Below, piece after piece: positions 1-64,000 of a stretch of DNA of 64,000 nucleotides. Location of the stretch: assembly GCA_019090385.1 (NCBI GenBank), contig JAHRWB010000025.1, forward strand, positions 1-64,000, given 5' to 3'. Position numbers and translations under genes: made by a program. The DNA comes from Pseudomonadales bacterium (GTDB taxonomy: Bacteria > Pseudomonadota > Gammaproteobacteria > Pseudomonadales > Azotimanducaceae). The first letter of the stretch is position 1. Every line of letters starts with the position of its first letter. The notes under the pieces are model-generated. The model saw only the letters and a list, made by a program, of their open reading frames with translations. It was not told where the DNA came from and ran no database searches.

Positions 1-251
1 CCTCAGCGGTTTTAGGTAAAGAGCCTTCAGCGGCTTTTAAATAAAGAGCCTTCAGCGGTTTTAGGTAAAGAGCCCTCAGCGACTTTTAAATAGAGAGCCC
101 TCAGCGGCTTTAAGTAAAGAGCCCTCAGCGGTTTTTAAATAAAGAGCCCTCAGCGGCTTTAAATAAAGAGCCCTCAGCGGTTTTAGGTAGAGAGCCCTCA
201 GCGGCTTTTAAATAAAGAGCCTTCAGCGGTTTTTAAATAAAGAGCCCTCAG
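1..251. repeat. 24/25-bp direct tandem repeat array, 10 copies plus partial
   Basis: Ten consecutive units of 24 or 25 bp fill positions 1-245 and a partial unit (CCTCAG) follows at 246-251. Each unit reads approximately CYTCAGCGGYTTT, then a variable AGGTA or AAATA core, then AAGAGC. The two core types are mixed along the array, and unit lengths run 24, 25, 24, 25, 24, 25, 24, 24, 25, 25. The array touches the window edge, so more copies may lie to the left. Every unit carries TAA or TAG triplets and the unit length is not a multiple of three, so it is not coding. It lies downstream of the leftward dienelactone hydrolase gene. Function is unknown. Confidence 0.95.
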
Positions 252-279
252 TCAGTGGCAAATTGGTAGTACCCGGTGA

Positions 280-1005
280 TTACAGATTACGCCGGAACAG
301 CGCAAACAAACGCTCCCAGTGTCGCTCTGCCGAAGGTTTATGGTAGATGCCATGGCGTTGGGGGAAAGCGAAACCGTGCTCTGCACCAGGATACCATTCT
401 ATTCTGTAGTTGATATCAGTTTGCCCCAGTAGTTCATCTAATGCTTTGATTTGCTCAGTGGGTGCGTAATGATCGATTTCTGCACAGGCGAAATACATTT
501 CACCTGTGATTTTGGTGGCATTTAAGTGCGGGGATTCATCGCGATCGGTGAGCAGACCGGCACCATAAATCGATGCTGACGCTGCTACCCTGTCAGCATG
601 TGCAGAGGCTGCAGCAAAGGCAAAGGGTCCACTCATGCAATAACCTACAACTCCTACCTTGCCAGATTTTGCTGCGGGCTGGGAATCTGCATATTCAAGC
701 ATCCCGGTAATGTCGTCCATAACCATTGGATTGCTCAGGGATGCAAGCAGTTCGAACATTCTTTTTGTGCCTGCTTCATCGCCAGTCAATTCAAATTCGC
801 GGGTTGTTCTATAATACAAGTTGGGCAGTACTACATAATAACCAACGGTAGCGATTCTTCGCGCCATATCGTGTAGCTCTTCGCGTTTCCCCGGCGCATC
901 CATTAGAAATAGAACAATGGGATGCGGGCCTTCTTCTTCCGGGTGCGTGATAAAGGTATTCATCTGGCCATCTTTGGTTTTAATATCGATATGATGTTCG
1001 ATCAT
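280..1005 (-). CDS. Dienelactone hydrolase family protein
   Basis: This 241-residue protein has the usual length of the dienelactone hydrolase family, cytoplasmic alpha/beta hydrolases with a cysteine nucleophile that open lactones or cleave esters. The nucleophile elbow GYCMSG places Cys123 in the catalytic position, with Asp178 (in AEIDHY) and His210 (in GAEHGF) completing the triad. The ATG start has a GGGGAG ribosome site. It is the last gene of a leftward run NUDIX, acyl-CoA dehydrogenase, acyl-CoA dehydrogenase, hydrolase, with 25 bp to the previous gene, so it probably serves the same catabolic route. The family call is firm; the substrate is not known. Confidence 0.9.
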   Translation of the reverse strand: MIEHHIDIKTKDGQMNTFITHPEEEGPHPIVLFLMDAPGKREELHDMARRIATVGYYVVLPNLYYRTTREFELTGDEAGTKRMFELLASLSNPMVMDDITGMLEYADSQPAAKSGKVGVVGYCMSGPFAFAAASAHADRVAASASIYGAGLLTDRDESPHLNATKITGEMYFACAEIDHYAPTEQIKALDELLGQTDINYRIEWYPGAEHGFAFPQRHGIYHKPSAERHWERLFALFRRNL

Positions 1006-1030
1006 TTCGTTAGCTCCCCATATTTGAAGG

Positions 1031-2110
1031 TTAGTCAGTTGCGGTCAAATGGACCCAGAGCTGATCGGCACCGATTTCAACCACGCGCCGACCGAGCATT
1101 TCGGCCCAGAAATCTCCGCTGCCGTACTCAGCACGCCAGGACCAGAGGCGGCGGGTGGAGAAATGCAATATATGTTCATAGGTAAAACCAAAAGCGCCAT
1201 GGGCCTGGTGAGCGATGCTGGATGCTTTTCCTGCTGCTTCGCTGGCCCGGGCTTTTGCAGCGGCAATGCGGAATAGACTATCTACTTCCTCCTTGCTGCT
1301 AAATGCCAAATCAATGGCAGCACAGGCTGCAGTGCTCGCAGCTCCGACAGCGGCAACTTCATCAGCGAGTTGAGCAAGGTTTTGTTGCACGGCCTGGAAT
1401 TTACCAATGGGCTTGCCAAACTGTGTTCGATCGTTGGCGTACAGCACAGATTCGCTGAGTGTCCTTTCCAGCGCGCCACCAATCTGAATCGATCGAAGCA
1501 GGGAGCCGTACACGCTTACCGCATTTTCTGGGAGGCCATTTGCAATTCCAGTCATGCTTACTAATGCATTGTCGAAAGTTAGAGTATCTCTTGGCTCTCG
1601 GGCCATATTCTGACTGTTTTCAACACCAAAATTGCCTTGTTTAACCAATCCTACCCGAAGTTTTCCTTCTGACATTCCAGTAACAACTATTTGCTCGACT
1701 TGTCCTCCCCAGGGCACGCGTTTGGCAACGCCGGAAACATGCCAGGTGTCAGATTCTTGATGGAATTGCAGCGCTTGAGATTCACTGCCCGAGGCTATGC
1801 TTAAGGGCCCCATCGGTGGTTGAATCCCGGCCTGGTCCAGGAGCCAGGTGGCAAGAATAGTTTCTGCCAACGGTATAGGGGCAGAGTAGTGCCCGGCACC
1901 ATGCATTACCACCATGGCATCGAGCCATGTGCATCCGACGCCGCCGTTGTCGCTGGAGACTAAGGGCATGGTCAGGCCGTTTTCTTCTACTGCCTGCCAA
2001 AGTTCTTTTGGCCAGATGCCTTGCTCTGCATCGACCAGCATTTCTGTAGTGACGATGTCGGCCAGTAGACGGTTTACCGTTTCTGCCAGCATTTTACGTA
2101 TATCACTCAT
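1031..2110 (-). CDS. Acyl-CoA dehydrogenase family protein (short form)
   Basis: This 359-residue flavoprotein family member is shorter than typical 380-400 residue acyl-CoA dehydrogenases. The conserved C-terminal helical-domain segment DRTQFGKPIGKFQAVQQNLA is clear. The C-terminus (RRLWSWRAEYGSGDFWAEML) does not carry the usual GGTSEIQ block. It follows a second acyl-CoA dehydrogenase gene (2195-3370) by 84 bp in the same direction. Adjacent unequal dehydrogenase genes of this kind form alpha2-beta2 heteromers in actinobacterial steroid catabolism (ChsE-type), and the same may hold here, but that is inference. The start has a CAGGA-type ribosome site. A small hairpin (CCCGA/TCGGG) sits in the upstream gap. 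Confidence 0.9.
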   Translation of the reverse strand: MSDIRKMLAETVNRLLADIVTTEMLVDAEQGIWPKELWQAVEENGLTMPLVSSDNGGVGCTWLDAMVVMHGAGHYSAPIPLAETILATWLLDQAGIQPPMGPLSIASGSESQALQFHQESDTWHVSGVAKRVPWGGQVEQIVVTGMSEGKLRVGLVKQGNFGVENSQNMAREPRDTLTFDNALVSMTGIANGLPENAVSVYGSLLRSIQIGGALERTLSESVLYANDRTQFGKPIGKFQAVQQNLAQLADEVAAVGAASTAACAAIDLAFSSKEEVDSLFRIAAAKARASEAAGKASSIAHQAHGAFGFTYEHILHFSTRRLWSWRAEYGSGDFWAEMLGRRVVEIGADQLWVHLTATD

Positions 2111-2194
2111 TTGATTTCCTGCTCCTGTTATCCCGATTGCTCGGGCAAATTCGTCCGCTCTGAAAATAGCGCTTGTTTGTTGGTGGTCAGGTGA

Positions 2195-3370
2195 TTATCT
2201 GAGTCCAAGTCCGCGTGCAATAATACCCCGCAAAATTTCCCGGGTGCCTCCTCGCAAAGAGTAAGAAACAGAATTTTGAATCAAAAAGCCGAGTACTTGC
2301 TCCAGGTCGCTGCCATCTCCCAGGGTAGGTTCAACAGAGAAGATCTGTTGGGCAATAGTGGGTATTTCTTGTTCAAAAATCGCACCTAGGTCCTTCACTA
2401 TTGAGCCTTCCAGGGCTGGATCTTCCCCGGCATTGAGTTTTCCAGCTACGGATACTGACATTTGCCTTAGGGTTACAAGGTGGGCTACCAGTCTACCGAT
2501 TGCTGTATATCCCTGGGGCGACGGGCTATCTTTGAGCGCCTTGATCATTTGTATAACCAACTGAATGCTGGACAGGTATCGCTCCGGACCACTGCGCTCA
2601 AAGGCCAGTTCTGCCATTACCTGAGACCAGCCATTGTGTTCCGAGCCAACCAATGCGGTGTCCGGTAAAAAAGCATCTTCAAAGGTTACTTCATTAAAAT
2701 GCTTCTCTCCTAACATACTGCTGATAGGGCGAACGAAGATGCCATTTTTTTCTTTCAAGTCGTTGCCGTTAGAATCTCGTAAGTCGACAACAAATTGACT
2801 GAGTCCATCATGACGATTTTGTTCGTTAGTTCGGGTGCGAAACAGGGCTATCATGGTATGCGCTTTATCGGCGTTGCTGGTCCATATTTTTCTGCCGTTG
2901 ATAAGGTAGCCACCGTCTACTTTTGTTGCCTTGGTTCGCACCGAGGCCAAATCGGATCCACTGTCGGGTTCACTCATGCCGATGCAATAAAACATTTCAC
3001 CACGGGTAACCGGAGGTAAATACTTTTGGCGTTGTTCTTCAGTACCGAAATTCAGCAGCAGGGGGCCACTTTGCCTGTCCGCAATCCAGTGCGCGCCCAC
3101 TGGTGCACCTGCTACCAGCATTTCTTCAAGCATCACATAACGCTCAAAGGACGTGCGTTCCTGGCCACCATATTTTTTTGGCCAGACCATGCCAATCCAA
3201 CCTTGAGCGCCCATTTTACGGCTGAATTCCGGATCGGCACCGCTCCAGCTTTGTGCGCGGTCTAATGGCTTGCGGCTGGCATTGTGCTCTTTCAGAAATT
3301 CCCGTGCTTCTTCGCGCAAGGTAGCGGCTGCGGGAGGCATTTCTACCGGATCGAAACTAAATGTCTGCAT
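2195..3370 (-). CDS. Acyl-CoA dehydrogenase
   Basis: This 391-residue protein covers the full acyl-CoA dehydrogenase fold. The FAD and substrate loop is seen in CIGMSEPDSGSDLASVRTKA and WTSNADKAHTMIALFRT, and the C-terminus LRGGTREILRGIIARGLGL matches the dehydrogenase C-terminal block, with Gly/Arg where MCAD-like enzymes carry the catalytic Glu of YEGT. It introduces an alpha-beta double bond into an acyl-CoA and passes electrons to ETF. An AGAGGAAG ribosome site precedes the ATG. It sits between a NUDIX gene and the short dehydrogenase gene and is probably co-transcribed and perhaps co-assembled with the latter. Confidence 0.93.
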   Translation of the reverse strand: MQTFSFDPVEMPPAAATLREEAREFLKEHNASRKPLDRAQSWSGADPEFSRKMGAQGWIGMVWPKKYGGQERTSFERYVMLEEMLVAGAPVGAHWIADRQSGPLLLNFGTEEQRQKYLPPVTRGEMFYCIGMSEPDSGSDLASVRTKATKVDGGYLINGRKIWTSNADKAHTMIALFRTRTNEQNRHDGLSQFVVDLRDSNGNDLKEKNGIFVRPISSMLGEKHFNEVTFEDAFLPDTALVGSEHNGWSQVMAELAFERSGPERYLSSIQLVIQMIKALKDSPSPQGYTAIGRLVAHLVTLRQMSVSVAGKLNAGEDPALEGSIVKDLGAIFEQEIPTIAQQIFSVEPTLGDGSDLEQVLGFLIQNSVSYSLRGGTREILRGIIARGLGLR

Positions 3371-3399
3371 TTACACTTCCTCTTTCTTGTTCCGGAAAT

Positions 3400-4149
3400 T
3401 TAATATTTTTCAATGGTATTCTCGAATACAAAGCCATCTTTCAGCATAATCAGTCTGTGACGGTCTCCTTCCATATCTGCATCTGCACTCTCGTAACCCG
3501 CATCTCCCTGCCACATTGCCACCCGAGCACCGTCTGCCCGTTTAGCCGGTGTGGTGACATAGATCTTTTCGGGGTTGGTTTTGAAGTGATCAATAATTGA
3601 GCTGGAGGGGGCATACCGGGATAGGTGATACAAGGTAATCCATGTTGGCGGAGCCAGGTCAATGTCGCCCGCTGCATGTTGTGCCAATGCTGCTTCGGGA
3701 CTAATCCACTTGTGATCTGTTATTTCTCCGCCGTCGATGTTGATGACATGATCCTGTTTGACATGGGCTGCAAAAAACCAGGTCGAAAACCTTCTGGCGG
3801 TGGTATGTGGGGGTGTCCAGTGGGCAAACCAGACAAATTCTTCAGAGCTGAGATCAATTCCTGCTTCTTCATGGGATTCCCGAACTGCTGCATTGCGGGC
3901 AGTGGCGAGCGTATCGCCATTTTCAGACTGGTCAGCGTCATCAATACGTCCGCCGGGAAACACCCACATGCCGCCAAAGGCAATTTTTGAGTTTTTACGC
4001 AACATCAATACTTCTACATTGCTGCTGTCATCGTCTTTGAGTAGAACCACCGTTGCCGCAGGTATTGGGGGATCTTGCTCCTGCTTTTTTTTGCTGAAAT
4101 CACCGTAAATGTCATTTCGATGTTTATTCTCGGTTTTAGAGTCTGTCAA
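3400..4149 (-). CDS. NUDIX hydrolase, NUDT19/CoA-pyrophosphatase-like
   Basis: The protein begins with the fold-typical PAATVVLL strand, followed by LMLRKNSKIAFGGMWVFPGG and the NUDIX box with core REsHEEAG. The FPGGRIDDAD spacing and long insert before the box resemble NUDT7/NUDT19-type acyl-CoA diphosphatases, which hydrolyse CoA esters to phosphopantetheine and 3',5'-ADP. That fits its place at the head of an acyl-CoA dehydrogenase operon. No ATG is available. I chose the TTG at 4149 because AAAGGGG lies 9 nt upstream, rather than the TTG at 4170, which has no ribosome site. A paralogue occurs at 44014-44775. The NUDIX family is certain; CoA specificity is inferred. Confidence 0.85.
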   Translation of the reverse strand: MTDSKTENKHRNDIYGDFSKKKQEQDPPIPAATVVLLKDDDSSNVEVLMLRKNSKIAFGGMWVFPGGRIDDADQSENGDTLATARNAAVRESHEEAGIDLSSEEFVWFAHWTPPHTTARRFSTWFFAAHVKQDHVINIDGGEITDHKWISPEAALAQHAAGDIDLAPPTWITLYHLSRYAPSSSIIDHFKTNPEKIYVTTPAKRADGARVAMWQGDAGYESADADMEGDRHRLIMLKDGFVFENTIEKY

Positions 4150-4499
4150 AATAGTGGTCCCCTTTGGCAAATTGGCAATTTTTCAGCATAATTCTTCCAT
4201 TGTGATTTATTTCCATCACAAGAAAGCAGGCAGCGGCGAATTTAATTTCTGAACCTGGAAAAAGCAGGATTGGCCGCCGTGACCAAGGTCGATCGATTTT
4301 GCTACTGCGTATCCATCTTAAACCGAAAACGCTTGATGCTTCAACGCAGCTCAGCTTTGCCTTTGTTCAATGTCTTAATTGGCTGCTTAAAACGCAATCT
4401 GTAGCGGTCCATTATTGACTGAGCTGGGGATAGGCGGTTTACTCCAAAGAGCTTGGGGCTTGAGCTGCGTGAAAGCGTGGGAAACTACTGGAGAAAAGC
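4150..4499. other. Divergent intergenic region
   Basis: This 350-bp gap separates the leftward NUDIX operon from the rightward hydrolase/CoA-transferase pair and must carry both promoters. No open frame resembling a protein was recognised. The only clear structure is the inverted repeat at 4201-4220, annotated separately. No convincing sigma70 boxes could be fixed by eye. Confidence 0.6.
4201..4220. promoter_or_regulatory. Perfect 6-8-6 inverted repeat, candidate operator
   Basis: TGTGAT and ATCACA flank an 8-bp spacer, giving a perfect 20-bp dyad about 50 bp upstream of the preferred NUDIX start. The half-sites resemble CRP half-sites, but CRP sites have TGTGA and TCACA six bases apart and here they are ten apart, so CRP binding is unlikely. 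A catabolic repressor site is possible. Confidence 0.35.
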
Positions 4500-5336
4500 A
4501 TGGGGCAAAATGAATGGCTGGAATGCGGTGATGCGAGGATACACTATCAAACTGCGGGAACAGTGGGGCAACCCATTGTATTTGTGCATGGTTTGACCTG
4601 TAGTCTGGCTGATTGGCATTTTCAAGTAGAGCATTTCAGTGACAAGCATCGTATTGCCAGCATCGATTTGCGCGGGCATGGTGAATCAAGGGGTGGAGAA
4701 GAATCCATTGGTATTGAGACCTTTGCTTCGGATGTCGTTGCTTTGCTTGAACAGCTAAATTTCGAAAACGTGATTCTGGTGGGTCACAGCATGGGTTGTC
4801 GGGTGGTAATGGCTGCCTGTTATATGCAGTCGTCACGGATTTCTGGTTTGGTGCTGATAGATGGTAGTCGCCTTGGAGAAGGGAGTGCAGATGAAATAGA
4901 AGCCAGTGCTCGGGCGCATGTGGCCAGTACCGGTTATAAGACATTTCATCACGGGATGTTTGAAACCATGTTTACGCCTGACAGCAATCCAGAAATGCGT
5001 GATTCAGTTATGGCGCGCTGTGCATCTGTTCCAGAAACTGTAGGCGTGGCTGCTTATATCGGATCGATCCGGTGGGACGCTCTCATGTTGATGACGGTTT
5101 TGCCCAATCTTGCTGTGCCGATACTGATTTTGCAGAGTACTTATGTAAATGACCAACGTGTTCGTGTATCACTAAAAGTAGGTGAGGTCTCGCCATGGAT
5201 GAGTTATGTGCTTGCCGAAGCCCGGGATGCGCAAGTTGAAGTCATTCCTGATGTGGGGCATTTTACCATGTTAGAGCGACCCAATCAGGTCAATGAAATG
5301 ATAAAAGAGTTTATTACCCAGAGGTTTGATGCATGA
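4500..5336 (+). CDS. Alpha/beta hydrolase
   Basis: This 278-residue protein is a soluble serine hydrolase of the alpha/beta fold. The oxyanion strand FVHGLTCSLADWH, the segment DLRGHGES and the nucleophile elbow VGHSMGC (Ser97) are present, as is a C-terminal DVGHFTMLERP carrying the catalytic His. Proteins like this hydrolyse esters, enol lactones or carbon-carbon bonds in ring-fission products. The ATG follows GGAG. Its stop overlaps the start of the next gene by 4 bp (ATGA), so it is translationally coupled to the CoA-transferase-like gene and probably acts on the same substrate line. The exact reaction cannot be read. Confidence 0.88.
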   Translation: MGQNEWLECGDARIHYQTAGTVGQPIVFVHGLTCSLADWHFQVEHFSDKHRIASIDLRGHGESRGGEESIGIETFASDVVALLEQLNFENVILVGHSMGCRVVMAACYMQSSRISGLVLIDGSRLGEGSADEIEASARAHVASTGYKTFHHGMFETMFTPDSNPEMRDSVMARCASVPETVGVAAYIGSIRWDALMLMTVLPNLAVPILILQSTYVNDQRVRVSLKVGEVSPWMSYVLAEARDAQVEVIPDVGHFTMLERPNQVNEMIKEFITQRFDA

Positions 5337-6523
5337 GTTATATGTTAGAGGGCTTAAAAGTTATTGACGCAGCATCCTATTTGGCCGCGCCAGGAGCGGC
5401 CACAATAATGGCGGACTACGGTGCCGATGTGATTAAAGTGGAAGCGCCCCAGGGTGATGCCTATAGACGCCTTCATGGTCGATATCATCATGATTTTAAC
5501 TGGTCGCTCACCTCGCGGAATAAACGGGATATTGGCCTGGATCTAAACGAGGAATCAGGCATCAGCGTTTTGCATCGCTTGATAGACACAGCGGATGTGC
5601 TATTGATTAATTTTCGAGAAGATCAGGTTAAGAAATATAAGCTTGAATTTGAGGCGCTGAAAAAACGCAATCCTCGACTGATTTACGCCCAGTTTACCGG
5701 GTTTGGAACGGTGGGCCCTGAAAAGAGCAGGCCCGGGTATGACGTCACCGGCTGGTGGGCCAGGACAGGCATTATGGATCTGGGTAAGGGTTTTGGCGAG
5801 GCGCCGACTTATCCAGTAGGGGGCGTGGGTGACCATGCTTCGGCAATGACATTATTTGGTGCTGTCATGCTGGCCTTGTACAGCCGGGAGAAAACCGGGC
5901 AGGGCAAATATGTTTCCACTTCATTGGTAGCCAATGGATGTTGGGCCAACGGCATGCATTTGCAAGGTGCGATAGCAGGCTATGATCTTGGCGAAATACT
6001 GGACGAAAAAGGCTACCGAAACCCTTTTGTTGCAGTCTATAAAACCAGAGATGAGAGATTTGTCGTTATAGTGCTAAATAATCCGGAAAAGGAGTGGCCG
6101 CGGATAGCAAGTAGTCTGGGCCATACAGAGTGGGTAGCGGACGCCCGGTTCGGTGATATCAAGGCCATAATGAAGCAAAGGGATATGGTTAAAAAAATGT
6201 TTAGCGACGCATTCGCCATGCTGGATTTGTCAGATGTTTGCGCTGCTCTGGAAAAGGAAAAACTAACCTATGCCGCCGTTGAGCGAATATCGGATGTGGT
6301 GAAGGATGCGCATTTAATCGAGAACGAAATTATTGTTCAAACCCAATCGGATAACCCTGATTATCAATGGGCAGTTGCGAATCCGATTAAAATTCATGGT
6401 GAGGCACAGAAGCCAGCCGGGGATGCGCCAGCAATTGGGGAGCATACCCGTGAAATACTTCTGCAAGCGGGTTTTCCAGAAAATGAGATTGAACTTTTGT
6501 TGAAAAGCGGTGTGGTGGTTTAA
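5333..6523 (+). CDS. CaiB/BaiF family III CoA-transferase homologue lacking the usual aspartate
   Basis: At 396 residues the protein has the family III CoA-transferase layout: N-terminal GADVIKVEAPQGDAYR, the middle RPGYDVTGWWARTG and the segment REKTGQGKYVSTSL. In family members, including the two others in this window, the last segment is followed by the catalytic Asp (SMLDT, SLLDT). Here the sequence runs SLVANGCW, with Ala200 at that position. Either it belongs to a subgroup with a different mechanism or it is a non-catalytic partner. It is coupled to the upstream hydrolase by a 4-bp overlap and has an AGAGG ribosome site. Family membership is firm and activity is open. Confidence 0.88.
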   Translation: MSYMLEGLKVIDAASYLAAPGAATIMADYGADVIKVEAPQGDAYRRLHGRYHHDFNWSLTSRNKRDIGLDLNEESGISVLHRLIDTADVLLINFREDQVKKYKLEFEALKKRNPRLIYAQFTGFGTVGPEKSRPGYDVTGWWARTGIMDLGKGFGEAPTYPVGGVGDHASAMTLFGAVMLALYSREKTGQGKYVSTSLVANGCWANGMHLQGAIAGYDLGEILDEKGYRNPFVAVYKTRDERFVVIVLNNPEKEWPRIASSLGHTEWVADARFGDIKAIMKQRDMVKKMFSDAFAMLDLSDVCAALEKEKLTYAAVERISDVVKDAHLIENEIIVQTQSDNPDYQWAVANPIKIHGEAQKPAGDAPAIGEHTREILLQAGFPENEIELLLKSGVVV

Positions 6524-6571
6524 AGTGTAGTAGCTCATATTCGACAGTTACCCGTTTTTGGCAGGGCATTA

Positions 6572-6619
6572 GAGGGACAGTGTACTTATTTCCAGCTCTA
6601 TATAGGTAAACTGTCCCTC
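6572..6619. repeat. 48-bp imperfect palindrome, REP/RAYT-type element or terminator
   Basis: GAGGGACAGT at 6572-6581 is exactly complementary to ACTGTCCCTC at 6610-6619, and the arms continue with partial pairing (TTAC/GTAC, TATT/TATA) into the centre. Sequences of the form GGGACAG...CTGTCCC are, from memory, typical of palindromic elements mobilised by IS200-like REP-associated transposases in gammaproteobacteria. No transposase gene is nearby. It lies in the gap between the convergent genes ending at 6523 and 6632 and may also end transcription from both sides. Confidence 0.6.
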
Positions 6620-6631
6620 AATTAAGATCAA

Positions 6632-7660
6632 TTAAGTTGTTTGTATAGTGTATCCATTCATGGTGACCACGACCTTGCTTACCACTTTTCGCTCTTCCAA
6701 CATTTTCATGGCGTCAACCGCCCGTTCGAGGGGGAATCCAGCGCAGACATAGGGATCAATTGCGCCATCTTTTAACAGTTGGTATATCGCATTTCTGCTG
6801 TATTTGCCTATTTCCGGATTGCGTCTACCAATTTCTCCGGCTCGTACGCCCAATATGGCGATATTTTTTATCAGGATAAGATTTGCGGGTGCATTTGGCC
6901 ATACGCCGCTGGTGAATCCAATGACCAATAGTCTGCCGTTAAAATTGATACAGCGCATGGACTCATCAAATACACTGCCACCTACGGGATCGTAAATAAC
7001 ATCAGCCCCTTTGCCACCGGTCAACGCTTTAACTTCTTCACGGAAGCCTCCCATTGAACCGTCTTCCATGGTGTAGTTGATCACATGGTCTGCACCTTTA
7101 GATTTCACTACTGCCAGTTTTTCGTCCGTACCCCCAGTGGCGATGACTTTCGCACCCATTTGTTTGCCAAGGTCGACTGCGGCCATCCCCACGCCACCGG
7201 TAGCGCCGTGTACCAGCAGGGTTTCTCCAGCGTGTAATTTCGCACGTACATCAAGTGCGACAAAGGCGGTGAGGTAGGCTACCGCATAAGAGGCAGCCTT
7301 TTCATAGGCGATATCGCCGGGAATCATGCTGACAGAGTTTACCGGGACATTAATCGCTTCTGCGAATCCGCCATAGCGAAGATTGGCAATAACACGATCA
7401 CCGATCTTGAATTCAGTCACGTTTTTTCCAAGCGCTACGACATCCCCGGCCAGTTCGCCACCAGGGGCAAAGGGTAGCGGTGGCTTGAATTGATACTTAC
7501 CTTGAATCATCAACAGGTCAGGAAAGTTAACCGCACAGGCCTTAATGCGGATTTGTACTTCATTAGCAGCCGGTGCTGTAAGCTCAACGTGCTCCAGCTG
7601 TATGCTGGAAATATCCTCACTGATGGCGTGGCAAAGTGTTGTTTTTATTTTCATGGCCAT
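6632..7660 (-). CDS. Zinc-independent NADPH:quinone oxidoreductase (MDR family)
   Basis: This 342-residue protein belongs to the quinone-reductase branch of the medium-chain dehydrogenase/reductase superfamily. It has no zinc-ligand cluster. The cofactor-binding loop GATGGVGMAAVDL and the following GGTDEKLAVVKSKGADHVIN fit an NADPH-dependent enzyme. Relatives reduce quinones or act as enoyl reductases. The start at 7660 (MAMKIK) or the second Met at 7654 are equally possible, as no clear ribosome site is seen. It stands alone between a palindromic element and the nitrate locus. Its substrate is unknown. Confidence 0.88.
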   Translation of the reverse strand: MAMKIKTTLCHAISEDISSIQLEHVELTAPAANEVQIRIKACAVNFPDLLMIQGKYQFKPPLPFAPGGELAGDVVALGKNVTEFKIGDRVIANLRYGGFAEAINVPVNSVSMIPGDIAYEKAASYAVAYLTAFVALDVRAKLHAGETLLVHGATGGVGMAAVDLGKQMGAKVIATGGTDEKLAVVKSKGADHVINYTMEDGSMGGFREEVKALTGGKGADVIYDPVGGSVFDESMRCINFNGRLLVIGFTSGVWPNAPANLILIKNIAILGVRAGEIGRRNPEIGKYSRNAIYQLLKDGAIDPYVCAGFPLERAVDAMKMLEERKVVSKVVVTMNGYTIQTT

Positions 7661-7793
7661 TTTTTTCTGATGTCGAATAGTTAGAGTACATTAATACCCA
7701 ATTCGAGTAACAGACATTAATTAGGCGCTTGAATGGTCCGAAGTCCAGTGTCCTGACATTATAAAAATTGTCTTGGCTGGTTGATTGCGGGTT

Positions 7794-9821
7794 TTAAGGA
7801 ATATTTTTCCATACAAGGATATCTTTTACATGGGAGAACATTTTTTTAAATGAAGTTTCCTTGATGGTTTCAATCAATTCATTCAATTTAAATTTCCCGT
7901 GCAGCTCGCGCACTACACCTAACTGTTCCATTTCGACCAGGTCCAAATCTCGCGCGTGTTCTTCAAAGTCTTTGTTTTTCCAGAAAAAGGCACCTGGCAT
8001 GGTGGTGGGAATTACCAGTACGAAGAACAATGATCGGCTGATGGTGGTGGCAGCGATAGTCAATATGCTTAACCCTGCCCATAACATGAGAGCGCTCCAG
8101 CCTTCGCTCCAGATTTCTGAGCCGGGAAGTAGAGCAGAGAGCATCAGCCCGGTTGCAAGCACGGATGCAGTGATTAACAGGGCATTTCGAGTCAACCAGG
8201 GATAGCCATATCGCGTGACCTGGATATACCATGAAGAGGCGCCTTCGTTTCCTTGTTTGGTCATGGCTTGGCCATGACAAATATGTCCCAGGCCTTCAAG
8301 AATCAGACCGGCACTGGCGATAGCTGCCAGTGCAAGGAATAAATTTGAGCTGGGTAAAGTGTTCAATAACAATGCAGGCAATGCGATGAGACCGGTAAGC
8401 AGGGCACCCAGGCTGAGCGTATTGCCTGCAAAGGCCGTGGCAGTTTGCCAATGATCCCAATAGGGACGTGCTTTAATGCGGTATATGCGATACATATAAT
8501 ACAGCCCGACCAGACCACTGAACCCGGCTCCGCCAATGCAGATGTTTTTAAGGAGCGTAACAGCACTGGCATCGAGCCATAGTTCTAGCACTGCAAAAAA
8601 TGCAAAGCCAAGTAGGCAGGTATAAAACCCTGTTATCCCGGCGATTTCTCTGCTAAGCGGCGACCAGCGCAAATTGTTGAAGCCGCGATAAAATCGATGC
8701 GGTTTGCCAAGGTGCATGTTGAGTTTAAACAGGCCAAAACTGAGCAGGCCAACCATGATCGCCATTAGCGGTAGCCATACCTGCGGTATTTGTAACGCAG
8801 AGAGTGGTGTCTCAAAAGGCGATAGTGCCGTGCCCAAGAGTATAAAAGCGCCCAATACAGCCTGGGTAGAAAGCGTGAAAATAACGTGTGCACTCTCATG
8901 GGAGGTGAGCAGTTTGCGCCAGTTCCACTGTTTTTTCTCTCCGATTTTTTTATCGACCACAGGCTGAAAGTGACCCACTGCATCATCTTTCTGGTACTTT
9001 ACCGGCATACCATCAGGTCGAGTCATTTCCCTCTGGGTGCTGCGGGTTTGCTGAAAACGAATATTGGGCTGAGTGATATCAGTAGAGGGAAATCCCGGGA
9101 TTTCAGTTTTTGCTTCAATGCGATTTGCGGGAATATTCTCTATTACGCCAAAATCCAGGGCATTGCCCAGGCAGGCGGAAACGCAGGCAGGTTTTAGGCC
9201 GACTTCTAGTCGGTCAACACACATGTTGCATTTGGTGACTTCCCCTTTGATGGGGTCTAGTTGTGGTGCATTGTAAGGGCATACCCAGGTGCAGTAGCCA
9301 CAGCCAAAACAAATATCCGGGTCCTGCAGTACTGCTCCGAATTCAGCAAATTTTGTATAAGCGCGGGTCGGGCAGCCCTTTAGGCATACGGGGTCATCGC
9401 AGTGGTTACAGGCCATGGAGATATTGATGCGATGGTAGTCAGGATAGGTTCCGCCTTCGACAAAACCCACCGAGCGAAATGCAATGTGTGCCGGGTTATC
9501 GTTTTTTTCGCTGCAGGCTGTTTCGCAGGCATGGCAACCAATACAGTTGTCAGCGTTAAAATAAAACCCGTGTTGCTTATAGCGGTTAGGGTTGTCACCG
9601 ATGGCATCGTTATTGTTAATGTTCAGGCTTACACCATGCAGCTCACTACTTTGGTTAGCCAGGTCGATCAGGTTGCCATGGCAATTGGTGCTTGCTTGTT
9701 GATCAGCTTCAGGCTCGGTATTTTCAGGCTTGGGGTCCCAAAGAAACGCATGTGCAGGCTCGTCCTCGCGGACTTTAAAAATTGGTGTTTCGGATTTGTC
9801 ACTGGCAATAATATTATTCAT
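7794..9821 (-). CDS. Fused four-cluster ferredoxin and DmsC-like membrane anchor, probable electron donor to nitrate reductase
   Basis: This 675-residue protein joins two parts. Residues about 85-250 form a DmsB-like module with four cysteine groups (CIGCHACETAC, CNHCDDPVCLKGCP, CFGCGYCTWVCP with CNMC, and CVSAC), enough for four [4Fe-4S] clusters. Residues about 305-620 are a DmsC-like integral membrane domain with roughly eight hydrophobic helices and the segment HLGKPHRFYRGFNNLRWSPL. There is no signal peptide. It should oxidise quinol and pass electrons to the molybdoenzyme encoded just upstream, whose stop codon it overlaps by one base (TAATG). Such fusions beside NasA-like genes would replace the NAD(P)H- or ferredoxin-dependent donors of other assimilatory systems. 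The domains are clear; the redox partner is inferred from position. Confidence 0.85.
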   Translation of the reverse strand: MNNIIASDKSETPIFKVREDEPAHAFLWDPKPENTEPEADQQASTNCHGNLIDLANQSSELHGVSLNINNNDAIGDNPNRYKQHGFYFNADNCIGCHACETACSEKNDNPAHIAFRSVGFVEGGTYPDYHRINISMACNHCDDPVCLKGCPTRAYTKFAEFGAVLQDPDICFGCGYCTWVCPYNAPQLDPIKGEVTKCNMCVDRLEVGLKPACVSACLGNALDFGVIENIPANRIEAKTEIPGFPSTDITQPNIRFQQTRSTQREMTRPDGMPVKYQKDDAVGHFQPVVDKKIGEKKQWNWRKLLTSHESAHVIFTLSTQAVLGAFILLGTALSPFETPLSALQIPQVWLPLMAIMVGLLSFGLFKLNMHLGKPHRFYRGFNNLRWSPLSREIAGITGFYTCLLGFAFFAVLELWLDASAVTLLKNICIGGAGFSGLVGLYYMYRIYRIKARPYWDHWQTATAFAGNTLSLGALLTGLIALPALLLNTLPSSNLFLALAAIASAGLILEGLGHICHGQAMTKQGNEGASSWYIQVTRYGYPWLTRNALLITASVLATGLMLSALLPGSEIWSEGWSALMLWAGLSILTIAATTISRSLFFVLVIPTTMPGAFFWKNKDFEEHARDLDLVEMEQLGVVRELHGKFKLNELIETIKETSFKKMFSHVKDILVWKNIP

Positions 9822-12025
9822 TAATAGGTTCGCAAGGCCTTACTCTGGCGGGCTGCACTGGCCTGATCTTCTATGGGTTCGATACGTACAGCCGATTGCT
9901 TAAAAGCAGGCTGGCGCGAATGCGGATCTAACAGACCCAGGGTCAGCCGGTTGACACAGTCGAAATAGTGAAAGGGAATAAACACCATGTTCCTTGGTAC
10001 CCGCTGGGTCAGCATAGCCATTACTACTGCATCGCCTCGTCTGGATAAGCAGCGTACATATTCCTGGTGCCTGATACCAAGCTCTGCCGCTGCATCCGGA
10101 TTTATTTCCATAAAAGGAATAGGGCTGAACTTATTATTGTTGCCGACTTTTCCTGTGCGGGTACGGGTGTGGAAATGTTCAACCAGCCTTCCGGTATTTA
10201 GCCATAGCGGAAATTGAGCGTCGGGTTTTTCATTGTTGTCAATAAAGGGCAGGGGAATCAGCTTGGCGCGTTTGTCACTATGGCAAAAGTTGGTGGCAAC
10301 CGTATAGAGACGTTTTCCGCCGGGTAATGGCATTTCACCAGCATCTCTCTGCCGGGCTGTATAGGGCCATTGTATACCTCTGCTGCTTTCTATCAGATCG
10401 TGGTCCATGCCCGAGAGGTCCATCAGGCGTCCCTCTGAAAGCGTGCGCATTTCCTCAAATACACCAGCGGCATTGTCGGGAAATGTTACTTGTTTATTAG
10501 GGTCCAGCAGGGTGGCCAGTTCGTTAAAAATGTGCAGATCAGATTTGCTTTTGGCTTTGGGCGGAGTCACTTGACGGACTACATTGACGCGTCGCTCGGT
10601 GTTGGTAAAAGTACCTTCTTTTTCAGCCCAGATGGCCGCAGGTAAAAACAGATGTGCATATTGATTGCTCTCCATGTCTGCATAGGCATCCTGCACGACG
10701 AGAAACTCGAGCTTTTCAAGGGTTTTGCGAATGCGCGGCGTATTGGGCATTGAAGTTAGCGGGTTGGTCGCAACCAGCCACAGGCCCTTAATTTGTCCGG
10801 TTTCTATAGCAGGAAAGATATCGGTTTGGCACAATCCACGTTTTTTTGGGAAAAATTCCGGGTCAACATTCCAGAACTTGCCAATTTCTTCACGGTGCTG
10901 ATCATTCTCCAGTTGACGATAACCGGGCAGTCCTGAGCAGGACGACCACTCCCGAGTGCCCATCGCATTGCACTGGCCGGTTATGGACAGTGAAGTTCCA
11001 CCCGGTTTTCCAATATTTCCTGTAATCAAGCTGAGATTGTTGAGTCCTACCACCCCATCCGAGCCATGGGTACTTTGATTAATACCCATTGTCCAAATAT
11101 TCATTGCTGCCGGGGCATTGGCATATAATCTGGCGACGTGACGAATGGTGTCTTCATCGATACCACAGATTTTATAGGCCGAGGCCGGGTCATAGTTGGC
11201 CACTTCTTCTTTTAGTGCCTCCAGACCTGTGGTGTTGGCCTCAATGTAATCGCTGTCTTCTAGCTGTTCTTCAAAAATGACATGCATCATGGCATTTTGT
11301 AAAACCACGTCAGTGCCTGGACGAATCGGTAGGTGGATGTCAGCAAATTGCGCGAGCATGGTAACTCTGGGGTCGATGACAATTAGCGGAAAACCTCGCT
11401 TTTCCAGGGCTTCTTTTAATCGCCAGTAGATAATGGGGTGTTGTTCGGGCAGGTTGGAGCCCCAGGCCAGCAAGCAGTCTGTGTGTTCGAAATCTTCGTA
11501 ACATCCAGGTGGCCCGTCCGAGCCGAAAGAGCGCTTATAGCCGGATACAGCAGATGCCATACAAAGCGTTGTATTTCCATCGTAGTTATTGGTGCCGATT
11601 AAACCCCGAGCCAATTTACCCAGTGTGTAAAACTCTTCAGTAAGTAATTGTCCGGTGGAAACAATAGCAAAGGCATCATCTCCGAAATCCTGCTGGATAC
11701 GATTAATCTCCCCTGCCATGTGATTCAGTGCTGTATTCCAGCTGGCTGGTTTGAAATCTTGTCCGATGTGTTGACGCATGAGAGGCGTTTCACCGCGTCC
11801 GGGAGAATTAAATAATTCGTGTCCATACATGCCTTTCAGGCACAGTTTTCCACGGTTGACATCGGCTCCGCCGACACCGCGTGACGCTACCACCTCTCCC
11901 GATGCATTTTTGCCAAGTTCGATGGCACAGCCCGTGGAGCAGTAGCCGCAGGTGGCATAAGTCCAGTCGGTTACCTGTTTGTCGGCAATGTGAACAGGAT
12001 TTTTACGGTGGCGGCCAAAAAGCAT
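9821..12025 (-). CDS. nasA: Assimilatory nitrate reductase catalytic subunit, NasA/NarB type
   Basis: This 734-residue molybdopterin guanine dinucleotide enzyme has an N-terminal [4Fe-4S] site (Cys26, Cys29, Cys33, Cys62) followed by Lys64, and a Mo-ligating Cys155 in TTLCMASAVSGYK, the arrangement of NasA/NarB/NapA nitrate reductases. It has no Tat signal, so it is cytoplasmic and assimilatory rather than periplasmic. It also lacks the extra C-terminal [2Fe-2S] domain of the longer Klebsiella NasA, so its length matches cyanobacterial NarB. It reduces nitrate to nitrite. It lies one base after the PhzF-like gene and overlaps the ferredoxin/DmsC fusion gene, so the three are one transcription unit with nirBD. 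Confidence 0.92.
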   Translation of the reverse strand: MLFGRHRKNPVHIADKQVTDWTYATCGYCSTGCAIELGKNASGEVVASRGVGGADVNRGKLCLKGMYGHELFNSPGRGETPLMRQHIGQDFKPASWNTALNHMAGEINRIQQDFGDDAFAIVSTGQLLTEEFYTLGKLARGLIGTNNYDGNTTLCMASAVSGYKRSFGSDGPPGCYEDFEHTDCLLAWGSNLPEQHPIIYWRLKEALEKRGFPLIVIDPRVTMLAQFADIHLPIRPGTDVVLQNAMMHVIFEEQLEDSDYIEANTTGLEALKEEVANYDPASAYKICGIDEDTIRHVARLYANAPAAMNIWTMGINQSTHGSDGVVGLNNLSLITGNIGKPGGTSLSITGQCNAMGTREWSSCSGLPGYRQLENDQHREEIGKFWNVDPEFFPKKRGLCQTDIFPAIETGQIKGLWLVATNPLTSMPNTPRIRKTLEKLEFLVVQDAYADMESNQYAHLFLPAAIWAEKEGTFTNTERRVNVVRQVTPPKAKSKSDLHIFNELATLLDPNKQVTFPDNAAGVFEEMRTLSEGRLMDLSGMDHDLIESSRGIQWPYTARQRDAGEMPLPGGKRLYTVATNFCHSDKRAKLIPLPFIDNNEKPDAQFPLWLNTGRLVEHFHTRTRTGKVGNNNKFSPIPFMEINPDAAAELGIRHQEYVRCLSRRGDAVVMAMLTQRVPRNMVFIPFHYFDCVNRLTLGLLDPHSRQPAFKQSAVRIEPIEDQASAARQSKALRTY

Positions 12026-12026
12026 A

Positions 12027-12944
12027 TTAGAGAGGGTCCAGGTTCAGTGAATTTTCGCTGACCAGGATAACTTCTCCGCCAACTCTCAGTGTGATCAGTT
12101 TGTCTTTGTGGTTGTCAATTTCAATGTGTAGCACACTACGTCGTGTTTCTTCGCTACCGCGGTCGATAGTGAAAGTATAAGTGCCTGGACGTATATGACT
12201 ATGATCACCCAGGTATCCTGCAAAACAGGGCAGAACCGATCCAATGGGTGGGTCTTCGTGCATGCCTATCGCGGGCCCCAGCAGGCGACCGTGGAAATCA
12301 GTGTCCTGGTTGTCTGTCTTATTGCTGAATAAAAAGATTTCCTGGGCCGCCATCGCCGGTGCACTGGATTGGCTCCAGGCATTCAGTGAGAAGCGCGCTT
12401 TCCGTACGGCTTGCTGGGATAACAAGGGAACGATGAGATAAGGGGTATCAATAGCGGCCAGGCGTGGATAAAAAGTGCGCGAGTCAATATCTTTCTCTTC
12501 TATACCTAACAATCGTGCTAGCTCGGAAGTGGTTGGCGTATAACGGTCAATAGTGGGATCGGCCTTGAGTGAAAACTGTACGAATAGGGGTTTGTCATTT
12601 GGCTGAGTCAGGTTAACTGTGGCATTACCGGCATTTTGACAAAATACAAGGGAGGCCTGCTTATCTGTCAGTTGGATGCGTTCGCTTGCCAGCATAGCTC
12701 TGGCAGCAGCCAACATCGGGTGACCTGCGAAATCTATTTCTCCCATAGGAGAAAATATACGTAGTTTGAATGTCATTGGCTGTTCATCAGCCAGAATAAA
12801 TACTGTTTCGGATAAATTCAGTTCTTTTGCAATCAGGGGCATGACTTCGCTGGGTACAGCATCGGCATCTGGAAAAACTGCAATCTGGGCGCCTTGAAAC
12901 AGCGTGTCGGTAAATACGTCGGCTGTGTAGTAGTTGTACTTCAC
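12027..12944 (-). CDS. PhzF-family isomerase/epimerase-like protein in the nitrate operon
   Basis: The sequence has the hallmark PhzF-family start (DVFTDTLFQGAQIAVFPDAD) and the active-site strand LNLSETVF, in which Glu46 corresponds to the catalytic glutamate, and later GHPMLAAARAM. PhzF-like proteins have a diaminopimelate-epimerase fold and catalyse isomerisations; most are uncharacterised. I chose GTG at 12944 because AGGAG lies 5 nt upstream. The first possible GTG (12950) lies inside that ribosome site. It sits two bases after nirD and one before nasA, so it is embedded in the operon. No published role of PhzF proteins in nitrate reduction is known to me. Confidence 0.88.
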   Translation of the reverse strand: MKYNYYTADVFTDTLFQGAQIAVFPDADAVPSEVMPLIAKELNLSETVFILADEQPMTFKLRIFSPMGEIDFAGHPMLAAARAMLASERIQLTDKQASLVFCQNAGNATVNLTQPNDKPLFVQFSLKADPTIDRYTPTTSELARLLGIEEKDIDSRTFYPRLAAIDTPYLIVPLLSQQAVRKARFSLNAWSQSSAPAMAAQEIFLFSNKTDNQDTDFHGRLLGPAIGMHEDPPIGSVLPCFAGYLGDHSHIRPGTYTFTIDRGSEETRRSVLHIEIDNHKDKLITLRVGGEVILVSENSLNLDPL

Positions 12945-12946
12945 GA

Positions 12947-13324
12947 TCACTCCTGGATTAGTTCTGAGGATTGGACATAAACCTGACCGTCGGCAATTTT
13001 GCTTGGGTAGGTCTTGAGAGCAACATCCTCATCTTCAAAGCATGTGCCTGAGTTCAGGCAAAAGTGTTGCTTGCCTATAGGTGAGGCGACAGCCAGTTCA
13101 TCTCCGATACTGCACAAAATACCGCGAGATATCACATTGGCTTCGCTAAAGGGATCGAAATTACTCACCGCGAAAATAGTACTCTCACCCTGGGTGGTGC
13201 TGGTTATCCTAAACAAGGCAATTTGTTCCTCTGTCGGTTTTCCTTCATCCAGCAGGGCAGCCGTGCCAGCATCAATTGGCAGTGCTTCTAATTGGCAAAT
13301 TTGTATCCATTGGGTATCAGTCAT
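12947..13324 (-). CDS. nirD: Nitrite reductase small subunit NirD
   Basis: This 125-residue protein is the Rieske-fold small subunit of assimilatory NAD(P)H nitrite reductase. The conserved pieces AVSNFDPFSEANVISRGI, VASPIGKQHFCL and TCFEDEDV are typical. Like other NirD proteins it lacks the Cys2His2 ligands of true Rieske proteins and so carries no cluster. It follows nirB by 53 bp and precedes the PhzF-like gene almost without a gap. It assists NirB in reducing nitrite to ammonium in the cytoplasm. Confidence 0.93.
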   Translation of the reverse strand: MTDTQWIQICQLEALPIDAGTAALLDEGKPTEEQIALFRITSTTQGESTIFAVSNFDPFSEANVISRGILCSIGDELAVASPIGKQHFCLNSGTCFEDEDVALKTYPSKIADGQVYVQSSELIQE

Positions 13325-13377
13325 TTATCTTACTCAGCATTGATCAGCAATTTTATGGGTAGTCCGGGACGAAGTGC

Positions 13378-15921
13378 TCATAAGGAAACCACTTTTATTC
13401 CCTGGCGTTTTTCGTCACTGGTGGCGGGTCGTATCTGACCGCGCTCCTCGACAAAAACCACATTGCTGTCGCCTTTTTCGCTATTAATAAAGGGTTGGAA
13501 CATACGTAATTTTTCTTCGTCTTCAATAGTGGTTTTCCACTCACATTGATAGCTGCCGATAACTTCAACCATCTCCGCTTCTAGCTGTTCGCATATGCCC
13601 AGTGAGTCTTCTATGACGACTTCACGAAGATAATCCAGGCCACCCTCCATGTTGTCCATCCAGGTTGAGGTACGTTGTAGACGATCCGCAGTTCGCACGT
13701 AAAACATTAGAAAGCGATCGATGTATTTGATCAGGGTTTCTTTGTCCAGATCGGTTGCGAACAAGTCTGCATGGCGGGGGCGCATGCCACCATTGCCACC
13801 GACATACAAGTTCCAGCCATTTTCAGTGGCGATTATGCCAAAGTCTTTGCTTTGGGCTTCGGCACATTCCCGGGTACATCCGGATACGGCAGATTTTAGT
13901 TTGTGGGGTGAGCGGAGTCCTTTATAGCGGTTCTCAACTTCCAGGGCCAACGCAACACTGTCATCTTGTCCGTAACGGCACCAGCTTGTGCCTACACAGC
14001 TTTTAACTGTGCGTAAGGCCTTACCGTAAGCATGGCCGGTTTCAAACCCGGCATCGATGAGTAATCTCCATATTTCGGGGAGTTGTTCCAGCCGGGCGCC
14101 AAATAAATCGATGCGCTGACCACCAGTGATCTTGGAATAAAGTTTGTATTTTTTTGCCACTTCACCAAGCACAATGAGTTTTTCCGGTGTTATCTCACCA
14201 CCTGGAATTCTCGGCACAATTGAATAGGTGCCGTTTTTTTGCATATTGCCCAGATAGCGATCATTGGTATCCTGCAATCCAGCATGTTCCGGCTCAAGGA
14301 CATAGTCGTTCCAGCAGGAGGCAAGAATGGACGCTACGGTAGGTTTGCAAATATCGCAGCCACGGCCGCTGCCGTGTTTTTCGATGAGATCAAAAAAGGA
14401 TTTAATTTTTTCGACGCGTACCAGATTGTAGAGGTCTTGACGGGTATAGGGGAAGTGCTCGCAGAGATCTGTATTTACTTCTAGCCCCATTTTTTCCAAC
14501 TCGGCGTTAAGTACCTGACCAACCAGTACATTACATCCACCGCAGCTGGTGCCGGCTTTTGAGCAGGCTTTTAAATCACCCAGAGTGGTGGCGCCGTCAG
14601 AGATAAATTGGCAGAGATCACCCTTTGATACATCGTTACACGAGCAAATTTGTGCGCCATCGGGCAATGCTTCAACGCCTAAACCGGTAATACCACTACC
14701 GTCACGCTGAGGTAATATGAGTGCATCAGGAAATTCGGGAAGGGGGATATCATTGAGTACTATTTGCAGTAGATTGCCGTAATCCGTTGCATCGCCTACC
14801 AGCACCGCTCCGAGTAAACGATTGTTATCTGAGTTAACGACAATCTTTTTGTAAACTTCGGTACTGCCATCCACATAAGTATAGACTTTGGCATCCGGGG
14901 TGTTGCCGTGTGCGTCCCCGATGCTGGCTACATCTACGCCCATTAGTTTGAGTTTGGTGCTCATATCCGCACCGGTAAATGTGTTGTCACCGGTGTTGCT
15001 GATGTGATCGGCTGTTACCTGGGCCATTCGATAACCTGGTGCAACAAGGCCATATATGCGTCCACCGGATAACGCGCATTCACCTATGGCATAAATATCA
15101 GGATCTGAAGTTTGGCAATGGTCGTTGACGACAATACCGCCACGTTCACCAAGCTCCAGACCGAATTCCCTGGCCAGTGTATCTTGCGGTCGAATACCAG
15201 CGGAAAAAAGCAACACATCGGTTTCGATGATGTCGCCATCAGCAAAGGTCATTTTATGAAAATGTTGATCGCCATCTTCAATGTTTTGTGTATTTTTACC
15301 CGTATGTACCTGTACACCCAGATCCTCGATTTTCTGACGTAACATGGCTCCGCCGCCATCGTCGACCTGTACTGCCATCAGGCGTGGAGCGAATTCAACT
15401 ACGTGGGTGGTCAAACCAAGATCCTTTAGGGCTTTGGCTGCTTCCAGTCCAAGCAATCCTCCGCCAATGACAACGCCAACTGAAGAGCCCTGGGCACTGG
15501 CACGTATAGCTTCCATGTCCTCAATGGTGCGATACACAAAGCAATTGTCGCGCTTGTGGCCTGGAATGGGTGGTACGAAAGGATACGATCCTGTGGCCAG
15601 AACCAGTTTATCGTAGCTCAGGGTTTCGCCGTTTTCTGAGGTTACGGTTTTGGCTTTACGATCAATACTTACAGCTTTGTCATTGAGCAAGATGCGGATA
15701 TTGTGCTGCGCGAAAAAATCGGGTTCAACGAGCGACAGGTCTTCTGCTGAGTGTCCACTGAAATAATCTGTTAGGTGAACTCGATCGTAGGCGGCTCGAG
15801 GTTCTTCACAGAATGTGGCTATTTCAAACTTATCAGCATCGGAATGTGTGGTCATTGCTTCAAGGAACTTATGGCCCACCATACCATTGCCAATAACCAG
15901 TATTTTTTGCTTGACGCTCAT
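13378..15921 (-). CDS. nirB: Nitrite reductase large subunit NirB
   Basis: At 847 residues it has the full NirB length and domain order. The N-terminal FAD/NAD(P)H oxidoreductase has GNGMVGHKFLEAM and VVIGGGLLGLEAAKAL. The BFD-like [2Fe-2S] domain has the cysteine pattern CSCNDVSKGDLC plus CSKAGTSCGGC. The sirohaem/[4Fe-4S] domain has CVGTSWC and CTREC. It reduces nitrite to ammonium with six electrons from NAD(P)H. It is the first gene of the leftward nitrate operon, and an AGG-containing ribosome site precedes the ATG. Regulation probably runs through the 15922-16431 region. Confidence 0.96.
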   Translation of the reverse strand: MSVKQKILVIGNGMVGHKFLEAMTTHSDADKFEIATFCEEPRAAYDRVHLTDYFSGHSAEDLSLVEPDFFAQHNIRILLNDKAVSIDRKAKTVTSENGETLSYDKLVLATGSYPFVPPIPGHKRDNCFVYRTIEDMEAIRASAQGSSVGVVIGGGLLGLEAAKALKDLGLTTHVVEFAPRLMAVQVDDGGGAMLRQKIEDLGVQVHTGKNTQNIEDGDQHFHKMTFADGDIIETDVLLFSAGIRPQDTLAREFGLELGERGGIVVNDHCQTSDPDIYAIGECALSGGRIYGLVAPGYRMAQVTADHISNTGDNTFTGADMSTKLKLMGVDVASIGDAHGNTPDAKVYTYVDGSTEVYKKIVVNSDNNRLLGAVLVGDATDYGNLLQIVLNDIPLPEFPDALILPQRDGSGITGLGVEALPDGAQICSCNDVSKGDLCQFISDGATTLGDLKACSKAGTSCGGCNVLVGQVLNAELEKMGLEVNTDLCEHFPYTRQDLYNLVRVEKIKSFFDLIEKHGSGRGCDICKPTVASILASCWNDYVLEPEHAGLQDTNDRYLGNMQKNGTYSIVPRIPGGEITPEKLIVLGEVAKKYKLYSKITGGQRIDLFGARLEQLPEIWRLLIDAGFETGHAYGKALRTVKSCVGTSWCRYGQDDSVALALEVENRYKGLRSPHKLKSAVSGCTRECAEAQSKDFGIIATENGWNLYVGGNGGMRPRHADLFATDLDKETLIKYIDRFLMFYVRTADRLQRTSTWMDNMEGGLDYLREVVIEDSLGICEQLEAEMVEVIGSYQCEWKTTIEDEEKLRMFQPFINSEKGDSNVVFVEERGQIRPATSDEKRQGIKVVSL

Positions 15922-16077
15922 TTTAGTTTACCTGTTTTTGTGCAGCGCAAAATCCAATGCGCCCTGATCATGCCAGTCATCAATGTGTTCATCCGACCCT
16001 GGATTCATAATAGTTTTTGTTGGAGTTACTTTAAATAAAGCTCAGTGTAGTCAATTCACAAATTTTTGGCGTATCCA

Positions 16078-16103
16078 GTGCTTCATTAGTACTAATGAAG
16101 CAC
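16078..16103. promoter_or_regulatory. 26-bp perfect palindrome, candidate enhancer/operator
   Basis: The palindrome is built of the half-site GTGCTTCATTAGT and its exact complement. The right half ends in TGAAGCACAT (16096-16105), repeated directly at 16107-16116, 11 bp later (one helical turn), and GCACATTTTGTGC follows at 16111-16123. It lies about 157 bp from the nirB start and about 185 bp upstream of the sigma54 site, a normal distance for an enhancer-binding protein. The GCAC/GTGC spacing does not match the classical NtrC site, so the regulator is unknown. Confidence 0.6.
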
Positions 16104-16286
16104 ATGTGAAGCACATTTTGTGCCAATTATTTATCAGGCTGTCTGGCATGTATACTGTTGCTTCTAATACTGATTCTGTAAACGCTTGCTTAATAATGGT
16201 GCGCTCGCGCCAAAGATGGGCATTTACATAATTTAGGGTATATGCTTCAGGCAGCATATATACAGGCTGTCTGCGTATTTTGAGAG

Positions 16287-16303
16287 TTGGCATAACCGTT
16301 GCT
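16287..16303 (+). promoter_or_regulatory. Sigma54-type promoter for the nitrate transporter gene
   Basis: TTGGCATAACCGTTGCT has GG and GC separated by exactly 10 bases and matches the -24 TTGGCA and -12 TTGC elements. Transcription would begin near 16313, giving a leader of about 120 nt before the start at 16432. It fits RpoN and nitrogen-responsive control of nitrate uptake. Confidence 0.65.
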
Positions 16304-16338
16304 ATAGATTTTCCGACAACTAACTGGCAGGTTTCTAG

Positions 16339-16366
16339 AATTTAGTAGGTTTCTAATAACTAAATT
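16339..16366 (+). other. Hairpin in the transporter leader
   Basis: AATTTAGT (16339-16346) pairs exactly with ACTAAATT (16359-16366) around a 12-nt loop. The octamer GGTTTCTA occurs just upstream and again in the loop. It lies in the predicted 5' leader. Nitrate operons of some proteobacteria use leader hairpins read by ANTAR proteins, but the hexaloop pattern of those is not evident here, so a role is only possible. Confidence 0.35.
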
Positions 16367-16431
16367 GCAAGACTGCTAGCCAAAAAGCTGCGTAGGGTTG
16401 CGCGGTAGCATTTATTAATATTGGACGGATT

Positions 16432-17898
16432 ATGCCTGAGAAACTGCGACTATTATCTTTTACCGGCAAGTATCGAATATTGCATACAACCTGGTTTGCT
16501 TTTTTTATCAGCTTTATGGTGTGGTTTAACCATGCCCCCCTGATGGTCATTATTCGCGAGGTATTTGCGCTGACGGATCAGGAAGTTAAAGTGCTCTTGT
16601 TGCTTAATGTTGCACTGACTATTCCTGCGCGAATTGTGGTGGGTATGCTGGTAGACAGTTATGGGCCCCGGCGTTTGTTTTCCGGTATTTTAATTCTCTC
16701 CGGTGGTCTGTGCTATTTCTTTGCGATGGCGGAGAATTTCCAACAATTGGCCGTGGCTCGGTTCTTACTGGGTTTTGCCGGTGCGGGCTTTGTGGTGGGC
16801 ATCCGCATGATCGGAGAATGGTTTCCGGCTAGCCAGGCGGGTACCGCCCAGGGTATATACGGGGGTTGGGGAAATTTTGGTTCGGCGGCTTCTGCTATGT
16901 CTTTACCGATGTTGGCACTGTGGTTTGGCGGGGAAAATGGTTGGCGTTATGCACTGCTGTGCACGGCGGTAATTTCGGTGTGTTACGGAGTTTTCTATTT
17001 TTTTGCAGTCACCGACACGCCCAAGGGTTCAACCTATTTCAAACCCAAAAAAATGGGTGCAATGGAAGTTACCAGCAAAGGTGATTTGATTATTTATCTG
17101 CTAATGAGCTTGCCAATTTATGGCGCGCTGGCGCTGCTGGTCTGGAAGTTGTCACCTGTGGGCATGGCATGGTTGTCTCCAACGTTCACCTTCTCAGCCT
17201 ACTTTGCCATCGCTGCGGTTTATCTGGTCCAGGCCTATAAAATTATTCAGGTCAATAAGGGGATTTTTCATAAAGAAGTACCGGAAATGTTTCGTTATCC
17301 CTTTAAGCAGGTAGCTATTCTTGATTTGGCTTATCTGGTGACTTTCGGGTCTGAGCTTGCCTTGGTTTCGATGTTGCCGCTCTTTTATACGGATACTTTT
17401 CATCTGTCTCCTATAATGGCTGGTGTGCTGGCCGGGGCTTACCCGGTAATGAATCTTATTGCTCGCCCTGGTGGGGGTGTTCTGAGTGACAAGCTGGGTC
17501 GTAAACGTAGCCTGGTTATTTTGTTTTCTGGCATCGTGGTTAGTTTTATGGTCTTGGGTCAGGTCAGTGCAGATTGGGCGGTTGCCTTGGTACTGATAAC
17601 GACGCTGGTTTGTGGGTTATTTGCCAAGGGTGGTTCTGGTGCGGTGTTTGCTATGGTGCCGCTAATTAGCCGTCGTATGACGGGTCAGGTTGCGGGCATG
17701 GTGGGTGCATATGGCAATGTAGGGGGCCTGGTATTTTTAACAGTACTGTCTTTTGTATCTCCACAATCGTTTTTTTTGATCATCGGAGGCACCGCGGCAT
17801 TTGTTTTGTTGGTTACACTGCTCTTTCTGGAAGAACCAAAAGGACAAACTGCCGAGATCCTGGAAGATGGAACCGTGCAGATGATAGACGTGGCTTGA
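16432..17898 (+). CDS. NarK/NasA-type nitrate/nitrite transporter (MFS, NNP family)
   Basis: This 488-residue, about 12-helix transporter has the two glycine-rich nitrate signatures of the nitrate/nitrite porter family, GGWGNFGSAASA near residue 145 and GAYGNVGG near residue 425, and the early segment NHAPLMVIIREVF. It imports nitrate, or exchanges nitrate and nitrite, across the inner membrane. It faces away from the nirB operon, behind a sigma54-type promoter, and is followed after 22 bp by the phosphatase-kinase gene. Its place in an assimilatory locus argues for nitrate uptake. A GGACGG ribosome site precedes the ATG. Confidence 0.92.
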   Translation: MPEKLRLLSFTGKYRILHTTWFAFFISFMVWFNHAPLMVIIREVFALTDQEVKVLLLLNVALTIPARIVVGMLVDSYGPRRLFSGILILSGGLCYFFAMAENFQQLAVARFLLGFAGAGFVVGIRMIGEWFPASQAGTAQGIYGGWGNFGSAASAMSLPMLALWFGGENGWRYALLCTAVISVCYGVFYFFAVTDTPKGSTYFKPKKMGAMEVTSKGDLIIYLLMSLPIYGALALLVWKLSPVGMAWLSPTFTFSAYFAIAAVYLVQAYKIIQVNKGIFHKEVPEMFRYPFKQVAILDLAYLVTFGSELALVSMLPLFYTDTFHLSPIMAGVLAGAYPVMNLIARPGGGVLSDKLGRKRSLVILFSGIVVSFMVLGQVSADWAVALVLITTLVCGLFAKGGSGAVFAMVPLISRRMTGQVAGMVGAYGNVGGLVFLTVLSFVSPQSFFLIIGGTAAFVLLVTLLFLEEPKGQTAEILEDGTVQMIDVA

Positions 17899-17920
17899 AA
17901 GCCTCCCGTACACTGCGCGT

Positions 17921-19636
17921 ATGAGTAACGACGAATTAATCAGCCTTGGCCAGTATTCTGATACGGGTATCAAACCTGAAAATCAGGACAGTTATGGTGT
18001 TTTAGTGCCGGAATTCCCGGGATTGGACTACAAGGGTATTGTTGCGGTATTGGCCGACGGCGTAAGTGGTTGCGATGAAGGAAAAATGGCCAGCGAGACT
18101 TGTGTGGCTTGCCTTTTGGATGATTATTACGCTACGCCAGATTCCTGGACGGTCAAAAAATCGGTAGAAAAAGTATTGTTGGCGACTAATCGCTGGATGT
18201 ACGGTCAGGGGCAGCAGGGCGTGGACGCGCGCAAGGGCCTGGCAACTACTCTAAGTGCGCTGGTGGTGAAATCCACCACCGGATATATTTTTCATGTGGG
18301 CGATACCCGCATCTATCGCATGCGTGATTCAGAATTGGTCCAGATGACTAAAGATCATCGGGTTTGGGTCTCGGAGGACAAAAATTATTTAACCCGAGCC
18401 ATGGGTATCGATTTGCATTTGGATATCGATTATCACAAGTTTGTAGTAGACCAGGGTGATATATTTATTCTGACCACCGATGGCGTGCACGAGTATATGC
18501 CGGATACTGCCATTGCAGATTTGGTGTCCAGGAATGTTGAAAATCTTGATCGAGCGGCGCGTGAAATAGCCACCTTGGCCTTACGTAATGGCAGTCCGGA
18601 TAATGTCACGTGCCAGATTGTGCGCTTCAATCATCTGCCCGGTACCGGTGAAAATGAGTTATACAAAAAACTCACTGAGTTTCCTTTTTTACCTGAACTC
18701 AGTGCAGGCATGAAGGTTGATGGATATAAGATTCTACGCAGCTTGTACGCTAGCAATCGTACCCAACTTTACTTGGCTTTGGATGAAGATAGCGATACCC
18801 AGGTTGTGCTGAAATCGCCCTCGGTTAATTTTGAGGATGATCCTGTATTTCTTGATATGTTTATGCACGAGGAGTGGGTTGGCAGCCGCTTGAATAACAA
18901 TCATGTATTAAGTGTGATTAGCCAGAGTAAGCGGCGTAATTTTCTCTACTACGTTGCAGAGTATATTGATGGCCGGACCTTACGTGCCTGGATGAATGAT
19001 TCGCCCAAGCCGGATTTGACTGAGGTCCGTGAAATTCTCGGACAAATTGCTCGAGGTTTAACGGCATTCCATAAGATGGAGATGATTCATCAGGATCTGA
19101 AGCCTGAAAATATCATGATAGATGCCCAGGGCACGGTAAAGATAATTGATTTTGGCTCGACAAAAATTGCTGGAATTGAGGAGATTGCCTCACCTTTGCA
19201 ACGCCTGACATTGCTGGGGACTAAAAATTATACGGCGCCGGAATACCTGCTGGGTTATCCGTGCTCCACGCGCTCTGATATTTTTTCGCTGGGGGTCATC
19301 GTTTACGAAATGCTCACGGGTCATTTGCCTTATGGTGAGAATTACGATGAGGGATCTGTCCAGAAAATGGGTTATACCTCGGCTCGACGCTGGGTGCCCG
19401 AGTTGCCGGTTTGGATAGATGGTGCATTGGAACGAGCGGTGAAAAAAGATGTTAATAGGCGGTATAGTGAATTATCAGAGTTTGTTTATGATTTGGCCAA
19501 CCCTAACAAAGATTTCCTTAGTGAACACAACGAACCTTTACTGGTAAGAAATCCAGTCGGTTTTTGGCAGGGTTTCACTGCCATTAGTTTTATAATAAAT
19601 GTGCTGCTCATTATAAAACTGTTCTGGAAAGGGTGA
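17921..19636 (+). CDS. Fused PP2C phosphatase and Ser/Thr protein kinase with C-terminal membrane anchor
   Basis: The 571-residue protein has an N-terminal PP2C-type phosphatase (about 1-240; metal-binding ADG at 45-47, GDTR at 127-130, TTDG at 185-188, DNV at 227-229). A eukaryotic-type kinase domain follows (about 265-545): ATP Lys298, catalytic-loop HQDLKPEN with Asp392, and Asp410 of DFG, then APE at 439-441. A terminal hydrophobic helix (about 548-568) should tether it to the inner membrane. The catalytic loop has HQD instead of HRD. It follows the nitrate transporter by 22 bp, and Pseudomonas aeruginosa has a kinase gene at the same place (PA1782). It probably adjusts nitrate uptake or reduction by reversible phosphorylation; the target is unknown. 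No ribosome site is obvious. Confidence 0.9.
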   Translation: MSNDELISLGQYSDTGIKPENQDSYGVLVPEFPGLDYKGIVAVLADGVSGCDEGKMASETCVACLLDDYYATPDSWTVKKSVEKVLLATNRWMYGQGQQGVDARKGLATTLSALVVKSTTGYIFHVGDTRIYRMRDSELVQMTKDHRVWVSEDKNYLTRAMGIDLHLDIDYHKFVVDQGDIFILTTDGVHEYMPDTAIADLVSRNVENLDRAAREIATLALRNGSPDNVTCQIVRFNHLPGTGENELYKKLTEFPFLPELSAGMKVDGYKILRSLYASNRTQLYLALDEDSDTQVVLKSPSVNFEDDPVFLDMFMHEEWVGSRLNNNHVLSVISQSKRRNFLYYVAEYIDGRTLRAWMNDSPKPDLTEVREILGQIARGLTAFHKMEMIHQDLKPENIMIDAQGTVKIIDFGSTKIAGIEEIASPLQRLTLLGTKNYTAPEYLLGYPCSTRSDIFSLGVIVYEMLTGHLPYGENYDEGSVQKMGYTSARRWVPELPVWIDGALERAVKKDVNRRYSELSEFVYDLANPNKDFLSEHNEPLLVRNPVGFWQGFTAISFIINVLLIIKLFWKG

Positions 19637-19813
19637 TAACAACTTTACTTTAGTAGATACGTCTGTTGATTTACATCAATGCTCTGTACCTGGCACAGCC
19701 TGTAGCTATGGTTAGTACAGTAGCAAATAAAATGATAGCTGGATTAGCTTTTTGTTATCGCCCCTCTCAGAATAAGTTGTTAAGGACTGGCAGTTAGTTC
19801 CTTGTCAAGGGGC

Positions 19814-20107
19814 TTAACTGGTGCTATCCATGTATTCGATCTCGGGTCTGCCGGCCATGCAAGGTCCCATTTTTGCCCCTATGGTTTTGAAATATTCAGT
19901 TTTACCATGGATGTCTAGTGCAGCCTGATCAACATATTGTTCCATGACAATATACTTATTTCCGTCTGCACGGGACTTATGCAGGGAATAGTAATTGTTG
20001 CCAGCCTCGTTGGCGCGAACAGCTGTTTCCAACTCTGCAAAGATAGCTTCGAACTCTTCGTTTTTGCCCGGTTTAATATCGAATTTTGCAATAATGCCTA
20101 TGGCCAT
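19814..20107 (-). CDS. Antibiotic biosynthesis monooxygenase (ABM/YgiN-like) domain protein
   Basis: This 97-residue single-domain protein has the ABM pattern: a first strand GIIAKFDIKPGKNEEFEAIF, then NYYSLHKS and YIVMEQYVDQAALDIHGKTE with the conserved His. Such small dimeric ferredoxin-like proteins are cofactor-independent monooxygenases of quinols or polyketides, or quinol-handling proteins like YgiN. AAGGGGAA precedes the ATG. It is divergent from the CoA-transferase gene at 20311 and its job there is unknown. Confidence 0.85.
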   Translation of the reverse strand: MAIGIIAKFDIKPGKNEEFEAIFAELETAVRANEAGNNYYSLHKSRADGNKYIVMEQYVDQAALDIHGKTEYFKTIGAKMGPCMAGRPEIEYMDSTS

Positions 20108-20310
20108 TATGTTTCCCCTTACAGGTTAATTTGTTAATTGTTATGTAGAACTTGTGTTTGATTGTCTCGGGGGCAGCACACAGAGTCAAGCCTGAACGCA
20201 AACCCTGGAGGGATAAGCGCTTACTGCATGGATAGATCGTGGTAGGCTTAAGCCCTTCAGGGTAGTTGTCGATAACTACAGCTTCCAATGTTTAATAACA
20301 GGATATCTCT

Positions 20311-21507
20311 ATGAGTGGACCGCTGGCAGGCGTAAAAGTACTGGATCTGGCTGCTGTTGTTTCTGGCCCCTTAACGGCTACTTTGCTGTCTGATCAGGGT
20401 GCGGAAGTTATCAAGGTAGAGAGAATTGGTAGCGGAGATATCCAGCGACACGTGGGTAGCAAAAGGAATGGCACGCCGGGGTTTTTTCATATGCTAAATC
20501 GCGGAAAACTGTCCATTGCGCTGGATATGGCAAGGCCGGAAGCGATTGAGATTATTCGTAAACTCGCGGCAAAGAGCGATGTTGTGGTGCAGAATTTTCG
20601 TCCCGGGGTTGTTGACCGGCTGGGTATTGGTTTTAAAAATCTTTCTGCTTGCAATAGCAAACTGATTTATCTGTCTATTAGCGGTTTCGGACAATCTGGT
20701 CCCCAGTCACACAAGCGAGCCTATGATCCCATCATTCAAACTTATTCCGGTATGGCTGCGGTACAGGGCTTGAAAAGGGGCGATGGCCCCGAACAGGTTA
20801 ATCAGCTAATTATGGATAAATTGACTGCGTATACTGGCAGCCAGGCGATCTGTGCGGCTTTATATAGTCGCTCACAAAGTGGCAAAGGCCAGCATATTGA
20901 GTTGTCCATGCTGGATACGGCTATCGCGTTTATGTGGCCTGATGCCGGTGCGGATAATATTTTGCAGGGAGAAGGTATAGAGCATAGCCCACCGATTGGT
21001 GGCTCTGGTCAGCTCATGCGCTTTGCTGATGGTTGGGGCACCATGATGTTGCTGACTGACTCCGAATTTCGTGGTATGTGTCATGCCTTCGAGAAACCCG
21101 AGCTTGCTGCCGATGACCGGTTTAGTACCCTTGCCAAACGTATAAGCAACCGGCAGGTTCTGGGAAAAATTATGCATACCCAGGTTGAAGAGGTGGCTTT
21201 AACTATTAGTTTGGAAGATGCAGAAGAGCGATTTGCACGACATGAAGTACCCTTTGCGCGATTGCGTCATTTGCACGAACTGCCGGATGACCCCCAGGTA
21301 AAACACAATAAAATGTTTAGTTTGCTAGATCATCCGGTGGCAGGACCGTTAAGAGAAACACGGCCCGCAGCGCAGTTTTCAGCGACCCCGGCCAGCCCAG
21401 CAGGACCCGCACCTGCTGTGGGAGAACATACGGCAGAAGTGCTGGGCTCTATTGATATGTTAGATCAGCTGGATACGCTGCTAGCTGAAAAAATTGTCGG
21501 TATCTGA
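20311..21507 (+). CDS. CaiB/BaiF family III CoA-transferase
   Basis: This 398-residue protein shows the complete family III set: GAEVIKVERIGSGDIQR, NFRPGVVDRLGIGF, ISGFGQSGP and GKGQHIELSMLDT with the catalytic Asp202. The enzyme moves CoA between carboxylic acids through an enzyme-bound acyl anhydride, or may racemise 2-methylacyl-CoA. An AGGATAT ribosome site precedes the ATG. Neighbours are an ABM protein, a VOC protein, a thioesterase and a CMD-family protein, so it probably activates the acid degraded by this cluster. An imperfect dyad (GTAGTT/AACTAC, 20262-20279) lies about 40 bp upstream. Confidence 0.92.
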   Translation: MSGPLAGVKVLDLAAVVSGPLTATLLSDQGAEVIKVERIGSGDIQRHVGSKRNGTPGFFHMLNRGKLSIALDMARPEAIEIIRKLAAKSDVVVQNFRPGVVDRLGIGFKNLSACNSKLIYLSISGFGQSGPQSHKRAYDPIIQTYSGMAAVQGLKRGDGPEQVNQLIMDKLTAYTGSQAICAALYSRSQSGKGQHIELSMLDTAIAFMWPDAGADNILQGEGIEHSPPIGGSGQLMRFADGWGTMMLLTDSEFRGMCHAFEKPELAADDRFSTLAKRISNRQVLGKIMHTQVEEVALTISLEDAEERFARHEVPFARLRHLHELPDDPQVKHNKMFSLLDHPVAGPLRETRPAAQFSATPASPAGPAPAVGEHTAEVLGSIDMLDQLDTLLAEKIVGI

Positions 21508-21543
21508 GCGTGCAATGGGTAGTTTTGCACCTTGGTTACTAAA

Positions 21544-21918
21544 TTACTCTTTGCTGGCAAAGTGTAATATTTCCAGTGTTGTACCGGCGGAATCCTTGAT
21601 AAAGGCAAATTTGGCAAAGCCCATGTCCTGTGGTTCCAGTATAAATTCAACTCCTTGTTCACGAAGTTCGCTGATTGCTGCTTCAAAATTATCAACGGCT
21701 AAGCCTATGTGGTCACCCACACCTTCCTGAATTTCTCCGGAAATAGTCAGGGGTAAGCCATCAAGCTCCATGCGAATAATGGTGGTGCCTTTAAACTCCA
21801 TTTCCTGGACTTTTTTAGCCCCCAGCGTTCCTTCATAAAAGGCAACGGTTTCCGGGACATTATCAACAACGAGGTGCCGATGGTTAAAACTGTAGTTTAC
21901 TGCGGTGCCTGCACTCAT
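21544..21918 (-). CDS. VOC superfamily (glyoxalase/dioxygenase-fold) protein
   Basis: This 124-residue protein has two beta-alpha-beta-beta-beta modules of the vicinal oxygen chelate fold. Candidate metal ligands are His15 (or His13), His70 in GDHIGLAV and Glu116 in GTTLEILHF. Family members include glyoxalase I, methylmalonyl-CoA epimerase and extradiol dioxygenases; short single-unit forms like this often act as epimerases or isomerases on acyl-CoAs. AAGGAAT precedes the ATG. It is convergent with the CoA-transferase gene and lies downstream of the thioesterase gene across a palindrome-rich gap. Confidence 0.88.
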   Translation of the reverse strand: MSAGTAVNYSFNHRHLVVDNVPETVAFYEGTLGAKKVQEMEFKGTTIIRMELDGLPLTISGEIQEGVGDHIGLAVDNFEAAISELREQGVEFILEPQDMGFAKFAFIKDSAGTTLEILHFASKE

Positions 21919-21971
21919 AATATTATTCCTTTTCTGATTTTTATTTATGCCTGTATCATCGTAAATTCGTG

Positions 21972-22052
21972 TGTTCTGTTCAAGTAGCGCTAGCGCTACT
22001 TGCGCCGCTAGCCAACTTGCGTATCTAGCTAAGCAGAACAGCTCAAGTTGGC
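21972..22052. repeat. Cluster of nested palindromes
   Basis: Within 81 bp there are three inverted repeats: a 22-bp perfect palindrome CAAGTAGCGCT/AGCGCTACTTG at 21981-22002, TGTTCTG (21972-21978) with CAGAACA (22034-22040), and GCCAACTTG (22011-22019) with CAAGTTGGC (22044-22052). They interlock, so alternative folds are possible. The gap separates the thioesterase and VOC genes on the minus strand. It could be a terminator, a processed RNA structure or a small palindromic mobile element. Confidence 0.7.
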
Positions 22053-22071
22053 CATTAAATCATGCGGACCG

Positions 22072-22953
22072 TCAAGCATGCTGGATTAAATAATGCGTCA
22101 TTACCTCACGCTGGGTCAGAGTGAGCGCTGTTGATTTGCGTTTATCCAGGTCCATATTGATACTCACGGATTCAGAACCCAGTACGCAGGCCCCGGTATT
22201 TGAATTAAAAATCAGATGGGCCATATTGAAGGTTTTGTTACCCAGCTTGCTCAGGCCTGAAACCATTGCAAAGCGATCTCCCAGTTTGAGCGATGAGTAA
22301 AAGTTCATTCGATACTCGAGTACGGCGTTACCCAGCACACTATCACCACTCAACTCGCCGGGTTTGCTGGCACTAAAACGCATCAGCAGATTTGGCATAG
22401 AGTCTGAGCTGCGACCCATATATTGATAGGGCAGCAAGTAGCCGTCCGGGCCGCATTCCTCAGCCTGAACACGACCTTTACCTATTAGGTTAAAACCTGC
22501 GTCAAAGCAGTTTTTAAGTGATAACCGAGCATAGGGGAAGGGTTGGGAATCCAGGCCCCGGTTACCCGCGTGAGCAGGCAGAGTAACGGTGTTCGGGCAT
22601 GAATCAGGCAAAGGATGTTCTATTTCAAATGTAAAAGCTGCAATGACGGAACCGGTTGCTGAATTTTGCAGCTCGACCAGGGCACTGAAGTTCTGTTCGG
22701 AAGTATCGAGCAAACCAAACAACCCGGTTATGGGTTCCGCTATTCGTGCTTCTGCACCAAAACGCATGTGTTGTACGCGGATTTTTCGGGACAGTGAGGT
22801 TATTTCCTCTGAGTCAAATAAATCCAGATCCAGCAGTGCAGTTTCCAGGGTCTGAAAGATCTTGTGAACATAAAAACGCACATTTAAATGGTCATTCTCA
22901 TCACATTCCCAACGATTCACTGAGCCCATATAGGCTGGTAGTAAGTCACTCAT
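22072..22953 (-). CDS. Acyl-CoA thioesterase-like, double hotdog fold
   Basis: The N-terminal half carries a 4HBT-type active site (WECDENDHLNVRFYVHK, with Asp18 or Asp21, His22 and Asn24), and the second half looks like a second hotdog repeat (LEYRMNFYSSLKLGDRFAMV). This suggests an acyl-CoA thioesterase of about 293 residues that releases free acid and CoA. A longer frame reaches 22986 but would overlap the upstream gene by 29 bp. I prefer the ATG at 22953, which leaves 4 bp after the upstream stop. It is co-transcribed with the CMD-family gene. The fold is likely; the substrate is unknown. Confidence 0.75.
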   Translation of the reverse strand: MSDLLPAYMGSVNRWECDENDHLNVRFYVHKIFQTLETALLDLDLFDSEEITSLSRKIRVQHMRFGAEARIAEPITGLFGLLDTSEQNFSALVELQNSATGSVIAAFTFEIEHPLPDSCPNTVTLPAHAGNRGLDSQPFPYARLSLKNCFDAGFNLIGKGRVQAEECGPDGYLLPYQYMGRSSDSMPNLLMRFSASKPGELSGDSVLGNAVLEYRMNFYSSLKLGDRFAMVSGLSKLGNKTFNMAHLIFNSNTGACVLGSESVSINMDLDKRKSTALTLTQREVMTHYLIQHA

Positions 22954-22957
22954 CTTA

Positions 22958-23530
22958 CTATGCCGGGTTTTCTGGAAAGGGGTCATCCATGCCTTTTTCC
23001 AGAGGAATATGAAATGAATTTAGTGTGAAGCAAATCAGGCCATAATATCCAACTGTGGTTACCAGCTCGATCACGCCACTTTCACCAAATGCCGCGACGC
23101 CTGCTGAATAGGTTTTATCTGATAGGGTATGGTTTTGAAGCAGGTCATAGGCAATTTGATAAGAGCTTAACTCATCACCCTTTAGTTCGGGCTGTTTGCC
23201 AACCCTGATTTGTTCAATACACTGTTCATCCACACCGGCATTTTTAGCCAATTGCCGGTGGGCTGAGAATTCAAATTTTGCTTGATAAAAAGCCCCCGCA
23301 GTACAAATAGCAATTTCCTTTATATTTTCTGGTAACTTGGATGCAAAACGTACAGCTGCACCCAGGGCTTGCACTTCACTGCCCACAGCAGGTGCCCTGA
23401 CTAGTGCTCCGAAGGGGCCGATTAGTCCAATGCCTTTGCGTCCTTTGCCTCGCGGACCATTTTCAATATCTTCAAGTACAGAGCGTTGCTCCGGAGTTAG
23501 CTGGTCTCTGGTTAGAGGTGATAAGCGCAT
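22958..23530 (-). CDS. Carboxymuconolactone decarboxylase (CMD) family protein
   Basis: This 190-residue all-helical protein has the CMD core ENIKEIAICTAGAFYQAKFE followed by FSAHRQLAKNAGV. It has the Glu87/His91 pair but not the CxxC motif of AhpD-type peroxidases, so a decarboxylase or other acid-base role is more likely than a redox one. A paralogue lies at 28944-29528. GGGAG precedes the ATG. It leads a two-gene unit with the thioesterase-like gene. CMD-family members of this length are frequent in degradation clusters but mostly unassigned. Confidence 0.87.
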   Translation of the reverse strand: MRLSPLTRDQLTPEQRSVLEDIENGPRGKGRKGIGLIGPFGALVRAPAVGSEVQALGAAVRFASKLPENIKEIAICTAGAFYQAKFEFSAHRQLAKNAGVDEQCIEQIRVGKQPELKGDELSSYQIAYDLLQNHTLSDKTYSAGVAAFGESGVIELVTTVGYYGLICFTLNSFHIPLEKGMDDPFPENPA

Positions 23531-23545
23531 GATATTTTCTCCCTA

Positions 23546-23558
23546 TAGATCTGATCTA
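23546..23558. promoter_or_regulatory. 6-1-6 inverted repeat upstream of the CMD/thioesterase unit
   Basis: TAGATC and GATCTA flank one base, giving a perfect 13-bp dyad 15 bp upstream of the CMD-family start, in the divergent gap to the MHS transporter. It could be an operator; no regulator gene is adjacent. Confidence 0.3.
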
Positions 23559-23731
23559 CACGGATCATAGTTTGTTGGCCTGTAAAATCAATCGCTTAGT
23601 TGGTTTGTGTATACAGGGCGCTGGTGTTGAAAGTATTTGGTTCAGGAAATACTTGTTCGTGCATCTGTGTCAGATTCAGTGCATTATCGCTGCAGCAGAC
23701 ATAATAAAAATAACAAATGCAGAGGATCTAA

Positions 23732-25081
23732 ATGGTCGCACAAAGTGGTGCCGTATCTGAAAGTAGTATGCGGCGGGTGGCACTTACTTCACTGGCCGGA
23801 ACCAGTATCGAGTGGTTCGATTTTTTTATTTTTGGGACTGCTGCCGCGCTAATTTTTCCCCAGTTGTTTTTTTCAGAAAATATGAATCCCACAGTGGCTC
23901 TGTTTGCTTCATTCAGTACCTTTGCGGTAGGTTTTTTTGCGCGTCCTATTGGCGGTGTCGTTTTTGGTCATTTTGGTGATAAGGCCGGCCGTAAAATTGC
24001 ATTGGTGACTGCCCTGATGTTGATGGGTGTAGCGACCATGCTGATTGGCTTCTTGCCCACTTATGCAGCAATTGGGCCAGCAGCACCTATTTTGCTTACC
24101 CTGTTGCGATTTGTTCAGGGTTTGGCCGTCGGTGGTCAATGGGGTGGTGCAATGTTGCTGGTTACCGAAAATGCACCCGTTAATAAACGTGGATATTATG
24201 GTGCATTTGCGCAGGCAGGTGCGCCGATAGGAATCATACTTGCGAATATCGCCTTCTTGGCTATTAGCTATCTTTGCTCAGAGGATCAATTTATGGCCTG
24301 GGGCTGGCGAATTCCTTTTTTGAGCAGCATTATTTTGATTGGTATCAGCTTGTATGTGCAAACAAGCCTTGAGGATACCCCGGCATTTAAGGAGTTGCAG
24401 GCCCGTCATCAGGATGCGGAAGAAAGTGACGTTCAGCTGAAAAAATCGCGGTCACCGGTTCTGGAAGCGATTAAGACCCATCCAAAAGAGATCCTGCTAG
24501 CCGCAGGTGCTTTCCTGTCCGTACAGGTTACGTTTTATATCGTGGTGGCTTTTTTGCCGGCGTATGGTGCTAATCCAGAGGGGCTGGGGCTGTCTAGAAA
24601 TCTTATGTTGGGGGCAGTGCTGATTTCGTCAATGGTGCAAATCCCAACGCTTTTTTGGGCAGCGGCGTACTCTGATAGAAATGGCCGGCGCGGTGTTTAT
24701 ATGGCCGGTGCTATATTGGGAGGGCTCTTTGCCTTTGCGATTTTTCCTCTATTTGACACAGGTAACTTCTGGTTAATCGTTTTGGCAATGTCCGGTGCCC
24801 AGGTATTTTTATCCATGATGTATGGGCCCCAGGCAGCATTTTTAACAGAGCTATTTAGCACCCATGTGCGCTACTCAGGTGCTTCGTTAGGTTATCAGAT
24901 GGGTGCCATACTGGGTGGTGCCCTGGCACCAATTATAGCCACGGCGTTGTGGAGTGATTTTGGCACGTTTTATGTTGCGGTATATATAGCCTTTATCAGT
25001 GTGCTGACTTTGGCTTCGGTAATCTTGTTGGCTGAAACCAATGGCGTGGATCTTGAAAACACGAATGCACAAGTTACCTGA
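23732..25081 (+). CDS. MFS transporter, metabolite:H+ symporter (MHS) family
   Basis: This 449-residue, 12-helix permease has the MHS signature SIEWFDFFIFGTAAALIFP, then FFARPIGGVVFGHFGDKAGRK and RFVQGLAVGGQWGGAMLLV. Relatives such as ShiA, ProP and KgtP import organic acids with protons. AGAGG precedes the ATG. It diverges from the CMD/thioesterase unit and probably takes up the carboxylic acid used by this cluster. Its 3' end overlaps the oppositely oriented amidohydrolase gene by 8 bp. Confidence 0.92.
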   Translation: MVAQSGAVSESSMRRVALTSLAGTSIEWFDFFIFGTAAALIFPQLFFSENMNPTVALFASFSTFAVGFFARPIGGVVFGHFGDKAGRKIALVTALMLMGVATMLIGFLPTYAAIGPAAPILLTLLRFVQGLAVGGQWGGAMLLVTENAPVNKRGYYGAFAQAGAPIGIILANIAFLAISYLCSEDQFMAWGWRIPFLSSIILIGISLYVQTSLEDTPAFKELQARHQDAEESDVQLKKSRSPVLEAIKTHPKEILLAAGAFLSVQVTFYIVVAFLPAYGANPEGLGLSRNLMLGAVLISSMVQIPTLFWAAAYSDRNGRRGVYMAGAILGGLFAFAIFPLFDTGNFWLIVLAMSGAQVFLSMMYGPQAAFLTELFSTHVRYSGASLGYQMGAILGGALAPIIATALWSDFGTFYVAVYIAFISVLTLASVILLAETNGVDLENTNAQVT

Positions 25082-25982
25082 CTTTTTTGTTTGGATTAAG
25101 GGTAACCGGGGTCGTTGTTGATGGCTGCCACTGATAGATGCGGGCGAGACTGCCTCCCATCAGCATAGATTTCTCGGTGTCGGATAATTGATCTGTAACG
25201 CGGAATGCATCAACGCCTTGTTGGTAACTTAAAAAGCCAACAGCGCGGGTCCAGTCCGTACCCCACATACAACGCTCCAATCCGTAGGCATCAAAAATAC
25301 TTCCCAAGGGTTCCCAGATATCAAGATAGGGAAAAGCTTGCTGGGATAAGGTACAAGCACCGGATATTTTGATGGCGATATTGTCGAATTGTGCCAGGGC
25401 AATAACCTGCTCAATATTATTGAAGGGATTTTCCGGCGCGGGGGGTTCGAAGGGTTGTTGCAGGCCAATATGATCTATCACTAGCTGGGTTTGTGGGTGG
25501 CGACGAGCGAGCTCTCCTAACAAGTCCAGGTTACCCCAACCCAGAATATTCACTGGCAGGTTGTGCTTTGCGCAGGCAGAAAGAATTTGGTTTATCCCCG
25601 AGTCCGGGGCGTCTGCCGCTTGAGTCGCTCTGTGGCCCATGATCATTGCCCGCGCAGCTACCACTCCTGGTGTTGCTGCCCACTCTGATACTTGCTCGGG
25701 AAGGTTCTTGGATTGCGGATCAAAGGGTCTGATCAGCCCAAAGCGAGAAGGATGTTGCGCATAGACCTCCAGGGCATAGCTGGGATCGTAACGATACATG
25801 CTCCAGGGGGAGACCAGCAGGGCCCCGTCAACGCCGACTTGGTCCATGGCATCCACCATGTCATCGCCGGTGACCGCTTTGGGGCCGTGCAGCGTGCCTA
25901 TCCAGGGTCGTTCAGGCCGATCCTGCTCATAGGCATGTACCTGGCAATCAATGATGAGAGACTCATTTTCAAAAGTGGGCAT
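25074..25982 (-). CDS. Amidohydrolase-2 family metal-dependent hydrolase
   Basis: This 302-residue TIM-barrel protein begins IIDCQVHAYEQDRPERPW. The usual first motif is DxHxH; here the first His is Gln (CQVH), a variant I recall from a common amidohydrolase-2 subgroup. Later pieces VIDHIGLQQ and MWGTDWTRA supply the other expected metal ligands. Family members hydrolyse lactones or decarboxylate acids. It converges on the MHS transporter with an 8-bp overlap of coding ends and lies 56 bp downstream of the PQQ dehydrogenase, so it probably works in the same route. Confidence 0.88.
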   Translation of the reverse strand: MPTFENESLIIDCQVHAYEQDRPERPWIGTLHGPKAVTGDDMVDAMDQVGVDGALLVSPWSMYRYDPSYALEVYAQHPSRFGLIRPFDPQSKNLPEQVSEWAATPGVVAARAMIMGHRATQAADAPDSGINQILSACAKHNLPVNILGWGNLDLLGELARRHPQTQLVIDHIGLQQPFEPPAPENPFNNIEQVIALAQFDNIAIKISGACTLSQQAFPYLDIWEPLGSIFDAYGLERCMWGTDWTRAVGFLSYQQGVDAFRVTDQLSDTEKSMLMGGSLARIYQWQPSTTTPVTLNPNKKVR

Positions 25983-26038
25983 TACTGGATATCGCCTGTG
26001 TTGTTATTTATTGATGTACTTGTTGGCCTTTTTTACGA

Positions 26039-27973
26039 TTATTTTGTTTGATTGGGCAAGCGGAAAGCGATGAGATGATCGGCGGATTCAAGTGGTGAGG
26101 TAAAATGCCCCCCTGCTGCGATCACAACAAATTGCTGCCCCTGGTACACGTACGTCATGGGTACAGCATTGCCGCTGGTGGGCAATTCTGCTTTCCATAG
26201 TTCATTGCCGTTATCCATATCAAATGCTCTAAAGTATCCATCAGATGTCGCAGCAATAAAAATAATGCCTGTGGAGGTGAGCATTGGGCCACCCATTTCA
26301 ATGCCGCCATCTATGAAGTGGTAAATAGGCCAGGGTGCGATTTTTTCCAGTGTTCCCAAGGGTACGCGCCATAGAATGTTTCCGGTGGAAAGGTCAATTG
26401 CATCAAGTGTGGCCCAGGGTGGGGCGGTACATGGGGCTCCTAACGGGGATACTACGGGAGTCATAATTACGCAGTAAGGTGAACCATTTTGGGGAAAAGG
26501 CAGGCCATCCGGACAGTCTGCTCGCTTTGCCAATTTCACCTCAACGGGTATGTGCTTGGTGTTGGTGATCATAATCTGGCGCTTGGGATCAATGGCAGGT
26601 GCACCCCAATTGTGTCCCCCCAGGTTAGATGGGTAAAAAACCGTGCCTTTTAAGCTGGGAGGGGTATAGATGGGGCCGGTTTGCAGTGCCGCCAGCTTGT
26701 CCCGGCAGCTATTTTTGTCCCAGAAGGTAAAACCCCACGCGTCGTCCGGGGTAATACCCAATTGATGCAGGGGCTCAGGTTTTACCGGAAAAGGTTGGGT
26801 AGGGCTCAAATACTCTCCCGCTACCGCCCCCTGTTGTGGTACAGGGAGCTCTGAGACAGGATGAAGTGGCTTTCCGGTTTCCCGGTCGAGTACAAAAGTC
26901 ATTCCCATCTTGGTTACCTGAACAACGGCAGGTCGGGTAAGCCCCTTGATTGTCAAGTCAACCAAGGTAGGTTGTGCCGGTACATCGTAGTCCCAGATAT
27001 CGTGATGAACGGTCTGAAATTGCCAGGCGACTTTCCCCGTATTTACGTCCAGAGCCACCACAGAACTGGAGAAATAATCAAGATGTTCCTGCCGGTCACC
27101 GCCATAGTAATCCGGGGAGGAATTGCCCGTTGGTACCAACACCAGTCCACGTTTTTCATCAACAGAAATGGTAGACCACACGTTGGTCGATCCAGATATA
27201 AAATTACCATCACTATCAACCTGGGGGTGATCCGGGTGAACGGGATTCCAGCCCCACAGAAATTTTCCACTACGAATGTTATAGGCTCGAACCACTCCGG
27301 AAGGGACGTTCGGGCGATTACTGTCGAGCACAAATGCGCCGGTAATTACATGATCTCCAATAATGGCCGGGGCACTGGTTATGCTGTATTCCATGGCCGA
27401 ATGTTCGGAGAGACCCTCGGTTAAATCTATTTCGCCATCTGTCCCGAAGTCCTTGCAAGTTTGGCCGGTTTTGCCATCCAGTGCTATCAAGCGTGCGTCC
27501 AGGGTGCCCAATATAATGCGGTGTCCACAAATTGCGTCGGGTTGTTTTTTGTCTACCCAGCTGCTCACAGCACGACAATTGGTAATGGCTTCGTCGTCCA
27601 TATTTACTTTAGGGTTGAAGGACCAGCGCTCTTCGCCAGTGGCGGGATCAAGGGCAAAAACCTGATTGAAAGGGCTACAGTAATACAAGGTGTCTCGCAC
27701 CATGATAGGTGTACCGACGAAGGACGATGGGCGAGTTTTTAATGTCTGCATATCCAGTTCTTCGCCCAGATTCTGAACACCGCCACGAAAATCCCCCGAG
27801 CGGTGTGTCCAGGCATGTTCAAGGGTATTTACATTGTCCTTGGTAATGACTGATGCGGTGGAGTAGTGTCCTCCACCCGGTGCACCTCCATAGGCAGGCC
27901 ACTCAACATTTGTTGCAGCATGCAACTTGAATACAGCAAAAAGTAGTAGTGTCGCGAGAGATATTCTGGTCAT
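26039..27973 (-). CDS. Secreted PQQ-dependent (quinoprotein) dehydrogenase
   Basis: The 644-residue protein starts with a signal peptide (TRISLATLLLFAVFKLHA), then a beta-propeller of PQQ repeats such as GTPIMVRDTLYYCSPFNQVF and LDPATGEERWSF. The C-terminus GNAVPMTYVYQGQQFVVIAA matches glucose/quinate-dehydrogenase-like quinoproteins. It lacks the N-terminal membrane domain of Gcd, so it should be a soluble periplasmic enzyme oxidising an alcohol, sugar or cyclic polyol and feeding the respiratory chain. No pqq biosynthesis genes are in the window. AGGAAC precedes the ATG. The substrate is unknown. Confidence 0.9.
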   Translation of the reverse strand: MTRISLATLLLFAVFKLHAATNVEWPAYGGAPGGGHYSTASVITKDNVNTLEHAWTHRSGDFRGGVQNLGEELDMQTLKTRPSSFVGTPIMVRDTLYYCSPFNQVFALDPATGEERWSFNPKVNMDDEAITNCRAVSSWVDKKQPDAICGHRIILGTLDARLIALDGKTGQTCKDFGTDGEIDLTEGLSEHSAMEYSITSAPAIIGDHVITGAFVLDSNRPNVPSGVVRAYNIRSGKFLWGWNPVHPDHPQVDSDGNFISGSTNVWSTISVDEKRGLVLVPTGNSSPDYYGGDRQEHLDYFSSSVVALDVNTGKVAWQFQTVHHDIWDYDVPAQPTLVDLTIKGLTRPAVVQVTKMGMTFVLDRETGKPLHPVSELPVPQQGAVAGEYLSPTQPFPVKPEPLHQLGITPDDAWGFTFWDKNSCRDKLAALQTGPIYTPPSLKGTVFYPSNLGGHNWGAPAIDPKRQIMITNTKHIPVEVKLAKRADCPDGLPFPQNGSPYCVIMTPVVSPLGAPCTAPPWATLDAIDLSTGNILWRVPLGTLEKIAPWPIYHFIDGGIEMGGPMLTSTGIIFIAATSDGYFRAFDMDNGNELWKAELPTSGNAVPMTYVYQGQQFVVIAAGGHFTSPLESADHLIAFRLPNQTK

Positions 27974-28020
27974 GACTTGTTCCTGCTCTGTAAGGTCGAT
28001 TGGATGAGGGAGTGGTTCGC

Positions 28021-28818
28021 TTAGCGCCTGGGTCGACTTTTACCCAGACCACCTTTGCGGCCGAACCTGCTCTGTAAGCGTTTCATGCCACCAATCCAAC
28101 GATCGTAGTCTTGCGCTTTGCGTTGCATATAAGTCAAAACTTCTGGATGAGGTAATACCAGGAATTGTTCTTTGGACAGCGTATCAATAACACAATCGCA
28201 GAGTTGTTCGGGCTCTATCATGCCGTCCAGCCCGGCAACGCCGCCGTTACTTTTTTCGGTATACGCAGTTCGAACGGCCTGGGGGCATAAGGCTGACACT
28301 TTTATGCCACGGTCGCCATAGGTGACCGCAAGCCATTCGGCATAAGCAACAGCGGCGTGTTTCGTGACTGCATAGGGTGCACTGCCAACCTGGGTTAACA
28401 GGCCCGCCGCTGAAGCCGTATTCAGAATATACCCATCACCGCGTTCCAGCATGGCTGGAAGCGCGGCCCGGGTAGCATAGACATGTGCCATCAGATTAAC
28501 TTCCCAGCTTTTTTGCCAGTCTTCATTGGGTGTGTTTGGTCCACCGCCGAGTCCGATGCCGGCGTTATTGCATAGCAAGTCTATCTGGCCAAAACGCGTT
28601 TCTACCTGCTGGATCAGTTTGATCACTTCTGCTTCATTAGTGACGTCGGTGGCTATGGCAATGGCACCGATTTCAACAGCTGTGGTCTCTAGTGCACGCT
28701 GGCGGATATCGGCAATGATCACGGCCTTGGCGCCATCTGCTATGAAGCGTTGTGCCATTGCTTTGCCAATGCCGCTGGCAGCGCCGGTGATAACGGTGAC
28801 TTTGTTTTGAATATCCAT
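28021..28818 (-). CDS. Short-chain dehydrogenase/reductase (SDR)
   Basis: This 265-residue classical SDR has the cofactor motif TGAASGIGKA (residues 11-20), NNAG at 84-87, a catalytic serine near 135 and YxxxK with Tyr149 and Lys153. The acidic residue in the second strand (ADIRQ) favours NAD. GAGG precedes the ATG. The C-terminus is rich in Arg, Lys and Gly. It sits between the CMD-family gene (28944) and the PQQ dehydrogenase gene on the same strand and probably oxidises a secondary alcohol in the pathway. Confidence 0.92.
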   Translation of the reverse strand: MDIQNKVTVITGAASGIGKAMAQRFIADGAKAVIIADIRQRALETTAVEIGAIAIATDVTNEAEVIKLIQQVETRFGQIDLLCNNAGIGLGGGPNTPNEDWQKSWEVNLMAHVYATRAALPAMLERGDGYILNTASAAGLLTQVGSAPYAVTKHAAVAYAEWLAVTYGDRGIKVSALCPQAVRTAYTEKSNGGVAGLDGMIEPEQLCDCVIDTLSKEQFLVLPHPEVLTYMQRKAQDYDRWIGGMKRLQSRFGRKGGLGKSRPRR

Positions 28819-28869
28819 ATAAACCTCGTTGTATTTTCGCAGCTTGCGCCCTGAGCGGGAGACCAGCCT

Positions 28870-28889
28870 GGCCAGGTTTTTGCCTGGCC
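28870..28889. terminator. Hairpin between CMD-family and SDR genes
   Basis: GGCCAGG (28870-28876) pairs exactly with CCTGGCC (28883-28889) around a 6-nt loop. It lies just after the CMD-family stop on the minus strand. There is no U-tract after the stem in the leftward direction, so it may be an attenuator or mRNA-end structure rather than a strong terminator. Confidence 0.4.
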
Positions 28890-28943
28890 TTCAATTATAT
28901 TGAGTGGCGAAAACAGCCGCCTGTTTATTGTTCTTTGCCAGTA

Positions 28944-29528
28944 TTACTCATTTCTGGGGAAGGGTTCTTTTTGGTCGGGTGCCATTCCGAGATTTCCTAA
29001 CCCGATATTAAATGTGTTTAATGTCATAGACACCATGGTATACAAACCAATGGTGGTGATGAGTTCCACCACGCCCTGTTCGCCAAAGGTATCCACTGCC
29101 CGGTCATATATCTCACGGGGCACATCTTTGGTTTCATGCAGGTTGTGGCAAAAGTCGTAGGTGGCCAGGATTTTTTCCGAAGCACCTTCGGGTCGTCGTT
29201 GTTCGAATACGGCATCGATCACTTCCTGCGGGATGCCAGCATCTTTGGCCATCTTTGCATGGGCTACCCATTCCACGTTGCTGCGCCAGTAGCGGCCGGT
29301 AATAATGATAGCCAATTCAACAATGTCGCGTCCGAGAGTCGTTCGCTCCCAAACAAAGTTAGATAGACTGACGATGCGTTGTGCCACCTCAGGGCTACGC
29401 ACCCAGGGGTCAAATGGTCCTCCAAGTTGCCCATCAGCTCCGGGTTTAGCAAACTTGCAAAGGCGATCAAACTGCTCTTGTTGCCCTTCATTTAATTCAT
29501 CACGTTGTTTAGGGGTTAATCGGCTCAT
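28944..29528 (-). CDS. Carboxymuconolactone decarboxylase (CMD) family protein, second copy
   Basis: At 194 residues it parallels the protein at 22958: a core TLGRDIVELAIIITGRYWRS followed by NVEWVAHAKMAKDAGIP, with Glu86 and His90 and no CxxC. The C-terminal part, GVVELITTIGLYTMVSMTLN, is also close to that of the paralogue. AAGG precedes the ATG. It is upstream of the SDR and diverges from the amidohydrolase at 29798. The two CMD proteins probably arose by duplication and may act on related intermediates. Confidence 0.87.
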   Translation of the reverse strand: MSRLTPKQRDELNEGQQEQFDRLCKFAKPGADGQLGGPFDPWVRSPEVAQRIVSLSNFVWERTTLGRDIVELAIIITGRYWRSNVEWVAHAKMAKDAGIPQEVIDAVFEQRRPEGASEKILATYDFCHNLHETKDVPREIYDRAVDTFGEQGVVELITTIGLYTMVSMTLNTFNIGLGNLGMAPDQKEPFPRNE

Positions 29529-29797
29529 CTATACCTTCCGTTTTTTATTGATATGTGTTGCTACCATGTTTATTGGATTGTAGGTTGGTAATCAAGTCGA
29601 AAATGCCAAGACAGCAAATAATAGTGTGATCATCAATAATCGGCCAGGGCTTGATGTTGCGGAATCTCTTATTGCTGTGGCAGATTTATCGATACAGCGT
29701 TATATTCATGCATGCCATGTATTGCCCGTAAAGTGTAGATTTTGAAGTAATTCACACAGCGTTCTTAACAAAATATACTAACAAGAGGATTGCCCTT

Positions 29798-31507
29798 ATG
29801 ACTTATGACCTCGTAATAAAAAACGGTACCGTGATTGACGGTTCAGGCATGCCCAGGTTTAACGCAGATATCGGTATTTCTGACGGAGTGATTGAGAATA
29901 TAGGCCGCATCAGTGACAAGGCACAAGAAACTATTGATGCGGAAGGTCATATAGTGACTCCGGGGTTTGTGGATGGACACACACATATGGATGCCCAGAT
30001 AGCCTGGGATCCCTTAGGTAGCTGTTCTTGCTGGCACGGAGTGACCAGTGTGGTAATGGGTAACTGCGGTTTTACCCTGGCCCCTTGCAGCGAAGCGGAT
30101 AAGTCTCTGGTCATGCGCAATCTGGAACGTGCTGAAGATATTTCTGCTGAAGCCATGTCTATCGGCATCAAATGGAGCTGGGAAACATTCTCTGAATATC
30201 TGGATAGCATAGAAAAGCTGCCAAAAGGTATTAATTACGCGGGATATATCGGCCACTCTGCGTTGCGGACTTATATCATGGGCGAGCGAGCGTTTGACCA
30301 GCAGGCTACGGAAAATGATCTGAAATTAATGAACCAGGAACTGACTTCAGCGCTAAAGGCTGGCGCCATAGGGTTTTCTACCTCGCGTACGCCAAACCAC
30401 CTGACACCCAGTGATCAGCCGGTTGCCAGTCGGGTTGCAAACTGGTCGGAAGTTGAATCTCTGGTTAATACTATGGGCCGCTTGAATGCCGGTATTTTTG
30501 AAATTGCCAATGAGCAGCCTGGTCGGGACCCCCGCAAACGGCGTGAATATTTTGACCGTCTAAAAAAACTGGCCATTGATTCCGGTCGACCCATGACTTT
30601 TGGCATGTTCAGTACGCGTCATATGCCAGAAATGTGGCAAGATTTTTGTGATTTCCTTGATGAGGTGGCCGCTGATGGTGGACGCATGTTTGGTCAGGCC
30701 CACTCTCGGGCGCTAAACGTACTGCTGTCCTTTAAAACCACGACCCCCTTTGATAATTGGGATCACTGGCGTGACATGCGTACTTTGCCCCTTGCAGAGC
30801 AAATGAATGCGCTGAGAGATCCCGTGGTTAAAGCCCGGTTGATCGAGTCAGCCAATAAGCCATATATGGGGCCCAGGGTGGTGGGTACAGAGGCTAGACC
30901 ACCTAATTGGGATTGGGTATTTCCTCTATTTGACATGAAAGGGCCGTATCAATCTGTCAGCGAAATCGCCCGGAGTCGCGGTAAGGATTGCACCGAGACG
31001 ATGATTGATTTAGCGCTGGAGCGGAATCTGGATTTGTTTTTTGCTCAGCCGATTGCCAATGAAATCGATGAAGATATTGTCAAAATTATGAAGCACCCAC
31101 GCTCAGTAGTTACCTTTTCCGATTCAGGTGCTCATGTGTCTCAGATTATGGATTCCAGTCTGCAATCCCATCTATTGAGTCATTGGGTGAGGGAGCAGCA
31201 GGCTTTAACGCTGGAAGAAGCGATAAAAATGATAACTCTCGAGCCTTCTACTTTGTGGGGATTTCATGATCGTGGACTGTTACGTGTGGGTCTGAAGGCT
31301 GACGTGAATGTTATCAACCCTGATACGATATTACCGCAAATGCCTGAGGTGGTGAATGATCTTCCCGGTGGTGGTAGGCGTCTGAAACAAAAAGCAGATG
31401 GTATTCTGGCCACCATCGTGAATGGTCAGACACTGTTTAGGAATGGTGAGCATACTGGTGCGTTACCCGGGCAGCTCTTGAGAGGACCTCTGGCTGTTAC
31501 TCGTTAA
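29798..31507 (+). CDS. Amidohydrolase-3 family protein, D-aminoacylase-like
   Basis: The 569-residue protein has the urease-type amidohydrolase layout: an N-terminal beta domain, VTPGFVDGHTHMDAQ with His61 and His63, then GVTSVVMGNCGFTLAPC with the Cys typical of N-acyl-D-amino-acid deacylases, and SDSGAHVSQ with a conserved Asp/His. Relatives hydrolyse N-acyl amino acids, but many family members in catabolic clusters have unknown substrates. AAGAGG precedes the ATG. It is divergent from the CMD/SDR genes and convergent with the MBL gene. Confidence 0.88.
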   Translation: MTYDLVIKNGTVIDGSGMPRFNADIGISDGVIENIGRISDKAQETIDAEGHIVTPGFVDGHTHMDAQIAWDPLGSCSCWHGVTSVVMGNCGFTLAPCSEADKSLVMRNLERAEDISAEAMSIGIKWSWETFSEYLDSIEKLPKGINYAGYIGHSALRTYIMGERAFDQQATENDLKLMNQELTSALKAGAIGFSTSRTPNHLTPSDQPVASRVANWSEVESLVNTMGRLNAGIFEIANEQPGRDPRKRREYFDRLKKLAIDSGRPMTFGMFSTRHMPEMWQDFCDFLDEVAADGGRMFGQAHSRALNVLLSFKTTTPFDNWDHWRDMRTLPLAEQMNALRDPVVKARLIESANKPYMGPRVVGTEARPPNWDWVFPLFDMKGPYQSVSEIARSRGKDCTETMIDLALERNLDLFFAQPIANEIDEDIVKIMKHPRSVVTFSDSGAHVSQIMDSSLQSHLLSHWVREQQALTLEEAIKMITLEPSTLWGFHDRGLLRVGLKADVNVINPDTILPQMPEVVNDLPGGGRRLKQKADGILATIVNGQTLFRNGEHTGALPGQLLRGPLAVTR

Positions 31508-31534
31508 TCAGCGCGAGTTGGCTGCTGTCTAACA

Positions 31535-31568
31535 GCCTTGTTATACCCCGCAGAAGGTATAACAAGGC
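31535..31568. terminator. Bidirectional hairpin between convergent genes
   Basis: GCCTTGTTATACC (31535-31547) is exactly complementary to GGTATAACAAGGC (31556-31568) with an 8-nt loop. It sits in the 75-bp gap between the amidohydrolase and MBL genes. The 13-bp perfect stem fits a shared transcription stop, although no long T-run follows. Confidence 0.6.
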
Positions 31569-31582
31569 ACAGGGTTAATGGA

Positions 31583-32440
31583 CTAAACGATAAAGCGGCA
31601 ACAGCCATCCTTTATTTGGAGGTGTCCGGCAGTTGGGGTGACGTAATGCGTACCGATAACCAATAGTGGCTGGTCTGCATGCTCTTCAATTAGTCGCCGT
31701 CTGGTTGCCGCAGCTCGGGTGGGTTCTACATCTGCTGATATGCCCCAGTCTGGCTCGGACCACTGTACCGGGTGATGGGCCATGTCACCGGTAATCATGG
31801 CGCGTTGTCCCTGGGATTCAATATGCACAGAAACATGGCCGGGGGTATGACCCGGTGTACCTTCCAGGCGTACGTCGTCGGTCAGGCGGTGATCCATTTC
31901 TACCAGATCGGCAAGACCAGCATCTACAATACAGCGTACCGTGTCGTCTAGCGTGGCTGTAAAGGGGCTGGGTTTTTCGGCTTTCCAGTGTTCCCATTCC
32001 ACCTTGGCAAACAAATAGCGGGCATTGGGGAATGTTGGCTCACGCTTATCACCGACGCTCATGGTATTCCAGCCTACGTGATCAAAGTGCAAATGCGTAC
32101 AGAGCACGTAGTCGATTGATTCGCGTGGGAAACCAGCGGCAGCCAGTTTATCCGGGAAATCGAATTTTTCGGGTGTCAGAATATCAAAGCCCTTGAGGCC
32201 CATTTCTCCGACACAGGTATCCACGATGATGCGTTTGCCACAGGATTCAATCAAAAGCGCATGGATGGAAAGAACGATATTATTGTCGTCGTCCAGGAAA
32301 TGGGGCTTCAGCCATTCAGCATGGGGTTCTAGTTTTTCCGGTGTTGCTGCAGGGAAAAAACCTGCAATTGGCATTTCAGCCTCGATTTCAACAATCCGGG
32401 TTATCTTGGCGTCGCCAATGGACCAGCTTAGATTAGACAT
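31583..32440 (-). CDS. Metallo-beta-lactamase fold hydrolase
   Basis: This 285-residue protein carries the di-zinc motif THLHFDHVGW (His116, His118, Asp120, His121), GTPGHTPGHVSV with a third-site His, and TGDMAHH with the bridging Asp. Members hydrolyse lactones, thioesters or other esters; the GHTPGHV arrangement is also seen in quorum-lactonase-like enzymes. AGGAGA precedes the ATG. It diverges from the DUF35/thiolase pair, suggesting lactone or thioester hydrolysis in the same catabolism. Confidence 0.9.
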   Translation of the reverse strand: MSNLSWSIGDAKITRIVEIEAEMPIAGFFPAATPEKLEPHAEWLKPHFLDDDNNIVLSIHALLIESCGKRIIVDTCVGEMGLKGFDILTPEKFDFPDKLAAAGFPRESIDYVLCTHLHFDHVGWNTMSVGDKREPTFPNARYLFAKVEWEHWKAEKPSPFTATLDDTVRCIVDAGLADLVEMDHRLTDDVRLEGTPGHTPGHVSVHIESQGQRAMITGDMAHHPVQWSEPDWGISADVEPTRAAATRRRLIEEHADQPLLVIGTHYVTPTAGHLQIKDGCCRFIV

Positions 32441-32607
32441 GGTGATCTCCTGTAAGTTATTTTTAGTATTCGGGTAAACTTTTACCTGTTGTTATGAGTA
32501 TCTGTCTGATTGCTGATCGGATGTCAGCGAGCAATGGGCATGCGCAGAGCTTAAGTTACATCGATTTAAATGAATTGCTGTAATCCATTATTTCAAAGGG
32601 ATGCAAG

Positions 32608-33018
32608 ATGAGTCTGAATAAAAAACCGATATTGCGTATGAGCTATGATACTGAAGCGTATTGGATGGGCTGTCAACGTCAGGAATTGTTGATTAATCGT
32701 TGCATGGATTGCCATGCCTGGCATCATTTTCCACGCTGGTTATGTCCTGTTTGCTGGAGTGAAAAAATAAAGCCGGTTGCGGTGAGCGGGCTGGGAAAGG
32801 TGGTCATGTTTTCGTTGACAGGAAGGCGGCCTGTGGCCTGGATTGAACTGGTCGAACAAGTCGGGTTGCGCATTTACTGTGCGCTTGTGGAGGTGGAGCC
32901 GAGCAACGTGCGTATCGGTATGGAGGTGCGTCTTGGCTGGGAAGACTATGGGGAATCTTTTCTACCGGTGTTTCGCCCGCTGAACAATACCGGAGCTAGC
33001 CTTGGGGTTGATAAATGA
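32608..33018 (+). CDS. Zn-ribbon/OB-fold (DUF35) acyl-CoA-binding partner protein
   Basis: This 136-residue protein has a rubredoxin-like zinc ribbon (Cys32, Cys35, Cys46, Cys49) followed by an OB fold (GLGKVVMFSLTGRR to VRIGMEVRLGW). DUF35 proteins pair with thiolase-like or hydratase partners; in steroid side-chain breakdown a DUF35 domain forms an aldolase with Ltp2. Its stop overlaps the start of the thiolase-like gene by 4 bp (ATGA), which strongly suggests a complex. AAAGGG precedes the start. Confidence 0.9.
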   Translation: MSLNKKPILRMSYDTEAYWMGCQRQELLINRCMDCHAWHHFPRWLCPVCWSEKIKPVAVSGLGKVVMFSLTGRRPVAWIELVEQVGLRIYCALVEVEPSNVRIGMEVRLGWEDYGESFLPVFRPLNNTGASLGVDK

Positions 33019-34202
33019 GTCATCGCATGAATGGAAAAGTTGCTGTTGTGGGTGTTGGCTATTCACCGTTGGCCAGGGATTCCCAGCGTTCTGTAGGCTC
33101 GTTGGCACTTGAGGCTTGCAGGGAGGCAATAAGGGATGCCGGTCTTGATAAAACAGATATTGATGGTGTAGGTGGTATTTTTGCTGCAGATTTACCCACG
33201 GTTTGGCCTGCGTATGTGATTGATGGCCTGGGCCTACCAAATGTTCTTTGGAGTACCTGTGCTTTCCCGCCCTCTATCAATGCTGTTGTCGAAGGTATCA
33301 ATGCAGTTTTTTCCGGTGCCTGCAAATACGCTTTGTGTTTTCATGCCAAATATCGGTGGGACTCAACTTCGGCTTCTGCGGCTAGTGATCCGATGCGGCG
33401 TGCGCCGTGGCGAATCCCCCTGGATGGTAGTTTGTCGCTGCCTATGGTTACTCCCCATGGCGGGAGTCACCCTTATGCAGCGGCCATGCATCAGCACATG
33501 GATGCATTTGGCAGTCGCAGGGAACATTTTGGGATGATTGCGATCAATAATCGCACCCAGGCCCAGCGTAACCCGAGAGCGGTATTGCAGGAGCCACTCA
33601 CTATGCAGGATTATCTGGATTCAAAAGAGATCGCATCGCCTTTTTGTGTCTACGATATGGATGTTCCCATTGACGGTGCCATGGCAGTGGTAGTGACCCT
33701 GGCTGATCGGGCTGTTGATTGTGCCCGCCCCCCGGTGTACGTGGAGGCGGCGGCCAATGGCGCCAGCTCACCTAACGATATGATGTTATTTTCCGATCAG
33801 TTTCATGTGCCCTATGAAAAAATTATGACAGCACTTTGGCAGCGTACAGGCTTAAGCATCGCAGATATTGATGTGGCAAATATTTATGATGGTTTCTCAA
33901 TTTTGACAATGGGCTGGATTGAAGCGATTTTTTCTGGCAGGGGAGAAGGTGCAGCCTGCATTGAGGACGCCTGGGACGAAGTCCAACAGCAACTCAGGTT
34001 TCTTGGCAGGATTCCCATGAGTCCTCACGGTGGCAACTTGAGTGAGGGTCGCTTGCAGGGATTTGGACATCTGAATGAAGCTGTGTTGCAATTGCGTGGG
34101 CAAGCAGGCCCCACTCAGGTGCACGGAGCTCGAAGAGCGCTGGTGACAAATGGTATGAATCCTGTTTGTGGGGCAATGATATTGCGATCAGAAAATGCGT
34201 GA
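33015..34202 (+). CDS. Thiolase-like protein (SCP2-thiolase/Ltp2 type), DUF35 partner
   Basis: This 395-residue protein has the thiolase fold (KVAVVGVGYSPLARDSQRSV, SLALEACREAIRDAGLDKTD). The nucleophile region reads STCAFPPSINA (Cys82) rather than the usual CSTG or CASG, and the C-terminal GHPxGATG block is replaced by NLSEGRLQGFGHLNEAVLQL. These features match lipid-transfer-protein thiolases that act with DUF35 proteins, some of which are retro-aldolases rather than thiolases. It could cleave a beta-hydroxy or beta-keto acyl-CoA. Translationally coupled to the upstream DUF35 gene. Confidence 0.87.
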   Translation: MSHRMNGKVAVVGVGYSPLARDSQRSVGSLALEACREAIRDAGLDKTDIDGVGGIFAADLPTVWPAYVIDGLGLPNVLWSTCAFPPSINAVVEGINAVFSGACKYALCFHAKYRWDSTSASAASDPMRRAPWRIPLDGSLSLPMVTPHGGSHPYAAAMHQHMDAFGSRREHFGMIAINNRTQAQRNPRAVLQEPLTMQDYLDSKEIASPFCVYDMDVPIDGAMAVVVTLADRAVDCARPPVYVEAAANGASSPNDMMLFSDQFHVPYEKIMTALWQRTGLSIADIDVANIYDGFSILTMGWIEAIFSGRGEGAACIEDAWDEVQQQLRFLGRIPMSPHGGNLSEGRLQGFGHLNEAVLQLRGQAGPTQVHGARRALVTNGMNPVCGAMILRSENA

Positions 34203-34353
34203 TGGATCGCTCGCGTGCTTTTTTGATTAACATGCGGGATCTTTTTTTGATTAAATAGTTGGGTTTGGGCTCAACAGGGGCCCAGCGTACAGCTGGGCAA
34301 AATAAATAACGCGGCTAACAATCAGTCATTCAGGACAATAAAAAGAGTAATCC

Positions 34354-35772
34354 ATGGTGCAATTCTCCCCTTCAGAATCAGTTAATCAGGCAGATCAGAC
34401 AAATCCAGCAACTGATGAAGCCGTATATCCCAGTAATCTGGCCGCAACGTATGGCTTAGGTCTGCTGTTTGTTGCTTACGTATTTTCGTTTATAGATAGA
34501 CAGATATTGAGTTTGCTTGTTGGCCCGATTCGAGAAGATTTTGGCATTTCAGATTTCGAATTCAGCTTATTACAGGGGGCTGCATTTTCTCTGCTTTATA
34601 CCGTTGTTGGGCTGCCACTGGGTCGCCTGGCAGATAGATACTCCCGACGCGTGATAATTTCAGGATCTGTTCTATTTTGGAGCCTGATGACTTGCGCGTG
34701 CGGATTATCCAAGAATTTTACTCAGTTGTTTATTTTTCGAATGGGTGTGGGTGCTGGCGAGGCGGGCCTGGCACCGTCTGCTTATTCGGTAATAACAGAC
34801 AGTTTTAAACCCGCTCATCTGGGTTACGCCATGTCCTTTTATAAAGTGGCAGTTTCCGTGGGCAGTGGTCTGGCGCTGGTAATTGGTGGTGTTGTGTTCG
34901 AATTGTTTAATAAGCATGGGGCCATTGAGACGGATTTCTTCGGCGTGATACAGCCATGGCAGGCAACCATGATAGCTATCGGCTTACCGGGCTTTCTGGT
35001 GAGTTTATTGTTGTTGACTATGCAGGAACCGTCCAGAAAGGGTGTCACAAAAGATTCGGAGCAGGAAGGAGAAGTGGGTTATCCCATAAAAACCGTTTTT
35101 GCGTATCTTGCTGCACGCAAGCGCGTTTATCTGACGCTTTTTTTAGGGGCTTCCATGAAAGCCATAGCGGGATATGGCAACGGTGCCTGGTATCCGGAGT
35201 TTTTGCACAGAAAATATGAAATGTCCAAGGGCGATATTGGCATGATTTATGGTTTGATTTACCTTAGCGCTGGTAGCATAGGTATTATGTTAGGTCCCTG
35301 GGTTGCCAATAAACTCGCTGATCGTGGATATAAAGATGCGTATATACGCACCATATTTATCGCCTGCATTGGTGCACTACCTTTTTCAGTTATCGCGCCA
35401 TTGGCAGGAGATGCGACGATAACGCTGGTTCTTTTATGGTTCGCAACATTTTTTGGCAGTGCTTATCTTGGTTTAATGGCGGCATCCTTTCAGGTCATCA
35501 CGCCCAATCGAATGCGGGGTCAAACCACCGCGATCTACATATTTATCACAAATATCATTGGCATGGCCCTGGGAACCAGCATTATTGCGATATTTACCGA
35601 CTTCGTTTTTCAGGATGAAGGGGCATTGCACTACTCAATAGCGACGGTTAGTGTTATTTTTTATCCCTTGGCCATTATATTTTTCTGGTTCTGTATGCCG
35701 GCATATCGGGACGCCATTGATGAATCGAGTCAATGGCAAAAAGGTGGCGCGGTGCTGGAGACAGCCAAATGA
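34354..35772 (+). CDS. MFS transporter, spinster-like family
   Basis: This 472-residue permease has about 12 helices. The first helix, FVAYVFSFIDRQILSLLVGPI, followed by FSLLYTVVGLPLGRLADRYS, is typical of the spinster-like MFS branch common in aromatic, terpenoid and steroid degradation loci of proteobacteria. It probably imports or exports an organic compound of the pathway. It follows the thiolase-like gene by about 150 bp and precedes the alcohol dehydrogenase gene by 62 bp, all rightward. Confidence 0.9.
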   Translation: MVQFSPSESVNQADQTNPATDEAVYPSNLAATYGLGLLFVAYVFSFIDRQILSLLVGPIREDFGISDFEFSLLQGAAFSLLYTVVGLPLGRLADRYSRRVIISGSVLFWSLMTCACGLSKNFTQLFIFRMGVGAGEAGLAPSAYSVITDSFKPAHLGYAMSFYKVAVSVGSGLALVIGGVVFELFNKHGAIETDFFGVIQPWQATMIAIGLPGFLVSLLLLTMQEPSRKGVTKDSEQEGEVGYPIKTVFAYLAARKRVYLTLFLGASMKAIAGYGNGAWYPEFLHRKYEMSKGDIGMIYGLIYLSAGSIGIMLGPWVANKLADRGYKDAYIRTIFIACIGALPFSVIAPLAGDATITLVLLWFATFFGSAYLGLMAASFQVITPNRMRGQTTAIYIFITNIIGMALGTSIIAIFTDFVFQDEGALHYSIATVSVIFYPLAIIFFWFCMPAYRDAIDESSQWQKGGAVLETAK

Positions 35773-35834
35773 TTCTGGATAAGTTATTTGTCCGGAAAAT
35801 TAAATTGTCCTAATACACAAAGGGGAAAGACACT

Positions 35835-36923
35835 ATGCGGGCAGCAATATTTCGACAGGCTCATGAACCTCTGTCAATTGAAACCATCAGTATCGATAAG
35901 CCCAAGGATCAGGAGGTTCTGGTTCGTACCGTAGCGTCGGGTGTCTGTCACAGTGATTTACATTTTATCGATGGTGATTTAAAAGCTGGCAAACGCCCAA
36001 TGGTCCTCGGCCACGAGGCGGCAGGTGTTGTTGAACAGGTTGGTAGTGCCGTTACCCTGGTTAAACCAGGAGATCATATTGTTGCCTGTTTGTCTGGTTT
36101 TTGCGGTAGCTGCCGCTTGTGCCTGAGTGGGCATCCGAACCTGTGTGAAGCACGTTATGTGGCCAGAGGGCGGGGCTCTGAATCCCGGCTTAACCAGGAT
36201 GGCGAAAAATTAATTCAATTTGCGGATATCGCCAGTTTTGCCGAGCAGATGTTGCTGCATGAAAACTCCATTGTAAAAATTGATCGGGAAATTCCCCTGG
36301 ATCGTGCGGCACTGGTTGGTTGTGGTGTGCTGACCGGTGTAGGGGCAGCCCTGCGGACTTCCGGGTTGGAAGCTGGCCAGACGGTCGCTGTATACGGTTG
36401 TGGTGGCGTGGGTTTGTCCGTCATCCAGGGTGCACTTATTGCAGGAGCTAGTCGCATCATTGCTATCGATCAGTTCCAGTCGAAATTAACCATGGCCAGT
36501 GAGGCAGGTGCGACGGATTGTATCGATGCAACCGAGGGCAATGCTGTAGAACAGCTCCGCGAACTGACAAAGGGTTTGGGTGTGGATCATGCCTTTGAAG
36601 CGGTTGGTTCTCCTGCATTGATCCGTCAGGCCATTGAGTCACTGGCGACCCATGGTACGGCCACCATTGTTGGTGTTCCGCCTGACGGAGCGATGATCGA
36701 ATTCCCATTCAGTGCTGTGCGCCCTGAGTGCAAGGTCCAGACCTCTCGCATGGGTTCAAACAGATTTCGAACGGATATACCACTGTATCTGGAGTTTTAT
36801 CGGCAGGGGCGTCTTAAGCTCGATGACATGGTCAGTAGAAGAGGTCGGTTGGAAGATGTTAATGAAGCGTTTCGTGCCATGAAAGCCGGTGAAGTGGCAC
36901 GCAGTGTGCTTATGTTTGATTAA
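35835..36923 (+). CDS. Zinc-dependent alcohol dehydrogenase (MDR, class III-like)
   Basis: This 362-residue dehydrogenase has catalytic zinc ligands Cys38 (GVCHSDLH) and His60/Glu61 (GHEAAG), and the structural zinc quartet Cys90, Cys93, Cys96 and Cys104. The cofactor loop GCGGVGLSVIQGA and an Asp at the end of the next strand (IIAIDQFQSK) point to NAD. AGGGGAAAG precedes the ATG. It oxidises an alcohol to aldehyde. Its last codons and stop (TTT GAT TAA) form the first unit of a 13-bp tandem repeat. Confidence 0.93.
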   Translation: MRAAIFRQAHEPLSIETISIDKPKDQEVLVRTVASGVCHSDLHFIDGDLKAGKRPMVLGHEAAGVVEQVGSAVTLVKPGDHIVACLSGFCGSCRLCLSGHPNLCEARYVARGRGSESRLNQDGEKLIQFADIASFAEQMLLHENSIVKIDREIPLDRAALVGCGVLTGVGAALRTSGLEAGQTVAVYGCGGVGLSVIQGALIAGASRIIAIDQFQSKLTMASEAGATDCIDATEGNAVEQLRELTKGLGVDHAFEAVGSPALIRQAIESLATHGTATIVGVPPDGAMIEFPFSAVRPECKVQTSRMGSNRFRTDIPLYLEFYRQGRLKLDDMVSRRGRLEDVNEAFRAMKAGEVARSVLMFD

Positions 36924-36992
36924 GTAGTTTGATTAAGTAGTTTGATTAAGTAGTTTGATTAAGTAGTTTGATTAAGTAGTTTGATTGAGTAG
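36915..36992. repeat. 13-bp tandem repeat, six copies, spanning the alcohol dehydrogenase stop
   Basis: TTTGATTAAGTAG is repeated five times exactly (36915-36979), with a sixth copy carrying one change (TTTGATTGAGTAG, 36980-36992). The first copy encodes the last two residues (Phe, Asp) and the TAA stop of the dehydrogenase, and the array ends three bases before the next ATG. The identical copies suggest recent slippage amplification. The array fills the intergenic space and leaves no standard ribosome site for the following gene. Confidence 0.95.
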
Positions 36993-36995
36993 TTT

Positions 36996-37511
36996 ATGGA
37001 TATATCGTCAGCCGATCTCCTATTGGGAATAAGCGAGTTTTCCATTGGGCTGGCCGGGTTTTCAGGCATTGTTGCGGCACTGGCGCATCGCTCCGGAAAT
37101 TGGGTCCAGGTAGATCGGTACCGGATTGGAAATTTGCTATATTCAGGACTTTCGCCTGGCTTTTTGGCCTTTTTTGCATTGGGACTGAATGCCTCTGACA
37201 TTGAGCCAGACATCACCTGGAAATTCAGTGCTGGCACACTGGCACTGGTCCTTAGCTATGGCATGTTCGTCACCGTTTACGGTCGCAAAAAACTACCTGA
37301 TAAAGAACGTGTCTTAATCAGTATCCCGGTTTTTTATATACAAAGGATGATCTCGCTGATCGCCTTGGTGTTTCAGCTGATTGCCATATTTGGCCTTTAT
37401 AGCGAATATATCTTCACCATTTTCTATTTTGGCTTGGTCGCACAACTTTTTGTGGCAACGATCCAATTTGTCCGCATAATTTTTGTAAGACCAAAAATCG
37501 ATGATTCCTAG
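36996..37511 (+). CDS. Unknown membrane protein, family with a decayed paralogue in this window
   Basis: This 171-residue protein is not one I recognise. It has about five hydrophobic helices (roughly residues 8-30, 44-62, 76-94, 104-130 and 135-158) and short polar loops such as HRSGNWVQVDRYRIG and GRKKLPDKERV. The segment LAGFSGIV, the loop with R-R-G-N and the ITWKFSAG piece recur in the degenerate copy at 50111-50498. It begins right after the 13-bp repeat and ends before a strong bidirectional terminator, so it may be read from the alcohol dehydrogenase transcript. Function unknown. Confidence 0.75.
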   Translation: MDISSADLLLGISEFSIGLAGFSGIVAALAHRSGNWVQVDRYRIGNLLYSGLSPGFLAFFALGLNASDIEPDITWKFSAGTLALVLSYGMFVTVYGRKKLPDKERVLISIPVFYIQRMISLIALVFQLIAIFGLYSEYIFTIFYFGLVAQLFVATIQFVRIIFVRPKIDDS

Positions 37512-37539
37512 TGGCTTTTACAAATTGAAAAACCCAATA

Positions 37540-37567
37540 AAAAAGCCCTGCTGATGCAGGGCTTTTT
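37540..37567. terminator. Bidirectional rho-independent terminator
   Basis: AAAAAGCCCTGC (37540-37551) and GCAGGGCTTTTT (37556-37567) form a perfect 12-bp stem with loop TGAT. T-runs are present on both strands. It separates the rightward unknown membrane protein gene from the leftward TonB receptor gene. Confidence 0.93.
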
Positions 37568-37605
37568 CTCTTCAAGAACTGTAAGTTACTATTTCAGGAC
37601 CACAC

Positions 37606-39936
37606 TCATTCCAGGTAAGCACTTAAGGTCAGGCCGTAGGTGCGTCCAATAGTAAGAAAGGTACTATAACTGCCGGTTTGTAAGGGTGTATTCGCGACAA
37701 CGTTTCGTCGAATAGTATTACCGAGGTTCCGACCCCATACCGTTGCGGTATATTTACCCTCCGGTGATGTCAGAGCAATTTGAGAGTTCCATTTGTTAAA
37801 TGCACCCCTCTCTTTTTCTGGTCGCAGATCAGATCCGGTATTCACCTGGCCAACAAAGGACCAGTTTACATTAAATGCATAGCTCCAATCAGTGCCGGGC
37901 AACGTGTCCTCAATAAACAGGGCGGTGCTGCTTTGCCAGTACGGAGACAGATTCAGCCGCCTGCCTGAGATATCAGTTCCAAGGGTATCAACGGGAATAG
38001 GTTCATCCGTACCGTAGCGCGCATTGGCATAGGTGACTCCCATTGAAAGCGTGATGCTATCGCTCATTGCCCACAACGTTTCCAGCTCAACGCCTTTGGA
38101 GGTGACTTCTTTTACATTGGTAATGAAAAAACCCAGGCCGGTAAAAGTATTGAGCTGGAAATCATCAAAGGTTGTGTGAAAGGCTGCGGTATTCACGATC
38201 AGTGCACCATCCAAAAATGTACCTTTAAGCCCAAGTTCATAGCTGAGTGAAGTTTCTGGGTCAAAGGTGACACCCTCCAGAACCACTGCCTGTTGATCCA
38301 AATTAAACCCGCCGGCTTTATAGCCGCGTGAAACCCCTGCATAAGTATGGAGGTTTTCGCTTAGCTGGTAGGCTACTTTTGCAGTGCCGGTCCACTCATT
38401 TTCCTTGACCTTCTGCTTAAAGCTTGGATTGTTGCAAAAGGACCCGAAAGGACCGGCAACGGCTGTCGAGCACATTGGATCGTGGATTAGCGGTGCACCA
38501 ACGGCGGCACCGTTAATGATACCACTGCCCGTTTTTTCTTCATGCGAATATCTCAGGCCCAGGGTAAATGCCAAAGCTTCCGAGGCATGCCAGGTATTGT
38601 GTGTGAATAAGGACCAGCCTTCTGTTTTGGTTTTAAAGTCCGAATCATAGCCCTGGTTAAGCGTATGGCCTGGCACTTCTTCGCGTCCTGCAGGATTGCC
38701 GCTAACTAATGATGCCAGTGCTGTTGCGCTGACGCCGCCCGTAAATAGAAGACTAACATAAGCCGGTCCAGCTGTTGAAAAGGCTACTATTTCATCGGAG
38801 GACATGTCTTCTGAGTAAATATACGCACCAAAAAACCAGTCAATATCATCGGTTGAGCCAATCAGATGAAATTCCTGACTGAAGTTTTCAAAGGGATTGG
38901 TGGTATCGAGTGTGCTCAGTATATCGGCTGATGAAAAGTCAGGATCCACGCCACGATGCATGTCGAACTCACGATAGGCCGTCAGAGATTTAAATGAGAT
39001 GTCGTCGTTGATATCCCAGCTAACTTCCACGGAAATACCCTTATCCTTAATATCTGTAAAGGGTGGAAAATTTACCCCTACCTGGGGATCCTTATCCTTT
39101 TCAAAAATGTGTTGAACACCCCCAATAGCGCTTACAACAGGTTCGCGGGAACCAACTTCGGTAAAGACTGCGACACAGCATTCCTCTTCCTTTTCGCTAT
39201 AGTCGAGAATGACCCGTACTTCGAGCTCGTCCGAAGGTGCCCATAGAGCCTGGCCCTTCAGGATATAACGGTTTTTGTCACTGTAAACCTCGTCGGTATT
39301 AACGTCCTCTACATATCCGTCTCTTTCGGCCCATGCATAGGAAAACCTGAACGCCAGTTCATCATTGGCATCAGCATTGAAAAAACCTTTTACATTGATA
39401 AAATCCAAATTTCCCGCTGATACTTCTATGCGCGCATTTTTCTCAAATTGGGGTTTGTTGGTCACCACATTGACAGCCCCTGCCACGGTATTTTTACCGA
39501 ACAGTGTGCCCTGTGGGCCACGCAGGATTTCAATTCTTTCGATATCGCCCAAATCCGAAAATGCCTGGCCTGCACGACTTCGATAAACACCGTCAATAAA
39601 GGTACCCACAGCAGCTTCCAGGCCCGGATTACTGCCTGCGGTGCCTACACCACGGATTCGAATGGATCCACCTTGCCCCGAATTGGTGGATTGCTGGATG
39701 GCTACGCTGGGTGATATTTCGGCGAGGGCATCAAATTCGGTAATGCCGCGACGGGCTAATTCCTCTCCACCAAAAGCGCTCACGGCTATGGGTACGTCTT
39801 GTACCGATTCTTCCCGCTTGGTAGCGGTGACGATAACCTCTTCAATGATTCGCTCACTGGCAGCAAATACTGTGTTAAAAGATAGAGTAGAAAATAACCC
39901 TATTATTATTATGAATAGTTTTTTTCTCTTAATCAT
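37606..39936 (-). CDS. TonB-dependent outer-membrane receptor
   Basis: This 776-residue protein has a signal peptide (KKLFIIIIGLFSTLSFNTVF then AA), an N-terminal TonB box (EEVIVTATKREES), a plug domain (IRILRGPQGTLFGKNTVAGA-like segment, IEILRGPQGTLFGKN here) and a long beta-barrel ending in an aromatic-type strand (YGLTLSAYLE). It belongs to the large receptor group that many marine bacteria use for hydrophobic or sugar substrates rather than only iron complexes. AAGGG precedes the ATG. It is monocistronic and lies beside the catabolic block, so it may bring that substrate across the outer membrane; the ligand is unknown. Confidence 0.93.
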   Translation of the reverse strand: MIKRKKLFIIIIGLFSTLSFNTVFAASERIIEEVIVTATKREESVQDVPIAVSAFGGEELARRGITEFDALAEISPSVAIQQSTNSGQGGSIRIRGVGTAGSNPGLEAAVGTFIDGVYRSRAGQAFSDLGDIERIEILRGPQGTLFGKNTVAGAVNVVTNKPQFEKNARIEVSAGNLDFINVKGFFNADANDELAFRFSYAWAERDGYVEDVNTDEVYSDKNRYILKGQALWAPSDELEVRVILDYSEKEEECCVAVFTEVGSREPVVSAIGGVQHIFEKDKDPQVGVNFPPFTDIKDKGISVEVSWDINDDISFKSLTAYREFDMHRGVDPDFSSADILSTLDTTNPFENFSQEFHLIGSTDDIDWFFGAYIYSEDMSSDEIVAFSTAGPAYVSLLFTGGVSATALASLVSGNPAGREEVPGHTLNQGYDSDFKTKTEGWSLFTHNTWHASEALAFTLGLRYSHEEKTGSGIINGAAVGAPLIHDPMCSTAVAGPFGSFCNNPSFKQKVKENEWTGTAKVAYQLSENLHTYAGVSRGYKAGGFNLDQQAVVLEGVTFDPETSLSYELGLKGTFLDGALIVNTAAFHTTFDDFQLNTFTGLGFFITNVKEVTSKGVELETLWAMSDSITLSMGVTYANARYGTDEPIPVDTLGTDISGRRLNLSPYWQSSTALFIEDTLPGTDWSYAFNVNWSFVGQVNTGSDLRPEKERGAFNKWNSQIALTSPEGKYTATVWGRNLGNTIRRNVVANTPLQTGSYSTFLTIGRTYGLTLSAYLE

Positions 39937-40493
39937 TTCAATCCCTTGTATTTTTTATTATTTATTAGAATAGGGATTGTGAGGTTGGGACCGCAAACCA
40001 TACTGCAACCGATAGCGCTTTCAGCGCGTGCGCATTGAAAATACCATGCCCGGATTACATGTTTGATAGGAAATTGCGCGGAAACACTCAAATAATGCTG
40101 CAAATGAATAATTACAAAGTGTTGCCTCAACAAACCCTGAAATTTACCAAATTGCTTAGTCCTCTTAGTGGGAGTTATATTTCGAGTGTATGTCATAGCT
40201 GTAACAAAATCAAAGCGTTGATTTTGGGTGTGTTGATAGCGCATATACGTATATATCCTGTGCTTGAGGGGTGGATTGGCAAGGTGAAAATATTTCATTG
40301 TTGGAAGAGTCGAACTCACTCCCGTAGAGGGCTTTTACGGTGATAATGCGCACTTCATAAGTGCTTAATAGACTGGGTATTCCTTAGTCCAGGTGTTAGT
40401 TAATTTGAAAGCGGCACGTCATAACACACTCAAATGCTTGTTGTCGCAAGTAGTTGTGGCAAATTGTTACAGTGAATAGCAGGTAGGAAAAAA
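39937..40493. other. Long intergenic region between TonB receptor and GNAT genes
   Basis: This 557-bp divergent region holds the promoters of both flanking genes. Overlapping open frames on both strands have no recognisable protein character. Two hairpins stand out: CAAAATCAA/TTGATTTTG around AGCG at 40205-40226, and GCACTT/AAGTGC around CAT at 40350-40364. A GCGC-rich stretch lies near 40014-40032. No tRNA or known RNA was recognised. Confidence 0.6.
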
Positions 40494-41051
40494 ATGCAGA
40501 TAAAACTGGCAGAACTCTCGGAAATAGATGACGTGCTTGCACTTCATTATAAGTATCAGGTTGACTCGATTCCCGAGGTAGATAAAAAGGATGGGTTCGT
40601 AACTACACCATTTACCAAAGCAGAGTTGACGGATTTGGCGATCAAAGAAAAAGGTTTGTTTATAGCGAAAAAAAATGGGCGTGTGATTGCCTACGTTATG
40701 GCAGCTTCCTGGGAGTTTTGGTCAGCCTGGCCAATATTTGAGTTTATGATAAAGGATTTACCCAAGCTCAAATATCATGATCAAATATTGGATACTGACA
40801 ATTCGTATCAATACGGCCCGGTATGTATTGATACGAGCGTTAGAGGAAGCGGCATACTGGAAAAAATATTTGCTTTCGCAAAAGAAGCGATGTCAGAAAG
40901 ATATACAATTTTGGTGACCTTTGTGAACAAAACCAATACTCGATCTTATGCTGCACACAGTAGGAAGCTGGGGCTGGATGTATTGCAAGAATTCGAGTTT
41001 AACAATAATCGCTATTATGAAATGGCTTGTCTTACAGCAAATCGCATTTAG
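40494..41051 (+). CDS. GNAT-family N-acetyltransferase-like protein
   Basis: This 185-residue protein shows the acetyl-CoA binding core of the GNAT fold: YGPVCIDTSVRGSGILEKIF, in which RGSG stands for the RxxGxG loop, and the following TFVNKTNTRSYAAHSRKLGL, the usual late motif with Asn and Tyr. It transfers an acyl group to an unknown amine. AGGTAGGAAA precedes the ATG. It is a single gene with no functional link to its neighbours visible. Confidence 0.82.
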   Translation: MQIKLAELSEIDDVLALHYKYQVDSIPEVDKKDGFVTTPFTKAELTDLAIKEKGLFIAKKNGRVIAYVMAASWEFWSAWPIFEFMIKDLPKLKYHDQILDTDNSYQYGPVCIDTSVRGSGILEKIFAFAKEAMSERYTILVTFVNKTNTRSYAAHSRKLGLDVLQEFEFNNNRYYEMACLTANRI

Positions 41052-41191
41052 TCGGTAGATGTGCTGGGGGTGTTCGACAGTTCAATAAATAAATCGTGAA
41101 GTGACGCGCCTGTTACCCGGGTGACTTTTTTGACCTGAATGCCAGAATAATGATATATGTTAATGCTAACTGATTAATAGTGGAGAGACAG

Positions 41192-42397
41192 ATGCAGCCT
41201 AAGCATATATTGGATGGGTACCGGGTTCTGGATTTTTCACAGGTTATCGCAGGCCCCATGGCGACGCGTATGATGGCAGAGATGGGTGCAGAGGTGATCA
41301 AGATAGAGCTGCTACCGGCGGGCGATTCCTCTCGTCATTTGCCCTACCGTCGAGATGGCCGAAGCGCCTATTTCGTGCAGCAGAATCGCGGTAAAAAGAG
41401 CCTTTGCATTGATGCTAAAACAGATGAGGGACGTGCAGTATTGGAGGAGTTAATACCGCAATGTGATGTGCTGGTTGAGAATTTCGCTCCCGGTGCCATG
41501 GCACGTATGGGGTTTGATTACGAAAATGTAAAACGCATGAACCCTGAGATTATCATGTGCTCAATTTCGGGCTTTGGTCAGAGTGGCCCGCTTGCAGAAC
41601 TACCGGGGTACGATTTTATTGCAGCTTCATATGCCGGCGTTATTGACCTGATCGGAAAACCGGATGAGCCACCGGTATTTCCTATGTTGGCGATAGGAGA
41701 TGCCAGTACCGCCGTGCATGCCTTGGCGGCTATTAATGGTGCCCTGTTGCATAAAGAGCGCACGGGTCGTGGCCAACATCTGGATATCTCCTTACTCGAT
41801 ACCTATTTTAATAAGCAGGAAATTTCTGTGCAGGCCTATAGTGCCAGTGGCGGTAGCCTGTTGCCCAGACGCTCTGGCTCTCATCACTATTTACTTTGTC
41901 CTTTGGGCGTATATAAGGGCCGGGACCACTATTATTTTATCATGGCTGATTGGGCTAAAGTTTGCGTTTTAATTGGGCGCCCAGAACTGGTTGATGATCC
42001 ACGCTTCGCCTCCGTCACAGCGCGTCTTGAAAATTTGCAGGGGGTTATTGATGCCATAGAAGGTTGGCTTGGTGAGCATTCAGATAAAGAGGTGCTGGGC
42101 GCATTTGCCGATGCGCATTTACCCATTGCGCCGATACTCACTGTGCCCGAAGCGATGCAGCATCCGCATTTGATAGAGCGGGGTATTGTGCGTGAAATTG
42201 AAGACAGGGTGCTGGGAAAGTTTTCCGTACCAGGTATGCCGTTACGATTTTCAGAGTTCCCGGAGCAACCTGATCTCATAGCCCCCTTTCGAGGCGAGCA
42301 CAATAGAGAGATTCTGAGCGAGGTGCTTGGCTATTCTGCTGATCGCCTTGACCGTCTTGAAAAAGACGCCGTTCTGGGCGCTGAAGCCTATGAATAA
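41192..42397 (+). CDS. CaiB/BaiF family III CoA-transferase
   Basis: The 401-residue protein has GAEVIKIELLPAGDSSRH, NFAPGAMARMGFDY, ISGFGQSGP and GRGQHLDISLLDT with catalytic Asp203. It should form a CoA thioester from a carboxylic acid, with succinyl-CoA or another acyl-CoA as donor. A GTG at 41180 opens the frame, but GGAGAGA lies 5-10 nt before the ATG at 41192, so that start is used. It precedes an acyl-CoA dehydrogenase gene by 156 bp and the two probably act in sequence (activation, then desaturation). Confidence 0.92.
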   Translation: MQPKHILDGYRVLDFSQVIAGPMATRMMAEMGAEVIKIELLPAGDSSRHLPYRRDGRSAYFVQQNRGKKSLCIDAKTDEGRAVLEELIPQCDVLVENFAPGAMARMGFDYENVKRMNPEIIMCSISGFGQSGPLAELPGYDFIAASYAGVIDLIGKPDEPPVFPMLAIGDASTAVHALAAINGALLHKERTGRGQHLDISLLDTYFNKQEISVQAYSASGGSLLPRRSGSHHYLLCPLGVYKGRDHYYFIMADWAKVCVLIGRPELVDDPRFASVTARLENLQGVIDAIEGWLGEHSDKEVLGAFADAHLPIAPILTVPEAMQHPHLIERGIVREIEDRVLGKFSVPGMPLRFSEFPEQPDLIAPFRGEHNREILSEVLGYSADRLDRLEKDAVLGAEAYE

Positions 42398-42553
42398 AGT
42401 GGTCAAATTTCAGGTATTTTGATAACCATGTAAAGCGAAAAGGGTAGTTTGAGTTTGCCCTATACCTGGCAGGTACCGGGTAATTTTATTGCCCGGCGAT
42501 ATTTCAATAAGCGGAGGTAGGCGCTCTGCTTTCTACCATGGCTATAACAGGTT

Positions 42554-43750
42554 ATGATCAAACGCATGGATAAATTAGAAGAATTTCGTATAGAAACAAG
42601 ACAGTGGCTTGCTGAAAATTGCCCCCAGAGTGTCCGTAAACCGGGATTTATTCCCTGGGGTAGCCAGAAAATGAAACTCAAGGCAGACACCCAGACCTGG
42701 CTGGATCTTATGATCGGCAAGGGCTGGACGGTGCCCACCTGGCCAAAGGAATATGGTGGTGCCGGTCTTAGCAGAGAGCAATATATGGTGCTGATGCAGG
42801 AAATGCGCAGCATCAACGCGCGCGCGGCGTTGACTGGACGTGGCGTGAATTATATTGGCCCGACGGTGTTGGAATTTGGAACCGACGAACAAAAAGCTAA
42901 ATGGTTGCCAACGTTTGCCAAAGGCCAGGGGGGTTGGTGCATGGGTTATAGCGAACCTGCCGCTGGCAGTGATCTTGCCAATTTGCAGCTGCGCTGCGTG
43001 GATGAAGGTGACGTTTATCGTCTGAATGGTATGAAGACCTGGACCTCGGATGGTATATACGGAGACTGGATTTTTTGCCTGGTCAGAACGGATACCGAAA
43101 AACCGAAACATGACGGTATTAGTTTAGTGCTGGTCAATATGGATCAGCCAGGTGTTGAAGTCAGGCCTATTCAACTGATCAGTGGTGATTCGCCTTTTTG
43201 TGAGACATTTTTTGATGATGCCATCGCGGATAAAGGCGACATGATTGGTCCAAAAAATAAGGGTTGGTCGGTTGGCAAGCGCCTCTTGCAATATGAACGT
43301 TCCGTGCATGGTGGTGTCAATACCAGTGGCGCCCAGGTAGTCGAAAAACGGCAGTCCATAGCGGAAATAGCTAAAACTTATATTGGCGTGAATGCTGAGG
43401 GTAAAATAAATGACGAAGCCTTCCGCACGCGCTTGTTAAAACTCGAAATGAACGACCGTGCCTACAAACTAACGCAGCAGCGCGTCATTGCAGAAACGAA
43501 AGCCAGCGCTCCGGCACTGGCAACCTCAATCCTTAAAGTGGGGATGGCTGAATTTGCCAAAGAGCGAACAGAGGTATTGCTGGAGGCAATGGGCTCTCAA
43601 GGCCTGGGTTGGGAAGGTGATGCTTTTACGGATAAAGAAATACGCGCTACGCGAGACTGGTTACATACGCGAGCGGTTTCCATCTATGGTGGAACCAGTG
43701 AAATTCAACGGAATATCATTGCTAAGCGTGTGTTGGGCCTGCCTGATTAG
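42554..43750 (+). CDS. Acyl-CoA dehydrogenase
   Basis: This 398-residue flavoenzyme has MGYSEPAAGSDLANLQLRC, NGMKTWTSDG and the C-terminal SIYGGTSEIQRNIIAKRVLG, the standard bacterial acyl-CoA dehydrogenase end. It oxidises an acyl-CoA to the 2-enoyl-CoA with ETF as acceptor. Two ATGs (42554 and 42566) are possible and no ribosome site decides between them. It follows a CoA-transferase gene and precedes the NUDIX gene. The long N-terminal arm is typical of the branched or cyclic acyl-CoA dehydrogenase group found in degradation loci. Confidence 0.92.
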   Translation: MIKRMDKLEEFRIETRQWLAENCPQSVRKPGFIPWGSQKMKLKADTQTWLDLMIGKGWTVPTWPKEYGGAGLSREQYMVLMQEMRSINARAALTGRGVNYIGPTVLEFGTDEQKAKWLPTFAKGQGGWCMGYSEPAAGSDLANLQLRCVDEGDVYRLNGMKTWTSDGIYGDWIFCLVRTDTEKPKHDGISLVLVNMDQPGVEVRPIQLISGDSPFCETFFDDAIADKGDMIGPKNKGWSVGKRLLQYERSVHGGVNTSGAQVVEKRQSIAEIAKTYIGVNAEGKINDEAFRTRLLKLEMNDRAYKLTQQRVIAETKASAPALATSILKVGMAEFAKERTEVLLEAMGSQGLGWEGDAFTDKEIRATRDWLHTRAVSIYGGTSEIQRNIIAKRVLGLPD

Positions 43751-44013
43751 TATTACGGCACCGCGTCTTAATACGTGTAGCTGTGGCGGCTGATTTATAG
43801 TGGAGCAGACGTTTTCAGATGGTTTGCCAGCTTGTGAATTTTAAGGCCGCATAGGCAGTTCGATACAAGTCTTCTGTATCCGGGCTCTATAAAAAGGTCT
43901 CCATCAAAAGGGCCTCATCAAAAGGGCCCTATGCAAGCTTCATACAAGATCCCTGGAAGGGTTCCATGCAATCAGCTGCTTAAAACTCTATGAGCACCAA
44001 GTGAGTACTAAAA

Positions 44014-44775
44014 ATGAACGATACGAAAGTAGAACATAAAGACCAACCCATTCGTCCTGCGGCGACCGTCATCATCGTTAGGGATGCACAACCGCAATAC
44101 GAAATATTCATGCTACGCAGAACTAACCAGGCAGCGTTTGCTGGTGGCATGTATGTTTTCCCCGGAGGTCGTGTGGATGATCATGATCATAGTACGGACT
44201 ATAGTCCACTTCACCGGCCGCCATTGGACGCGCAGCAATTGCAGCGTGATGCCTTGGGCGAAGATTGGCGTGCCTATTGGATTGCTGGCATTAGAGAAAC
44301 CTTTGAAGAATCAGGTTTCCTGCTGGCCTATGATAATCAGGGTAAAATCATTGAATTTAATGATGATAACCAATCGCGATTCGACCAGTATCGCGAACAG
44401 ATTCACAGTGGTGATATTAGTTTGCTGGATATTTGCCAGACCGAGAATCTAACTTTAGCCATAGACCTTATTCATTTTTATAATCGCTGGATTACACCCC
44501 TTGGCCGGCCCAGGCGATTTGATACCCGCTTTTTTATCACCCAGGCACCTGGTGTTCAGTCCGGCCAACATGATGGCCATGAAACCGTAGATAGTATTTG
44601 GATTTCCCCGGATAAAGCGCTTGAGATGCATGCCAGCAAAGAGCTGGGGCTCATGGGTGTTACGGAGAAACAGCTAAGGACTTTTGCCAAGCACAATACG
44701 GCACAAGATTTCTTGCAGATGGCAGCAGGCAATGATGAATTTCCTACATTCAGGCCGGTATTGCCAGGTAAATAA
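44014..44775 (+). CDS. NUDIX hydrolase, NUDT19-like, second copy
   Basis: The 253-residue protein resembles the NUDIX protein at 3400: PAATVIIVRD, then FMLRRTNQAAFAGGMYVFPG, GRVDDHD and a NUDIX helix with the core RETFEESG. The long insert between FPGG and the helix is a NUDT19-type trait, so a CoA or acyl-CoA diphosphatase activity is a reasonable guess. It is downstream of an acyl-CoA dehydrogenase gene, as the other copy is upstream of one. The gap before it (43751-44013) holds a 14-bp-spaced direct duplication of CATCAAAAGGGCC. Confidence 0.87.
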   Translation: MNDTKVEHKDQPIRPAATVIIVRDAQPQYEIFMLRRTNQAAFAGGMYVFPGGRVDDHDHSTDYSPLHRPPLDAQQLQRDALGEDWRAYWIAGIRETFEESGFLLAYDNQGKIIEFNDDNQSRFDQYREQIHSGDISLLDICQTENLTLAIDLIHFYNRWITPLGRPRRFDTRFFITQAPGVQSGQHDGHETVDSIWISPDKALEMHASKELGLMGVTEKQLRTFAKHNTAQDFLQMAAGNDEFPTFRPVLPGK

Positions 44776-44807
44776 ATTATTCTTAAACTGCTCTAAATGG
44801 AGTGACA

Positions 44808-45449
44808 ATGATTACAGTTCACGGTGTGCCTCTTTCTCCTTTTGTTCGCAAAGTATTATATGTATTGGAGCATAAACAACTCGAATATACCTTGAACCCG
44901 GTTTTCCCCGGGGCAGGTGACGAAGCATTTGCAGCGATTAGCCCCTTGGGTAAGATACCTGTATTGGAACACGACGGTTTTGCCATTGCAGATTCGAGTG
45001 TTATATGCCGCTATCTGGAGAGTCAGTTTCCGACAAACCCCATATACCCAAATGATCTCAAACAGCAAACAACCGCGTGCTGGCTCGAAGAGTTTGCTGA
45101 TACCAAACTAATTGAAGCTTGTGGAACTATATTCCGGCAGCGGTTTTTAAACCCGAAAATGATGAATCAGCCCTGCGATGAAGCGGTAGTAGATGATGCG
45201 ATAAATAATTTGTTACCGCCATTACTTAGCTATCTTGAGTCGGTCACGCCTGCCACAGGTGTGCTCGTTGGTGAACAAATCAGTATCGCGGATATTGCTG
45301 TCATTACGTGCTTTGTTCAGGTCAGCTATGCTGATTATGAAGTGGATGCAAGTGCTTATCCTAAATTGCGTGCTTATGTAGACCGTAGTATGGGCAACGA
45401 AATATTGGCTAAGCTAATGCTGACAGAAAAGCAGATGCTTGCCGGTTAG
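44808..45449 (+). CDS. Glutathione S-transferase
   Basis: This protein of about 213 residues has an N-terminal thioredoxin-like domain (PLSPFVRKVLYVLEHK, then LGKIPVLEHDGFAIADSSVI with the glutathione-binding Pro and Asp-Ser) and a helical C-terminal domain. It conjugates or isomerises electrophiles with glutathione in the cytoplasm. A GTG at 44802 is in frame but GGAG lies 5 nt before the ATG at 44808, which is the better start. It follows the NUDIX gene by about 30 bp and precedes the class V aminotransferase. Confidence 0.92.
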   Translation: MITVHGVPLSPFVRKVLYVLEHKQLEYTLNPVFPGAGDEAFAAISPLGKIPVLEHDGFAIADSSVICRYLESQFPTNPIYPNDLKQQTTACWLEEFADTKLIEACGTIFRQRFLNPKMMNQPCDEAVVDDAINNLLPPLLSYLESVTPATGVLVGEQISIADIAVITCFVQVSYADYEVDASAYPKLRAYVDRSMGNEILAKLMLTEKQMLAG

Positions 45450-45464
45450 GTGCTTTTAAACGAG

Positions 45465-45482
45465 GTGCCCTGTAAGGGGCAC
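45465..45482 (+). promoter_or_regulatory. Hairpin covering the ribosome site of the next gene
   Basis: GTGCCC (45465-45470) can pair with GGGCAC (45477-45482), and the ribosome site AAGGGG (45474-45479) lies inside the loop and 3' arm. The start codon follows at 45488. Folding would hide the ribosome site and lower translation. Confidence 0.45.
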
Positions 45483-45487
45483 GAAAT

Positions 45488-46651
45488 ATGAAAACGATCT
45501 TGAAATGTCAGAAAGACAAGTTTTTACTCAATAGAAAAACAGCCTATCTCAATTGTGCATACATGAGTCCACAAATGAAAAAAGTGGAAAATGCGGGCAA
45601 AAAAGCGCTGCGATTGAAAAGGCAACCCGATCAGGTATCTGGCGCGGATTTTTTCAAAGAGTCAGATATTGCCCGATCACTCTTCTCAGGATTGATTAAC
45701 AATCCAACACACAACCGTGTTGTTTCTATTCCGTCTGTTTCCTATGGCATGGCGAATGTAGTAAACAATCTGCGTATTTCCAAAGGGGAAAATGTTGTTG
45801 TGATCGGGGATCAATTTCCAAGTAATGTGTATCCGTGGATGACTTTTTGCAGTGAACATGGCGCTAAATTGATCACGGTTTCCGCTCCGGATACTTTTAA
45901 AAATAGAGGGGAAAAATGGAACGAGTCTATTCTGGATACCATAAACTCCAGTACGGTTGCTGTTAGTCTGGGTCATGTTCACTGGGTTGACGGGACATTA
46001 TTTGATTTAGTCAACATCCGAAAAAAATGCAGTGAGTTTGGTGCAGCATTAATCATTGATGGGACGCAATCGGTTGGTGCCTATCCTTTTGACGTGGAAG
46101 TGATTCAACCGGATGCGCTAATTGTTGCCACATACAAATGGCTATTTGGGCCATATAGTATGGGCATGGCCTATTATGGCGAGAGATTTGATGGGGGCAG
46201 TCCCATCGAGCAGAGCTGGATAAACCGTTTGGGTAGTGAGGATTTTTCCGGTTTGGTTAATTATCAAGAGCAATATCATGAAGGTGCGCTGCGATACGAA
46301 GTAGGCGAGCATAGTAATTTTATGCTAAAACCTATGATGAATGCCTCAATGAGACAGATCGGTAGATGGAAAGTTGAGAACATTCAAAGCTATTGTCACG
46401 CACTGGTAGCACCTTATCTGGAGGAGATTAGTAGCCTGGGATTGTACATTGAAAAACAATCAAGCAGAGGGGCGCATTTGTTTGGCATTAAAATTCCGGA
46501 AGATAAAATGGAAAAATTGCAAACAACACTAAAGGTTAATCGTGTCAGTGTTTCTATTAGAGGCAGTTTTATGCGGGTGGCACCCCATGTTTACAATGAC
46601 GAAAGAGATATGAATAAATTGCTACGTGCTTTGAAGTCCGCAGTCGAGTAA
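45488..46651 (+). CDS. PLP-dependent class V aminotransferase family protein
   Basis: This 387-residue protein has the class V (cysteine desulfurase/kynureninase) layout. Asp191 in IIDGTQSVGA binds the pyridine nitrogen, and Lys217 in VATYKWLFGP should form the Schiff base. No clear desulfurase cysteine loop is present, so an aminotransferase, lyase or selenocysteine-lyase-like role is possible. It lies 38 bp after the GST gene with a possible ribosome-site hairpin. AT content appears somewhat higher than in its neighbours. Substrate unknown. Confidence 0.85.
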   Translation: MKTILKCQKDKFLLNRKTAYLNCAYMSPQMKKVENAGKKALRLKRQPDQVSGADFFKESDIARSLFSGLINNPTHNRVVSIPSVSYGMANVVNNLRISKGENVVVIGDQFPSNVYPWMTFCSEHGAKLITVSAPDTFKNRGEKWNESILDTINSSTVAVSLGHVHWVDGTLFDLVNIRKKCSEFGAALIIDGTQSVGAYPFDVEVIQPDALIVATYKWLFGPYSMGMAYYGERFDGGSPIEQSWINRLGSEDFSGLVNYQEQYHEGALRYEVGEHSNFMLKPMMNASMRQIGRWKVENIQSYCHALVAPYLEEISSLGLYIEKQSSRGAHLFGIKIPEDKMEKLQTTLKVNRVSVSIRGSFMRVAPHVYNDERDMNKLLRALKSAVE

Positions 46652-46718
46652 GCCGAACGCATAATACAATATTCGCTAACAATCATTGCACCATTATTAA
46701 TGGGCAGGAGAAATAATA

Positions 46719-47597
46719 ATGAAGGATGTACAAGGTAAGACTGCATTTATAACCGGTGGGGCCAGTGGTATGGGCTTGGGTATGGCGCGTGCATTTTTGG
46801 ATGCTGGCATGCAGGTTATGATTGCGGATATTGATGCGGAGAATCTGAAAAAAGCTGAGGTGGAATTGCAGCAAGGTGGCGCAAAAGTTTCCAGTGTTGT
46901 TTGCGATGTGACCAAAGAGCAATCAGTGTTTGATGCGGCAGATAAAACCGTAGAGGAATTCGGCAAGGTACATGTTTTGTGTAATAACGCCGGGGTAGGC
47001 GCGGGTGGTTTTTTTGATGAACTATCCCAAAGCGATTGGGATTGGGTAACCGCAGTCAATCAGATGGGGGTACTCTACGGTATTCGTGCATTTTTGCCAA
47101 AAATCAAATCCCATGGCGAGGGCGGGCATGTGGTTACTACCTCCTCAATGGCAGGTCTGGTGAATTCTGGCGCCGGTTGGGGACCCTATAATTCTACAAA
47201 ATATGCCGTTGTGGCGATGAGTGAGGTACTTTATAGCGAACTCAAAGGCATCAATATTGGTTGTTCTGTTCTATGTCCTGGTGCAGTGGCTACCAACATT
47301 GGTAAAGCGGGTAGACACCGTCCGTCTGAATATGGCAAGTCGGAGCGCAAACTCATTGTTTCGGGTGATGGCAGTGCCGTGAATCCATTATTGGCAAAAG
47401 GCCTGAATCCTAATATTGTGGGCAAGCTGGTACTTGAAGGAATTCAGCAAGACGAGTTTTATATTTTTACTGATCCACGCTTACAGTCCTCCGTCGATCG
47501 TCGCTTTGAGCGCATCAAGAGGGGATTCGAGTGGTCTGCACGCAGCCGTGCTTTGGTGGATACAAACTCACCGGGAAGCATTAAGGATGGTGCATAA
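46719..47597 (+). CDS. Short-chain dehydrogenase/reductase (SDR)
   Basis: This 292-residue classical SDR has ITGGASGMGLGMA, Asp in VMIADIDAENL (NAD preference), CNNAGVG, catalytic Ser142/Ser143, Tyr157 and Lys161 (YNSTK). The C-terminal extension beyond residue 245 (PRLQSSVDRRFERI) is typical of a large group of catabolic SDRs. CAGGAG precedes the ATG. Nine bases separate its end from the convergent USP gene. Confidence 0.92.
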   Translation: MKDVQGKTAFITGGASGMGLGMARAFLDAGMQVMIADIDAENLKKAEVELQQGGAKVSSVVCDVTKEQSVFDAADKTVEEFGKVHVLCNNAGVGAGGFFDELSQSDWDWVTAVNQMGVLYGIRAFLPKIKSHGEGGHVVTTSSMAGLVNSGAGWGPYNSTKYAVVAMSEVLYSELKGINIGCSVLCPGAVATNIGKAGRHRPSEYGKSERKLIVSGDGSAVNPLLAKGLNPNIVGKLVLEGIQQDEFYIFTDPRLQSSVDRRFERIKRGFEWSARSRALVDTNSPGSIKDGA

Positions 47598-47606
47598 AAC
47601 CGATGC

Positions 47607-48470
47607 TCACCGTAGTAGTAGCGTTGGTACTTGTGAAGAGCGAAGCACATCGGAGGTTTTACTGCCGAACAGGGCGCTGCGCAGCGGTGAATGGTTGTAG
47701 GCTCCCATCACCAGAAGATCTATTTTTTGCTCCAGAATAGCGGTACCAATGACTGTTTCCGCATCACCGGGTACCAATGCTGAGGTCGTTTCGAATCCGG
47801 TTGATTGCAGCCGGTTGATGGCCCACTCTAACTGTTTACTTGCGTCAGAATTTTTTTTGCCAGACATTAAAATGTGAATGGGCAGTCCTTGTAGCAGGGG
47901 TGTGGTGGCTATCTTTTCTATACCTTTACGCGTGGTGATGCCGCCATCGAAGGCAACCATTACTCGTTGTATGGGTTTAAAAGGGTAGTTTACGGCGAGT
48001 ATGGGGCGGTGCAGGGCACGAACTACGCGTTCCAGGTTACGGCCCAGATCGCGGTGGCTGGTTTCAGCAGATTTACCACGACGTCCCAGTATGAATAGCC
48101 TGACATTGGCTTGTTGTTCAACAAGTGTTTCTTCGAGTTCTCCATGGCGTTGGCGAACATCAACTTCGGGAGCACCGACAGCTAAAGCGCGTTGGCGAAG
48201 TTCGTTGAGGAACAGGCGACCCTGTTCTCGGGCTGCTTTAGTGCGAATTTGGTCTTCGTCTGATAATTGGTTGAGTAGTTTCTCTTGGGCATTCACACCA
48301 ATGGCACCGCTATGGTCGTCGCTGGCGCTAAATTCCGGGTGACGATCGATGACGTGTAATAGTTCCAGTGCTACGTTGAGTTGACGTGCGGCCCAGGCGC
48401 CGTAATCGGTCACATACTCGGCGAACTTTGATTGGTCAACACAGGCCAGAACTCGATTTTCAGTATTCAT
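47607..48470 (-). CDS. Tandem universal stress protein (UspA domains)
   Basis: The protein of about 287 residues has two Usp domains. The second ends with MGAYNHSPLRSALFGSKTSD, close to the ATP-binding GxxGx9GS motif, and the first has LGRRGKSAETSHRDLGRNLE. It should bind adenine nucleotide and act in stress physiology. The ATG at 48470 is preferred over 48476 because GGAG lies 7 nt upstream. It starts just after the SulP transporter gene on the same strand, a pairing seen in many proteobacteria, and may regulate that transporter. Confidence 0.9.
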   Translation of the reverse strand: MNTENRVLACVDQSKFAEYVTDYGAWAARQLNVALELLHVIDRHPEFSASDDHSGAIGVNAQEKLLNQLSDEDQIRTKAAREQGRLFLNELRQRALAVGAPEVDVRQRHGELEETLVEQQANVRLFILGRRGKSAETSHRDLGRNLERVVRALHRPILAVNYPFKPIQRVMVAFDGGITTRKGIEKIATTPLLQGLPIHILMSGKKNSDASKQLEWAINRLQSTGFETTSALVPGDAETVIGTAILEQKIDLLVMGAYNHSPLRSALFGSKTSDVLRSSQVPTLLLR

Positions 48471-48484
48471 TATCATGCTCCGCT

Positions 48485-49969
48485 TCAGTGGCCCATTAGT
48501 CGTTCGACAGCATCGGGTTTGTCGTGCACGGCAAACCGGTCAACCATGGTGGCGCTGGCTTCATTCAGCCCGATCACTTCAACCTCGGTGGCCTCACGAC
48601 GAAATTTGACCACAGCTTTATCCAGCGCACTGATAGCGGTTATATCCCAGAAATGTGCCCGACTCACATCTATGCGTACCTTCTCGATCACTTCCCGGAA
48701 GTCGAAAGCATTGGTAAATGCTTCGGCAGAGGCAAAAAATACCTGGCCAGTGACCCGATAGGTGCGCATGCGGCCTTCATCTTCTGACTTGGAACCGATA
48801 TGTAATACCTGACCCACTTTGTGGGCAAAGAAAAAGCCTGAAAGCAGCACGCCGACCAGGACGCCCTTAGCCAGGTCATGGGTAGAGACAGTCACTATTA
48901 CCGTGGCAAGCATTACCACACTGGAACTTTTGGGATGATCACCAAGGTTGCGAAAAGACTCCCAGTTAAATGTGCCGATGGAGACCATGATCATCACCGA
49001 TACCAGTGCAGCCATCGGGATCATGGCGACGTAATCTCCAATAAATACCACCATGACTAATAGGAACAATCCGGCAGCCAGGGCAGAAAGGCGCCCGCGT
49101 CCCCCTGATTTTACATTGATTACCGACTGCCCGATCATGGCGCATCCGGCCATACCGCCCAAAAACCCGGAGGCAATGTTGGCGACTCCCTGGCCCATGC
49201 ATTCACGGCTTTTATTGCTGGTGGTATCTGTTAATTCATCAACGATTGAAGCCGTCATCATTGATTCGAGTAGCCCAACCACAGCCAGTGTTGCGGACAC
49301 GGGTAGTACAATCCAGAAGGTTTCCAGGGTAAATGGAATATCTGGCAGAAGGAAGATGGGCAGGCTATCAGGTAGCTGACCCATATCGCCAACAGTGCGA
49401 ATATCCAGGCCCAGGCTTATTGATACGCCAGTGAGTACTGCGATGGCCATGAGCGGTGAAGGCACTGCCCGGGTGATGTAGGGAAACAGATAAATAATGC
49501 CCAGGCCGGCTGCAACCATGGCATACACTTCCCAGGTGACATTGGTTAACTCGGGTAACTGCGCCATAAAAATGAGGATGGCCAGGGCATTTACAAACCC
49601 GGTGACCACCGAGCGGGAGACAAATCGCATAAGCGTGCCTAATTTGAGCATGCCGGCAATAATTTGTAATACGCCAGTGAGAATAGTCGCTGCCAGCAGA
49701 TATTGCAGACCGTGCTCCTTCACCAGTAGAACCATTACCAAGGCCATGGCTCCGGTGGCTGCTGAGATCATACCCGGTCGGCCCCCGGTAAAGGCGATCA
49801 CGGAGGCAATACAGAAGGAGGCATATAATCCTACTTTGGGGTCAACACCGGCAATAATTGAAAAGGCGATGGCCTCAGGAATTAAAGCCAGAGCCACCAC
49901 AAGGCCGGCAAGTAGGTCGTTACGGACATTGGCGAACCAGTCCTGACGCAGAGATTTCATGCTGGGCAT
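48485..49969 (-). CDS. SulP family anion transporter with STAS domain
   Basis: The 494-residue protein has the SulP membrane domain from its N-terminus ([20 protein letters not shown], then [20 protein letters not shown]) and a C-terminal STAS domain (about 395-485). SulP proteins carry sulfate or bicarbonate, often with sodium. The sulfate-transporter signature is less complete than in eukaryotes, and the short length resembles bacterial BicA/SulP proteins. It is the first gene of a two-gene unit with the USP gene (8-14 bp gap). The ion carried cannot be assigned. Confidence 0.9.
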
Positions 49970-50110
49970 ATATCCATTAGATAAAGAAATTGTAGCGGCG
50001 TTTCAAGAATACGAGAACGCAAATGCGGAGAATAAGCGAAATGACATACATTTACGACTAAAGGAGTGCTTGCAGCTGGCAAAATGGCAAATTTAGGTAT
50101 GAAAAGCGCT

Positions 50111-50498
50111 TCATATTAGACGGGCGAACTGCATTGCGGTACCGGCCAAATTAACCACAAGTGCAGCCAATGATATTGGCAAATTTATCTATATCACCAT
50201 GAGCTATCCGGTTTAATTTTATTGAAGCGTGAGAGCGATAGAGTGAAAAACACATAAAAATGGCCCATACACCACCCGTGAAAGACCATGTATTGGCCTG
50301 AATCGAAATTCTGTGTATCAATACCAGAGCCAGTAAGGAAAACCCGCCTGCTGTTAGGCTTGCCTCTAGTAAAAAGGCTAAACGCAAACGATCTCCACTT
50401 TCCCAGGTACCATGACTCCTGCTACCAAAAACGCCGGTAAATCCTGCAAGCGCAGATTTTGATTGAGCCGCAAGGCAGAGTAACCCATTCTCGAATAT
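50111..50498 (-). pseudogene. Degenerate paralogue of the membrane protein at 36996
   Basis: Reading leftward from 50498, frame 0 encodes IFENGLLCLAAQS, KSALAGFTGVF, then GDRLRLAFLLEASLTAGGF and NTWSFTGG before a stop at 50151. These match LLLGISEF, LAGFSGIV, DRYRIGNLLYSGLSPGF and ITWKFSAG of the 171-residue protein at 36996. After the stop, another frame continues with LVVNLAGTAMQFARLI to a stop at 50111, matching LVAQLFVATIQFVRII at its C-terminus. There is no ATG, GTG or TTG at the expected start (ATA occurs there), one frameshift, and about 35 residues, including the fourth helix, are missing. This is best read as a pseudogene. The rest of the 49970-50539 gap shows nothing clear. Confidence 0.6.
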
Positions 50499-50539
50499 TA
50501 CAGGTAATGACCGCTATAGAACTGATACATCTAAAATAC

Positions 50540-51742
50540 CTAGTTGGCTAAGCGCTTTATTACTTGCTTTCCCAAGGCCATCATATGGACTTGATCAGGC
50601 CCATCTGCCTGCCGACACCATCTCGCATAATTGAATGCTTCTGCCATAGGGTAGTCTGCCGTTAAACCACCAGCACCATGTATTTGCATGCAACGATCGA
50701 TAACTTTTTGCGCCATCAGAGGCACTGTAATTTTGGCGGCGGCAATATAATCCCTGGCATCCTTCGCGCCTAACTCATCTATTCGACGCGCGGTTTTCAG
50801 AGTTAACAGTCTTGCTTGTTCAATTTCACAAAATGACTTCGCAATGTCTTCGAGCACTGATTGGTGATCTGAAAGCGTTCGGCCAAATGTTTCTCTACTA
50901 ACAGAACGGCGGCAGGCAAATTCAAGCGCTCTTTGTGCACAGCCAATCAAACGCATGCAATGGTGGATACGCCCTGGTCCCAGGCGACCCTGGGAAATCT
51001 CAAAACCTCGACCTTCACCAAGAAGAATATTTTCCTTTGGTACTGTGACATTTTCGAACAACAGCTCAGCATGTCCCAGTGGTGCATCGTCATAACCAAG
51101 TGTGGTAAGTGGCCTTATTACGGTTACGCCCGGTGTATCTTTAGGCACGAGAATCTGACTTTGCTGCAAATGGCGGTTGGGATTATGTGGGTCTGACTTG
51201 CCCATCACGATAAATATTTTTGTTCGCTCGTAGGGGGCATTGGTAATAAACCACTTTCTGCCGTTGATAACATAGTTATCGCCTTTCCGCTCAATTCGGG
51301 TTCTAACATTGGTTGCGTCACTCGAAGCAACATCAGGTTCAGTCATGGCATAGGAGGAGCGGATGTCGCCATTCAATAATGGCTGCAACCATTTTTCCTT
51401 TTGTGCTTCGGTCCCGTATTTCAGGAAAACTTCCATATTGCCTGTATCCGGAGCATTGCAATTAAATACTTCCGGGCTCCATAGCACGCGACCCATGATT
51501 TCAGCAAGAGGGCTATATTGTTCGTTCGTGAGGCCACCATGGTTCGCTGGCATCCACAGGTTCCATAGCCCCAAATTGCGCGCTTTCTCTTTTAAGGTTT
51601 CCATCAGGGGAACGGTGGAAAAGCGGTCGTCCAAGCCATCCAATTGTTCGTGGTATAAGGCTTCATTAGGATAAATATTGGCATCCATAAACGCCAATAG
51701 TTGTTGTTTTATCTGCTCGACATCAGAGGATGAAGCGACCAT
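50540..51742 (-). CDS. Acyl-CoA dehydrogenase, ACAD10/11-like
   Basis: This 400-residue enzyme has the acyl-CoA dehydrogenase core SYAMTEPDVASSDATNVRTR, NGRKWFITNAP and the C-terminal IHGAGGLTADYPMAEAFNYA followed by RWCRQADGPDQVH. The ADGPD(E/Q)VH ending is characteristic of ACAD10/11-like enzymes, which in mammals act on 4-hydroxy or long branched acyl-CoAs. A CTGGAG ribosome site precedes the ATG. It is a single gene upstream of tRNA-Arg. Substrate not known. Confidence 0.92.
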   Translation of the reverse strand: MVASSSDVEQIKQQLLAFMDANIYPNEALYHEQLDGLDDRFSTVPLMETLKEKARNLGLWNLWMPANHGGLTNEQYSPLAEIMGRVLWSPEVFNCNAPDTGNMEVFLKYGTEAQKEKWLQPLLNGDIRSSYAMTEPDVASSDATNVRTRIERKGDNYVINGRKWFITNAPYERTKIFIVMGKSDPHNPNRHLQQSQILVPKDTPGVTVIRPLTTLGYDDAPLGHAELLFENVTVPKENILLGEGRGFEISQGRLGPGRIHHCMRLIGCAQRALEFACRRSVSRETFGRTLSDHQSVLEDIAKSFCEIEQARLLTLKTARRIDELGAKDARDYIAAAKITVPLMAQKVIDRCMQIHGAGGLTADYPMAEAFNYARWCRQADGPDQVHMMALGKQVIKRLAN

Positions 51743-51863
51743 TTTTTACTCCAGGTTTCTTGTATTCATGTTATTGATCTGGCTGCGTGAGCGATGCCGG
51801 ACAGGTAAACTCTGTCTCCGGTGCAAAGTGTAAAGGATGTGATCAGTACATGCTCATGCCAAT

Positions 51864-51940
51864 TGGTGCCCCGACCAGGATTCGAACCTGGGACCTGCCC
51901 CTTAGGAGGGGGCCGCGCTATCCAGCTGTGCCATCGGGGC
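51864..51940 (-). tRNA. tRNA-Arg (anticodon CCT)
   Basis: Read leftward, the 77-nt gene starts GCCCCGATGGC and ends with encoded CCA. The acceptor stem GCCCCGA pairs with TCGGGGC and the T arm has CCAGG-TTCGAAT-CCTGG. The anticodon stem GCCCC/GGGGC holds the 7-nt loop CTCCTAA, giving anticodon CCT (positions 51906-51904), which reads AGG. It is a complete gene lying in the 245-bp gap between the ACAD and ankyrin genes. Confidence 0.97.
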
Positions 51941-51987
51941 TATGTTTAAAGAGTGCTATTGTTCCTTAGTAGACCATTGTATTCAAT

Positions 51988-53898
51988 TTATTGTTCGTTT
52001 GTATTGGCATTGTGACGATTAGTGGAACTAGTGGGTTTGGGCGATTTGGGGGCGCTTGTCCTGCCGATAAAGGTATCCAGTACCTTGTCCTTGGGAAAAC
52101 TTTCCAGTCGTCGTGTTTTAATAGGTTTTCCGGTTTTTAGCGTGAAAGTGTAAGTTCTTGCACCTGATTTATCTTTATACTTATAAGTGTTGATATTATT
52201 TAGCGATATCACTTTTAAATGTTTCTGTGCTTGCCCATCCAAAATATACAAATCATGGTTGGTTAATAACCATTCATCATTTTTGAGGGCAACCATGAAG
52301 GCACTTTTATCAAGTTTATGGTTTTGGGTAATGACGCCATACATAGAGCGCATATCCGTCAAGAAACTGTTTACGAAGTAATCTCTGCTTTTATTACCTT
52401 CTCTCTGGTGCTCAGTCCCCAAAAAGTTCATTTCACCCTTTGCCCATGCTTGACGTGTACTAAGCAAAAACTCTTTTAAGGTATCAATCTGCGGCTCTCC
52501 AATGCAGGTATTTATATTCTGCCTTGAGTTTGACGTAACTATGCAATTGCTGGCCCTGATGCTTTCTATAGCAGCCTGTGCACTTAGCTCAGAGAGATAT
52601 TCGTAAAATTTTACCTGGTCGGCGGCTGTCGTTTCTCCGCCAAAGCCAGGTACCATCGAAACCCCTACACCCTTTCCGCTGGGAGATATACTGGCCATCT
52701 GTTTGGCGGATATGCGTGCTTGTGTGTAGGCTAAAGACATCACAAGTGCTCCTGCCAGTGCGGTTTTAATTTTTCCCTTTATGGCCTTTTTTTTAGCTTT
52801 TATTTTAGCCTGGTCATATTGTTTGGCTGCGGTTTGATAGTATTTAGCTGCAGTTTCATAGAGCTCTCCAGCTTCTTGTTGCCTGTCGCTTCTGGCGTAG
52901 TGCTCGGCAATCATATGCACCAGGTTAGCGGATGCGTAAACATCATCTTCGCTACCTGTGACCGCGAGGGGTAGGGCGCCACGTTCTACCAGTTGTAAGG
53001 CAAGTTCTGTATGGCCTTTGCTGGCAGCGATAAATAACGAGGTCCTGCCATCACTATCCATTGCATTGATATCTGCACCACCTTCAAGGAGCAGGATGGT
53101 ACTTGTACTGTGGCCACTTCTGGCAGCCGCTGTGATGGCACTGTCTTGTAACTCAAAAGTGGACGTTTGAATATTGGCATGTTTATCAATCAGCAGTTCA
53201 ATGATCGCATCCTGCCCATTTCTGGCGGCAAGGATTAAGGCAGTATTTCCAACAGAGTTCACGGCGTTGATATTTGCACCCTGTGCTATTAGATATTTCA
53301 CCATATCCAGCTTGCCAGTGAGAGCGGCTAACATTAAGCCGGTGGATTGATATCGGTCCGTGCCATCCACGTTTACACCACCGGATACGAGTAGTGTTGC
53401 TAGTTCAATATTTCCATTGGCAGCAACCGAAGGCAGTACTGCTAAATTATCTATATCTACGCCGGTGAGTTTGGCCCCGTTCTGTATCAGATATTTGACA
53501 ATTTCCATACGATTGTTAAGTGCTGCAAAATACAAAACACTGGCATTTTCCAACTCAGGTTTATAGTAGGGTGTCATACCGTTGGATGCTGTTACTTTAA
53601 AATTTACATCTGCGCCAGCTACGACAAGCTTTTTAACGACCTCAAAGTGTCCGTCCCTGGCCGCCCAATGTAATGCTGACCAGGCGTTGTAGTCGGTTTC
53701 ATTGATGTTCTTTGTTTTGCGGATAAATTTATCAGTTTTGGTCAGGTCACCCTTTACCGTTGCAGCATACAATTTGGATTGGCCGCCATTGAAGAAGCCC
53801 GCGTGTGCTGTAAGCCCCGGTAAAAAAACATACATCAAAGTGATAGAAATAATTAATTTTGAAGCTTTTAGGCCGCGGGCGTTGCACATATATTTCAT
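51988..53898 (-). CDS. Secreted ankyrin-repeat protein with unknown C-terminal domain
   Basis: The 636-residue protein has a signal sequence (LIISITLMYVFLPGLTAHA) and then about eight ankyrin repeats (residues about 40-310; examples YNAWSALHWAARDGHFEVVK, GNTALILAARNGQDAIIELL, GRTSLFIAASKGHTELALQL). A Tyr/Ala/Lys-rich helical stretch follows (about 335-370, YYQTAAKQYDQAKIKAKKKA) and a C-terminal part of about 230 residues that I do not recognise. The last 20 residues are low-complexity (Ser, Thr, Asn). It should act outside the cytoplasm, probably by protein binding. No partner is apparent. Confidence 0.85.
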   Translation of the reverse strand: MKYMCNARGLKASKLIISITLMYVFLPGLTAHAGFFNGGQSKLYAATVKGDLTKTDKFIRKTKNINETDYNAWSALHWAARDGHFEVVKKLVVAGADVNFKVTASNGMTPYYKPELENASVLYFAALNNRMEIVKYLIQNGAKLTGVDIDNLAVLPSVAANGNIELATLLVSGGVNVDGTDRYQSTGLMLAALTGKLDMVKYLIAQGANINAVNSVGNTALILAARNGQDAIIELLIDKHANIQTSTFELQDSAITAAARSGHSTSTILLLEGGADINAMDSDGRTSLFIAASKGHTELALQLVERGALPLAVTGSEDDVYASANLVHMIAEHYARSDRQQEAGELYETAAKYYQTAAKQYDQAKIKAKKKAIKGKIKTALAGALVMSLAYTQARISAKQMASISPSGKGVGVSMVPGFGGETTAADQVKFYEYLSELSAQAAIESIRASNCIVTSNSRQNINTCIGEPQIDTLKEFLLSTRQAWAKGEMNFLGTEHQREGNKSRDYFVNSFLTDMRSMYGVITQNHKLDKSAFMVALKNDEWLLTNHDLYILDGQAQKHLKVISLNNINTYKYKDKSGARTYTFTLKTGKPIKTRRLESFPKDKVLDTFIGRTSAPKSPKPTSSTNRHNANTNEQ

Positions 53899-53951
53899 GC
53901 TACAGATCTAAGTTTAAAGTCGGTCTTTATAATCTGCCTCGATGCTGGCAT

Positions 53952-54026
53952 CTATTCGAGTCGAGGTGAGGACTCGCCAATAATTTCACGCATTTGTGCG
54001 GTACTTTTAATCGTGTAGTCGCTCAT
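53952..54026 (-). pseudogene. Possible 5' remnant of a PNPOx-like flavoprotein gene
   Basis: A 24-codon frame from ATG at 54026 reads MSDYTIKSTAQMREIIGESS plus four residues, then stops at 53952. The S-x-x-QMREIIGE-x-S pattern resembles the N-terminus of FMN-binding pyridoxamine-phosphate-oxidase-like proteins, but no continuation in any frame was found before the ankyrin gene. The end overlaps a small hairpin (CGAGTC/GACTCG, 53957-53976). This may be a truncated gene left by a deletion; chance similarity is possible. Confidence 0.3.
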
Positions 54027-54081
54027 ATACTCTGTCTTCCGATAAGCAATTATTGATGGTAACAAAAACGATAATGTCAGC

Positions 54082-55059
54082 GTGAGTGAAAATAACCAAA
54101 AAGGTACAGTAAAATCACGATCATTGCTGATGCGCCTCATAACCTGGCTGTTGGCTTTCGGTTGTTTTTACGTGGTGTATGGGCGCGTAGTTGTGGCCGC
54201 AGCCCGGGAGGGCCTTACCCCGCAAGACTACCTGGTGGAATTTTTTGCCGGGGCAGATTGGGTATTATGGCTTTGCTTGATGATTCCATACTCGCTGTTC
54301 TTTTTTGTTGTGGACTCCCATGCGACCTGGCGCACAATTCGCTGGTTTAATGCCCCGGAAATTAAACTAACACAAATACTGCCGATTCGAGCCAGTGCCT
54401 ATATTTTATCCCTGGTTAACGAACAGGTAGGCAAGGGTGCGATGTCCATGTACTTATTGCGGGCCTATAAAGTGCCGGGCTGGGAAGCATTGTCTTCCAT
54501 GATATTGCTCGGTGTCGTAGAGATATATCAGTTGTTGATTGTTTCTGGCCTGGGAGTATTTTTGTATACTGATTTGGTAGAAGCAGCATCTTCCCAGTTG
54601 CCACTGAACCAAATTTTACCTGCGATTTTTATGTTGGCTATGGTATATATACCGTTTCATCTTTGGTATTTTTCAGGCCGTTTACTGCCTGGATCTGCCT
54701 TTCGCAACAAACCTCTGCTGCGGGCCTTTAAAATGGCCCGGCCGATTAACTATGTGTTGTTACTGTTGTTCAAGTTACCGAATTTACTGATGGCAGTAGT
54801 GGTTTATACCGTGTCTCTGAAATTATTTCATGTACCGGTTAGCTTTGGTCAATTGCTGGCATTTTTACCAGTTATTTTTCTGGCGGCGGCACTGCCACTA
54901 CCGTTTCATGCGGGTGCATTGTTGCTCTGGACAGTGCTCTTTCCGGATTACCCGGAGGTGGGTGTTTTTAGTCTGATTATGCACACCTTCTTTTTGTCTT
55001 TTAATGCCATGATAGGGCTCATTTTCTTACCCAAAGCTAATAAGGAATTATTTGGCTGA
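54082..55059 (+). CDS. Multi-pass membrane protein, LPG-synthase/flippase-like
   Basis: This 325-residue protein has about seven to eight hydrophobic helices. The central segment RASAYILSLVNEQVGKGAMS and the following YLLRAYKVPGWEALSSMILL resemble the membrane domain of lysylphosphatidylglycerol synthase/flippase-like proteins (UPF0104 group), many of which handle lipids or polyprenyl sugars. No domain for the synthase is present. The start used is GTG at 54082; an ATG at about 54130 is an alternative and neither has a ribosome site. The family call is tentative. Confidence 0.55.
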   Translation: MSENNQKGTVKSRSLLMRLITWLLAFGCFYVVYGRVVVAAAREGLTPQDYLVEFFAGADWVLWLCLMIPYSLFFFVVDSHATWRTIRWFNAPEIKLTQILPIRASAYILSLVNEQVGKGAMSMYLLRAYKVPGWEALSSMILLGVVEIYQLLIVSGLGVFLYTDLVEAASSQLPLNQILPAIFMLAMVYIPFHLWYFSGRLLPGSAFRNKPLLRAFKMARPINYVLLLLFKLPNLLMAVVVYTVSLKLFHVPVSFGQLLAFLPVIFLAAALPLPFHAGALLLWTVLFPDYPEVGVFSLIMHTFFLSFNAMIGLIFLPKANKELFG

Positions 55060-55110
55060 TACAGGCGCCAAGATGTAGCTTGACGGATGCTATTTTGCTT
55101 GCGCAAGGAA

Positions 55111-55644
55111 CTATCTGTTTGATCGTTTCACCTGAAAGAGTGCCCACAAACGGTCCAGCATGGATATCGCTGTGCTGGCTATCAAGGCCAGGGCAAATAA
55201 CTCACTCACTTTTGCTGGTAGCCAGTCAAATATTGTCAGGTTTTGTGCCAGCAAAGTTCCCAGCAAAATGAAGTAGGCGATGCCATTACTTTGCCCCACC
55301 AGGCTCATGCGCAGGGTATTGCCCGCCAGTGCTTTACTATCCAGTACATATTGAGTGAATGCAATTAGGATCATGGTGGGTAATATGGCGGGGATGGCAC
55401 CCAAACAGGCAAATGCACCCAGGCATATAGTGACGTACAAAGCATCGCTTCCATGATCAAACAAACGGCCAAAGGCGGTGCTCTGGTTGAGCTTGCGGGC
55501 TATAGGGCCATCGGCAATGTCCGTTAAAATAGCGACCAAAAATAGACCTGTGGCCCACACCCATTGTTGTGAGTAGATAAGCCAGGCACCCGGTGCAATC
55601 AGGGCCAGCCTGATGAAGGTAATGGCATTTGCCAGCGTCAGCAC
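55111..55644 (-). CDS. CDP-alcohol phosphatidyltransferase
   Basis: This 177-residue membrane enzyme has the complete family signature D-x2-D-G-x2-A-R-x8-G-x3-D-x3-D (Asp42, Asp45, Gly46, Ala49, Arg50, Gly59, Asp63, Asp67) and several helices. It moves a phosphatidyl group from CDP-diacylglycerol to an alcohol, as in phosphatidylglycerophosphate or related lipid synthesis. The first codon is GTG with no evident ribosome site. It converges with the flippase-like gene and diverges from the SDR gene at 55674 by about 29 bp. Confidence 0.88.
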   Translation of the reverse strand: MLTLANAITFIRLALIAPGAWLIYSQQWVWATGLFLVAILTDIADGPIARKLNQSTAFGRLFDHGSDALYVTICLGAFACLGAIPAILPTMILIAFTQYVLDSKALAGNTLRMSLVGQSNGIAYFILLGTLLAQNLTIFDWLPAKVSELFALALIASTAISMLDRLWALFQVKRSNR

Positions 55645-55673
55645 GGTATTTATGATTTATACTCATCTTGCAT

Positions 55674-56645
55674 ATGTCTGTTCATTTAACATCAAGTGCC
55701 ATACACATTCGAGGCCCGGTACTGATTAGTGGTGCGAATGGTAGCCTGGGGCGGCGTATGATCGCGCGTTTGGCGCCATTGGTATCAGTGGTTGCCCTGG
55801 TACGTTCAGCGCTTGCGGCAAAAGGTCTTCAGTCTGAATTGGCAGCGAGCAATTTTGCCGCCAACGTGACTATTCACGTGCATGATTATTCCCAGGGCGC
55901 GGGTGCTACTGGCTTAGTTGAGATAATGACGGGTTGTAAGTCACTTATCCACCTGGCAGGTATTATTAAAGAAACCCGCAGTAGCACTTATATACAAGCC
56001 CAGGAAGATACAACACGTGCTCTGGTAGAGGCAGCGGAACGATGCAGTGTAGAACGTATTATCTACGTTAGTATTCTTGGTGCAGATGTAGGATCTACCA
56101 ATGCTTGTTTGTCGTCCAGGGGACGAGCTGAGCATATTTTGCTCGATAGCGATATTTCCTCACTTATATTGCGGGTGCCTATGGTCCTGGGGCAGGGTGA
56201 TTACGCTACGGTGGCACTTCAGCGTCGCGCGGCTGCCCGCTTGGTATTTTTGTTAAGGGGGCGTAGCCTGGAACAGCCAATTTTTGCCGGGGATCTTGAA
56301 AATGCGCTACTGGCAGGACTAAAGCACAATATGTCCGAACATAAGGTCTTGGAACTGGCGGGTCCGGAATCATTGAGTCGTGCGCAACTTATCACTAGGG
56401 CTGCGCAAATTATGCATCAATCAGCCTCGGGCAGCTCAATATTGCCCACCCTGATTTCTTTGCCTGTGGTGCTCGGGTATGGATTAGCCTGGTTGTTGGA
56501 AAATGTGTTGGCTTCCCCACCCCTTACCCGGGCTATGCTGGGTGTTCTGGATCATGATGACAATATTGATCCCGTGCCGGCATGTGATTGGCTGGGCATT
56601 GAACTTACGCCTTTAGATGCAATGTTAAAAACTTTGCTTCAGTAA
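55674..56645 (+). CDS. NAD-dependent epimerase/SDR (atypical, NmrA/NDUFA9-like)
   Basis: This protein of about 323 residues starts with a Rossmann motif VLISGANGSLGRRMIARL, followed by LIHLAGIIKETRSS and VERIIYVSILGADVGST. The YxxxK of classical SDRs is not evident (SSRGRAEHILL is at that position), as in NmrA-like and NDUFA9-like atypical SDRs that bind NAD(P)H and often have no strong catalysis. A TTG at 55668 opens the frame but the ATG at 55674 is used. Its function is unknown. Confidence 0.75.
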   Translation: MSVHLTSSAIHIRGPVLISGANGSLGRRMIARLAPLVSVVALVRSALAAKGLQSELAASNFAANVTIHVHDYSQGAGATGLVEIMTGCKSLIHLAGIIKETRSSTYIQAQEDTTRALVEAAERCSVERIIYVSILGADVGSTNACLSSRGRAEHILLDSDISSLILRVPMVLGQGDYATVALQRRAAARLVFLLRGRSLEQPIFAGDLENALLAGLKHNMSEHKVLELAGPESLSRAQLITRAAQIMHQSASGSSILPTLISLPVVLGYGLAWLLENVLASPPLTRAMLGVLDHDDNIDPVPACDWLGIELTPLDAMLKTLLQ

Positions 56646-56677
56646 AAACGCATGTGTTTAGTGTCAGTGCGCGTGAA

Positions 56678-57595
56678 CTAGGTGTGCATACTACTGCGTT
56701 CAGCTTCAATAAAGATGCGTTTGACGTGCTCGTAGCGTGATTTTATGGCTTTATCTATGTCTTCAATAGAACTTTCTATTTGCACCGCTGTGGCATTATC
56801 TTTAAATTTTACGCTGATATTAACCAGAATAAATTCAGGACCCATATGCATGGTGAGTACTTCATGAACCTTTTCTACACCGTTATATGAGGCGCAAAGG
56901 GTACGAATGCCATTGACAGTATCCAGGTTAGCTCGTTCACCAATAAGCAGCCCCTTGGTCTCTATGGCCAGCCACGTTGCTGTGCCGGCCAGGACAAGGC
57001 CAATGCACACTGAGGCCACGCCGTCCAGCCACAAATAACCCAGGCTAGAACTTAGATAAACACCCAGCGCGGCTATCAATAAGCCCAGCATGGCAGCACT
57101 GTCTTCAAACAGGATCAAAAATACGGAAGGATCTTTGCCGCGTTTTACTGCTTCCAGATAAGTCCAACTGCCTTTTGATCTGGAAAATTCACGGAATGCC
57201 ATGTACCAGGCAGCACCTTCTATGACCAGCGCCAATCCCAGAACAATGTAATTCACCATGGCATTTTTTATGGCATGGGGGTTTAGTATCTGGCCTATGC
57301 CTTCATATATCGAAATACCCGCTCCGATGCCAAAGATCAGAATGGCTACCACAAAGCTCCAAAAATAGACTTCTTTGCCATGTCCGAAGGGAAACAGGTC
57401 GTCGGGGGGTTTCTGGGCTTGTTTCAAACCGTAAAGCAATAAGACTTGGTTGCCTGTATCGACTACCGAGTGAATGCCCTCGGAGAACATGGCAGAACTA
57501 CCGGTAATTATGGCCGCCGCGAACTTGCAGAGCGAAACCAGTGAGTTTCCGATGAGTGCGGCGATAATGACTTTTTTAGACGAAGATGATGACAC
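56678..57595 (-). CDS. Cation diffusion facilitator family transporter
   Basis: This 305-residue protein has six helices and a C-terminal cytoplasmic domain. The metal site of helix 2 is seen in MFSEGIHSVVDTGNQ (H-x3-D), and the helix 5 region in LFEDSAAMLGLLIAALGVY. It exports Zn2+, Fe2+ or other divalent cations against protons. The start is GTG with AGGAAA upstream. It converges with the atypical SDR gene and diverges from pdxH across a 269-bp gap without recognisable structure. Confidence 0.9.
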   Translation of the reverse strand: MSSSSSKKVIIAALIGNSLVSLCKFAAAIITGSSAMFSEGIHSVVDTGNQVLLLYGLKQAQKPPDDLFPFGHGKEVYFWSFVVAILIFGIGAGISIYEGIGQILNPHAIKNAMVNYIVLGLALVIEGAAWYMAFREFSRSKGSWTYLEAVKRGKDPSVFLILFEDSAAMLGLLIAALGVYLSSSLGYLWLDGVASVCIGLVLAGTATWLAIETKGLLIGERANLDTVNGIRTLCASYNGVEKVHEVLTMHMGPEFILVNISVKFKDNATAVQIESSIEDIDKAIKSRYEHVKRIFIEAERSSMHT

Positions 57596-57864
57596 GTGTG
57601 ATTTCCTGGTTTGGGCTCATCGGTTAAATCCAGCTTTAAAAATTTACAGTTTAAAATACCTGTAACCTTATACTCTGTGTTATTAGGCTTGGAAATAGAG
57701 TGTGCGATTGAGGTAAAATACTATTTATACATGAACTGCGGGTCGTTTTCAGCAAGCAGGAGGCAAGTTGCTCACTACCGTGGTTAAAAATTTAGCCTGG
57801 GTAATTCCCAGGAACAAACAAGGGCAAAAACAACAGCAAAATAACATAAGTTGCTGGCAGAAAA

Positions 57865-58494
57865 ATGAATACCTTCAAGGCACTTAAATTAATGGCCGAC
57901 CCCTTACAGGGATTTGCAATTTGGCTTAAAGAGGCAGAAGCAGCTGGTATAGAACAGTCCGAAGCAGCAAGTCTGGCAACGGTCAATAATAGGGGTGCGC
58001 CCTCTATGCGCACTGTTCTGTATAAAGGCATGTCGAAGGGCGGGTTTTGTTTTTACACCAACTACAATAGTCCGAAATCTAGAGATATTGAGCAAAACTC
58101 TAGTGTGGCATTGCTGTTTTTCTGGCAGGTTCAGGCCCGTCAGATTCGCATTACCGGGACTGTGGAAAAACTGTCAGAGAGTGAATCTCAGGCCTATTTT
58201 TTGACCCGGGACAGAGGTAGTCAAATAGGTGCATGGGCATCAGAGCAGAGTGAAGAACTTGAGTCGCGGGATGCGCTTATGCAGCGAGTTGCCGAACTAA
58301 CAGAGATGCATGCAGGTAAAGAGGTACCTTGTCCGCCACATTGGGGGGGCTTTAGAGTGTTGCCCAGTGTGATGGAGTTCTGGCAGGGTCGCGATGATCG
58401 CTTGCATGACAGATTCCAGTTTAGCCTGGATGATGCCAAGGGGAAGGGAACTGCGGATGCTAAAACCTGGCGGCATAAGCGCTTGGCACCCTAG
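57865..58494 (+). CDS. pdxH: Pyridoxamine 5'-phosphate oxidase PdxH
   Basis: At 209 residues it has the standard length. RTVLYKGMSKGGFCFYTNYN, SRDIEQNSSVALLFFWQ, RQIRITGTVEKLSE, RGSQIGAWAS and the terminal WRHKRLAP match PdxH throughout, including the FMN- and PLP-binding arginines. The enzyme oxidises pyridoxine or pyridoxamine phosphate to pyridoxal phosphate. It is alone on its strand and converges with rmlD. Confidence 0.95.
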   Translation: MNTFKALKLMADPLQGFAIWLKEAEAAGIEQSEAASLATVNNRGAPSMRTVLYKGMSKGGFCFYTNYNSPKSRDIEQNSSVALLFFWQVQARQIRITGTVEKLSESESQAYFLTRDRGSQIGAWASEQSEELESRDALMQRVAELTEMHAGKEVPCPPHWGGFRVLPSVMEFWQGRDDRLHDRFQFSLDDAKGKGTADAKTWRHKRLAP

Positions 58495-58529
58495 TTGATG
58501 CTACAGTAAGCATGGCACTGTTTGGTAGC

Positions 58530-59426
58530 CTATTTTTTTCCATTATTGGTACCAGAGTAGCTTTCAAGCAAACGGTCTAGCCCGACCGACCAGTGAGGCA
58601 GATTATGTCTGAGTGCTTGCTCTAGTTTGCTGGTATTTAATACGGAGTTGGCTGGCCTTTCTGCATCCGTTGGGTATTCTGTTGTTGTGAGGGCTTTCAC
58701 TTCTGGTATTTTTTGAATAAGTCCTGCTTGGTAAGCGCGCCTAAATATCTCCTTGGCAAACTCGTACCAGGAAACTGCGCCCCTGCAACATAAGTGGTAA
58801 ATACCTGAATTCAGAGCTGCTTTGTATTCTCCGGAGATTTCACTTTGAACTATTGTATGTACGGTGTGGGCAATATCTCCAGCGTAAGTAGGGCAGCCAA
58901 ATTGATCGTTCACCACTCCTAGCTGGGCTCTTTCACTTCCCAGACGTAGCATAGTGTTAACGAAGTTTCCGCCATCCTCCGCAAATACCCAGCTGGTTCG
59001 GAATATAAAGTATCGATCACAAATTGTAGTAATAGCCAGTTCACCGGCGAGTTTGGATTGCCCGTAAATACCGGTAGGCGAGGTTGGGTCATCTTCTGCA
59101 TAGGGCGTGTTTGAATTTCCGGAAAAAACGTAGTCGGTTGAAAAATGTATAAGCAGGATTTTATGTTTGTTGGCATATTGAGCCAATGCATTGACCGCCA
59201 CTTCGTTGATCAGGTGGGCGAGCTCTGGTTCAGATTCTGCCTTGTCTACCGCTGTGTATGCTGCAGCATTGATAATACAGTCTGGGTTTAGTTTTGTGAG
59301 GCTGTTATCAATGCTGGAGGTATTGGATAAATCCAGGCTATTGCGATCCCATAGCGTGGCTTTCGGAAAGTACTGTGCCAGTGCTTTGCCCACCTGGCCA
59401 TTTTTACCCAGAATGAGCACGTGCAT
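58530..59426 (-). CDS. rmlD: dTDP-4-dehydrorhamnose reductase RmlD
   Basis: This 298-residue SDR has the RmlD N-terminus HVLILGKNGQVGKALAQYF, then NAAAYTAVDKAESE, HFSTDYVFSG and YGQSKLAGE (Tyr and Lys of YxxxK). It reduces dTDP-4-keto-L-rhamnose to dTDP-L-rhamnose with NAD(P)H, the last step of the pathway. It is the final gene of the rmlBACD operon and follows rmlC by 5 bp. AAGG precedes the ATG. Confidence 0.95.
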   Translation of the reverse strand: MHVLILGKNGQVGKALAQYFPKATLWDRNSLDLSNTSSIDNSLTKLNPDCIINAAAYTAVDKAESEPELAHLINEVAVNALAQYANKHKILLIHFSTDYVFSGNSNTPYAEDDPTSPTGIYGQSKLAGELAITTICDRYFIFRTSWVFAEDGGNFVNTMLRLGSERAQLGVVNDQFGCPTYAGDIAHTVHTIVQSEISGEYKAALNSGIYHLCCRGAVSWYEFAKEIFRRAYQAGLIQKIPEVKALTTTEYPTDAERPANSVLNTSKLEQALRHNLPHWSVGLDRLLESYSGTNNGKK

Positions 59427-59431
59427 GGTGA

Positions 59432-60007
59432 TTAGGCCTTTTTGCTGCCGGTATTTCTGATAGTGTCTTGAGCAGCGGAAAGGCTGGCCAGGGTCGGCAG
59501 TTGCTGGTCCTTTTCTGCCAGATTGGCTCGTTCAAGTGGCCAGTCAATACCCACGTCAGGATCATTCCAAATCAATCCGCTTTCGCCATCCGGGTCATAA
59601 TAGTCAGTACACTTGTATTCCACATCCGCCAAGTTTGAAAGTACCTGGAATCCATGTGCCATGCCAGGGGGTATGTAGAGTTGTTTCTGGTTCTCTGCGG
59701 TCAGCGTGATGCCAAACCAACGACCGAAATTACTGGAGCTCGGGTCGACATCGACAGCGACATCAAATATTTCACCACGTACCACACGCACAAGTTTGCC
59801 CTGGGGTTTCCGGGTTTGCAGGTGAAGTCCGCGCAGCACTCCAAGTTTGGAATGGCTGTGGTTGTCCTGCACAAAGGCCTGGCCAGGTTCGAGCAGTACG
59901 TTATAGTCACAGGCTCTAAAGGTTTCCAGAAAGAAGCCACGTTCGTCTTTGAACACACGCGGCTCTATTATGACAACGCCGGGCAGGGCCGTTTTTTCGA
60001 CCTTCAT
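59432..60007 (-). CDS. rmlC: dTDP-4-dehydrorhamnose 3,5-epimerase RmlC
   Basis: The 191-residue cupin-type epimerase has [40 protein letters not shown] with the catalytic His, and [14 protein letters not shown]. It converts dTDP-4-keto-6-deoxy-D-glucose to the L-rhamno form. Its start overlaps the rmlA stop by 4 bp. The length is in the normal range. Confidence 0.95.
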
Positions 60008-60897
60008 CGTCTGTACTCCAGCATAGATATTAGGTATTCACCATAACCACTTTTCATAAGTGGTAGGGCCAGTGTGCGAACTTGTTGTTCGTCAATCCAG
60101 CCCAGGACCCAGGCAATTTCTTCCGGGCAGGCAGCTTTGAGCCCCTGACGTTTTTCCAATGTTTGAATATAGTGGGCAGCTTCTAATAAGGAATCGTGCG
60201 TACCGGTGTCCAACCAGGCCATACCGCGGCCCATTACCTGTACATTGAGTTGACCACGCTTCAGGTAAACATTGTTGATATCTGTAATTTCAAGTTCACC
60301 CCGGCTGGAGGGGGATATTGATTTAGCGATTTCCACCACGGCGGAATCGTAGAAGTATAAACCGGTAACGGCGAATCTGCTTTGGGGTTTTTGGGGTTTC
60401 TCTTCAATAGATACGGCGCGCATGTCGTCATCAAAATTAATCACACCGAATTCTTCAGGGTTTCTGACAGCATAGGCAAATACCGATGCTCCCAGGGGTT
60501 CACTGTCTGCACTTTTAAGCAGCGAGATTAGTCCATCGCCAAAAAACAGATTGTCACCCAGCACCAGTGCACTGGGACCGCCGGCTAGAAATTTTTCGCC
60601 AATAATAAATGCCTGGGCAAGACCCTTAGGTTCGGGTTGCACCGCGTACTCAAGTTGCAGACCCCACTGACTGCCGTCGCCGAGCATTTGCTGGAATCGG
60701 GGTGTATCGTCGGGAGTAGAAATAATCAGTATTTCCCGGATTCCCGCAAGCATGAGTGTCGTTAGCGGGTAATAAATCATGGGTTTGTCATAGACGGGCA
60801 ATAACTGTTTACATACGCCGAGCGTTACCGGGTGCAGGCGAGTGCCACTGCCGCCAGCCAATATGATGCCTTTTCTCTTGTCAGATTTCTGTGTCAT
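60004..60897 (-). CDS. rmlA: Glucose-1-phosphate thymidylyltransferase RmlA
   Basis: This 297-residue nucleotidyltransferase has the signature [20 protein letters not shown], then [16 protein letters not shown] and [11 protein letters not shown], all diagnostic of RmlA/RfbA. It makes dTDP-glucose, the first step toward dTDP-L-rhamnose. It is 38 bp downstream of rmlB and overlaps rmlC, so it belongs to the same transcript. Confidence 0.96.
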
Positions 60898-60935
60898 GTA
60901 ACGTACGCCGGTTATGCTGCAGGTATTTCAAACGC

Positions 60936-62006
60936 TTATGAGATAGGTATTTTACCCAAACGTTGTAGTTGGTAACTACCATCAATTATGTTCTGACACC
61001 ATTGTTCATTGTTTAGATACCATGAAATAGTTTTTTTCAGGCCGGATTGGAAGTTTTCTGTGGGTTGCCAGCCTAGTTCTTTGTAAATTTTACCAGCATT
61101 TATTGCATATCGTTTATCGTGCCCGGGCCGATCGTCTACATATTTTATAAGATCGCTATATTGGCTATTTTTTATTTTACGTTCTGGCGATAAGTGCTCC
61201 AAAACGTTACAGATTTCATTGACTACATCAATATTTTTTATCTCATTGTTCCCGCCAATATTGTAGGTAGCGCCAATTTCTCCCTGCATGAGTACACGGT
61301 AAAGCGCGCGCGCGTGATCTTCAACATGCAGCCAATCGCGAATTTGTAGACCATTGCCGTACACGGGCAGGGCTTTTCCTGCCAGTGCATTGAGTATCAT
61401 ATGTGGGATGAGCTTTTCCGGAAACTGGTACGGGCCATAGTTGTTAGAACAGTTGGTGATAATTGTTGGCAGGCCATAGGTTCGCCCCCAGGCCCGGACG
61501 AGGTGATCAGCTCCAGCTTTTGATGCTGCATAAGGTGAGCTGGGGTTGTAGGCTGTTTGCTCATCAAAGGGTGGGTCGTCCGGGTGTAGATCTCCAAACA
61601 CCTCGTCAGTAGATATATTAAGCAATCGGAAATTTGCCTGGGCACCGGCGTTCAGAGTGGACCAATAGGTTTTGATACTCTCCAACAGTGTGTAGGTACC
61701 AACGAGATTGGTTTGAATAAAATCTCCTGGCCCATCTATGGAACGATCGACATGGCTTTCTGCAGCCAGATGCATAATGGCATCGGGTTGCCATTGGGCA
61801 AAAAGTTGGTTTAGCGCATGGGCATCACAAATATCAGCTTGAACGAACTGGTAGCGTGGAGACTCAGCAGCGTGCCCCAGTGATGCAAGATTGCCGGCAT
61901 AAGTTAGTTTGTCCAGATTCATGACTTGGGTGTCTGTATCCTGGATGAGGTAGCGTATGAGCGCTGAGCCTATAAAGCCCGCACCTCCACTTATAATGAC
62001 TTTCAT
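60936..62006 (-). CDS. rmlB: dTDP-glucose 4,6-dehydratase RmlB
   Basis: The 356-residue extended SDR starts [19 protein letters not shown], with [24 protein letters not shown] and [10 protein letters not shown] (catalytic Tyr/Lys). It converts dTDP-glucose to dTDP-4-keto-6-deoxyglucose and leads the operon rmlBACD for dTDP-L-rhamnose used in surface polysaccharide. The promoter must lie in the 228-bp divergent gap before the glutamate dehydrogenase gene, in which no distinct motif was seen. Confidence 0.96.
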
Positions 62007-62234
62007 GAAGTTCCAGTTCCCACCTGTGGGCCTACGTCGCTGTGCTATGTACTCGTCCTATGACGGACTTGTTGAAAAACCTGTGTCGTGGGTCACCCTT
62101 GGGGAGTCGCTTTGCTGTCGATTATACGATCTGTCCCGAGATACGCTTATACTAAACTATTCTAAAGGAAAACGCGGTGTTTTAGCTTGCATGGCGTATT
62201 TGGACAAAAAACTGCGTACAGGGAAGGTTAAGCA

Positions 62235-64000
62235 ATGGTGTCGATGTCTCAATTCTCATTGGCCTTAGATAAGCATATTGATGGGAATTACACTGGCCAG
62301 GATAGTCAGTTATTTAAAAAGTTCACATCAATGATTTGGGGACAGGAAGCCAACGAAGCATTGGGCGAGCGCCCAGTGGCTAATTTATACAGCGTTACGC
62401 TGAGTTTGTTTGATTTTCTAGGTAAAGCCGGTGATCAAATGATGGGTAGTGAGGGCGCACCAGCTACCAACGCAGGAAGTGCTGTTATAGAGGCTTCTCA
62501 ACTTCGAGGGTTTAGTCTGCGTATTTCGAATACTGATGCGGAGCGTGGCGATCTGCAAAATGTGAATACCCGTATCATGCTTTTGCATGAGGATATGCCT
62601 TTTATCACTGATTCGGTGCTATTGCAGCTCAGCCATGATGGGCTGGCAGCCCACACACTGAGAAGTATTGTTTTAGAACCTCAACGAAGTGGTGAAAAAC
62701 TCGTTGGCTTGCACGGTGGGACAGCTGAAACTCTGATTTATGCAGAGATAGATCCTATTGACGAGGATGAATTTCCCGCGTTACGCAAGCGAATCACGGA
62801 CACGATGATTTATGTTCGTCAGGTAGTTGCAGATTTTCCGGCTATGAAGTCAAAATTGGCTGAGCATATCAGCACGCTCGAAAACATGCCTTCCTGGTCT
62901 GAGCGACAGAAAACTGATGCGCTTGGTTTCCTGCGTTGGTTGTCAGCGGACAACTTTACTTTTTTAGGTTATCGAGAATTTTCTTACGCTGACAGAAGTA
63001 TTCGGCAGGTTCCGAATACGGCTTTGGGCGTACTCAAACTGCGCAAGCAGGCTTCCAGGCGGGAAATTGCAGAAATACCTGAGCGCAGACGTAATTTTAT
63101 ACTGGAACCCAGCATTTTGTCCTTTTCCAAATCAGGTACCAGATCTGGCGTGCACCGCTTTGCTTATCCAGATTACATAGGCATTAAACATCTGGATGAT
63201 GAAGGTAATGTTATTGGCGAAAGTGGGTTTACGGGTCTTTTTACTTCTCGTGTGTACACCGAGCACCCGGATAATATTCCCATTATTAACCAGAAAGTAT
63301 TGCGTTTGCTGGTACGTTCCAATTTGCGGCTGGATGGTTTTAGCGGCAAGGTGCTTGGTCATATATTGGCAACTCATCCCAGAGACGAATTATTTCAAGC
63401 CAGTGAAGATGAATTGTATGAAACTGCCATGTCCATGACTTATAACCATGAACAAAGCCGTATCAAACTCTATATTCGTGAAGATAACTATGGGCTATTT
63501 GTCTATTGTCTTGTTTATACGCCACGGGAATTAAATAGTACGAGTTTACGAGAGCGCATGCAGGAGATGTTATGTAATGCGCTGGGTGCAATTGATGCTG
63601 AATTCTATTCCTATTTCTCTGAATCCATATTGGTTCGAACACAGTTTATCTTGCGTGTAGATCCCGACGTACATCGTGAATACGATGTCAAAGAATTGGA
63701 ATCACGTATCGTTGCTCTGACCCGGGATTGGTCCCAGGATTTTTCCTCAATGCTGATGAAGCAATATGGCGCTAAAAAAGGCCGCAGGCATATACGCAAG
63801 TATGGCAAAGCGTTTCCGACAGCCTATCGCGAATTTTTTTCAGTGCGTACTGCGGCCTATGACGTAGAGCATTTGGAGGCCTTGGCAGAAAACCGTGATC
63901 TTGCTATGCGATTTTATAGGCCGGCTAACAATAATGATATGCGGGTAAATCTAAAGATTTATCGCTTGGGCGATCATCTGCCTCTATCCGATATTTTGCC
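62235..64000 (+). CDS. NAD-specific glutamate dehydrogenase (large 180-kDa type), 5' part
   Basis: The frame opens at ATG 62235 (MVSMSQFSLALDKHIDGNYT) behind GGAAGG and stays open to the window end, giving 588 codons of what is normally about 1,600. The N-terminal regulatory segments HEDMPFITDSVLLQLSHDGL and FLRWLSADNFTFLGYREF are diagnostic of the large NAD-GDH family (GdhB/GDH2 of Pseudomonas type). The enzyme deaminates glutamate to 2-oxoglutarate. The gene is cut by the window boundary, so its catalytic domain is not visible. Confidence 0.93.
   Translation, partial: MVSMSQFSLALDKHIDGNYTGQDSQLFKKFTSMIWGQEANEALGERPVANLYSVTLSLFDFLGKAGDQMMGSEGAPATNAGSAVIEASQLRGFSLRISNTDAERGDLQNVNTRIMLLHEDMPFITDSVLLQLSHDGLAAHTLRSIVLEPQRSGEKLVGLHGGTAETLIYAEIDPIDEDEFPALRKRITDTMIYVRQVVADFPAMKSKLAEHISTLENMPSWSERQKTDALGFLRWLSADNFTFLGYREFSYADRSIRQVPNTALGVLKLRKQASRREIAEIPERRRNFILEPSILSFSKSGTRSGVHRFAYPDYIGIKHLDDEGNVIGESGFTGLFTSRVYTEHPDNIPIINQKVLRLLVRSNLRLDGFSGKVLGHILATHPRDELFQASEDELYETAMSMTYNHEQSRIKLYIREDNYGLFVYCLVYTPRELNSTSLRERMQEMLCNALGAIDAEFYSYFSESILVRTQFILRVDPDVHREYDVKELESRIVALTRDWSQDFSSMLMKQYGAKKGRRHIRKYGKAFPTAYREFFSVRTAAYDVEHLEALAENRDLAMRFYRPANNNDMRVNLKIYRLGDHLPLSDIL

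Follow-up and report, generated by a model that had tools for sequence, protein, structure and literature searches.

A NasA-type nitrate reductase paired with a fused ferredoxin/DmsC-like anchor: a probable quinol-fed route of nitrate assimilation in gammaproteobacteria

We analysed a locus of a Pseudomonadales bacterium (Azotimanducaceae) in which the gene for a NasA-type nitrate reductase overlaps that for a protein combining a ferredoxin with a membrane anchor. The sequences of both proteins suggest that the pair forms a membrane-attached, cytoplasm-facing quinol:nitrate oxidoreductase for nitrate assimilation, a reading to which we assign a probability of about 75%. We further consider it reasonably likely that the pair represents a widespread, previously unrecognised type of enzyme, NasA with a fused and inverted DmsBC. 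It would take electrons from respiratory quinol at the cytoplasmic face and, in methanotrophs, hydrocarbon degraders and sulfur oxidisers, couple nitrogen nutrition directly to the respiratory chain. In many gammaproteobacteria of marine and fresh waters, the nutritional nitrate reductase seems to be built as a membrane complex fed directly by the quinone pool. A search of open-access literature turned up no account of NasA together with a fused DmsBC.

The DNA studied, referred to as the window, is a stretch of 64,000 nucleotides (assembly GCA_019090385.1, contig JAHRWB010000025.1, positions 1-64,000 of the forward strand). On its minus strand lie the gene for the catalytic subunit, predicted to be cytoplasmic (9821..12025, 734 aa), and that for the fused electron-transfer and anchor subunit, in which a DmsB-like ferredoxin is joined to a DmsC-like quinol domain (7794..9821, 675 aa); the start of the fusion and the stop of nasA overlap by one base. 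Open reading frames, overlap and domain reading had been given exactly in a preliminary description of this DNA.

Pfam recognised the domains Molybdop_Fe4S4, Molybdopterin and Molydop_binding in the catalytic subunit, and found no C-terminal BFD [2Fe-2S] domain in the window NasA or its clade, as the preliminary description had said. Residues Cys26, Cys29, Cys33 and Cys62 are conserved, indicating a single [4Fe-4S] cluster, and so is Cys155, the ligand of Mo-bisPGD, within the motif TLCMAS. The motif NAMGTREW was present in the window NasA and in all 97 of 97 pair-associated NasA proteins. Scores against both named Nas equivalogs of NCBIfam fell below the cut-off (NasC, 511.5 bits against 1100; haloarchaeal NasA, 463.2 bits against 1000), and the protein is therefore filed in the NasA/NasC/NarB superfamily, under neither equivalog. 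The best NCBIfam match, also below its cut-off, was to a formate dehydrogenase model (TIGR01591), an identity ruled out by motif and tree. The formate dehydrogenase from the window's genome carries VCHS and NVQGSCDM, as against TLCMAS and NAMGTREW in NasA, and in a tree of 43 sequences the formate dehydrogenases split off with support of 100/100, the pair-associated NasA proteins all falling into one clade (100/100) on a long stem. Nor did the subunit qualify as DmsA, scoring 133 bits against dmsA_ynfE (cut-off 777.7). An RR motif within the first 30 residues was seen in 0 of 97 NasA homologues, in agreement with the Tat signal having been called absent, and none of the 97 has a hydrophobic signal stretch at the N-terminus. 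By its domains, motifs and position in the tree, the catalytic subunit is assigned as a nitrate reductase of the Nas/Nap branch.

The fusion begins with a conserved extension (residues 1-80; 9582..9821, minus strand) that has no Pfam match and whose conserved stretch ends in NPNRYKQHGF; it is possibly a docking segment. In the DmsB-like ferredoxin domain that follows (residues 83-230; 9132..9575, minus strand), Pfam detected Fer4_11 (135-226), and TIGR02951 scored 161.9 bits, not reaching its cut-off of 214.1. All 16 cysteines of this domain are 100% conserved across 78 homologues and, since they provide enough ligands, the fusion is predicted to hold four [4Fe-4S] clusters. The domain is nearest to DmsB, with 42% identity to the E. 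coli protein versus 35% to a SoeB. The membrane domain (residues 308-604; 8010..8900, minus strand) has eight helices and a predicted cytoplasmic N-terminus, and matched DmsC (PF04976) over residues 308-601 with 57 bits versus a cut-off of 22.3, which upholds the earlier reading of four clusters and a DmsC-like domain in one polypeptide. A conserved C-terminal tail, predicted to be cytoplasmic (residues 605-675; 7797..8009, minus strand; core IPTTMPGAFFWKN), is absent from E. coli DmsC, to which the fusion is 31% identical.

In E. coli DmsC the quinol residues are H65, S82 and E87, and a change of H65 blocks quinol oxidation (PMC8076601). They correspond to H370, S387 and E392 of the fusion, which are invariant in 66 homologues. 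In an AlphaFold model of the fusion the eight helices were modelled well and the ferredoxin domain poorly (mean pLDDT 72.5), and a Foldseek search of this model against the PDB returned nothing at E <= 0.001; the top-ranking entries, bd-type quinol oxidases at E ~0.02, were disregarded. No hydrophobic N-terminal stretch was found in the fusion, as expected from the earlier claim that it has no signal peptide.

The loops of the window fusion carry 6, 4 and 3 K/R residues on the ferredoxin side and none on the opposite side. Across 116 homologues the mean number of K/R residues was 13.1 on the near (ferredoxin) side versus 0.62 on the far side, with near exceeding far in 116/116. Odd-loop/even-loop counts in the periplasm-facing controls were 8/3 for E. 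coli DmsC, 11/2 for YnfH and 9/1 for Aeromonas DmsC, and SoeC (0/20) shared the pattern of the fusion (0/13). Because the K/R-rich loops lie on its side and the controls are reversed as expected, the ferredoxin domain is predicted to be cytoplasmic; a periplasm-facing B/C unit as in DmsABC was not found, the loop-charge pattern being opposite in all the homologues. The preliminary description had called for a topology prediction and had placed the iron-sulfur part on the cytoplasmic side, opposite to DmsABC. The loop charges bear out this placement; the inversion itself is not new, having been proposed for SoeABC, where SoeC is described as inverted (PMC8076601). We also examined 20 unfused DmsC-family proteins of the gammaproteobacteria, which had the SoeC charge pattern and whose genes were all in Soe loci, with SoeB/SoeC in 20 and SoeA in 19. 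A direct descent of the inverted anchor from SoeC is nevertheless unsupported: in a tree of membrane domains, unrooted and with long branches, the fusion groups with DmsC/YnfH and not with SoeC (94/99). The fusion would be a further case of a cytoplasm-facing DmsC-family anchor.

Upstream of the pair on the minus strand, Pfam and NCBIfam identified nirD, the Rieske-type small subunit of NADH nitrite reductase (12947..13324), and nirB, its large subunit with FAD, BFD [2Fe-2S] and sirohaem domains (13378..15921). The preliminary description, which saw no flavin partner nearby, was mistaken on this point, as NirB (FAD/NADH) and NirD are encoded in the same operon. A gene of the PhzF family (isomerase) lies inside the operon between nirD and nasA (12027..12950, minus strand) and overlaps nirD by four bases. 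Divergent from the operon is a NarK-type nitrate/nitrite transporter gene (16432..17898, plus strand), directly followed by a PP2C phosphatase/Ser-Thr kinase fusion recognised by Pfam (17921..19636, plus strand), possibly a regulator of nitrate uptake. Family III CoA-transferase genes flank the nitrate cluster on either side (5333-6523 and 20311-21507, both plus strand). Across 79 pair loci that each span 12 kb or more, NirB was found near the pair in 65, NirD in 64, NarK in 41, the PP2C-kinase in 37 and PhzF in 32. In some relatives a MoxR-type ATPase (PF20030) is encoded directly downstream of the fusion (L093 13086-16352; L096 5186-6721; L097 4722-6260); it occurs near the fusion in 18/79 loci, and a second, vWA-partner-like gene in 15/79, not near the window pair. 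The ATPase is possibly an assembly factor for the complex.

The window's genome was found to encode no NarG, NapA, BFD-type NasA or second NasA; its only two MopB proteins are NasA and an NAD-linked formate dehydrogenase, and it has only one DmsC-family protein. The assimilatory setting of the pair is supported, at the level of gene content, by nirB, nirD and narK alongside and by the window's genome having no further nitrate reductase. Among 49 genomes with the NasA clade, BFD-type NasA was found in 16 (at the same locus in eight), NapA in 25 and NarG in 3, and 15, the window's genome included, had none of the three. The 16 genomes with BFD-type NasA show that the pair may be accompanied by another assimilatory enzyme. 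Quinol-type pair and BFD-type NasA share one operon at L088 (10754-14192), L089, L090, L091, L092, L093, L094 and L095, and at L088 a DsrC-like gene lies between them.

The proposed quinol site lies close to H370, S387 and E392, on the cytoplasmic side of the DmsC-like domain. Two electrons would then travel along the four [4Fe-4S] clusters carried by the ferredoxin part of the fusion, cross to the single [4Fe-4S] cluster in NasA and arrive at Mo-bisPGD; there, nitrate imported by NarK would be reduced to nitrite. NADH-dependent NirBD would then convert the nitrite to ammonium. The quinol-nitrate step is expected to be electroneutral, with no charge moved across the membrane, because the protons of quinol would be released and those for nitrate consumed on the same cytoplasmic side. 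The preliminary description had predicted quinol-driven assimilatory nitrate reduction; the conserved quinol-site residues and the nirBD/narK context are in line with this, and we infer complex formation, quinol as the physiological donor, electroneutrality and the assimilatory role.

When 84,980 species genomes were scanned for relatives of the fusion, 545 candidate loci emerged, far beyond chance. The best 80 of these 545 were, by their titles, proteobacterial, largely gammaproteobacterial MAGs or isolates, with Porticoccaceae, Cycloclasticus, Methylococcales, Thiotrichaceae and the Solemya velum symbiont among them; the pair is frequent in methanotrophs and Cycloclasticus. NasA immediately preceded the fusion in 70 of 73 homologous loci having upstream room. 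In two of the remaining three, the start of the fusion overlapped the last part of a NasA of 76% identity; one (L032) had no match. In an even sample of 276 gammaproteobacterial genomes the fusion was present in 45, all of which (45/45) also have the NasA clade of 69-79% identity, beyond which NasA identities fall to 40%. The two genes were adjacent in 44/45, and on different contigs in the other (G013). The NasA clade itself occurred in 49/276 genomes, and in the four without an assembled fusion NasA lay at or near a contig end. NasA and the fusion are a recurrent two-gene module. Pairing of the fusion with other molybdoenzymes, named in the preliminary description as an outcome that would speak against it, is ruled out by the pairing with NasA and by the separate Soe loci; likewise, the arrangement of a SoeA-type subunit beside SoeB/SoeC was not seen, as the fusion adjoins NasA in 44/45 genomes and SoeA loci are separate. 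A 602-aa DmsC-containing frame in one genome (G232) turned out to have no relation to the fusion. In a phylum-wide sample, two non-gammaproteobacterial genomes had the fusion at 56-60% identity, a presence outside the class that is consistent with horizontal transfer.

The main rival to a quinol donor is that electrons taken from NADH by NirB reach NasA by way of the Rieske protein NirD, the fusion being an accessory or an anchor. NirB and NirD are homologous to the NADH donor chain of Paracoccus, where the NasB/NasG pair passes NADH electrons to the nitrate reductase NasC (PMC5424462), and their genes share the operon of the pair, with NirB near it in 65/79 loci and NirD in 64/79. Yet the NasA clade is without the C-terminal BFD [2Fe-2S] domain of Paracoccus-type NasA/NasC, and the fusion keeps all cluster ligands and quinol residues, for which a mere anchor would have no use; for these reasons the NADH route is disfavoured. 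In addition, NasA of the clade accompanies every fusion found, but 14/79 loci showed no NirB close to the pair. We therefore regard this route as unlikely.

If quinol is the donor, the main role of the pair could still be dissimilatory or redox-balancing, as a quinol-nitrate reductase that disposes of excess electrons, with assimilation secondary. A quinol link fits respiration or electron overflow, and a separate BFD-type NasA is present in 16/49 genomes, at the same locus in eight. However, little energy would be conserved by a reaction whose quinol and nitrate sites face the same side of the membrane, and no nitrate reductase other than the pair, which lies beside nirBD and narK, was found in the window's genome. 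The pair is also frequent in methanotrophs and Cycloclasticus, which are generally aerobic organisms, and we hold a mainly dissimilatory role to be very improbable. It is also conceivable that the membrane domain merely tethers NasA, and that a soluble ferredoxin or flavodoxin, the donor of NasA/NarB enzymes in other lineages, reduces the ferredoxin domain. The invariance of H370, S387 and E392, which match the DmsC residues required for quinol oxidation and are present in SoeC, argues against a simple tether and makes this the least probable of the alternatives. The quinol-fed assimilatory complex is the reading we prefer.

A quinol feed would explain how this NasA can do without the soluble NADH or ferredoxin partner that is usual for such enzymes. 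The electron donor of nasA has been called 'unclear' in Sulfobacillus (PMC4378227) and Acidithiobacillus (PMC6002666), where an NADH- or ferredoxin-linked subunit is lacking. The module is a candidate donor for part of this gap of NasA without NasB, its link to the Sulfobacillus and Acidithiobacillus strains being conjectural, and would supply the donor for the NasA clade of 49/276 sampled gammaproteobacterial genomes and of cultured methanotrophs. If quinol is indeed the donor, nitrate assimilation competes directly with the oxidases for electrons, its first step spares NADH, and flux models of methanotrophs and chemosynthetic symbionts change.

Among known systems, SoeABC (Allochromatium, Aquifex; PMC8076601) resembles the pair in combining a molybdoenzyme with a four-cluster ferredoxin and a DmsC-family anchor proposed to face the cytoplasm, with a matching loop-charge pattern and an LSRE motif at the quinol site. 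It differs in that it oxidises sulfite and feeds quinone, that SoeB and SoeC are encoded by separate genes, and that SoeA has about 950-1000 aa and is 25-30% identical to NasA over part of its length only. The closest sequence relatives of the B and C parts are those of DmsABC and YnfFGH, the E. coli DMSO and selenate reductases, in which quinol is oxidised at the homologous H65/E87 site. In these systems, however, B and C are unfused, the catalytic subunit reduces DMSO and the charge orientation of DmsC is opposite; DmsAB is exported to the periplasm by Tat. The NADH-linked Nas enzymes (Paracoccus NasB/NasG/NasC; Klebsiella-type NasA with BFD) share with the pair the catalytic superfamily, the NirBD and transporter partners and the nitrate motifs, and are distinguished by their size (about 870-935 aa), a C-terminal BFD [2Fe-2S] domain, an NADH or flavoprotein donor and an identity of 33-40%. 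NarB and haloarchaeal NasA are, like the window NasA, compact and without a BFD domain (Halobaculum, 708 aa); their identity to it is 34%, they are soluble, with ferredoxin as donor, and they are not known to have a quinol subunit. Another donor solution within the superfamily was observed on an Embleya plasmid (L138, near 2501-4678), where the N-terminal part of a 1436-aa frame matches NasA (38% over 9-718) and the C-terminal end is CysJ-type flavoprotein-like; NasA/CysJ enzymes have been described (PMC4013037). On a Thermomicrobium roseum plasmid (L171, 3995-8456), a four-cluster ferredoxin is likewise fused to an anchor beside a 963-aa molybdoenzyme, but its anchor is of the NrfD type (PF03916) rather than DmsC, and the molybdoenzyme does not belong to NasA; this Fer4-NrfD protein is an independent fusion. 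Inverted DmsC-family anchors (Soe), fused Fe-S/anchor proteins (T. roseum Fer4-NrfD) and soluble NasA are known parts; what appears to be new is their combination in a module that would supply nitrate assimilation with electrons from quinol.
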